From: a virus
IMG/VR virus record: IMGVR_UViG_3300010354_008449
Span: 1 to 31,745 of that record
DNA length: 31,745 nucleotides
Strand: one strand, 5' to 3'
Below, piece after piece: positions 1-31,745 of the stretch. Every line of letters starts with the position of its first letter. Position 1 is the first letter of the stretch. The position numbers and the translations under genes were made by a program. The notes under the pieces are model-generated. The model did not search any database. It was not told the origin of the DNA and was given only the letters and a program-made list of their open reading frames with translations.

Positions 1-2
1 AA

Positions 3-143
3 TTAAAAATTACAGGTAAAGGTATGCCGGTATTTGGATCACATAATTATTATGGAGACCAAATAATCTTGCTAAAACCTTTTATACCTGATATAATAGA
101 TAAGTCTATCATTGATAGTATTTTACAAGCCAAAAATAAATAA
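3..143 (+). CDS. DnaJ-like co-chaperone, C-terminal end (partial)
   Basis: An open frame enters from the left edge and stops at 141-143, giving 46 residues. It contains GKGMPVFG followed by YYGDQIILL and a closing helix. This order (K-G-K-G-M-P, then G-D-Q/L-hydrophobic) is the signature of the second substrate-binding beta-domain of DnaJ/Hsp40 proteins. The J domain and zinc fingers, if present, lie outside the window. The next gene, 8 bases downstream, is a ClpA-type unfoldase, so the two probably share a transcript as a protein quality control pair. DnaJ delivers clients to Hsp70 and AAA+ machines. The call rests on a short tail and could be another beta-rich protein. Confidence 0.5.
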   Translation, partial: LKITGKGMPVFGSHNYYGDQIILLKPFIPDIIDKSIIDSILQAKNK

Positions 144-151
144 GGAAAAAT

Positions 152-2416
152 ATGAATACATCCCCAGAAATTGAGGGCATCATTGAACATGCAATTAAAA
201 GTGCCAAAGATAGAAATCATACTTATTGTACAGTAGAACATTTACTTTTGGCACTACTTACACATCAACCATTTAAAAAATGTATACAACAGTTTGGTTC
301 AGATATTGATGGACTAACACAAGAAGTTAGTGTATATCTGGATAGTCTTACATCCATTAAAAGTAATGATCCAGATGTTCAACCACGCAAAACTAATAGC
401 TTAGAACGTGTAATGAACCGTAGCATTACACAAGTTTTGTTTACTGGTCGCAGACAGGTAACAACTATTGACCTATATCTAAGTATTTTTAGTGAGGGTA
501 ATAGTCATGCTCAATATTTTTTGCTTAAATATGGTTTGGCAAAAAATGAATTTGTTGCACACTGGCAAAAAACATACAAAGGTTCTGAGTATACGGGTAA
601 TCTAACAGAAAATCAAGCTGATGAAATTCTTGAAGAATATACAATCAACTTGACACATCTTGCAAGAGAAAATAAATTAGAACCATTGATTGGTCGTACA
701 AAAGAACTAGACGACATTATTAATGTGTTGGCTAAGCGTTTTAAGGCAAACGTATTGATGGTAGGCGATCCGGGTGTAGGTAAAACTGCTATCGCAGAAG
801 GTCTTGCAACATTGATTATTGAAGAAAATGTACCTGAATTTTTAAAGGGACATGAATTATATTCATTAGAAATTGGTTCATTGCTTGCAGGTAGCAAATA
901 TCGTGGTGACTTTGAAGAAAAGGTCAAGGCTGTATTAGATGCATTGAATACAAAAAAGAAATGTATTTTGTTCATTGATGAAGCACATACTATGCAAGGC
1001 GCAGGCGGCGCAACCAATGGTAGTGTTGACTTTAGTAATATGATAAAGCCTGCAATTACTAAGGGTACACTTAAAGTTATTGCAAGCACAACTTGGGAAG
1101 AATACTACGAGAGTTTTGAAAAGGATCGTGCATTAATGCGTAGGTTCTACCGTGTGGGTATTGATGAACCAAGTCAAGAAAGTACAATTAAGATCCTTAG
1201 TGGATTAGCTGCACGACTAAATGACTTCCATAATGTTTGCATCACTGATGAGTCAGTTAAGGCAGCAGTTGAAATGTCTGCACGTTATATTCATGACCGC
1301 AAAAATCCTGATAAGTCAATTGACTTGCTTGACGCAGCCTGTGCTAAACAAAAGGTGTTAGGAAACAAAGAAGCAATCATTACTAAAGATTTGGTCTATG
1401 AACAAGTAGAAAAGTTTACAGGAGTACCTGCTGATAAAATGAAAGGTGATAACTTAGAATTGATTCAGAACCTTGAAGTCAACGTCAAGGGTAAACTATA
1501 TGGTCAAGATGTTGTAGTTGACCAAGTACTTGAGCGTGTTTATGTAAGTTTTGCAGGCATCAACAAAGAAACTAAGCCACTTTCAAGTTTCTTGTTCTTG
1601 GGCCCAACTGGTACAGGTAAAACTGAACTTGCAAGATTGTTAAGTAAGAATCTGGACATGAAACTACTCAAGTATGATATGAGTGAGTATGGTGAGAAGC
1701 ATAGTGTCAGTAGTTTGATTGGTCCTCCCCCTGGTTATGTTGGCTTTAATGACAGCCAAGTAAGCGGTGGACGATTGATTACAGACTTGAGTAAGAATCC
1801 ACATGCAATCATGTTGTTTGATGAAGTTGAAAAGGCACACCCTGATATCTTTAACATCTTTTTACAAATGCTTGATGAAGGTCGTATCACTGGTAGTAAC
1901 GGTAAAGAAGTTACATGCAAGAATGCAATCATTATTATGACTAGTAACTTAGGTTCTAGTGACAGTGAGCGTAATAACATTGGCTTTGGTACTCAAGAAA
2001 AGTCAGGTGAAGATGACAAAGCATTGAAAGAATTCTTCAAGCCCGAATTTAGAAATCGTCTTGATTTGGTTTGTAAGTTTGCTAAACTTGATACACTTGC
2101 AATTAAAAAGATTGTGATCAAATTTACTGAAGAACTAAAACAAACATTAGTTGAGAAACATAATATCACATTGACATTGTTAGAACCTGTTATTGAGTAT
2201 TTGGCAGATCAAGGTTATGACAAAAAAATGGGTGCTAGACCTCTAGCACGTAAAATTGATGAACTAATTCGTGTTCCATTAAGTAAAAAGATTTTGTTTG
2301 AACGCATTAAAAATGCACAAATTACAGCATCAATGGACAACGGTAAAATTCAATTTAATATTTTTCAAACTAACACAGCAAGAGTAAACGAAGATGGGAT
2401 TATTGAAATTAACTGA
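152..2416 (+). CDS. clpA: ClpA-type AAA+ protein unfoldase
   Basis: The product has 754 residues, close to E. coli ClpA (758). A Clp N-domain (about 1-145) is followed by D1 with Walker A GDPGVGKT (205-212), Walker B ILFIDE (272-277) and pore loop KYRG (249-252). D2 has Walker A GPTGTGKT (484-491), LFDE (555-558) and GPPPGYVG (524-531). D1 passes straight to D2 without the ClpB coiled-coil middle domain. An IGF tripeptide at 610-612 sits where ClpA carries its IGL loop for docking on ClpP. It should therefore unfold proteins with ATP and feed a ClpP peptidase, presumably the host's, since no clpP is visible here. The start is ATG with an AAGGAA ribosome site. A phage unfoldase could redirect host proteolysis or remodel phage proteins. 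Confidence 0.93.
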   Translation: MNTSPEIEGIIEHAIKSAKDRNHTYCTVEHLLLALLTHQPFKKCIQQFGSDIDGLTQEVSVYLDSLTSIKSNDPDVQPRKTNSLERVMNRSITQVLFTGRRQVTTIDLYLSIFSEGNSHAQYFLLKYGLAKNEFVAHWQKTYKGSEYTGNLTENQADEILEEYTINLTHLARENKLEPLIGRTKELDDIINVLAKRFKANVLMVGDPGVGKTAIAEGLATLIIEENVPEFLKGHELYSLEIGSLLAGSKYRGDFEEKVKAVLDALNTKKKCILFIDEAHTMQGAGGATNGSVDFSNMIKPAITKGTLKVIASTTWEEYYESFEKDRALMRRFYRVGIDEPSQESTIKILSGLAARLNDFHNVCITDESVKAAVEMSARYIHDRKNPDKSIDLLDAACAKQKVLGNKEAIITKDLVYEQVEKFTGVPADKMKGDNLELIQNLEVNVKGKLYGQDVVVDQVLERVYVSFAGINKETKPLSSFLFLGPTGTGKTELARLLSKNLDMKLLKYDMSEYGEKHSVSSLIGPPPGYVGFNDSQVSGGRLITDLSKNPHAIMLFDEVEKAHPDIFNIFLQMLDEGRITGSNGKEVTCKNAIIIMTSNLGSSDSERNNIGFGTQEKSGEDDKALKEFFKPEFRNRLDLVCKFAKLDTLAIKKIVIKFTEELKQTLVEKHNITLTLLEPVIEYLADQGYDKKMGARPLARKIDELIRVPLSKKILFERIKNAQITASMDNGKIQFNIFQTNTARVNEDGIIEIN

Positions 2417-3119
2417 TAATGTTCCAGGTGTAGATATACTGGATTACCGAGACATATTATATTTTAACAAATATGATTATCGTATACGTATGAAAATACC
2501 AGGTGCAAGATACGTTTATTGGTGTAAAAAACCTGAGGATTTAGATAAGAAAATAAACAATCCTTCAAGTAGTTATGTTAAAATCCGTAAAGATGAAATT
2601 GATAAATTAAAAGAAAATATTTTTGGGCTAAAAACTCTTATAGAAGTTTCTAACGAAAGAAAAAACAGTAAAAATTATACTGTTAGAGTTGAAGGTAATG
2701 TGGTCGCAATATTTGCAAATGATTTACAATTATTGGATAGTATAACCAATCGTATAGGTTCTGGTTATAAACTAGATTGCAGTCAGGCAATTACTAGTGG
2801 TTTTTCTGGCACAAAATACTTTGTAAATGAACCAAAACATAAGTATAGGGTATATTTAAAATCTAAACGTGTAGAGGATACTTTACATGATGAACTTAAA
2901 GAAACTTTTAGAGTGCAAAAAAAGCTATATCCTAGTTTTGCTTTAAAACGCTGGTTGTATCAAACTAATAAGAATTACGGTGCTTGGTATTTTAGATGGA
3001 CAAGTGCCGCTCATTTTATTGATTATGACGACGAAAGCACTTTAAGTTATCTTGCAATAATGCACGGGAACATTTTAGGTAGAAAATACAAACTGGAAAA
3101 ACGCCCTGATAATATCTAA
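2394..3119 (+). CDS. conserved phage-type protein of unknown function
   Basis: This is a 241-residue protein I do not recognise. It overlaps the end of the ClpA gene by 23 bases in another frame, so it is probably translated from the same message. It is basic and rich in Lys and Tyr. It has no signal peptide, membrane segment or known catalytic motif that I can see. The central part (about 95-155) has alternating hydrophobic residues and a SGFSGTKYFVNEP segment. The C-terminal part contains a Trp/Tyr-rich stretch (KRWLYQTNKNYGAWYFRW). Its end is followed by a late-type promoter, so it closes the first transcription unit. It could help the chaperone genes or be unrelated to them. Confidence 0.75.
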   Translation: MGLLKLTDNVPGVDILDYRDILYFNKYDYRIRMKIPGARYVYWCKKPEDLDKKINNPSSSYVKIRKDEIDKLKENIFGLKTLIEVSNERKNSKNYTVRVEGNVVAIFANDLQLLDSITNRIGSGYKLDCSQAITSGFSGTKYFVNEPKHKYRVYLKSKRVEDTLHDELKETFRVQKKLYPSFALKRWLYQTNKNYGAWYFRWTSAAHFIDYDDESTLSYLAIMHGNILGRKYKLEKRPDNI

Positions 3120-3123
3120 AAGT

Positions 3124-3131
3124 GATAAATA
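3124..3131 (+). promoter_or_regulatory. T4-type late promoter motif GATAAATA
   Basis: GATAAATAC lies just after the stop at 3117-3119 and about 24 bases before the next ATG. It differs from the T4 late -10 element TATAAATA only at the first base. The same motif and spacing recur before several other genes here. There is no -35 element, as expected for a gp55-type sigma. Confidence 0.65.
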
Positions 3132-3155
3132 CTCTATTACTATAGGGTATTTACC

Positions 3156-3323
3156 ATGGCAAAGATTGTAGAGGACGTTTTAGTTATCAAGTTTAGCAGA
3201 ATCGTTAAAAATAACGATTCTGATCCCGTTCCTGCACTACCAGCAGAAACAGCACGTGCTATTGAACAAGTTGCACAAGAATTAGTGGGTGAAGGCGTTA
3301 TTGTAGAAATGGAACTGGCATAA
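3156..3323 (+). CDS. small conserved phage protein (55 aa)
   Basis: This short acidic protein begins MAKIVEDVLVIKFSRIVK, followed by a loop with DPVPALPAE and a helix ARAIEQVAQELVGEG that ends in VIVEMELA. It follows a late-type promoter and its TAA shares a base with the ATG of the next gene, which supports it as a real translated gene. The predicted beta-helix-beta layout suggests a compact domain. From memory, similar small proteins lie near structural genes in marine T4-like phages. The function is unknown; a virion assembly role is inferred from the neighbours only. Confidence 0.75.
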   Translation: MAKIVEDVLVIKFSRIVKNNDSDPVPALPAETARAIEQVAQELVGEGVIVEMELA

Positions 3324-3718
3324 TGTCTGTTAACAGCCAAGCAACAACACTAATTTTATTGCCTCAGACTACCTATTTAAATCCAGGTAACGGTGCGCCC
3401 TATACTGTTACGGGAAACAGTCAACCAGCTGCTGCATATTATTTAGGCAATAAAGACTTACAAACAGTAAACGTTAAGTTATCCAGTGTCACTGGTAACA
3501 TTGTAATACAAGCAACATTAGCAACAAGTCCCACAGAAACTGATTGGTTTAAAGTTTATGAATTAGAAGCCAATGCCAATGCTACTCCAAATAGTGCTCC
3601 CCAACTAGCAAGTAATGCTAGTGTGTATACCAATATAGAAGGCAACTTTGTTAGAATGAGAGCAAAGATTGAAAACTTTAATAATGGTGTTGTAAATTTT
3701 GTGAAGTTGAGTTACTAA
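3323..3718 (+). CDS. putative virion structural protein, beta-rich
   Basis: The 131-residue product is rich in Asn, Thr, Val and Ala and has the alternating pattern of a beta-sandwich. It has no catalytic motif or signal peptide. The C-terminal part (SVYTNIEGNFVRMRAKIENF, then a short strand ending VKLSY) resembles a motif seen in small structural proteins of T4-like aquatic phages. It starts on the last base of the upstream stop codon and is followed one base later by a nucleotidyltransferase gene, so the three are probably co-translated from the late promoter at 3124. The exact virion location (neck, tail or head decoration) cannot be told from the sequence. Confidence 0.7.
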   Translation: MSVNSQATTLILLPQTTYLNPGNGAPYTVTGNSQPAAAYYLGNKDLQTVNVKLSSVTGNIVIQATLATSPTETDWFKVYELEANANATPNSAPQLASNASVYTNIEGNFVRMRAKIENFNNGVVNFVKLSY

Positions 3719-3719
3719 C

Positions 3720-4589
3720 ATGAAAAAATTTGTAGTAATGTCAGGTGGATTTCATCCTTTTCATGCAGGTCATGCAAGTCTATATCAACAAGCTAAAGAA
3801 TCCTTTCCTGATGCCACGGTATTAGTCTGTGCTACAAATGTACAAAAAGATAGACCTTTCCCCTTTGCATTAAAACAAAAACTAGCACAATTATCTGGTG
3901 TCCCTCCAAAAGATTTTATTGAAGTATCAAGACAATTTTCAACTCAAGATCCAGCTTTGGCAAAACGAATAGGCGATCCTAATAAAGCAATAGTAATTTT
4001 TGTACGTAGTGATAAAGATAAAAATGAAGAACCTCAACCATGGCGTTTGAATCCTGATGGATCTATCCCCATGACTAAGGGATCTAAAAATCATCCACCT
4101 AGACCAACAAGTAATTATTTACTTGAGTATCCTGGGGCTGGACAACCTTTAGAACCTGCTAGTAAACATGTTTATATGGCTTACTTGACAACAGTTGAAT
4201 TTAGTGGGGGGTTAACAAGTGCAAGTGAAATTCGAAAAGAATGGCCTACATTAGATGACGAAAATAAACTAAATCGTGTAATGAGTTTATATCCTGCGAC
4301 ACAAAAGAATCCTAAACTAGCACAAAATGTTGTTGGAATGTTTGATCAGGTAATGAATAATGAAGTAAATGAAAATGTTGGCACAGAAGGAGTTCCGCCA
4401 GTAACTAAACTTACAGCCGTTGCCCTTAACGCAATTGAAAAAGTAGCCGAATCAAAATACCCAACATCAAATAAAAAGCAACTTGAATTTATAAAATTTG
4501 CTACTAATGCATTAAAAAATATCAGTGTTCAAAATGAATCAACTATGACAAAGGTTTCCAAAAATACTGATTATCTAGAAGAAAAATAA
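3720..4589 (+). CDS. HxGH-family nucleotidyltransferase (cytidylyltransferase-like)
   Basis: The N-terminal half is a Rossmann-type nucleotidyltransferase. It has GGFHPFHAGH (residues 9-18) with the HxGH signature and SASEIRK (167-173), matching the ISSTxxR-type motif that holds the nucleotide phosphates. Enzymes of this superfamily (CoaD, NadD, RfaE and glycerol-phosphate cytidylyltransferases) join a nucleotide to a phosphorylated substrate and release pyrophosphate. Between the motifs lies a Pro-rich insert (about 100-145). The C-terminal 100 residues look flexible, with NENVGTEGVPPVTKL and a lysine-rich helix. The next gene is a glycosyltransferase, so making an activated sugar or alditol for virion or envelope decoration is plausible. 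The substrate cannot be assigned. Confidence 0.8.
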   Translation: MKKFVVMSGGFHPFHAGHASLYQQAKESFPDATVLVCATNVQKDRPFPFALKQKLAQLSGVPPKDFIEVSRQFSTQDPALAKRIGDPNKAIVIFVRSDKDKNEEPQPWRLNPDGSIPMTKGSKNHPPRPTSNYLLEYPGAGQPLEPASKHVYMAYLTTVEFSGGLTSASEIRKEWPTLDDENKLNRVMSLYPATQKNPKLAQNVVGMFDQVMNNEVNENVGTEGVPPVTKLTAVALNAIEKVAESKYPTSNKKQLEFIKFATNALKNISVQNESTMTKVSKNTDYLEEK

Positions 4590-4608
4590 TTTGATACCCG
4601 TTTTGCCA

Positions 4609-4616
4609 TGTAAATA
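4609..4616 (+). promoter_or_regulatory. possible variant late promoter TGTAAATA
   Basis: TGTAAATA lies in the 50-base gap between the nucleotidyltransferase and the glycosyltransferase genes, 23 bases before the ATG. That spacing matches the clearer ATAAATA motifs here. It departs from the T4 consensus at the second and third positions of the element, so it is only a weak candidate. A good ribosome site (AAAGAGG) follows. Confidence 0.35.
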
Positions 4617-4639
4617 ATTGTATCTTTAAAGAGGATTAC

Positions 4640-5554
4640 ATGGCAACAAAGAAATCAAAAAAAGCAGAAGCTACAGTACCCGTAGAAAAGGTACAAGAAA
4701 TCGTTGAGCAACAAGGCGACGGCGATAAAACTCAACATAATACTGGTTCAGGTTCTGAACAACCACAACAAAATCAAGTACAAGTTAACGTAGATTTCCT
4801 ACGCACAACTAGAGTACACATAGCAATGCCTTGCTATGGTGGTATGTTGACTGAATCAACATTCATGTCATTTATTAAATGGGCTAACACTGCTCGTCAG
4901 TTGGGTATAGACTGGACATTAGAAACAATGGTCAATGAATCATTGATTAGTCGTGCTAGAAACACACTAACTGCTAAGTTCTTAGATATGCCAGAAGCAA
5001 CACATTTATTCTTTGTGGATGCTGACATTGGTTGGGAGCCATGGCACTTGTTAGTTTTACTAAACCGTGACGTTGATGTTATTGGTGGATTATATCCAAT
5101 GAAGACTATGCCTATCAAATGGGTTGTTAATGGATTTGAAGGTGCAGAAAAGGGACCTGATGGATTACAAGAAGTAAGTAAAGCAGGTACAGGTTTCTTA
5201 TTAATGAAGAAACATGTATTTGAAAAAATGAAAGTACATCCAGCAGTTAAACAATACAAGAATGACATTGGATTAGATCCAAAGTTTGACCAACACTTAA
5301 AGACATACTTTGATACAGCGGTTCGTCAAAATCGTTATTATAGTGAAGATTGGACGTTCTGTGAAAACTGGCGCGATTTAGGTGGTAAGATTTGGATGGA
5401 TACACGTGTTCTATTACGTCATAGTGGTAGCTATGTATTCTGTATGGAAAATCAACAACATCTATTGAACACAGTTGGTCCTATGTGGATGCAAGAACAA
5501 CGTAACAAGGGAATGAAACTTGTTGATCAGAATGGTACCGAAATTACACAATAA
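4640..5554 (+). CDS. GT-A fold glycosyltransferase
   Basis: The first 50 residues are Lys, Glu and Gln rich and probably disordered. A GT-A core follows, beginning TRVHIAMPCYGG (57-68). The FFVDADIGW segment supplies the DxD motif (DAD, 127-129) that binds the metal and nucleotide sugar. Further on, IGGLYPMK and YYSEDWTFCENWRDLGG (acidic ED, the likely catalytic region) are typical of processive and non-processive family 2-like enzymes. There is no membrane segment, so it should be cytoplasmic. The start is ATG after AAAGAGG. It lies between a nucleotidyltransferase and fibre-like genes and ends before a hairpin terminator. A role in glycosylating a virion protein or host surface glycan is inferred; phage DNA glycosylation is an alternative. 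Confidence 0.8.
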   Translation: MATKKSKKAEATVPVEKVQEIVEQQGDGDKTQHNTGSGSEQPQQNQVQVNVDFLRTTRVHIAMPCYGGMLTESTFMSFIKWANTARQLGIDWTLETMVNESLISRARNTLTAKFLDMPEATHLFFVDADIGWEPWHLLVLLNRDVDVIGGLYPMKTMPIKWVVNGFEGAEKGPDGLQEVSKAGTGFLLMKKHVFEKMKVHPAVKQYKNDIGLDPKFDQHLKTYFDTAVRQNRYYSEDWTFCENWRDLGGKIWMDTRVLLRHSGSYVFCMENQQHLLNTVGPMWMQEQRNKGMKLVDQNGTEITQ

Positions 5555-5572
5555 TTTTAATGTTGTGTATTT

Positions 5573-5594
5573 GAAAGGGGCTTAGGCCCCTTTC
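5573..5594 (+). terminator. hairpin terminator
   Basis: A perfect inverted repeat GAAAGGGGC / GCCCCTTTC with a TTAG loop (9 bp stem) lies 18 bases after the glycosyltransferase stop and 22 bases before the next late promoter. The 3' arm ends in TTT, but the U-tract is broken by CCC, so termination may be partial. Confidence 0.75.
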
Positions 5595-5615
5595 CCATTA
5601 TAAAAACGGTTAAAT

Positions 5616-5623
5616 CATAAATA
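5616..5623 (+). promoter_or_regulatory. T4-type late promoter motif CATAAATA
   Basis: CATAAATAC lies right after the terminator and 18 bases before the fibre gene ATG, with AAAGGAA as ribosome site between them. Terminator followed by promoter marks a clear transcription-unit boundary. Confidence 0.65.
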
Positions 5624-5641
5624 CTAATAAAGGAATAATCT

Positions 5642-6541
5642 ATGCCAATCGTAAATAATCAACTTGTATATCCTGTATCGGGAAATTATACAGGCACAGT
5701 TATTACTAGCCCTGCAAAATTACCAGAGCCTGCAGCACCAGTACAAGAAGAACCTAATATTGTAAAACCCACATTAGATAGCACAGGTTCTGCGGCGCCT
5801 GCACCCGTATCACCTGTTAGAAATAATTTAGGATTTGGATATATCGAAGTTGAAGGACAACCTACAATAGCTGCTAACAGATATATGTCAACTGTTAATT
5901 TTGTTGAAGGGAATAACATAGTTATTACTACAAACGCTGTTACCTCAACTGTTACTTTTAGCTCTGTGGGAGATGGTAGTGGTACTGTTACTAGCATTGG
6001 ATTAACTGCAGGCAATGGAATTTCAGTAAGTGGCGGCCCAATTACATCATCAGGAAATATTACTGTTACTAACACTGGTATCATTAGTGCATCAGCTGGA
6101 AATGGTGTTAATGTAAATACTGCTAATGGAGTTGTAACAATTACTAATACAGGCGTCCTTAGTGTATCAGCAGGCAATAGTATTAATGTAGCTACTGCTA
6201 ATGGTGTTGTCACAGTAACTAACACATTTACAGAAAACGTTTATAGTGGTGGCAATGCTTCAGGAACATTAACACCAAACAGAAATAATGGCACTATACA
6301 AAAATTTACATTAACAGGTAATATCACACTTGCACCACCGACCAATATGGCAGCAGGACAAAGTCTTACACTCATCTTTACACAAGACAGCAGTGGCAAC
6401 AGATTATTAGATGCTAATACAGCTTATCTTTTTGCTAGTGGTTTTCAAACATTAAGTACTGCATCTGGTGCGATTGATATGTTAAACATTTTTAGCGATG
6501 GTGATAGTTATTACACGACATTAACAGTGGAGTATTCATAA
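5642..6541 (+). CDS. tail fibre-like structural protein with repeats
   Basis: The 299-residue protein has a Pro/Ala-rich linker (about 23-58). A fibre-like stalk (about 110-195) follows, made of Gly, Thr, Val, Asn and Ser with repeating strands. Two 25-residue units starting TGIISASAGNG and TGVLSVSAGNS lie back to back at 145-194, and a more diverged unit precedes them. Such SAGNGxxVxxANGVVTxTN repeats are typical of phage fibres with trimeric beta-helical shafts. The last 100 residues form a separate globular beta domain. There is no signal peptide or enzyme motif. Its stop overlaps the next ATG by one base, pairing it with a jelly-roll protein. It is probably a fibre or fibre-connector; the receptor-binding tip may be the next protein. 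Confidence 0.75.
   Translation: MPIVNNQLVYPVSGNYTGTVITSPAKLPEPAAPVQEEPNIVKPTLDSTGSAAPAPVSPVRNNLGFGYIEVEGQPTIAANRYMSTVNFVEGNNIVITTNAVTSTVTFSSVGDGSGTVTSIGLTAGNGISVSGGPITSSGNITVTNTGIISASAGNGVNVNTANGVVTITNTGVLSVSAGNSINVATANGVVTVTNTFTENVYSGGNASGTLTPNRNNGTIQKFTLTGNITLAPPTNMAAGQSLTLIFTQDSSGNRLLDANTAYLFASGFQTLSTASGAIDMLNIFSDGDSYYTTLTVEYS
6074..6223 (+). repeat. two tandem 75-bp coding repeats in fibre gene
   Basis: Residues 145-169 and 170-194 of the fibre-like protein are copies of one 25-residue unit. They share T-G, A-G-N, N-V, T-A-N-G-V-V-T and T-N positions. The DNA copies differ mostly at third bases, which indicates an old duplication under protein selection. Confidence 0.8.
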
Positions 6542-7227
6542 TGCCAATTGGTGCAGGAAGAATTGGATTTTATTTTGTCAATCAAAGCCCACCATTACCT
6601 GATCCAGAGGATCCAGTAGAACAATTTCCAAATCTTGGTTTTGAACAAGGTATAAGTGGATGGACTGTAGCAGCTACTAGAATTAGATTTAATGGACTTA
6701 GCGTACTAGCTGGATACCCTACTCCCACAGACCCAATTCCTACACAGTACGGAAGTGCAGGTGATGCAACTTCTGTAAGTCAACAACCAACATATAGATA
6801 CTCTTTAGATACAGTTGACAAACCTCCGTTGGGAGAAGTTCAAAGTATGCACCTTTATATGGGTGATCCAGTATATGGTATAGTAAATACTGGCGCGGCT
6901 TTATATGGTCCGGCACTTTATAGTAATTTCTTTGTTGATTACAATGCAGGGGACTCAGTTGCTTTTGATTGGAAAGCTCTGTTCGGTACAGATGCCTACA
7001 CTATATTTGCATATATGGTGGAAAAAGATACAGGAAATTATATTAATTTATTAAGGTCTTGGGGAGCAGATGCTACATCAGGTACAACATGGACTACAAC
7101 AACAGTACCTATAACAACTACAGGAGCTTACAAGTTTGTATTTGTGGCTGGTAGTTGGGATTCAACTTTTGGTACAGTTGTTGGTGGTCAAATGTTGATA
7201 GATAACATTAGAAGAATACAACCTTAA
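6541..7227 (+). CDS. putative receptor-binding or carbohydrate-binding jelly-roll protein
   Basis: This 228-residue protein has a short N-terminal arm, MPIGAGRIGFYFVNQ, then a Pro-rich linker. From about residue 30 it begins PNLGFEQGISGWTVA, the opening strand pattern (N-x-G-F-E...G-W) common to carbohydrate-binding jelly-roll domains. It closes with GGQMLIDNIRR, matching the calcium-binding I-D-N-I end strand of the same fold. It overlaps the fibre gene by one base. The combination suggests a fibre-tip adhesin that binds a host sugar, but no catalytic residues are seen. It could instead be a head decoration protein. Confidence 0.65.
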   Translation: MPIGAGRIGFYFVNQSPPLPDPEDPVEQFPNLGFEQGISGWTVAATRIRFNGLSVLAGYPTPTDPIPTQYGSAGDATSVSQQPTYRYSLDTVDKPPLGEVQSMHLYMGDPVYGIVNTGAALYGPALYSNFFVDYNAGDSVAFDWKALFGTDAYTIFAYMVEKDTGNYINLLRSWGADATSGTTWTTTTVPITTTGAYKFVFVAGSWDSTFGTVVGGQMLIDNIRRIQP

Positions 7228-7233
7228 TAAATA
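7226..7233 (+). promoter_or_regulatory. possible late promoter AATAAATA overlapping a stop codon
   Basis: AATAAATAT begins within the TAA of the upstream gene and ends only 7 bases before the next ATG, with no ribosome site between them. A transcript from here would be almost leaderless, so the match may be fortuitous. Confidence 0.35.
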
Positions 7234-7240
7234 TATTTCT

Positions 7241-9721
7241 ATGAATTTAAAAGAGTTAGATAGTTTTAGCTTATCAGATGCAATCAGTTTCCATGATGAG
7301 TTAAATCCCAACCTTTGGGACGGTCAAGCTCTACAACCAGAAGTTAAAGAACAACTTTTAATTATAGCAAAAGACTTTTTAGAAGAATTAGGCGTTAATG
7401 ATTTAGACGTTAAAGATATAACTGTTTCTGGGTCAAACGCAGCATATAGCTATACACCACACAGTGATTTAGATTTACATATTTTAGTAGACCTGTCAAA
7501 ATTAGACAACAACGAAATATACCGTGAATTATTCAATGCAAAAAAGACAATTTACAATGACACACATAATATCACAATACACGGGGTACCAGTTGAATTG
7601 TATGTACAAGACGCCAGAGAACCAGTTGTAAGTCTAGGTGAGTACAGCATACTAAAAGATAAATGGCTTAGAATCCCCACTAAGCGTAGAGCAAATTTAG
7701 ACCAAACCGCCACCAAGCAAAAATATACAAAATTATCAGATATTATTAATAGAACATTAAAATCCAAGAACATTTTACAAGTCAATAAAATTATACAGAA
7801 AATTAAACAATATAGACAAGCTGGATTAGATAAAGGTGGTGAGTTTGGTCCCGAGAATTTAGCATATAAAATTTTACGTAAACAAGAATTGATTAGCAAA
7901 TTATATAACTTACGTGATAAGTTACATAGCGAAGAATTAACAATAGAAGATTATGATCCTAATGGTCCTCCCCCTGGGCCTGAATTTAAACCTACAATGC
8001 CTAAGGGAACAGTCAGAGTTGATGTTAGTGATGTATATGACTGGTATAAACTAGGTCAACATATCAGCAACATGAAGGGTTTAGGTAAGCATGACTTTGG
8101 TAAAGGACCGCCAAGTACAATATTATCGTTCGGGGACGAAGATTTAGAACACAAATACATTCAAGCATTACAAAAGACAGGTCTTACAACAACAGACATT
8201 GATCCAGTTGATCCCAAACAACCTAAGGGCATGAAGCGTCAGAAAGTTGACCCTACATATAATGTAGTAGAAAACTTTGCCGATGATGGTACTACGCAAA
8301 TTCAATTCAATCATAGCATAAGCTACGATTACAACGATGATCCAGAAAGAATTGCAGTTACGGCTAACAAAAATGGACAACAAATCGGATATGCGGAATT
8401 TGTAACAGACGACCCGAGTTATGGAGTATTTTATTCAGAATTTACAAAAGTTGAGCCTGAGTATCAAAAACAAGGTATAGGTCGCGGCATGTATAATTAC
8501 GCAAAAAAATTAAAACAGATTAAACAAATTGTACCAAGTCCTAATCAAAGTGGTGCGGGTGCATCTCTGTGGAAACACAAAGATAGTGTCTGGGAGAATT
8601 TTTCCGATAGTAAGAACCCGCAGGACAAAGGCGACAGTAAAAGATATAAGGTACCCACTAAAGGTAAAATAAGTACATTACGCAAAGTAGCCGAGCAAGA
8701 TATGACGGAAGGATTTGATCAACCTTATCCTCTTAAATGGGAAAAGAGTGATTATGGTGATGTTGACGCATTAGCAACATTAGCAGACGGAACATATCTA
8801 AGTATCATGTTCAACAAGCAACAAGATAACGAAGGTGAAGAAGTCGTGGAAGTTGAATTTTATAGAAACAACAGCCAAGAAGTTACAGGTGAAGGTGACG
8901 CAATGCGTATTTTTGCTACAGTATTGACTGCGATTCAGCAATATGTTAAAAAATATAAGCCTGCAAGATTGACGTTCTCAGCAAGGAAAGAAGTAGAACA
9001 GGATCAAAATACTGAAAGTCGTGCTAAGTTATACGATAGGTTAGTACAGCGTTATAGTAACGCATGGGGCTATAGAGCATTAAGAGCAGACAATGAGGAT
9101 TTAGTCATTTACGAATTAAGTAGGTTAACGAGTGTAAAGGAAGAAGTCAATCCTAAAATTTTTAATGATATTATAAATTCACTACCTATGTTTGGAACTA
9201 AACCTGTTCAGATAGGTGACTTTATGTTTGACGCCCGCACTTTTATAGGTGGATTAGGAGATCCTGATGCAAAAGGATTACAAATTAGATCATATGATCC
9301 TAAAAAGCCAAAGGGTCAACAGACAATTGGTTCCGCAAGTTTTACTGTGAAAACTGATAAAAAAGGAAATTCATGGCTAGAAAGTGACGATACCAAAGTT
9401 GATGATGAATATCGTGGCAAAGGTGTAGCAGCACTGATGTATGCCTATGCTAAGAGTTTGGGCAATGATATTAAACCAAGTCCATATCAAAGTGAAAAAG
9501 GCCGTGCAATGTGGAAAAAATGGGGCAAGGATGCTGAACATTTAATGAGGGAAGCATCAGGTTACATTCCATCTGAAAAAGAGAAAAATGACCCTCGTTT
9601 TAAAACAGCGTTAACAGTGGATGTTCATCCTGACACTATGAAAAAAAACGCTAAAAAGTTTGGTAACAAGATTAGCAGAGCAGGCATACCCCCTACTGCT
9701 AGACCTGACGGTAAGTTCTAA
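7241..9721 (+). CDS. multidomain nucleotidyltransferase / GNAT / GNAT protein
   Basis: An 826-residue mosaic. Residues about 35-150 form a Pol beta-type nucleotidyltransferase: SGSNAAYSYTPHSDLDLHIL (63-82) has the GS motif and acidic pair D76/D78, and the third acid is probably E119 or D124. A helical segment follows (about 155-235). Residues about 345-450 are a GNAT-like acetyltransferase with YQKQGIGRGMY (408-418, acetyl-CoA motif A) and VPSPNQSGAG. Residues about 485-630 are an unknown domain that begins MTEGF. Residues about 650-765 are a second GNAT-like domain with YRGKGVAALMY (724-734) and KPSPYQSEKG. The tail ends with a basic IPPTARPDGKF segment. Several effector-type domains on one chain recall the polyvalent proteins that phages inject with their DNA. 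Targets are unknown. Confidence 0.8.
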   Translation: MNLKELDSFSLSDAISFHDELNPNLWDGQALQPEVKEQLLIIAKDFLEELGVNDLDVKDITVSGSNAAYSYTPHSDLDLHILVDLSKLDNNEIYRELFNAKKTIYNDTHNITIHGVPVELYVQDAREPVVSLGEYSILKDKWLRIPTKRRANLDQTATKQKYTKLSDIINRTLKSKNILQVNKIIQKIKQYRQAGLDKGGEFGPENLAYKILRKQELISKLYNLRDKLHSEELTIEDYDPNGPPPGPEFKPTMPKGTVRVDVSDVYDWYKLGQHISNMKGLGKHDFGKGPPSTILSFGDEDLEHKYIQALQKTGLTTTDIDPVDPKQPKGMKRQKVDPTYNVVENFADDGTTQIQFNHSISYDYNDDPERIAVTANKNGQQIGYAEFVTDDPSYGVFYSEFTKVEPEYQKQGIGRGMYNYAKKLKQIKQIVPSPNQSGAGASLWKHKDSVWENFSDSKNPQDKGDSKRYKVPTKGKISTLRKVAEQDMTEGFDQPYPLKWEKSDYGDVDALATLADGTYLSIMFNKQQDNEGEEVVEVEFYRNNSQEVTGEGDAMRIFATVLTAIQQYVKKYKPARLTFSARKEVEQDQNTESRAKLYDRLVQRYSNAWGYRALRADNEDLVIYELSRLTSVKEEVNPKIFNDIINSLPMFGTKPVQIGDFMFDARTFIGGLGDPDAKGLQIRSYDPKKPKGQQTIGSASFTVKTDKKGNSWLESDDTKVDDEYRGKGVAALMYAYAKSLGNDIKPSPYQSEKGRAMWKKWGKDAEHLMREASGYIPSEKEKNDPRFKTALTVDVHPDTMKKNAKKFGNKISRAGIPPTARPDGKF

Positions 9722-9735
9722 TAGTTTGGTATTTT

Positions 9736-9743
9736 GATAAATA
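9736..9743 (+). promoter_or_regulatory. T4-type late promoter motif GATAAATA
   Basis: GATAAATAC lies in the 44-base gap before the next ATG, which is 22 bases downstream. It is identical over 9 bases to the motif at 3124. A TTG 10 bases after it would place translation at the very 5' end of the message, favouring the ATG at 9766. Confidence 0.65.
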
Positions 9744-9765
9744 CTGTATCTTATTGGAAACTTAT

Positions 9766-10449
9766 ATGCGTTTTAGTCAAATAGTCAGCGAAACAACAAC
9801 TGCTGGATCAATCGCCACAGTTGAAAGTCCCTTAGGGTCTACTCAAACTAGAAATGCCAGCATCTACGGTGGTAAAAAAGTAGGCTCACTATTCAAAGGA
9901 AAGAAAACAAACAAACCTTTTGCTAATTCAATCAGCGAAGGTAAAAAAGTTGATGAAGCTAAACTTGATGAAGAGGATATTATTGTAATCCCAGGTCAAG
10001 GAATGAAACGTAAAACAGGCTTTATAAAGCATGGTCAAAGCAGAGTAGACCATGAAGTTGAAATGGCACGTAGCGATGTACTAGCAACCATGAAGAATGC
10101 TAAAGCAATCTATGAATTGTTAAAGAATAGAACCGAAGAAGAAGGTCTTGAAGGTTGGGTTCAAGAAAAGTTAATAAAAGCCAATGATTATTTAAACGCA
10201 GTAAAAGAATACTACGATGGTAAAATGATACAAAAAGAAATGACCGGCGGAGTTATTGCAGGCGGACCTCAATATGAATCTCAAGAGGTTGAAGAAGGTG
10301 CTAAAGTAGAACGTATGAAAAAACACATTGAAAAATCTGAACGCAAATTAGGTTATAGTAAAGATGAAGCCGAAAATATTGCATGGGCCACTCTTAATAA
10401 GCGTGGGTATCTTGATAACAAAAACAAGAAAAAGGTTAAAAATAAATGA
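9766..10449 (+). CDS. putative internal head protein with capsid-targeting-like N-terminus
   Basis: I chose ATG 9766 (227 residues) over an upstream in-frame TTG at 9754. The ATG has GGA at a sensible distance, lies 22 bases from the late promoter, and gives the N-terminus MRFSQIVSE. That resembles the T4 capsid-targeting sequence (MKTYQEFIAE), which the prohead protease cuts after Glu. A second possible cut site is SISE/G at about 58-61. The middle is a conserved-looking helical domain (HEVEMARSDVLATMKNAK, then GLEGWVQEKLIKANDYL). The tail (LGYSKDEAENIAWATLNKRG and many Lys) is a compact basic module. There is no membrane segment. The overlap with the next gene (ATGA) indicates coupling. Packaging is inferred; the biochemical function is unknown. 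Confidence 0.75.
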   Translation: MRFSQIVSETTTAGSIATVESPLGSTQTRNASIYGGKKVGSLFKGKKTNKPFANSISEGKKVDEAKLDEEDIIVIPGQGMKRKTGFIKHGQSRVDHEVEMARSDVLATMKNAKAIYELLKNRTEEEGLEGWVQEKLIKANDYLNAVKEYYDGKMIQKEMTGGVIAGGPQYESQEVEEGAKVERMKKHIEKSERKLGYSKDEAENIAWATLNKRGYLDNKNKKKVKNK

Positions 10450-13010
10450 GTAAGATATTAGAAGCTCTAACTTCAGATACTAACAAGTTAGAAGGTCCTG
10501 CTAATAGCCCAAATAAAGTTTCAGTTTTGAAACAAGAATTAGAGCAAGCTAAAAAAGGCTTTGATCCAAATTATGAATACAGTGATGACCATAGTTATTG
10601 GAAAGAACAAAAAGATAAAGCTAATAAAATCTCAAGTATTAAAAAACAATTACGTGATGCTGGGGAAAATATAACTGAGTCTCAAAAGAAAACAATATCA
10701 GTATTAACTGAAGCAAGAACATATAAATTGTGGGAGAGTGCCGGCCGTAAAATTATGGAGGCAGAGTTAACACAAGATCAAATTCAAAATTTATTTAAAA
10801 GTATTGAAACTGCACAATCTGCGGCAGGTGGAAATCGTACATTATTAGGTAAAGGTAAAGATGCTGCAAGTGCAGTTAACAAAGCATGGGAAGATTTAAA
10901 AACTAAAGTACAAAATAGCGGCCCTATAAAAAATGTAGACGCTATGTACGATAAGGCTGCTGATCAACTCAAACAAGCAACCGGTGGTGATCAGGGCGTA
11001 ATGAAATATGTCCAAAAGTATCGTGACTTTGCTAAAAAACATCCCGTTGCACAAAGTTTAATTTATTCTGCACTAATTGCTGCTGCCGGTATCAGTGGAG
11101 CTGGATTAGGCGGTGCTGCTGCATTAGGTCTATTTAAAATGGTAGACAAGTTATTGCAAGGCGAAAAGTTTAGTAGTGCTGCTTATAGTGGTGGTAAGAC
11201 AGGTGCAATGGCATACGGTGCAAGTAAAGTTGGTGATATGTTTAGAGGAGGTTCTGAAGCAGGAGCAGCCCCGGGGTCAACAGGCGCAACTGATACTGCA
11301 CAGAATACTCTTGCTGCAACAAGACAAGCAGCAGAAAAAGAAGCAATGGAAGCAATCAAATCAAGAATTGCAAATGGTGAAATAAAACCAACTGATACAG
11401 GCGCAATAAGAGAATTAGCACAAACAGTATTGGATGGATCAGGCATGCCACCACAAGCTATTGAAACTTCGGTTGAGAAACTTGTAACACAGTCAATGGG
11501 TGACGTTGCTAGACAAGCAGGGGGCCAAGCAACTTTAGGTATGGATACAGCAGGTGATGTAGCTCAATCTGTTGGAAGTAAACCACCAATATCAGTTAAT
11601 TTACCAGGTGGTGAAATGAAATTTGCTGATCAAGCCGCATACGATGCATGGCAAAATGGACAGCAGTTAACGCAAGTACAAATGCCGGGAGGCGCAGTTT
11701 ATTCTTTACCACAAACTCAAATTGACCAGGCAGCAGATGCTGCACAATCTGTAGCACAATCATCTGCGCCAATTGACTACACTAAGCCCGGTCCTACTAG
11801 TGTAGACTCTCTGGGACAAAAACTTGAATATGGAATTCCAATCAATGACAAAGGTTCATTTGTAGCACCAAACCCGAACTTGCCGCCTGAAGAATTGGCT
11901 CAGCAAACTGCTGCATATAATGCTTGGAAACAAAATTATATGTCTAGATTTCCTGAAGCCACGCTGCGTCCTGATGGTACCATGCAAGCATTCAAGCCTG
12001 GTTTGGCTCCTATGTTCCCGGGAGGTAGTCGAGTTCAAGAAACCGTTGATCAATGGAAAAGAGGAGAAAGGTTAGCTCAAACTCAACCAAAGAAACTTTC
12101 AGAATCTCAAATATATTTGATTATAGGTAAAGTTGTAGAGAAAGAAAAGTTAAAAGAAGGCATAATGGACACTGTTAAGGGTGCTGCCGGAAAAGCCAGA
12201 GATTGGGCTGCAACAAAAGGTAAGAACTTAACAACTAAAGTCACAGCAGACAAATTGTTACAAGCCTGGAAAAAAGCAGGTAGCCCGACCGACAGTGATA
12301 AAGTTGCACAAGTATTACAAGGTGCCGGTGTAAGTCCTGATATTATTAAACAAACTTTTGGTGGAATGAAATTACCCACACCGAATGCAGCTTCAGATGC
12401 AGGAGCTACAGGAACTGCAATGCCAACCGCGACAGGAACATCAACTGCAGGAGCTACAGGTGCAGGAGCTACAGGAACTGCAATGCCAGCAGCAAGTGCA
12501 AATAAAAGTGCTGGTGCAGCAGGTGATCAAAAAGAACCAACAATTTATAAGCAAACCAAAAATTTGCTTGGTCAATTAGACAAGAAAAGTAAACTACGTA
12601 TTATAGCTACGCTTAAAAAAGATTTACAACTTGCAGAGAGCGGTCGTACATTAAGTATATTTGAAATTACACAAGAATTATTAATAGAAAATAAAAATAA
12701 TAAAGAATATAACTATGATGATCCAGACTGGGATGCAAAAATTAGTAGATTAGGTAAAATGGCAAAAGAAGGTCCTCGCAAAACTGTATGGGACCCTGAG
12801 AAGCGTGTGTATAAGACTGTTCCAGTTAATCCACCTAAAGAAAAAGGTGTGGCGGAAGTAAGTGATGCTACAAAACAAAGTTATAAATCTAAAGCACAAG
12901 CACAAGTACGTGAATTAGAACCGCATGCTAAAAAAGGTGAATATAAAGATATAGCACAAAGAGCTATAGACCGTAGACAAAAAGGTCTAGCTAAATTAAA
13001 TCGGGAATAA
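10446..13010 (+). CDS. large Ala-rich putative internal virion protein with hydrophobic segment
   Basis: The 854-residue product has an N-terminal helical region containing SVLTEARTYKLWESAGRKIM (85-104), with LTE/A resembling a prohead-protease site. A domain with GGDQGVMKYVQKYRDFAKKH (180-199) follows. A long hydrophobic Gly/Ala stretch at about 200-230 (SLIYSALIAAAGISGAGLGG) could span or disrupt a membrane. The centre is low-complexity Ala/Gln. A later domain contains KLSESQIYLIIGKVVEKEKL, then NLTTKVTADKLLQAWKKAGS. An Ala/Thr/Gly repeat linker and a basic C-terminal domain (VSDATKQSYKSKAQ) end it. Length, helix content and membrane segment recall injected internal or pilot proteins. It overlaps its upstream neighbour by 4 bases. 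No enzyme motif is seen. Confidence 0.7.
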   Translation: MSKILEALTSDTNKLEGPANSPNKVSVLKQELEQAKKGFDPNYEYSDDHSYWKEQKDKANKISSIKKQLRDAGENITESQKKTISVLTEARTYKLWESAGRKIMEAELTQDQIQNLFKSIETAQSAAGGNRTLLGKGKDAASAVNKAWEDLKTKVQNSGPIKNVDAMYDKAADQLKQATGGDQGVMKYVQKYRDFAKKHPVAQSLIYSALIAAAGISGAGLGGAAALGLFKMVDKLLQGEKFSSAAYSGGKTGAMAYGASKVGDMFRGGSEAGAAPGSTGATDTAQNTLAATRQAAEKEAMEAIKSRIANGEIKPTDTGAIRELAQTVLDGSGMPPQAIETSVEKLVTQSMGDVARQAGGQATLGMDTAGDVAQSVGSKPPISVNLPGGEMKFADQAAYDAWQNGQQLTQVQMPGGAVYSLPQTQIDQAADAAQSVAQSSAPIDYTKPGPTSVDSLGQKLEYGIPINDKGSFVAPNPNLPPEELAQQTAAYNAWKQNYMSRFPEATLRPDGTMQAFKPGLAPMFPGGSRVQETVDQWKRGERLAQTQPKKLSESQIYLIIGKVVEKEKLKEGIMDTVKGAAGKARDWAATKGKNLTTKVTADKLLQAWKKAGSPTDSDKVAQVLQGAGVSPDIIKQTFGGMKLPTPNAASDAGATGTAMPTATGTSTAGATGAGATGTAMPAASANKSAGAAGDQKEPTIYKQTKNLLGQLDKKSKLRIIATLKKDLQLAESGRTLSIFEITQELLIENKNNKEYNYDDPDWDAKISRLGKMAKEGPRKTVWDPEKRVYKTVPVNPPKEKGVAEVSDATKQSYKSKAQAQVRELEPHAKKGEYKDIAQRAIDRRQKGLAKLNRE
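12399..12488 (+). repeat. coding direct repeat (27 bp, two copies plus a 14-bp partial)
   Basis: GCAGGAGCTACAGGAACTGC and the following 7 bases occur identically at 12399-12425 and 12462-12488. The first 14 bases occur again at 12447-12460. They encode the AGATGTAMP linker of the large virion protein. Exact identity suggests recent slippage or unequal recombination. Confidence 0.85.
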
Positions 13011-13014
13011 TAAT

Positions 13015-13452
13015 ATGAAAATCTCTGAAGTAGAAATTATTAATGAAGATTGGCAAAAAGTCAATAAAAAAGATAAGACTGATGGTATGAGCCGTAAGGC
13101 AGTTAAAGCATACCGTCGTGAAAATCCAGGTAGCAAATTAAAAACTGCTGTAACAACTAAGCCAAGCAAATTAAAGAAGGGTTCTAAGGCTGCTAAACGC
13201 CGTAAATCTTTCTGCGCTAGAATGAAGGGCATGAAAAAATCACGCACAAGTGCTAAAACAAAGCGTAACCCGGATAGCCCAATCAATAAGGCACTACGCC
13301 GTTGGAACTGTGAGTCTGTACAAGATATGCAGAACTTAGTAATGATTGCCGAGGCAAAAATTGCCAAAATGCGTGAAGCAGCTAATCCTGCACAACAGGC
13401 TGCAATTGCTATAGCGATGAAGAAAAAAGGTCAGAAGCCTAAATCAAAATGA
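13015..13452 (+). CDS. highly basic putative packaged DNA-associated protein
   Basis: The 145-residue protein is extremely rich in Lys and Arg. It begins MKISEVEIINE/DW, a capsid-targeting-like N-terminus with a possible cut after Glu. The core has KAVKAYRRENPGSKL, then KAAKRRKSFCARMKGMKK, RTSAKTKRNPDSPINKAL and RRWNCE. Two Cys (in FCARM and WNCE) frame the conserved block. The tail has NPAQQAAIAIAMKKKGQKPK. From memory this Cys-framed basic block recurs in aquatic T4-like phages as a domain of unknown function. Charge and context suggest it binds DNA inside the head or host DNA after entry. It starts 2 bases after the upstream stop, overlaps the next gene by 4 bases, and a GGGAATAA ribosome-site-like stretch overlaps the upstream stop. 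Confidence 0.75.
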   Translation: MKISEVEIINEDWQKVNKKDKTDGMSRKAVKAYRRENPGSKLKTAVTTKPSKLKKGSKAAKRRKSFCARMKGMKKSRTSAKTKRNPDSPINKALRRWNCESVQDMQNLVMIAEAKIAKMREAANPAQQAAIAIAMKKKGQKPKSK

Positions 13453-13991
13453 AATCAAGTGAGTTTATTACTGAAGGTTTTGGATTAAACTATCCCTCTA
13501 CTTATGAACAAGAGAGGGGTAGACCTAGTAATACACGTAAACAACGCACATATGCACTTACCAATGAAGATGCAGAAAGTGATATTGGTAAAAGAGTAAT
13601 TGACTTTTACATGAGAGATGTTGGTAAATTCAGTAAAAAACCTGTTGAAGATTTTGATAGTAAAGCTAACGAACTAATTAATAAAGCTCCACAATCTATT
13701 AAAGGCAAAGTTGCAGAGATATTTAAAAAAGCAAAAGACAATCCTTATATACAAGGTGGTGTAATTACTACAGTTGCTTCATTACTAGCAAGTAGTGTAA
13801 TAAGTTCTGCTACAAAGATGCAACTTACCCCACAACAAACTAATATAATGTTACAAGCTATTTTAAATACAATAGTACCAACTATTATAAGCAGAATTAA
13901 TGGTAAAAATTGGATAGACACTATCAAATATACACTAGCAAGCGCTGGTATAGGTACTAGCATTGCTGCTATAGCGGAGAGTAAAAAATGA
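13449..13991 (+). CDS. putative packaged protein with capsid-targeting sequence and hydrophobic helices
   Basis: This 180-residue protein begins MKSSEFITE/GFG, the closest match in the window to the T4 capsid-targeting sequence MKTYQEFIAE/A. It has the E-F-I-x-E order and a small residue after the expected cut. The mature part has a polar first half (about 10-95), then hydrophobic segments at about 100-116 (GGVITTVASLLASSVIS), 128-145 and 163-176 (TLASAGIGTSIAAI). These could form membrane helices, so it may insert into the inner membrane on DNA entry. It overlaps both neighbours by 4 bases. Targeting is inferred from the N-terminal motif. The function is unknown. Confidence 0.75.
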   Translation: MKSSEFITEGFGLNYPSTYEQERGRPSNTRKQRTYALTNEDAESDIGKRVIDFYMRDVGKFSKKPVEDFDSKANELINKAPQSIKGKVAEIFKKAKDNPYIQGGVITTVASLLASSVISSATKMQLTPQQTNIMLQAILNTIVPTIISRINGKNWIDTIKYTLASAGIGTSIAAIAESKK

Positions 13992-14107
13992 AAAATTATA
14001 AATTTACAGCAGAATGCAAAAGTGGTCAAGTAAAAACTTTTGAATTTACAGCAAACGGTTATCAAGCAGCTAGAAAAAAATTACAAGAGTTAATAGAGGC
14101 AAACTAA
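13988..14107 (+). CDS. small protein of unknown function (39 aa)
   Basis: The frame MKNYKFTAECKSGQVKTFEF continues TANGYQAARKKLQELIEAN and stops at 14105-14107. Its ATG overlaps the upstream TGA (ATGA), and the stop is followed immediately by another ATG, as in its neighbours. The predicted form is two strands and a helix, like a compact domain. The dense overlaps and sensible amphipathic sequence support it as real. No function can be assigned. Confidence 0.6.
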   Translation: MKNYKFTAECKSGQVKTFEFTANGYQAARKKLQELIEAN

Positions 14108-14167
14108 ATGGACAAAGTTTGGGATTTTTATTGGCAATATAAAGGACGTTTACCAGGACAGAAATGA
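14108..14167 (+). CDS. possible 19-aa peptide or translational coupler
   Basis: MDKVWDFYWQYKGRLPGQK starts directly after the previous stop and its TGA overlaps the ATG of the glutamine amidotransferase gene. It is Trp/Tyr rich. It may be a real micro-protein or may only carry ribosomes to the next start. Chance cannot be excluded at this length. Confidence 0.35.
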   Translation: MDKVWDFYWQYKGRLPGQK

Positions 14168-14892
14168 AACCTGTATTAATATTAGCGCATCAAATCCCCG
14201 AACATCCTGCATATTTGACTACGTGGCTAAAAAGTAACAACGTGTCATATCAACTATTTAATGCAGGTAAAAATCAAGAATTCCCTACATCAATAGAACC
14301 TTATTCAGCCCTAGCAGTAATGGGTGGGGGCATGAGTGCTAACGACCCATTACTAAGTAATAGACAGGCTGAAATACTTATACTACAATCAATGTACAGA
14401 GACATACCTGTTATAGGGCATTGTCTAGGTGGACAATTAATGGCTAAAGCATTAGGTGGTAAAATTACCACATCATTTCAGCCTGAGATAGGTTGGCAAG
14501 AAATACGTTATATAGATAACCCATCAACAACTGAATGGTTTGGCACTAATCCAACTGATACCGTGATACATTGGCACTATGAAACTTTTAGTATACCTAC
14601 TGGTGCTAATTTATTAGCAACGTCTTATGCTTGTCAAAATCAAGCATTTAGTGTTGGGAAGCATTTAGCTATGCAATTTCACATTGAAATTGACGAAGCA
14701 AAAGCAGTAGCTTGGACAGAAGATATAGATCCTAAATGGGAATCAGCTATTAACACATATAATTCAGTTCAAAACAAAGAACAAATAATAAACGATATTC
14801 CAAAATACATAGACAAGCACAAGTCTACAGCAAATAGTATCTATACAAATTGGCTAAAAACTACAGATTGGTCTGAACTAATCAAAAACTGA
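14164..14892 (+). CDS. class I glutamine amidotransferase-like protein
   Basis: The 242-residue protein is a lone class I amidotransferase domain. PVIGHCLGGQ (82-91) holds the nucleophile Cys87 in the usual elbow. AMQFHIEID (169-177) supplies His173 and Glu175, completing the Cys-His-Glu triad. VMGGGMSAND (52-61) matches the conserved oxyanion-loop region. Such domains release ammonia from glutamine for a partner synthase, but lone members related to E. coli YfeJ act alone or on unknown substrates. No synthetase domain is fused or adjacent. Its stop sits inside a late promoter motif for the Dps gene. It might act in base or cofactor modification, or hydrolyse a gamma-glutamyl compound. All catalytic residues are present, so activity is expected. 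Confidence 0.88.
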   Translation: MKPVLILAHQIPEHPAYLTTWLKSNNVSYQLFNAGKNQEFPTSIEPYSALAVMGGGMSANDPLLSNRQAEILILQSMYRDIPVIGHCLGGQLMAKALGGKITTSFQPEIGWQEIRYIDNPSTTEWFGTNPTDTVIHWHYETFSIPTGANLLATSYACQNQAFSVGKHLAMQFHIEIDEAKAVAWTEDIDPKWESAINTYNSVQNKEQIINDIPKYIDKHKSTANSIYTNWLKTTDWSELIKN

Positions 14893-14898
14893 TAAATA
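14891..14898 (+). promoter_or_regulatory. T4-type late promoter motif GATAAATA
   Basis: GATAAATAT overlaps the TGA stop of the amidotransferase gene and lies 21 bases before the Dps ATG, with AAAGG as ribosome site. The spacing matches the other late motifs. Confidence 0.6.
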
Positions 14899-14919
14899 TC
14901 TAAAAGACAAAGGTTTATT

Positions 14920-15360
14920 ATGCTTTCAGATAACTTAAAGGTTTTACTAGCCAGCACCCAAGCGTTTGCTATTAAAAGTCAAAACTTTCATTGGAACGTA
15001 GAGGGTAGTGATTTCCCTCAATATCATGCTTTCTTTGATACACTATACAATGATGTAAGTGACACTATTGATAAAATTGCAGAATATGTAAGAATTTTAG
15101 GTCACTATACTCCAGGCAGTCTTAGCCGATATATAGAATTGTCAATAATACAAGATCAAACAAAAATACCACGTGCTGAGTTAATGTTTGCTGAATCATT
15201 GCAAGATTGTGAGAAAATTTCAGAATTAGTAGTTGCTATGTTTCACGAAGCAACAAATGAAAATCAGCAAGGTATTGCTAACTATATGGCTGAATTGCAA
15301 GATTTGTATGGCAAAAAAGCGTGGTTTATAAGAAGCATTCTTAAAAAAGAACGTGAGTAA
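14920..15360 (+). CDS. dps: Dps-like ferritin (DNA protection and iron storage)
   Basis: The 146-residue protein is a Dps-type four-helix bundle. QNFHWNVEG is the Dps signature, and the LYNDVSDTIDKIAEYVR segment follows. The ferroxidase ligands are complete: His24, His36, Asp40, Asp51 and Glu55 have the same spacing (12, 4, 11, 4) as E. coli Dps H51/H63/D67/D78/E82. LGHYTPGSLSRY also fits. Dps forms dodecamers that oxidise Fe(II) with peroxide, store iron and often bind DNA. The N-terminus is short and lacks the Lys-rich arm E. coli Dps uses for DNA binding. A late promoter precedes it, and putative packaged-protein genes flank it. It could protect phage DNA or the infected cell from oxidative damage. 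Confidence 0.92.
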   Translation: MLSDNLKVLLASTQAFAIKSQNFHWNVEGSDFPQYHAFFDTLYNDVSDTIDKIAEYVRILGHYTPGSLSRYIELSIIQDQTKIPRAELMFAESLQDCEKISELVVAMFHEATNENQQGIANYMAELQDLYGKKAWFIRSILKKERE

Positions 15361-15363
15361 ATT

Positions 15364-15786
15364 ATGAAATATTGGATGGACTACGTTAAAGCAAGTTACG
15401 AAGTTATCTTATATGGTGAAGAGAAATCAGGTATTAATTTAGAACATGAAATAGAAGCATTTGTTGTGCATACGTTTGCAAGATATATGGAAAATCCACG
15501 TATACCAACAGATGCAATAGCAATACAGTTAATGGAGTCATTAAATAAAACAGGAGAAATTAGAAAACAACATCTACAAAAAGTTGCAGAAGAATGTATA
15601 CTAATTGACGGGTTAGATTTAAATTGTAAAAAATGGCCTAGTCAAAATTATTTTGTAGATATGGGTAAAGTAGCACTTGGTTACAGAGCATACGCAGAAA
15701 GACCTCCTGAATTGTTTTATGAAACTGTAGCTCACAATATGAATAAAATAAGCAAAGTTTTGCATAGAATAAAAAACGAAGTATGA
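15364..15786 (+). CDS. protein of unknown function, helical
   Basis: The 140-residue product follows the Dps gene by 3 bases and overlaps the next gene by 4 (ATGA), so it belongs to the same unit. It is acidic to neutral and largely alpha-helical by pattern. Recognisable parts are EHEIEAFVVHTFARYM (27-42), an ILIDGLDLN segment around 90 and a C-terminal VAHNMNKISKVLHRIKNE helix. It has no signal peptide, membrane segment or catalytic motif. It might be a partner of Dps or a structural component; the sequence does not decide. Confidence 0.7.
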   Translation: MKYWMDYVKASYEVILYGEEKSGINLEHEIEAFVVHTFARYMENPRIPTDAIAIQLMESLNKTGEIRKQHLQKVAEECILIDGLDLNCKKWPSQNYFVDMGKVALGYRAYAERPPELFYETVAHNMNKISKVLHRIKNEV

Positions 15787-17000
15787 GAGCATTAGAATTT
15801 TTAAAAGAAAATAAAATCACTTTACAAGATTTGTACAACGGAGAATTTCCTGACCGTGATGAAATGTTTTGGGATTACGTACAAACAAGTGATTTAAAAA
15901 ATCCTTTAGAAATTCAAGTTATGCCCAAACATAAACTATCAATAATGTTGCAAGGTCAATATCGTGTAGAGCATTTAGATGAATTATTAGACATGATGGA
16001 TGATGACCAAAAAGAAAAATTAGAACATTATGTAAATGATCCAAATCTAAGTAATAAAATTATAGTAACAGCAGATAATAAAATTATAGATGGCAATCAC
16101 CGTGCTTTAGCAGCAGCAATGAAAGGTGTCCCCATCAAATATATAGATTTATCAGACATAGATAACATTGATGAAATGGCATTGTCAAAGTACCAAACAT
16201 TTGGTGACTTTACAAAGCCCGGACCATTTAGAGGCCCTGACAAAAAGTTAGTCCCTCATAAAAAGAATATAGAAAAAGCAACTACATTCTTTGAAAAAAC
16301 TCCATATGACTTTAGATTATTCTTTAGTAACATTCCAGGTACAGGTCGTTACAGTGAATATGGTCCAATGAGACCAGAAGCAATAAAAGAAATATTTAAA
16401 GATCAAGCAGAAGAAATATTAAAAGATAGCAGTGATGCTATTACTGTTGTGTTTGTTGGCAACAAGGGTGATAGTAAAGTAATGTTGACTCCATGGATAA
16501 TGGCACATAGATTTGGACATGCTATTCAAGCAGGTGTTCGTGGCAATCGTGGGTGGAGTGCTTGGACAGAAGCAGAAAAACATTTCTTTAGTACAATCAA
16601 TAACTTGCTTGAAGAATATTATGGTAAAATAAGTTCAAATCGCATGGGAGTAACACCAAACTCAATGAAATTTGATTTAACTCCAGAATACAATGCATTA
16701 TTCAATAGTATAGGAACACAGCGTAGTAGTCGCAGTGGTCAGATTAAAAGACCATATGAATTTCTTTATGAAATATTTGCACAATACTTAGGTACTGGAA
16801 AAATAAAATTTAATCCATTACCAACTAATTTAGGTTATGGTCGCAAGGCATGGGGCACACCATCAAAGTACTTGAACATTAAACCAGAGTTCCGTGACGA
16901 AGCAGAACGCAATCAAATATCTGACATGTTGGCTAATGATATGGAATTAATGTTTAACGATGTATTGTCATCAAGTGTTGGTAATATATATGTGATGTAA
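15783..17000 (+). CDS. ParB-like domain plus metallopeptidase-like domain, putative packaged protein
   Basis: The 405-residue protein starts MRALEFLKE/N, another capsid-targeting-like N-terminus. Residues about 45-125 resemble the ParB/Srx-type nucleotide-binding fold, with IIDGNHRALAAAMKG (101-115) as the signature loop. The second half (about 140-400) has MLTPWIMAHRFGHAI (234-248). His242 and His246 have HxxxH spacing as in zinc peptidases, but the catalytic Glu of HExxH is replaced by Arg. EFLYEIFAQYLGTG (about 340) could give a third ligand. It therefore looks like a degenerate or unusual metal site. Overlaps join it to both neighbours. Possible roles are an NTP-driven effector or DNA-binding internal protein. 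The domain calls are from motifs only. Confidence 0.7.
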   Translation: MRALEFLKENKITLQDLYNGEFPDRDEMFWDYVQTSDLKNPLEIQVMPKHKLSIMLQGQYRVEHLDELLDMMDDDQKEKLEHYVNDPNLSNKIIVTADNKIIDGNHRALAAAMKGVPIKYIDLSDIDNIDEMALSKYQTFGDFTKPGPFRGPDKKLVPHKKNIEKATTFFEKTPYDFRLFFSNIPGTGRYSEYGPMRPEAIKEIFKDQAEEILKDSSDAITVVFVGNKGDSKVMLTPWIMAHRFGHAIQAGVRGNRGWSAWTEAEKHFFSTINNLLEEYYGKISSNRMGVTPNSMKFDLTPEYNALFNSIGTQRSSRSGQIKRPYEFLYEIFAQYLGTGKIKFNPLPTNLGYGRKAWGTPSKYLNIKPEFRDEAERNQISDMLANDMELMFNDVLSSSVGNIYVM

Positions 17001-17001
17001 T

Positions 17002-17955
17002 ATGAGAGCAAATGAATTTTTAATTGAGTTTGAACTACCTAAAAATAAATGGGAACTTGTAGTATCAAACGATGACAAACAAGAACTAGGCAATGAACTA
17101 GTTGATCTTGTAAGCCAAGCATATTCAAACACACCTCAAGGTAGTTTTGTTAATTCAATTAAAGATGTTATTCCTAGTGATTGGAATGTAATAGATTGGG
17201 ATCGAGATCCTGATGTTGATAGTTGTGTTTTTTATCGTGCAAATAGAACTGGTGAAAATTGGAGTGGTTATAAAATTCAAGGTCTAGGACATGATGGAAC
17301 ACGCACCAGTAAAGATAAAGCAATAAATAAAATCCAAGAGTTACTTTCTAGACCAGGCGTTTGGATTGAGTCAAGTGATGCTATGCGCCATGTGTTAAAG
17401 AAACTTAATGTCCCATCAATTACTGATGAAAAGTTTTTACAAAAATTATTCAACGATCCTGACTTAAAAATGATTGACAATGATACTTATGTTCGTATGT
17501 TGCCAAATGGTCAGAAAGTAACAGAAACAGTATTTGGAAATCCTAAACTTGTGAGAGCAAATGAATCTGTCCATGAAGAAGCCAAAGCAATCAAAACAGA
17601 TAGCTTAGTATTGAAGTACGCATTCAATGACGAAGCCTTACTGATGAAGGCTTATGAGCGAAAGACTGGAAGCCCATTGGCATTTGTTAAGTTTGTAAAA
17701 GAAAAGAAAGAATTGTATCCAGAAAATCTTTGGGTACATGATGATTATCGTAACAGAGGTATAGCAAAAACAATGTACGATACACTAAAGTCTGAAGGAT
17801 ATGTAATAAACAGAAGTCATGACCAAACAAAAGCAGGTAGTGGATTCTGGGATAAACATCGTGGTGAGGATGCATACGTTTGGGAAGTAAGTGTTAGCGC
17901 ACCGGGTGGACAACATAAATGGTTAGGTAAAGAATTTTATAGGCACTTAGTATGA
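17002..17955 (+). CDS. double GNAT-like acetyltransferase, putative packaged protein
   Basis: The 317-residue protein begins MRANEFLIE/FE, a capsid-targeting-like N-terminus. Residues about 20-180 look like a GNAT-fold domain lacking a clear acetyl-CoA loop (GYKIQGLGHDGTRTSKD, WIESSDAM, GQKVTETVFGNPKL). Residues about 195-300 are a second GNAT-like module with LWVHDDYRNRGIAKTMYDTL (243-262), where R-N-R-G-I-A is motif A for acetyl-CoA. NRSHDQTKAGSGFW then matches the P-x-x-Q-S-x-x-G-x-x-x-W ending of the two modules in the gene at 7241. Between the domains, VRANESVHEE (184-193) echoes the N-terminus. It may acetylate host proteins after entry. It overlaps the secreted nuclease gene by 4 bases. 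Confidence 0.75.
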   Translation: MRANEFLIEFELPKNKWELVVSNDDKQELGNELVDLVSQAYSNTPQGSFVNSIKDVIPSDWNVIDWDRDPDVDSCVFYRANRTGENWSGYKIQGLGHDGTRTSKDKAINKIQELLSRPGVWIESSDAMRHVLKKLNVPSITDEKFLQKLFNDPDLKMIDNDTYVRMLPNGQKVTETVFGNPKLVRANESVHEEAKAIKTDSLVLKYAFNDEALLMKAYERKTGSPLAFVKFVKEKKELYPENLWVHDDYRNRGIAKTMYDTLKSEGYVINRSHDQTKAGSGFWDKHRGEDAYVWEVSVSAPGGQHKWLGKEFYRHLV

Positions 17956-18389
17956 AGAAAATTATAACAACATTATTACTAGCAATAGCTTCAATAGCAT
18001 ATGCTCAAAAACAACCTCAGGGGGTAACCTATGATGCACAAATCGTTCGTGTGAATGACGGCGATACTGTAGTCATAGCGGCTCCCTTTCTACCTGCTCC
18101 GCTCAAACCAGAACTTGCAGTTAGAATCTATGGCGTGGATACTCCAGAAAAAGGATTTAGAGCAAAATGTCCCCAAGAAGATGCTAGAGGACAAGCAGCA
18201 AGCAAGTTCACAAAAGATATGGTTGCGAATAGTCAAAAACGACAAGTCGTCCTCTATGACTGGGACAAATTCGGTGGCCGTGTTTTGGGAGATATCATTT
18301 TAAACGGACAAAGTTTACGAAGCATGTTAATTAAAAATGGATTTGCCCGCGAATACTTTGGTGACGCTAAACAGAGTTGGTGCAATTAA
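17952..18389 (+). CDS. exported staphylococcal-nuclease-like endonuclease
   Basis: The first 19 residues (MKKIITTLLLAIASIAYAQ) form a Sec signal peptide with an A-Y-A cleavage site. The mature protein is an SNase domain. VNDGDTVV (34-41) gives the calcium-site Asp, VRIYGVDTPE gives Arg58, Asp63, Thr64 and Glu66, and KFGGRVLG gives Arg110. Spacings (R to D/T/E 5, 6, 8; E to R 44) equal those of staphylococcal nuclease R35/D40/T41/E43/R87, so it should be a calcium-dependent nuclease. Cys73 and Cys144 could form a disulfide outside the cytoplasm. In a phage this could destroy incoming DNA of rival phages in the periplasm or scavenge nucleotides. It ends convergently with the methyltransferase gene. 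Confidence 0.9.
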   Translation: MKKIITTLLLAIASIAYAQKQPQGVTYDAQIVRVNDGDTVVIAAPFLPAPLKPELAVRIYGVDTPEKGFRAKCPQEDARGQAASKFTKDMVANSQKRQVVLYDWDKFGGRVLGDIILNGQSLRSMLIKNGFAREYFGDAKQSWCN

Positions 18390-19105
18390 AGTTTTTTATA
18401 AACAAAGTATAATCTATCGTTATTATCTTTTTTAAAAGTTTCTAATTTTAGATTGTATTTGTCTGCAAACTCTTTGACTACTTCAAATGACCATGGAAAT
18501 ATATCAACATATGGCCCTGTCTTATGAGATATTCCAGGATTGGCTCTTAAGAACATTGAGCCGCCTTGCTGAAGTATACTAACACATTTTGCAAAGCGTT
18601 TTTCAATTTCATCTTTGCTATTGAAATTAATAGACCCTAATGCAATAATAACATCGTGTTCACCTACATAATCTAATATATCAACCATGTAATCTGCACA
18701 ATTGTTATAAGGGTCAATACCTATCAAATTATGTATTCTACCCTTGAATGGATGATACCCGCACCCAACATCAAGTACACTCTTTGGATTTAAATTATTA
18801 ACTTCTTCAGCTAATTGCCACCCAGTATAATCATACTCGTTTGTTCTAGGCTTCCAAATTTCAGCAAAGAATCTATGAGTATAACGGTTACTTAAATCAG
18901 TTGTAATGTCACTTAACGTTCCAATATAGTCACAAGACAAACTTAATTCAGCTTCAACACTATCTTTGAATTTACGATATCTAGCAGGAGTCCATGGTAG
19001 TTGGTCTACTATAGTATTCTCATCAATAGAAATATTTGCATACTTTGGTAAATTAAATGCGTTTGACAAATTTTCTTTAAGTAGCTTAAAAATTTTAGTA
19101 TTCAT
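18386..19105 (-). CDS. class I SAM-dependent methyltransferase
   Basis: The 239-residue minus-strand product carries VLDVGCGYHPFKG (about 110-122), the glycine-rich SAM-binding motif I. LIGIDPYNNC supplies the acidic residue of motif II, and DVIIALGSINF forms motif IV. The C-terminal half has GGSMFLRANPG and a final LYFVYKKL strand, in the class I order. A helical N-terminal region of about 95 residues may recognise the substrate. There is no signal peptide, so unlike both neighbours it is cytoplasmic. It is one of only two minus-strand genes here. Its stop codon shares TTAA with the nuclease stop, and a perfect TATAAATA late motif faces it from 19163-19170. The substrate is unknown. Confidence 0.82.
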   Translation of the reverse strand: MNTKIFKLLKENLSNAFNLPKYANISIDENTIVDQLPWTPARYRKFKDSVEAELSLSCDYIGTLSDITTDLSNRYTHRFFAEIWKPRTNEYDYTGWQLAEEVNNLNPKSVLDVGCGYHPFKGRIHNLIGIDPYNNCADYMVDILDYVGEHDVIIALGSINFNSKDEIEKRFAKCVSILQQGGSMFLRANPGISHKTGPYVDIFPWSFEVVKEFADKYNLKLETFKKDNNDRLYFVYKKL

Positions 19106-19144
19106 ATAAAAATTTCTTAAAAATTAAAAATTTTTGCCCAATGG

Positions 19145-19152
19145 CATAAATA
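19145..19152 (+). promoter_or_regulatory. T4-type late promoter motif CATAAATA
   Basis: CATAAATAT lies 28 bases before the TctC-like gene ATG, which has GGGAG as ribosome site. It forms an inverted repeat with the opposite-strand motif 10 bases further on. Confidence 0.6.
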
Positions 19153-19162
19153 TTTTGTATTT

Positions 19163-19170
19163 TATTTATA
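19163..19170 (-). promoter_or_regulatory. perfect T4 late promoter TATAAATA, minus strand
   Basis: On the minus strand this reads TATAAATA, the exact T4 late consensus, 57 bases upstream of the methyltransferase ATG. It faces the plus-strand motif at 19145, so transcripts from the two would overlap by a few tens of bases at their 5' ends. Confidence 0.55.
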
Positions 19171-19180
19171 GGGAGTTAGT

Positions 19181-20137
19181 ATGAAACAAATTATTTTGTC
19201 ATTATTATTGTGCCCAATATTAGCAATGGCACAACCAGTAACCGGGACTGTTAAAGTAATAATAGGATTCGCACCTGGATCAGGTAACGAGATATCTTTT
19301 AGAAAAGCATCAAGTATTGTAGAAAAAAACAATCCAAACGTAAACTTTGTAATAGAAAATAAACCAGGAGCTGATGCAGTAGTTGCACAAAATACAGTTT
19401 TATCAGCAACGAAAGACGGTAAATTAATAGGTGTGCCTAGTCATATGAGTCTATTTGTAACTAATGATATTTGGCAAAAAGATATTAAAAAGTTTCAGTA
19501 TAACAGTTTTACTAACGTTGTTACGTTAGGGCAAAGTCCATTAGCATTAGTAGCTAAATCATCTAGTATAATAGATACCCCACAACAGTTCCTAGCAACA
19601 GTACAATCTGGTCATAGAAGTATAAACATAGCAACTGGTGGCGGCGCACATCAAATGGCGTACGAATACATTATGCTTAAATTAAAAGGTGACAGAACAA
19701 AAATTCAAGCAGTTAGATATCAAGGACCTAGTCAAGCAGTAACAGCAGTTGCTGGTGACAAGGACGTAGAGTTTGGAATTATGCCAATTGCAATCGCAAG
19801 ACCATTAATTGAAGCCGGCAAAGTTAAATTGATAGGGTTAACTGGAAATCGTGTACCCGAGAAAATGCAAGATGCTAAATTATTAGAACATAGCATTCCA
19901 GGTATCAGTGTATATGCAGGATGGTTAGTTAGCTTGCCACCAGACACTCCAAAAAATATCTCAGACTGGTATCAAAAAGAATTTAGTGCTGCAATTAGAA
20001 GTAAAGAATATAGAGAATGGGCAAAAGAAAATTATATTTTAATTGCTGAAGACCAGTTAAATATTAATGGTGTAAACAACTATGCTGAAACTCTTAGAAA
20101 AAGTTTTGCACCAATAATTGAGTCTTTATCTAAATGA
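19181..20137 (+). CDS. TctC/Bug-family periplasmic solute-binding protein
   Basis: The 318-residue protein starts with a signal peptide (MKQIILSLLLCPILAMAQ, A-M-A site). The mature protein follows the Bug/TctC pattern: VKVIIGFAPGSGNEISFR (24-41), VIENKPGADAVVAQNTV (57-73), INIATGGGAHQMA (148-160), RYQGPSQAVTAVAGDKDVEF (179-198), KVKLIGLTGNRVPE (214-227) and GWLVSLPPDTPKN (247-259). Family length is about 300-330, so it is complete. These proteins capture carboxylates such as citrate or dicarboxylates for tripartite tricarboxylate transporters or signalling systems. No membrane subunit is visible here, so it would have to serve a host transporter. It has a late-type promoter. It is very unusual cargo for a phage and points to a proteobacterial host, probably a betaproteobacterium. 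Confidence 0.92.
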   Translation: MKQIILSLLLCPILAMAQPVTGTVKVIIGFAPGSGNEISFRKASSIVEKNNPNVNFVIENKPGADAVVAQNTVLSATKDGKLIGVPSHMSLFVTNDIWQKDIKKFQYNSFTNVVTLGQSPLALVAKSSSIIDTPQQFLATVQSGHRSINIATGGGAHQMAYEYIMLKLKGDRTKIQAVRYQGPSQAVTAVAGDKDVEFGIMPIAIARPLIEAGKVKLIGLTGNRVPEKMQDAKLLEHSIPGISVYAGWLVSLPPDTPKNISDWYQKEFSAAIRSKEYREWAKENYILIAEDQLNINGVNNYAETLRKSFAPIIESLSK

Positions 20138-20763
20138 AATATATTTTTGTAGCAGGTGCACCCGGTAGTAAATGGTCAAGTGTAGTTAAAAATATTTACT
20201 ATAGTGATAGTATAGACCGTAGCGATTATAGTGATGAACGTACATATTACCATGATGCATCCGGCGAAATGCAATTAATGCATCTTGGTGCATACTTTGA
20301 TCCTGGCATGGAATTTGGAACCATGCTTGATAATATGTACTCATATAGTAAAAAAGATTTAGAAAAAGAATTTGACAGACCGTTTAGCAGTACAGGAATT
20401 AGAATTATTAAATCGCATGTGTTTGCAAATAATATCAACTTTTTAAAAGAACATTGGCCTGAATGCCCTATTGTATTAGTTCATAGAAGTGATGACAGTT
20501 GTTTGGGTTGGTGGGTTAAATGTGGTCACTTCAATATCACATATCCTGATTATTCAAGTTACTACCAAAACTTAAAAGTAATGGCTAATAAAATTAAACA
20601 ACAAAATCAAGGGATTACAGATGCAATGTGGTATTATAAACACAAAGGGTTAAAAGAAGTATACACAAATTTAGATTTGTGTAATGTTTTGGCCATTAAA
20701 TGGCCAAATAATGAATATAGTCAAAACTATTTAAACAACGATGTAAAGGTTGCAGTAATATGA
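20134..20763 (+). CDS. sulfotransferase-like P-loop protein
   Basis: The 209-residue protein opens with YIFVAGAPGSKWSSVVKNIY (3-22), a strand and P-loop-like turn of the kind sulfotransferases use to bind the 5' phosphosulfate of PAPS. A later HWPECPIVLVHRSDDSCLGW stretch fits the 3' phosphate-binding strand and helix with Arg and Ser. It has no signal peptide. From memory, proteins of this form occur in aquatic T4-like phages, usually annotated as sulfotransferase family. It overlaps both neighbours by 4 bases and is followed by a 2OG-Fe(II) oxygenase, which suggests a shared small-molecule or surface-modification role. A kinase-like activity on another donor is possible. Confidence 0.65.
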   Translation: MKYIFVAGAPGSKWSSVVKNIYYSDSIDRSDYSDERTYYHDASGEMQLMHLGAYFDPGMEFGTMLDNMYSYSKKDLEKEFDRPFSSTGIRIIKSHVFANNINFLKEHWPECPIVLVHRSDDSCLGWWVKCGHFNITYPDYSSYYQNLKVMANKIKQQNQGITDAMWYYKHKGLKEVYTNLDLCNVLAIKWPNNEYSQNYLNNDVKVAVI

Positions 20764-21434
20764 TAAAAAGTAGTTGGGAAGAAACTAAAAAATTAAGCAA
20801 ATATCATTTTGATAATTTTAAAAATGATAATCAACAAGATAAAGTAGATGTATTAGGTAAACTTACATATGACTTTAAAGATGATGTAGCAAAAATAATT
20901 AAATCGTCAAAACCAAGTACATGGAGAACACGCGGAGAACATAGCAATGCAAGATCATCTATTGAGTACGATACAGAAGAATATGATTTAGAAAATACTG
21001 GTTATAGTAAGAATCATATTGTTAGTAATTTAACATATGAAATGACACCAGTGTGTAATAGGATAGGTGAATTATTTAACTTTGATAAAATGTCAAAAAG
21101 ACTGCATGTACAACTACCTGGACAAGTTTGGAATTTACACATAGACAAATTACAAAAATATAATCCAGATTATCCAGAAACTGTTATGAGAGTCATGATA
21201 CAACTTACAGACTGGGAGCAGGGTCATTTTTGGAGTTATGGTAATTTCATGTATAAACAATGGCGTGCTGGAGAAGTTACTACGTTTGATTGGCAAAATA
21301 TCCCACATTCTACTGCAAATGCAGGACATAATCCAAGAGTTACATTACAAATTACTGGTATAATGACTGATCAGTCAAAAGAATTTATTAATAGATTAAA
21401 AAGATTTCAAAAATACGACTTAACATTTGATTAA
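20760..21434 (+). CDS. 2-oxoglutarate/Fe(II)-dependent oxygenase
   Basis: The 224-residue protein has WNLHIDKLQKY (124-134) with the iron-binding His127-x-Asp129. IPHSTANAGHNPRVTLQI (181-198) follows, with the distal His183 and Arg193 that would hold the 2-oxoglutarate carboxylate. RVMIQLTDWEQGHFWSYG and AGEVTTFDW complete the double-stranded beta-helix order and resemble aspartyl/asparaginyl hydroxylases. It should hydroxylate a peptide or small molecule using oxygen and 2-oxoglutarate. It lies directly after the sulfotransferase-like gene (ATGA) and ends convergently, sharing TTAA with the radical SAM gene. The substrate is unknown. Confidence 0.85.
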   Translation: MIKSSWEETKKLSKYHFDNFKNDNQQDKVDVLGKLTYDFKDDVAKIIKSSKPSTWRTRGEHSNARSSIEYDTEEYDLENTGYSKNHIVSNLTYEMTPVCNRIGELFNFDKMSKRLHVQLPGQVWNLHIDKLQKYNPDYPETVMRVMIQLTDWEQGHFWSYGNFMYKQWRAGEVTTFDWQNIPHSTANAGHNPRVTLQITGIMTDQSKEFINRLKRFQKYDLTFD

Positions 21435-22990
21435 GAAATATTTTGATTTATCAAGTTTAACCAATAATTTTTTCTATGCGTAGTGTATACAGAAGGTGAA
21501 GTATAACTGCATCTATCCATAAGTTGTTTATAATTTTGTTTTTCTAAATCTTCATCTGGTATATTATAGTACCAAGCGGTTCCTATTCTCCAACCGCCCC
21601 AGCGATAACTTTTCCATTTTTCTATACTATAAAAATCAGATAATTTAGTTGCTTCTTTATAATCCATATATTTATTTTTCCAGTTTACAAATACACTAGT
21701 GGGATCTATATCACTTACATCATAGCCATATTTTTCTGGATTTTCTTCTATTGGGCTTTTTGTATTGTCAGCTAAATTTATTGAGTTGAATTCGTCTTTG
21801 TTTTTTCCAAAAATTATTGTTTCGCCGATATTTTTTCTGTGTATATGTAGAGGAGCATAATACCACCAATCTAAAAAATTAGGTTGATGTTTTACAAACG
21901 TTTCATTCCATATCCCTGGATCTTCTTTAGTATCACCTGGTAATCCTACAATAAGAGTTCCAGCTAATCTAAGTTTGGGCGCAAGTTGTTTTAGTTCAGC
22001 AGTCGCATCAATTATTTTTTCTATGGCTATTGGTCTACCTATTAATTTACGTGTTGAATTGTTCCCGCTTTCAATTCCATAATGTCCACCTCGTAAACCA
22101 CTACTTGCTAGTGCTTTTATCATGGCAGGTCTTGTTACAAGCATTTCTGGTCTTATGTATGCAACATATTCAAAATCTGGTAATCTTGCTAAATCAACAG
22201 CACGTTTTAATGTGTCAATCTTTTCAATACTATCATTAAAAGTATCATCGGCTAACATATATCTTGTTATACCAAATAAATCATAATTTTGACGTAATTC
22301 TTCAGCTATACTTTTTTCAGTACGAACATAATCTCTTATTTTTTTGTTTTTAAATGCAAATTTACAAAATGCACAATTAAAAACGCATCCACGACTTATC
22401 TCTAAAGAAAGTGCTTGATGTGATTTATATTGATCGTCTGGATGATATCTAGTAAACATTAAATCCATGTCATCGATAGGATAGTCACGGTTGCTGTCTA
22501 TATAATTTACATCATAATCAGCATTTTTTAGATTTGTATATTTTAAGTTTCCTGTCCCATACTTTAAATACTGCATTAATAAAGGCATTGAGAGTTCTCC
22601 GTAACCACTTACTACCCAATCTGTTAACTTAAGAAGTTCAATTGGAATTCTCCCGATAGTTTGTGTTCCAATTGTAATTTTCACATTTGGAAATCTCTGT
22701 TGTTGATTATCTTTAATTCTTTTAAATTGAAGAATCTGCTCTTCGGTCTCCCATCTGAGCATAGCCCAAACAAAAGACAAACCAATAGCTAAAGTGTCTG
22801 GACCTACACAATAATTTAAAATTTTATCAAGCTCGTCACTTGTTAAAATATCCTCAAAATCTATCAAAGAACATGTGTAACCATGATTTTCTAATACAGT
22901 TCGTATTCTGTAAGGACCTAATGCTCTTCCAGTGTTTTCATTAGGAAGGCCACCAATTAAAACAAAATGCGAATTTTTTTTCAGACTCAT
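21431..22990 (-). CDS. radical SAM enzyme with B12-binding-like N-terminal domain
   Basis: I place the start at ATG 22990 (519 residues, MSLKKNSHFVLIGG). An in-frame TTG lies at 23047, but the late motif at 23011-23018 would start transcription inside that extension. The N-terminal 150 residues form a Rossmann-like domain (FVLIGGLPNENTG, SLIDFEDIL, LAIGLSFVWAM, VVSGYGE) like cobalamin-binding domains, though I see no DxHxxG cobalamin motif. ISRGCVFNCAFCKFAF carries the CxxxCxxC cluster (Cys202/206/209) for the 4Fe-4S that cleaves SAM. GGHYGIESGN and LIVGLPGDT are typical radical SAM barrel strands. The C-terminal 150 residues are Trp/Tyr rich. Likely a methylase or ring-forming enzyme. The substrate is unknown. 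Confidence 0.88.
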   Translation of the reverse strand: MSLKKNSHFVLIGGLPNENTGRALGPYRIRTVLENHGYTCSLIDFEDILTSDELDKILNYCVGPDTLAIGLSFVWAMLRWETEEQILQFKRIKDNQQQRFPNVKITIGTQTIGRIPIELLKLTDWVVSGYGELSMPLLMQYLKYGTGNLKYTNLKNADYDVNYIDSNRDYPIDDMDLMFTRYHPDDQYKSHQALSLEISRGCVFNCAFCKFAFKNKKIRDYVRTEKSIAEELRQNYDLFGITRYMLADDTFNDSIEKIDTLKRAVDLARLPDFEYVAYIRPEMLVTRPAMIKALASSGLRGGHYGIESGNNSTRKLIGRPIAIEKIIDATAELKQLAPKLRLAGTLIVGLPGDTKEDPGIWNETFVKHQPNFLDWWYYAPLHIHRKNIGETIIFGKNKDEFNSINLADNTKSPIEENPEKYGYDVSDIDPTSVFVNWKNKYMDYKEATKLSDFYSIEKWKSYRWGGWRIGTAWYYNIPDEDLEKQNYKQLMDRCSYTSPSVYTTHRKNYWLNLINQNIS

Positions 22991-23010
22991 AAGAAAGTAT
23001 TTAAGACTTA

Positions 23011-23018
23011 TATTTATT
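23011..23018 (-). promoter_or_regulatory. T4-type late promoter motif AATAAATA, minus strand
   Basis: On the minus strand TTAATAAATATAAG lies 20 bases before the ATG at 22990, the same spacing as the plus-strand late motifs. Confidence 0.55.
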
Positions 23019-23079
23019 AATAAAAATTTATCCAATTCTTGCGCCAAATTTATGCATTAATTAAATAGATGGTAAATTT

Positions 23080-23087
23080 AATAAATA
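23080..23087 (+). promoter_or_regulatory. T4-type late promoter motif AATAAATA
   Basis: AATAAATATAA is followed by a second near-match TTAAATATAAG (23091-23101). Both precede the deaminase-methyltransferase ATG at 23131. With the minus-strand motif at 23011 they make a back-to-back divergent control region. Confidence 0.5.
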
Positions 23088-23130
23088 TAATTAAATATAA
23101 GCATTCAACTGAGGCAGATCAATTTCATTA

Positions 23131-24177
23131 ATGAAACCAAGCGATTTTCAAATATATGACCATGAAAAACTTGACAAAATTCTAGTAGAGTTATGTCAAC
23201 TAATTATTGACGGGCAAAAAATAAATTCTAACTTATATGGGATGGTTGGGGCTGCGGTATTGGATAATGATAATAATTTAGTTAAAAGTACAAGTTATAA
23301 AACTAAAGGCAAGTTCGTACATGCTGAACGTGCAGCAATAGATAAGTATGAAAAAAATTATGGTCCATTGTCATCAGGATCTATAATTATTACTACACTA
23401 AGTCCTTGTAGTAAATCAATGGATGATAGATACAGTGATAGTTGTACATCATTAATAAATGATAGTCCAATTAAAAAAGTATATAGCGGTTATAGCGATC
23501 CCACTCAAGATAATTCAGAAAGCTACAAACACAAAAAGTTTCATATACAAACTACAAAGAATAAACAAATTTTAGAATTATGTAAAACATTTGCTGATAC
23601 ATTTTTAAAAGAAAGTTTGTTAGAAGTTAATCCAAATACATTATCTGGTAGTGAAGGTCCAGGGTTAAATGAATGTAGAACATATTTACTAGAGCAACTT
23701 AAAAAAATAAAAACAGAATTTGATACCATTTATATTTTAGGCAGTTGGTATGGTAATTTAAGTATGATGATTGAAAATGATAATGATTTTAACTTTGATA
23801 GAATCATAAACGTAGAATCTGATAAAGAAGCATTAGAAACAGGTCAAGAAGTAATAGATAAATTAAATTACAAGTTTATCTATGGTATGTATAAAGATGC
23901 CAACAAACTAACTTACCAAGAACTAGGAAATAATGGACTTGTTATTAATACAAGTTGTAATAATATTGACGGTACTGATTGGTTTGCAAACATACCTGAT
24001 AATACAATGTGCATATTATCAGCACGTAATAACGACGAAGGCGCCATAAATAAATTTAATAGTACGATTGATTTGTTAGAAAAGTATCCACTGAATAATA
24101 TATTATATGCAGGTAAAAAAGAGTTTATGGATCCTGAAACAAAATATGATTACTATCTTGTTATAGGGACAAAATAA
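23131..24177 (+). CDS. deaminase-methyltransferase fusion protein
   Basis: The 348-residue protein has two domains. Residues about 10-125 are a cytidine-deaminase-like zinc domain. FVHAERAAIDKY (62-73) has His64 and the proton-shuttling Glu66, and SPCSKSMDDRYSDSC (91-105) has Cys93 and Cys105. The Cys-Cys spacing is longer than the usual PCxxC. Residues about 180-345 resemble a SAM-dependent methyltransferase: TIYILGSWYGNLSMMI (199-214) as motif I, IINVESDKEA as motif II and GLVINTSCNNIDG (269-281) as motif IV. I have not seen this pairing described. It could deaminate and then methylate a base or nucleotide, or act in a small-molecule pathway. It overlaps the desaturase gene by one base. Confidence 0.78.
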   Translation: MKPSDFQIYDHEKLDKILVELCQLIIDGQKINSNLYGMVGAAVLDNDNNLVKSTSYKTKGKFVHAERAAIDKYEKNYGPLSSGSIIITTLSPCSKSMDDRYSDSCTSLINDSPIKKVYSGYSDPTQDNSESYKHKKFHIQTTKNKQILELCKTFADTFLKESLLEVNPNTLSGSEGPGLNECRTYLLEQLKKIKTEFDTIYILGSWYGNLSMMIENDNDFNFDRIINVESDKEALETGQEVIDKLNYKFIYGMYKDANKLTYQELGNNGLVINTSCNNIDGTDWFANIPDNTMCILSARNNDEGAINKFNSTIDLLEKYPLNNILYAGKKEFMDPETKYDYYLVIGTK

Positions 24178-24893
24178 TGTATGAAATTCTTTACTTGTTA
24201 ATTCTAACACATATTACTATTGTATGCGTTACTGTATACTTACATAGAGGTCAAGCACATAAAGGTTTAATTTTCAATCCAATATTAGAACACTTTATGC
24301 GTTTTTGGTTGTGGCTTACAACTGGTATGATAACCAAACAATGGGTAGCTATACATCGTAAACATCATAGGTATTGTGAAACAGTGGATGACCCGCATAG
24401 CCCGCATATATACGGTATATGGAAAGTATTATTTAAAGGAGCATTGTTATACCATGAAGCGTCAAAAGATAAAAATATGGTTGATTCATATGGTGTTGGC
24501 ACTCCTTCTGATTGGTTGGAGCACAACATATACAGTCCTCACTCCAGACTTGGCATTGGCATTCTCTTTTTGTTCAACATCTGGCTCTTTGGTTGGATTG
24601 GCGCCCTAATATGGATAGTACAAATGATATGGATTCCGTTCTGGGCTGCTGGGGTAGTTAACGGTTTAGGACATTGGTTTGGATATAGAAATGGTGAGAC
24701 TAAAGATAATAGCAAAAATATAAGTCCTTTAGGCTTTATAATTGGTGGAGAAGAATTGCATAATAATCATCATTTAAATCCTGCTAGCCCCAAACTAAGT
24801 TTACGCTGGTACGAAATAGACGTTGGTTGGATATATATTAAGATTTTTGAAATGCTTAAATTACTTAAACTTAAAAATAATCTTAAAGTTTAA
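24177..24893 (+). CDS. membrane fatty acid desaturase (acyl-CoA/lipid type)
   Basis: The 238-residue protein is an integral membrane desaturase. It has all three histidine boxes of the di-iron centre: HRGQAH (23-28), HRKHH (60-64) and HNNHH (195-199), plus the accessory His in NGLGHWFGYRN. Hydrophobic helices lie at about 4-22, 36-53, 124-140 and 140-161. It would insert a double bond into an acyl chain, most likely delta-9 type, needing oxygen and host electron donors. It is shorter than bacterial homologues of about 270-380 residues, but the core is intact. It could adjust membrane fluidity or lipid signals during infection. It shares the ATG/TAA overlap with the deaminase fusion and is followed by a new late promoter. 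Confidence 0.92.
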   Translation: MYEILYLLILTHITIVCVTVYLHRGQAHKGLIFNPILEHFMRFWLWLTTGMITKQWVAIHRKHHRYCETVDDPHSPHIYGIWKVLFKGALLYHEASKDKNMVDSYGVGTPSDWLEHNIYSPHSRLGIGILFLFNIWLFGWIGALIWIVQMIWIPFWAAGVVNGLGHWFGYRNGETKDNSKNISPLGFIIGGEELHNNHHLNPASPKLSLRWYEIDVGWIYIKIFEMLKLLKLKNNLKV

Positions 24894-24905
24894 AAAATTC
24901 TTGTA

Positions 24906-24913
24906 GATAAATA
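24906..24913 (+). promoter_or_regulatory. T4-type late promoter motif GATAAATA
   Basis: GATAAATAG lies in the 41-base gap after the desaturase, 21 bases before the next ATG. The ribosome site is weak (TAGGTG). Confidence 0.55.
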
Positions 24914-24934
24914 GATGTATATATAGGTGTTTTT

Positions 24935-25453
24935 ATGTTACTAATTTGTAAAGATATAAATGGAAATGAATGCACACCCTTACATATATGGGTAGCACAA
25001 TATGGAAGTGCTGAGGATCAAATGGTGCATGATAATCCTGATTCAACTACTGATAAAATAGAATTAATTAAAAGATACTATGTACAAAATTCTGTACGTT
25101 ATCTAGAAGAATACCAAGATGGTGTTTTGATAAAAACAGATGAAATATGTGAAGATGGCAATTTAAAGATTAAACAAAGTATGACAGAAGTACCTGTAGA
25201 GCATGAATCTAATGAGTTTAAATACGTATATAAAACAAAAGATGGGGAAAATTGTAAAGGTTTTTACGAGTGGGTTTTAGAATTTGGGACTGAAGAAGAA
25301 TTAAAAGTACATAATTCTGAAAATTTTGATCAAAAATCTGAGTTACTTTTGAAATATATGAAAGCTGTAGGTGCTGTTAAATATGATTTATATTTTAATA
25401 ATGTACTTATTGAAGAATTTGAATTATTTGATGAGTCGGGGCAAATGTTATGA
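24935..25453 (+). CDS. unknown protein made of two copies of one domain
   Basis: The 172-residue acidic protein is an internal duplication. The halves (about 5-75 and 95-168) align over their length: NGNECTPLHIWVAQYGSAED with DGENCKGFYEWVLEFGTEEE, then VHDNPDSTTDKIELIKRYY with VHNSENFDQKSELLLKYM, then YQDGVLIKTDEICEDGN with FNNVLIEEFELFDESGQ. Each unit would be strand, helix, helix, strand, strand, with a conserved Trp and one Cys. I do not recognise the domain. There is no signal peptide or catalytic motif. It overlaps the metallopeptidase gene by 4 bases, so the two may act together, for example as substrate adapter or inhibitor; that is speculation. Confidence 0.75.
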   Translation: MLLICKDINGNECTPLHIWVAQYGSAEDQMVHDNPDSTTDKIELIKRYYVQNSVRYLEEYQDGVLIKTDEICEDGNLKIKQSMTEVPVEHESNEFKYVYKTKDGENCKGFYEWVLEFGTEEELKVHNSENFDQKSELLLKYMKAVGAVKYDLYFNNVLIEEFELFDESGQML

Positions 25454-26034
25454 TAGTTGAAAATATAATTTTAGAAAGTGCAGCTTCAGAATTAGCGCAA
25501 AAATTACCTTCCTTAAAAAAACATAATTATGATACCATAGATAAATTAATGCGCGGTATAGCAAACAAACATAAGATTACAGGCAAGGCCCTACATAATT
25601 TATTTTTACATAAGTATAAGAAAACACCAGATGATTGGATAAAAGGTAAACTTGATGAAGAAGATGAAGAAAAAGTAGATTTTGATAATCTTCCTGTTAT
25701 GCAAAAGTTTATTAGTTGGACAGCAGATAAAATTAATTTAGAAAATATTCCAAAGTTTGAATGGAGCTATGATACTAAAGATGCACAAATAAATCATCAT
25801 ACAGGACGTCATGCTGAAGGTTCTAATGAAGTTTGGGTCTATGTAAGAAATCGCAATTTAGTTGATATAATGCGTACAGTATTTCATGAATTGGTTCACT
25901 GCCGTCAAGGTGAATTAGATATGATTCAACCTGGGGATAGCTATCCCGGCAGTCCAATAGAAATGGAAGCAGATATGATGGCTGGCAAATACATGAAAAT
26001 ATTTGGTAAAATGCATCCAGAAATCTTTCAATAA
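25450..26034 (+). CDS. zinc metallopeptidase (HExxH)
   Basis: The 194-residue protein has FHELVHCRQGE (145-155) with the zinc peptidase signature HELVH. The third ligand is probably Glu171 or Glu173 in SPIEMEADMMAGKYM (168-182), the usual E-x-x-A-D arrangement. The N-terminus MIVENIILE/SAA could be a prohead-protease site, so packaging is possible. Residues 26-66 (NYDTIDKLMRGIANKHKITG, then LHNLFLHKYKKTPDDWIK) are a helical module that from memory recurs at the front of several aquatic T4-like phage proteins. There is no signal peptide. It may process a virion or host protein. Confidence 0.82.
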   Translation: MIVENIILESAASELAQKLPSLKKHNYDTIDKLMRGIANKHKITGKALHNLFLHKYKKTPDDWIKGKLDEEDEEKVDFDNLPVMQKFISWTADKINLENIPKFEWSYDTKDAQINHHTGRHAEGSNEVWVYVRNRNLVDIMRTVFHELVHCRQGELDMIQPGDSYPGSPIEMEADMMAGKYMKIFGKMHPEIFQ

Positions 26035-26048
26035 ATTACACAATCGTC

Positions 26049-26054
26049 TATAAT
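26049..26054 (+). promoter_or_regulatory. sigma-70-like -10 box TATAAT before tilS
   Basis: A perfect TATAAT lies 7 bases before the tilS ATG. The -35 region at 17-base spacing reads TTTCAA, a weak match. Transcription would begin about at the ATG, giving a leaderless message. Confidence 0.4.
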
Positions 26055-26060
26055 ATATAG

Positions 26061-26651
26061 ATGATTAAACTCCTAGTTCCACTACCCAAAAAAGTAACAG
26101 TTGCCTGCAGCGGTGGTGTGGATAGTATGGCTGTGGTTGATTTTCTTAAACGAAAGCATGACGTAACCCTTGCGTATTTTCATCATCGTACAACGCACGG
26201 TGAACATGCTATGGAATTTGTTGCCAAATATGCTACGGAAAATAACATGTCTATGCTTTTTGGTAGCTGTCGTAGTGAAAAATCAAATGAAGAATCAATG
26301 GAAGAGTATTGGCGCAGAGAGCGTTACGACTTTTTAAAAGACTTGGGGCCCGTAATCACTTGCCATCATCTTGATGATTGTGTAGAAACATATGTTTGGT
26401 CTAGCCTTCATGGTACACCCAAAGTCATTCCTATGATTCGTAATAACGTATTGCGTCCATTTTTAACTACACGTAAAAGTGAATTTGTATCTTGGTGTGA
26501 GCGTCATAATGTTCCATGGATTGAGGATCATTCTAACAAAGATATCAAATACACAAGAAACTATATTAGAAATGAAATGATGCCGCATATTTTGCGAGTT
26601 AACCCAGGCATTCATTCTTTGGTGAAAAAAATCATTGAAAATAAGAATTAA
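26061..26651 (+). CDS. tilS: tRNA(Ile)-lysidine synthase, minimal form
   Basis: The 196-residue protein is a PP-loop ATPase of TilS type. VACSGGVDSMAVVDF (14-28) carries SGGVDS. ITCHHLDDCVETYVW matches the H-H-x-D-D-x-x-E-T motif. The VPWIEDHSNKDIKYTRNYIR stretch is the TilS tRNA-interaction segment (D-x-S-N-x-D, R-N-x-I-R). It is about half the length of E. coli TilS (432) and lacks the C-terminal tRNA-recognition domains, but compact versions keep only this core. The enzyme turns C34 of the CAU anticodon into lysidine so that the tRNA reads AUA as isoleucine. That suits an AT-rich phage with many AUA codons. A -10 box lies just upstream. Confidence 0.87.
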   Translation: MIKLLVPLPKKVTVACSGGVDSMAVVDFLKRKHDVTLAYFHHRTTHGEHAMEFVAKYATENNMSMLFGSCRSEKSNEESMEEYWRRERYDFLKDLGPVITCHHLDDCVETYVWSSLHGTPKVIPMIRNNVLRPFLTTRKSEFVSWCERHNVPWIEDHSNKDIKYTRNYIRNEMMPHILRVNPGIHSLVKKIIENKN

Positions 26652-26663
26652 TACATATATAAT
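26635..26663 (+). promoter_or_regulatory. strong sigma-70-type promoter (TTGAAA-17-TATAAT)
   Basis: TTGAAA at 26635-26640 and TATAAT at 26658-26663 are separated by exactly 17 bases. The -35 lies inside the end of tilS. AAGGAG at 26673-26678 and the ATG at 26684 follow. This is a classic host-recognised promoter, unlike the late motifs elsewhere. Confidence 0.8.
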
Positions 26664-26683
26664 AGTCTATTAAAGGAGAACTT

Positions 26684-26944
26684 ATGACTTCACGTACATT
26701 TAATGGTGACGCAAAAATTAAACTCACCCAACTTATCAACGAAGGCATGGCAACCATGCATGAGATTGAAACACTATCTGGTGGTTTGAACGATACTATC
26801 AAAGCAGTTGCAGAAGAATTGGAAATTAAACCAAGCATTCTAAAGAAAGCTGTAAAGACTGCATATAAAGCCCGGCTAGGTGAAACAAACAAAGAAAACG
26901 AAGAACTCAATACTATTCTGGAGACAGTCGGCAAAACTCTATGA
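26684..26944 (+). CDS. dsbA: DsbA-like double-strand DNA-binding late transcription protein
   Basis: The 86-residue protein is all helical and charged: KIKLTQLINEGMATMHEIET, then LNDTIKAVAEELEIKPSILK, then KAVKTAYKARLGE. Size (T4 DsbA is 89) and the helix order with a central xLxIKPxxLKK segment fit the T4 DsbA family, as annotated in aquatic T4-like phages. T4 DsbA binds DNA near late promoters and aids late transcription. Its position near the polymerase and clamp genes and its strong host-type promoter suit an early or middle regulatory gene that prepares the late phase. Identity is by size and pattern, so another small DNA-binding protein is possible. Confidence 0.6.
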   Translation: MTSRTFNGDAKIKLTQLINEGMATMHEIETLSGGLNDTIKAVAEELEIKPSILKKAVKTAYKARLGETNKENEELNTILETVGKTL

Positions 26945-27555
26945 GTAGGCTAGTTGCATTTGGTTGCTCATATACATATGGTCATGGTCTAGTAGACTGC
27001 CATATAGAACCAAATACATATGGACCATTACCTAGTAAGTTTGCATGGCCACAATTGTTAGCTGATATGCTTGGAATTGAAGCTGTAAATTTAGGTAAAC
27101 CAGGATTAAGCAACTTACATATTTTATGGAAATTATTAAATTTTCAATTTAAAACTGATGATTTATGTATTGTTATGTGGACCCATTTTGGAAGACTTCC
27201 ATATAGCAATCTTAAATACGATTCTTCCGACATAGATTGGAATTATTATGACAATTCAGTTATTAAGCAACTTCCACAAATAGAAGAAGAAAATATTGTA
27301 ATTAATAATTATATAGCAATGCATCATGCATGGTTACATCTTTCAATAAAAAATATAAAAAATTACTTTGTTGTAGCCCCAAAAGATATTAAATTTTATA
27401 AAGCCCCTGATATCTCAATACCTAGTTTAATAACTAAAAATCCAATTTTACTAAAAGAGATAGATAAAGGCTTAGATAAGATGCATCCGGGACCAAAAAC
27501 ACACGAAGTAATTGCAAAATACCTTTTTAATCAAATAAACACCCCATCTTTATGA
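26941..27555 (+). CDS. SGNH/GDSL-like hydrolase
   Basis: The 204-residue protein has AFGCSYTYGHG (6-16) with the nucleophile Ser10 in the GDS-like block I. VNLGKPGLSN (49-58) is the block II glycine and Asn, and LDKMHPGP (178-185) gives the D-x-x-H pair Asp179/His182. The usual block III Asn is not evident (MWTHFGR has Thr81), so it is a divergent member. SGNH enzymes remove acyl groups from sugars or lipids. There is no signal peptide, so it acts in the cytoplasm or is carried in the virion. It overlaps the DsbA-like gene and the next glycosyltransferase-like gene by 4 bases each, so the pair may modify a glycan. Confidence 0.78.
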   Translation: MSRLVAFGCSYTYGHGLVDCHIEPNTYGPLPSKFAWPQLLADMLGIEAVNLGKPGLSNLHILWKLLNFQFKTDDLCIVMWTHFGRLPYSNLKYDSSDIDWNYYDNSVIKQLPQIEEENIVINNYIAMHHAWLHLSIKNIKNYFVVAPKDIKFYKAPDISIPSLITKNPILLKEIDKGLDKMHPGPKTHEVIAKYLFNQINTPSL

Positions 27556-28634
27556 AATTATTTTTTGATGAAAAGGGTCACACAGACTATGCAAATCATT
27601 GCGTTTCTCCTGAAATTCTTTTAGAACAAGATAAATGGAATTTTACAAAAAATTTAGAAGAAGCAGATGTTGTCCCAATAGACTACCATACTACAATTAA
27701 TTTAAATGAAATAAAACTTAAAGATCATCAGTTACTTGTGGTTTGGTTTTATGAAACGACAGGTAATACATTTACCCCAGAAAAATGCAGACAAGATACA
27801 AAAAAATTTTTTGATGCACATTACAAAACATTAGTTTTTCATACAAATGAATTAGATAATAAGGATGTAAATTATATCCCAAGTAATGTTATGTATAATA
27901 GGCAAAGAATGTTTTGTGTTAATTATAGTTATATATGTGAAAATTTACAATGGACTAGAGGAATACCAAAAGTAGCATTTGAATTAACAGATATTAATAA
28001 AGTATATTCAAATGAAAATAAAAAGTTTTTAGTTCCAAATAGAATTTTTTCTAATGCTACAGACCAAAGAAATACATTTAGATATAATCTTAAAAATTAT
28101 TTAAAATCTATCAAAGCTAGTATGTATCTAAGCGATCCTGAGAAAGGTATTTACTTTAAACCAAATGGAATTACTGATGTTTCTAAAATAGATACTGTAC
28201 AAGGTGGAAGTTGGCATCCTATAGATAATTATTACTATAATACTTCTTATGTGGGTATACATACAGAAACTATTTGGGAAAATCCTGATATTTTTTATCC
28301 TACTGAAAAGTATTTTGATAATTTAATAAAAGGAAATTTTCCATTGATATTTGCCGCGCCTAACTTTGTAAGTAATTTAAAAAAGTTTTATAATTTTAGG
28401 TTTCCCGATTGGATAGACTATTCATACGATAACATATATAATTACTCAGAACGTATAGCAGCATTTTATGAATCCATAAACAAAGTATCCAAACTTAGTT
28501 TACTAGATTTGCATTCGCTTTATCTACGTGATAAAGAAAACATTTTGGAACACAACAAAAAAATTTTTTACACTAAACCCTGTATGTTGTTGTACAATAA
28601 AATAATTGAAGCTAAAAGGTTGTTAAATTATTAA
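27552..28634 (+). CDS. putative glycosyltransferase (GT10/GT47-like fold)
   Basis: The 360-residue protein has a C-terminal region with SYVGIHTETIWENPDIFYPT, then EKYFDNLIKGNFPLIFAAPN, then FVSNLKKF (about 235-278). The pattern Glu-x-x, (T)EK-x-F-x-N-L-x-x-G-x-x-P-(L)-I followed by a short helix matches nucleotide-sugar-binding segments of fucosyltransferase-like and exostosin-like enzymes (GT-B fold). The N-terminal half begins MKLFFDEKGHTDY and has an acidic DVVPIDYH. It is Tyr/Phe and Lys rich, and the DNA is visibly more AT-rich than the polymerase gene that follows without a gap. It is likely to add a sugar to a surface structure; acceptor and donor are unknown. The pairing with an SGNH hydrolase supports a glycan role. 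Confidence 0.6.
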   Translation: MKLFFDEKGHTDYANHCVSPEILLEQDKWNFTKNLEEADVVPIDYHTTINLNEIKLKDHQLLVVWFYETTGNTFTPEKCRQDTKKFFDAHYKTLVFHTNELDNKDVNYIPSNVMYNRQRMFCVNYSYICENLQWTRGIPKVAFELTDINKVYSNENKKFLVPNRIFSNATDQRNTFRYNLKNYLKSIKASMYLSDPEKGIYFKPNGITDVSKIDTVQGGSWHPIDNYYYNTSYVGIHTETIWENPDIFYPTEKYFDNLIKGNFPLIFAAPNFVSNLKKFYNFRFPDWIDYSYDNIYNYSERIAAFYESINKVSKLSLLDLHSLYLRDKENILEHNKKIFYTKPCMLLYNKIIEAKRLLNY

Positions 28635-31343
28635 ATGAGTTATGTAGACGCAATACACGACCGTGATAGCGATAGAATTTTTGTAGTTGAACGCGGTACT
28701 GACCAAAAACGTCACTACAAAGAATATCCTGCCAACTATACATTCTATTATCCTGATATCAAAGGCAAATACCGTAGCATCTATGGTAATTCTGTAACAA
28801 AATTTAGTACACGAAAGCGTAGTGAGTTTGAAAAAGAACGCAGAATTCACAGTGGCAAAGAACTATTCGAAAGTGATATCAACGTAGTTTTTAGATGTTT
28901 GAGTGAAAACTATTTAAAAGTTGAACCTCCAAAACTTCATACATGTTTCTTTGACATTGAAGTTGACTTTGATCCTGAAAAAGGTTTCAGTCCTACTGAT
29001 GATCCATTCAATCCCGTAACTGCTATTTCGATGTACTTGGATTGGCAAGACCTATTAATTACTTTGTGTATCGCACCCAAACATATGAGTAACGATACTA
29101 CAAACGAAATCGTAAGTAGGTTTGATAACTGTCTACTGTTCAAAAGTGAAATTGAAATGTTTGAAACATTCTTTCAACTTATCGAAGATGCAGATGTGTT
29201 AACAGGCTGGAACTCAGAGGGCTATGATATACCCTACATGGTCAATCGTGTTACACGTGTAATGAGTAAAGACGATACACGTAAATTCTGTTTGCTTGGA
29301 CAACTTCCTAAACCAAGAAAGTACGAACGTTTCGGTAAAGAAGAAACAACTTATGATTTAGTTGGTCGTATTCACATGGACTACTTACAGTTGTATAAAA
29401 AGTACAACTATGAAAGTCGCCATAGTTATAAACTTGATGCTATTGGTGAAATGGAAGTAGGTGAGAATAAGACACAATACGAGGGTACTCTTGACCAGTT
29501 ATACAATAAGGATTGGCAAAAATTCTTAGAATATAACAGGCAGGATACAATGCTGTTGGTAAAGATTCATAACAAATTAAAGTTCTTGGATCTTGCAAAC
29601 GCACTGGCACATGAAAATACAGTGTTGTTACCAACAGTTATGGGTTCAGTTGCTATGATTGAAATGGCAATTATGAATGAAGCGCATGAGCGTGGTTTAG
29701 TTGTACCAGATAAGAAAAGGAAAAATGACAATGCAGATGAAATCCAACAAGCAGCAGGTGCCTATGTTGCTACGCCCAAAAAAGGAATGCACGAATATGT
29801 CGGAGCAGTTGACATTAACTCGCTCTATCCCTCGACTATTCGTGCCCTCAACATGGCACCAGAAACAATCATTGGACAGCTTAGACAAACCCTCACAGAA
29901 AAATACATGAATGATCGTGGGCTAGAATTAGCACGTGAGAAAAAACAATATAAAGAAGGTGACGATGCAGTAACAGGTGCTATTCTATGGGAGAATTTAT
30001 TTGGTAGTTTAGAATACACAGCAGTAATGAACCAAGAACGTGGCACTATGCTTACACTTGATTATGCAGATGGTCGTAGTGTTGAAATGAGTGCAGCAGA
30101 AATATGGAAATTAATCTTTGACAGTCATAAGCCTTGGATGCTATCTGCAAACGGTACAATCTTTACTTATGAAAAAGAAGGTGTAATTCCTGGTCTATTA
30201 ACTCGCTGGTATAGTGATAGAAAGGGTATGCAAAAGAAACTCAAAGAATCAACTACACAAGCTGATAAAGAATATTGGGATAAGAGACAACTAGTTCGCA
30301 AGATTTTGCTTAACAGTGCATATGGTGCATTGTTGAATGAGCATTGTCGTTTCTACGATAAACGTATTGGTCAAAGCGTTACATTAAGTGGTCGTCAGAT
30401 TGTTAAACACATGATGAGCCAGATCAACTTAGTCGTGGCAGGTGAATATACTCACACAGGTCCTGCAATTGTTTATGGTGATACTGACAGTTGTTATTTC
30501 AGTGCTTATCCTATTTATAAAGAAATGATTAATAAGGGTGAAATGGAATGGAACAAGGACGCATGTATTCAGATTTACGATGCTATCGCCGAAGAAGCAA
30601 ACAGTAGCTTTCCTCAGTTTTTAGAAAAAGCATTTCATGCACCTCGAAAGAACGGAGAGATTATTAAAGCTGGTCGTGAACTGATTGGTGATCGTAGTAT
30701 CTTTATTACTAAGAAACGCTATGCTATCAATATATTTGACAAAGAAGGTAAGCGTAAAGATAAAGACGGTCAACTAGGTGATATTAAGGCTATGGGTCTT
30801 GACTTGAAACGTGCTGACACTCCTAAATATATTCAAGAGTTTTTGATGCAAGTTCTTGAAATGGTAATTCAGCATGGTAAGCAACGTGATGAGGTTATTG
30901 AAGTTATTAAAGATTTTAAACGTAACTTATCACAACAAGATAGTTGGACTAAAGGATCACCTAAATCAGTTAACAATCTAACTAAACATACAACTACTTG
31001 GGAAAAGACAGGTAAGTGTGGTGTTGGTCACGCAATGGCTGCTATCAATTGGAACTATCTACGTAAATTGAACGGTGACAACTATTCAATGAAAATTGTA
31101 GATGGTATGAAAATTGTTGTTTGTAAATTAAAACCAAATCCACTAGGTATGACAAGTATTGCATATCCAACTGATGAACTAAGATTACCTGACTGGTTCA
31201 AAGAACTGCCATTTGACGATGTTGAAATGGAACGCACACTAGTAGACGAAAAGATTGAAAACTTACTGGGCGTATTGGATTGGGACTTGCGTGACAATAC
31301 AGATACTAAATCAACGTTCGATGATTTATTTGTATTTGAATAG
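28635..31343 (+). CDS. 43: family B DNA polymerase (T4 gp43 type)
   Basis: The 902-residue length is close to T4 gp43 (898). The exonuclease motifs are complete: FFDIEVD (Asp107/Glu109, Exo I), LTGWNSEGYDIPYM (189-202, Exo II) and YNRQD (Tyr300/Asp304, Exo III). The polymerase motifs are VDINSLYPS (392-400, motif A, Asp393), RKILLNSAYG (555-564, motif B) and VYGDTDS (613-619, motif C). So proofreading and synthesis should both work. The C-terminus ends TFDDLFVFE, like the clamp-binding tail of T4 gp43. The clamp gene follows. The ATG lies directly after the upstream stop, with only a distant AAAGG, so translation is probably coupled. It replicates the phage genome with the clamp. Confidence 0.97.
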   Translation: MSYVDAIHDRDSDRIFVVERGTDQKRHYKEYPANYTFYYPDIKGKYRSIYGNSVTKFSTRKRSEFEKERRIHSGKELFESDINVVFRCLSENYLKVEPPKLHTCFFDIEVDFDPEKGFSPTDDPFNPVTAISMYLDWQDLLITLCIAPKHMSNDTTNEIVSRFDNCLLFKSEIEMFETFFQLIEDADVLTGWNSEGYDIPYMVNRVTRVMSKDDTRKFCLLGQLPKPRKYERFGKEETTYDLVGRIHMDYLQLYKKYNYESRHSYKLDAIGEMEVGENKTQYEGTLDQLYNKDWQKFLEYNRQDTMLLVKIHNKLKFLDLANALAHENTVLLPTVMGSVAMIEMAIMNEAHERGLVVPDKKRKNDNADEIQQAAGAYVATPKKGMHEYVGAVDINSLYPSTIRALNMAPETIIGQLRQTLTEKYMNDRGLELAREKKQYKEGDDAVTGAILWENLFGSLEYTAVMNQERGTMLTLDYADGRSVEMSAAEIWKLIFDSHKPWMLSANGTIFTYEKEGVIPGLLTRWYSDRKGMQKKLKESTTQADKEYWDKRQLVRKILLNSAYGALLNEHCRFYDKRIGQSVTLSGRQIVKHMMSQINLVVAGEYTHTGPAIVYGDTDSCYFSAYPIYKEMINKGEMEWNKDACIQIYDAIAEEANSSFPQFLEKAFHAPRKNGEIIKAGRELIGDRSIFITKKRYAINIFDKEGKRKDKDGQLGDIKAMGLDLKRADTPKYIQEFLMQVLEMVIQHGKQRDEVIEVIKDFKRNLSQQDSWTKGSPKSVNNLTKHTTTWEKTGKCGVGHAMAAINWNYLRKLNGDNYSMKIVDGMKIVVCKLKPNPLGMTSIAYPTDELRLPDWFKELPFDDVEMERTLVDEKIENLLGVLDWDLRDNTDTKSTFDDLFVFE

Positions 31344-31355
31344 GGTAAATTAATA

Positions 31356-31384
31356 TTGACTTACATATTATGTCCATCTATAAT
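31356..31384 (+). promoter_or_regulatory. strong sigma-70-type promoter (TTGACT-17-TATAAT)
   Basis: TTGACT at 31356-31361 and TATAAT at 31379-31384 with exact 17-base spacing lie in the 88-base gap before the clamp gene. The leader would be about 40 bases with AAAGGAA at 31421-31427. Confidence 0.82.
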
Positions 31385-31431
31385 ACACAACATAACTACC
31401 TAAATAGTAGTACACACTTAAAAGGAAACAC

Positions 31432-31745
31432 ATGAAAGACTTTCTAAAAGATTTAATTGACCATACACATGGTCTAGGCGTCATTGAATTAATTAAAATC
31501 ACTGGCACAGACAAGGAAACACAGATTAATGCTGTAGCAGAAAACAAAACTGTTATTGTTAGTGGTTCATTTAAAAACCCTATCAGTGATTTCATAGGCA
31601 CATTTGGTATGCCTAACTTAGGCAAACTAAAAACTATTCTAGGTTTTGATGACTATGATGAAAACGCAGTAATTACTGTAACTAAACAAAATCGTGATGG
31701 TGTTGATACTCCAACTACTATTCACTTTCAAACACAAAACAATGA
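31432..31745 (+). CDS. 45: sliding clamp, DNA polymerase accessory protein (gp45 type), N-terminal part
   Basis: The frame runs from ATG 31432 off the right edge (104 residues visible). It opens MKDFLKDLIDHTHGLGVIEL. The first beta-alpha-beta subdomain contains TVIVSGSFKNPISDF, then IGTFGMPNLGKLKTILGFDD, which resembles the L-x-x-F-x-G-x-F-G-M-P-N-L-x-K-L segment of clamps from aquatic T4-like phages. The trimeric clamp holds the polymerase on DNA, and in T4 it also activates late transcription with gp33 and gp55. Its position right after the polymerase, with its own host-type promoter, fits. The identity is inferred from an incomplete sequence. Confidence 0.85.
   Translation, partial: MKDFLKDLIDHTHGLGVIELIKITGTDKETQINAVAENKTVIVSGSFKNPISDFIGTFGMPNLGKLKTILGFDDYDENAVITVTKQNRDGVDTPTTIHFQTQNN

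Follow-up and report, generated by a model that had tools for sequence, protein, structure and literature searches.

Genes and promoter motifs at the locus

The window, the whole 31,745-nucleotide stretch of viral DNA analyzed here, contains a block of seven genes: MT239 (18386..19105, minus strand), TctC (19181..20137, plus strand), ST (20134..20763, plus strand), OG (20760..21434, plus strand), a radical SAM gene (21431..22990, minus strand), a deaminase fusion (23131..24177, plus strand) and a desaturase (24177..24893, plus strand). A sequence-only reading had taken the last five, ST to desaturase, for an undescribed pathway encoded by five genes in a row. An ORF check of the window found all five ORFs where that reading had placed them; however, the radical SAM gene lies on the opposite strand and is convergent with OG, so the five do not form a single transcription unit.

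ST is a 209-aa sulfotransferase-fold P-loop transferase, in agreement with the sulfotransferase-like label of the sequence-only reading. The best structural match of its AF2 model (pLDDT 90.5) is the tyrosylprotein sulfotransferase TPST1 (Z 11.3 over 166 residues, 12% identity), by a modest margin because adenylate kinases come next at Z 9.4. A kinase identity was considered and judged less likely since both Pfam and the highest-ranking structures point to a sulfotransferase: Sulfotransfer_3 is matched by 22 of 36 family members (best 1.7e-5), the window ST itself giving no Pfam family match. In the ST alignment (A1, mean column identity 68%), K93 and R118 are invariant. Canonical sulfotransferases have a Ser 8 residues after the Arg that binds the 3'-phosphate; ST fails this Arg...Ser motif of the PAPS-dependent enzymes, having W126 at R+8 in all members. 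ST therefore resembles tyrosylprotein sulfotransferases and Sulfotransfer_3 in its P-loop fold across nearly the whole chain, its family-level Pfam matches and its two invariant residues, and differs from them in its low identity, the missing Ser, its short length and the absence of a sequence relative in the PDB, where profile searches with ST, OG, MT239 and ST2 (a second P-loop protein of relatives, see below) all gave no meaningful match.

OG carries an HxD...H facial triad and a 2OG-binding Arg (H127, D129, H183 and R193) that are invariant in 43 sequences, and its AF2 model (pLDDT 92.9) adopts the double-stranded beta-helix dioxygenase fold with a match to proline 3-hydroxylase (1e5r; Z 12.1, 20% identity). 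The 2OG-Fe(II) oxygenase assignment thus holds on both grounds. OG shares its fold and these residues with proline 3-/cis-4-hydroxylases and Asp_Arg_Hydrox; unlike them it has no meaningful sequence relative in the PDB, and its Pfam match is below the cut-off. TctC is the periplasmic receptor of a tripartite tricarboxylate transporter (Pfam TctC, 5.8e-17). MT239 is a SAM-binding protein with weak CmoB and Methyltransf_23 matches; it is 40-85% identical to its relatives, and its motif LDVGCGY is invariant.

The three remaining genes were described by the sequence-only reading with mixed accuracy. The radical SAM protein has a CxxxCxxC motif (CVFNCAFC) and a clear Pfam match (1.2e-18; 68.2 bits, cut-off 29.5), but the B12-binding domain suggested for it scores only 16.4 bits against a cut-off of 32.1, and no DxHxxG is present in the sequence. 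Within its ORF (21431-23047) translation likely starts at the ATG at 22990 rather than at the TTG at 23047. No close relatives were found in viral contigs or annotated phages; relatives at 26-36% identity occur in large records. The deaminase fusion joins a zinc deaminase (residues about 1-162; Pfam 1.8e-9, 37.8 bits, cut-off 25) to a conserved phage domain (about 163-348), and the two halves are separate genes in other relatives. H64, E66, C93 and C105 of the deaminase motifs (H[AG]E and PC...C) are invariant; in the window protein the cysteines are separated by 11 residues, which is unusual. The methyltransferase label given to the C-terminal half is unconfirmed because that half matches no Pfam family and no PDB sequence. 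The lipid desaturase was identified correctly: it is a DesA-type fatty acid desaturase (Pfam FA_desaturase 4.1e-16, 59.9 bits, cut-off 29.7; NCBIfam DesA 1.2e-118, 396.6, just below the cut-off of 400) with three His boxes, HRGQAH, HRKHH and HNNHH. Fatty acid desaturase genes are likewise reported in viruses, phages included, in the available text of PMC7300359.

Late-type promoter motifs lie at two places in the block. The TctC-ST-OG genes are read from CATAAATA (19145..19152, plus strand), 36 bp before the TctC start codon, and MT239 from TATAAATA (19163..19170, minus strand). The divergent late motifs claimed at 23011 and 23080 are not the exact T4 motif TATAAATA, which is absent there and was superseded by NATAAATA; instead, AATAAATA is present for the radical SAM gene (23011..23018, minus strand) and for the deaminase fusion and desaturase (23080..23087, plus strand). 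In intergenic DNA of the clade NATAAATA occurs 135 times sense-upstream and 3 times antisense-upstream of genes, which makes both sites credible promoters. By its count alone, the 9-mer TAATAAATA occurs in the window about as often as chance predicts (3 occurrences against 2.5 expected).

The conserved TctC-ST-OG operon and its variable cargo site

A scan with ST confirmed 435 viral stretches as encoding a relative. The annotated phage collection contained two distant ST matches, both from one uncultured marine virus, and no match to OG, the deaminase fusion or the desaturase. A cellular origin of ST was rejected: among 84,980 species genomes there were two matches only, both on short contigs, one of which (L219) has a phage-type polymerase.

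In 79 of 81 loci OG follows ST within 1.5 kb, and 55 of the 81 pairs share a 4-bp ATGA overlap; ST and OG are a translationally coupled pair. TctC, which overlaps ST by ATGA as well, precedes ST in 49 of 57 loci; in 54 of the 57, MT239 lies upstream of ST as a minus-strand gene. These constant neighbors of ST-OG lie outside the interval of the sequence-only reading. The motif NATAAATA is found within 160 bp upstream of 38 of 75 TctC genes, 1 of 76 ST genes and 2 of 85 OG genes; a late operon is indicated because the oriented motif precedes TctC and MT239 and almost never ST or OG. Exceptions exist in both directions, with OG lacking ST in a few loci (L125-L128) and ST-amidotransferase loci lacking OG.

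The same genes recur in other arrangements in distant viruses (TctA-TctC-ST-OG-MT, ST2-MT-ST-OG and ST-OG-ST2-kinase). In the record of a distant 383-kb virus, kinase-TctA-TctC-ST2-MT-ST-OG form one uninterrupted row in which all but the kinase show 33-46% identity. In a Pelagibacter bin, one contig carries TctA-TctC-ST-OG-MT. A conserved, undescribed module of the group-transfer kind does exist, as had been proposed, but its members among the five genes are ST and OG only.

The site between OG and the replication genes is variable across loci, and the OG-to-polymerase interval of the window is the largest of 28 (7.2 kb versus 0.9–4.5 kb). The radical SAM gene, the deaminase fusion and the desaturase are cargo at this site, and the supposed five-gene pathway is a conserved phage operon plus three unrelated cargo genes that adjoin it by chance in this phage.

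Accessory genes of related loci

Relatives also carry ST2, an APS-kinase/nucleotidyltransferase and a glutamine amidotransferase. A transferase role for ST2 is suggested by motif only because it matches no Pfam sulfotransferase. The kinase-nucleotidyltransferase combines an APS-kinase-family half with an NMN-adenylyltransferase-like half of the HxGH type. Of the 23 records searched, 13 have the APS-kinase-family gene, in many cases immediately downstream of OG; ST and OG are absent from 72 of 80 loci of that family; the window has no kinase. No ATP sulfurylase was found in 21 records, and therefore no phage PAPS route of that type. Reciprocal scans link the amidotransferase to ST, ST2 and MT239, with ST lying within 4 genes of the amidotransferase in 37 of 64 loci and of ST2 in 41 of 65. 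All 16 module amidotransferases match NF045546 (gamma-glutamyl-CDP-amidate hydrolase), the first of them with 104 bits against 53 for the next family, but at about 104 bits at most they miss the equivalog cut-off of 250. The neighboring accession NF045545, which had been guessed, turned out to be an unrelated family.

A proposed late group-transfer module

We give even weight to the proposal that 20134-21434 is the core of a conserved, late-expressed TctC-ST-OG operon, with MT239 divergent, that acts as a group-transfer module on some molecule. TctC, together with TctA in some relatives, would import or sense a small carboxylate-type solute. OG would hydroxylate the substrate with 2-oxoglutarate as co-substrate, and ST, perhaps with ST2 in relatives, would then move a group from a 3'-phosphonucleotide donor to the hydroxyl. 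The group could be sulfate from PAPS or a related one, possibly phosphoramidate, and the kinase/nucleotidyltransferase may supply the donor in some relatives. MT239 would methylate the product or the transferred group. The module would act late in infection on a small molecule, an envelope glycan or a virion protein, and the radical SAM gene and the deaminase fusion-desaturase pair, as insertions between OG and the replication genes, would have no part in it. Against the proposal stand W126 in place of the Ser in ST, the missing Pfam match of the window ST, the loci in which ST or OG is absent, the distance matrices of ST and OG (see below), the free swapping of TctC sequences (r 0.16-0.19) and the many APS-kinase-family loci that have neither ST nor OG. 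What has been observed is the gene linkage, the predicted folds, the conserved residues, the orientation of the promoters and the variability of the cargo site; the step order, the donor and what TctC and MT239 do are inferred.

The genes of relatives raise the alternative that the group made and transferred by the ST module is of the phosphoramidate type, in the manner of the Campylobacter MeOPN (CDP-amidate) capsule pathway with its amidotransferase, nucleotidyltransferase, 3'-kinase, methyltransferase and transferase. The amidotransferase nearest to gamma-glutamyl-CDP-amidate hydrolase, its linkage to ST, ST2 and MT239, and the two halves of the kinase-nucleotidyltransferase are consistent with this, the sequences of relatives indicating an APS-kinase-like 3'-kinase alongside the nucleotidyltransferase and methyltransferase; 3'-phospho-5'-cytidine diphosphoramidate is a published intermediate (PMC6429109). 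Against it stand the sub-cut-off amidotransferase scores, the absence of a glutamine-kinase-type PPDK_N domain in 21 records, many of them fragments, and the lack of an amidotransferase in the window and in most loci. The relatives further differ from Campylobacter in their HxGH-type nucleotidyltransferase and in an extra oxygenase and transporter. We consider this alternative unlikely. A shade less probable is the wider picture of large aquatic phages with their own activation and transfer pathway for an unusual group (phosphoramidate-like, on a 3'-phospho-CDP-type nucleotide). Such a pathway, equipped with its own transporter, oxygenase and methyltransferase, would serve late in infection to decorate the host surface, the virion or a small molecule.

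Quite unlikely, in our view, is that the targets of ST and OG are structural proteins of the phage, with virion or tail-fiber residues being hydroxylated and sulfated and TctC unrelated. The late promoter would fit, as would the closeness of ST to tyrosylprotein sulfotransferases and the matches of OG to peptide prolyl hydroxylases; however, the best matches of OG act on free proline, and the constant link to a transporter, in several loci with TctA as well, favors a small solute. To the same low degree we would credit that the genes are unrelated auxiliary ones whose proximity reflects shared ancestry alone. Gene order is often kept in phages and the distance matrices follow the polymerase: the ST-OG correlation is no better than those with polymerase (0.50 versus 0.60 and 0.78) and so gives no co-evolution signal beyond shared descent. 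Shared descent alone, however, does not predict that the set reassembles in different orders in distant viruses.

One new biosynthetic pathway of all five genes is highly improbable: the genes adjoin, the divergent motifs at 23018 and 23080 could co-express both sides, OG-deaminase-desaturase is contiguous in close relatives (only L115, L125 and L126, in L115 with ST too) and in one lineage a radical SAM family at 34% identity is encoded several genes upstream of the module, but the co-occurrence expected by the sequence-only reading is missing for the radical SAM, deaminase and desaturase genes (found in 5, 3 and 1 of 64 loci in the 5.5 kb that follow ST), the desaturase, present in 17 of 20 large records, is as a rule tens to hundreds of kb away from ST, and no desaturase- or deaminase-fusion-derived locus has the radical SAM gene. 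A cluster of exotic enzymes in one phage is no pathway unless the cluster recurs, and a tempting over-reading is hereby corrected.

What does recur is the TctC-ST-OG operon with MT239, a gene set for transport, hydroxylation, transfer and methylation that is conserved across divergent large phages and for which our literature search found no published description. TctA and 2OG oxygenase genes are each reported in phages in the available text of PMC4164917, and neither that text nor that of PMC7300359 describes them, unlike here, as part of a linked TctC-ST-OG-MT operon. The amidotransferase and kinase of relatives allow an unusual and directly testable guess, a P-N bond in phage-infected cells, and identifying the product would reveal what such phages build late in infection.

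Identities of the five genes and their source genome

The window, which is the entire IMG/VR virus record (31,745 bases, classed linear) and encodes a phrog_262 DNA polymerase, is probably a piece of a large phage genome, because several relatives of 331-374 kb share its genes. The sequence-only reading had united five of these genes in one pathway; its parts proved mostly right and its grouping wrong. All five ORFs were found where it had placed them, and Pfam backed the radical SAM and desaturase (24177-24893, +) identities. In the gene at 23131-24177 (+), read as a deaminase-methyltransferase fusion, the zinc deaminase part was confirmed by Pfam; the putative methyltransferase half had no Pfam or PDB sequence match. 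Pfam searches with single window proteins gave no significant match for the sulfotransferase-fold gene (ST, 20134-20763, +) or the 2OG-Fe(II) oxygenase gene (OG, 20760-21434, +); at the family level, 22 of 36 ST members matched Sulfotransfer_3. The predicted ST model (pLDDT 90.5) aligned best with tyrosylprotein sulfotransferases (Z 10.3-11.3), with adenylate kinases ranking below (Z 9.4), and its sole clear viral structure match was an uncultured-phage 'sulfotransferase family' protein (62% identity). The OG model (pLDDT 92.9) matched proline 3-hydroxylase (Z 12.1, 20% identity), and its HxD, H and R residues are invariant in the family alignment.

Elsewhere, the window carries a tRNA lysidine synthetase-like gene at 26061-26651, whose 196-aa product consists solely of the TilS N-terminal domain (120 bits against a 93.6 cut-off) and which 25 loci hold near ST, an 826-aa protein uniting nucleotidyltransferase-like and acetyltransferase-like regions (7241-9721), and a second, different glutamine amidotransferase (PRK07053-like, 14164-14892) followed by a ferritin-like protein (14920-15360).

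An oriented intergenic motif and the transcription layout

The five genes do not form a single transcription unit; the radical SAM gene lies on the minus strand. Overlaps of 4 bp join the transport receptor gene TctC (19181-20137, +) to ST and ST to OG, and the fusion and desaturase genes overlap by one base. In clade intergenic DNA, NATAAATA occurs 135 times sense-upstream versus 3 times antisense-upstream of genes, and other AT-rich 7-mers show a weaker orientation bias and are more frequent in ORFs. Throughout this clade of uncultured phages the motif is a genuine, strongly oriented signal. Its reading as a putative late promoter rests on its resemblance to the T4-type late consensus. Because of this orientation and the sites in the window, the divergent late pair proposed from sequence is credible, with putative late sites at 23018 (-), preceding the radical SAM gene, and 23080 (+), preceding the fusion; a further site at 24906 (+) precedes the gene next after the desaturase. 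The real module is driven from a second divergent pair of putative late promoters, at 19170 (-) before the methyltransferase-like gene MT239 (18386-19105, -) and at 19145 (+) before TctC. Sites of their own are nearly absent from ST (1/76) and OG (2/85).

Module partners and candidate chemistry

When the ORFs neighbouring ST were clustered over 86 non-redundant loci, several partners recurred: ST2, which is a second P-loop protein; an amidotransferase of class I; a cupin; and an APS-kinase-like protein that in some cases also has a nucleotidyltransferase domain (kinase/NT). Their order is amidotransferase-kinase/NT-cupin-ST2-ST-OG, contiguously, in locus L070; TctA-TctC-ST-OG-MT in L220; and kinase/NT-TctA-TctC-ST2-MT-ST-OG in L307, a locus from a 383-kb virus, with most parts at only 33-46% identity. 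In reciprocal scans, ST lay at most four genes away in 37 of 64 amidotransferase loci and 41 of 65 ST2 loci. The kinase/NT is optional in the module, since 72 of 80 loci of its family, among the matches listed, have neither ST nor OG. The APS-kinase/nucleotidyltransferase fusion (about 260-290 aa; L242-L321) is itself widespread in viral contigs (at least 80 loci), mostly without ST-OG. Loci L353-L364 and L346, with the amidotransferase, two ST2 copies and ST, without OG, and sometimes with added P-loop proteins (clusters n13 and n24), are a richer variant of the module.

A P-loop sulfotransferase-fold enzyme adjoining an APS-kinase-family gene suggests a 3'-phosphonucleotide donor. OG could generate the hydroxyl to which the group is attached; alternatively, it could hydroxylate a small solute resembling an amino acid. 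The presence of TctC and TctA suggests a small carboxylated solute. Sulfate is the default reading for the transferred group. A novel alternative, phosphoramidate, draws on the relatives' amidotransferase, whose nearest family is gamma-glutamyl-CDP-amidate hydrolase of the Campylobacter phosphoramidate pathway, for which 3'-phospho-5'-cytidine diphosphoramidate is a published intermediate (PMC6429109). All 16 of 16 module amidotransferases match this hydrolase, the first member with 104 bits against 53 for the next family; however, this score falls far short of the 250-bit cut-off, and 21 records of relatives searched for a glutamine kinase domain yielded none.

Viral desaturases (PMC7300359) and phage tctA and 2OG oxygenases (PMC4164917) are reported singly, and phage sulfotransferases, of unclear function there, in PMC10580990. 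We found no description of a TctC-ST-OG operon in the literature, within incomplete coverage.

Constant core and variable cargo

When relatives were fetched separately with each gene and the loci compared, OG followed ST in 79 of 81 loci, the exceptions being L046 (order inverted) and L052, and TctC (49/57) and MT239 (54/57) lay upstream of ST. The TctC position, sometimes holding two copies, is usually filled, but by exchanged sequences (identity 34-75%; correlation with ST, 0.16), which suggests shifting solute specificity. In the large record G007 (C1:126080-126172 and 53764-54764), a mere 42-aa OG remnant adjoins ST, and a diverged OG sits beside an APS-kinase-like gene 70 kb away.

The supposed five-gene linkage did not hold: radical SAM, deaminase and desaturase genes were near ST in 5, 3 and 1 of 64 loci, respectively. 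The desaturase is present in 17 of 20 large records, mostly remote from ST (for instance at 92 kb against 177 kb in G001). Elsewhere the two parts of the fusion occur as separate genes; G001, for example, has only residues 163-348 and G002 only 1-156. The interval from OG to the polymerase marks a variable cargo site, because it spans 7,201 bp in the window, the largest load of the loci compared, versus 915-4,483 bp in 27 relatives. On present evidence, the radical SAM gene, like the deaminase and desaturase genes, is ordinary cargo of a phage, and the ST-OG module is the part that merits study.
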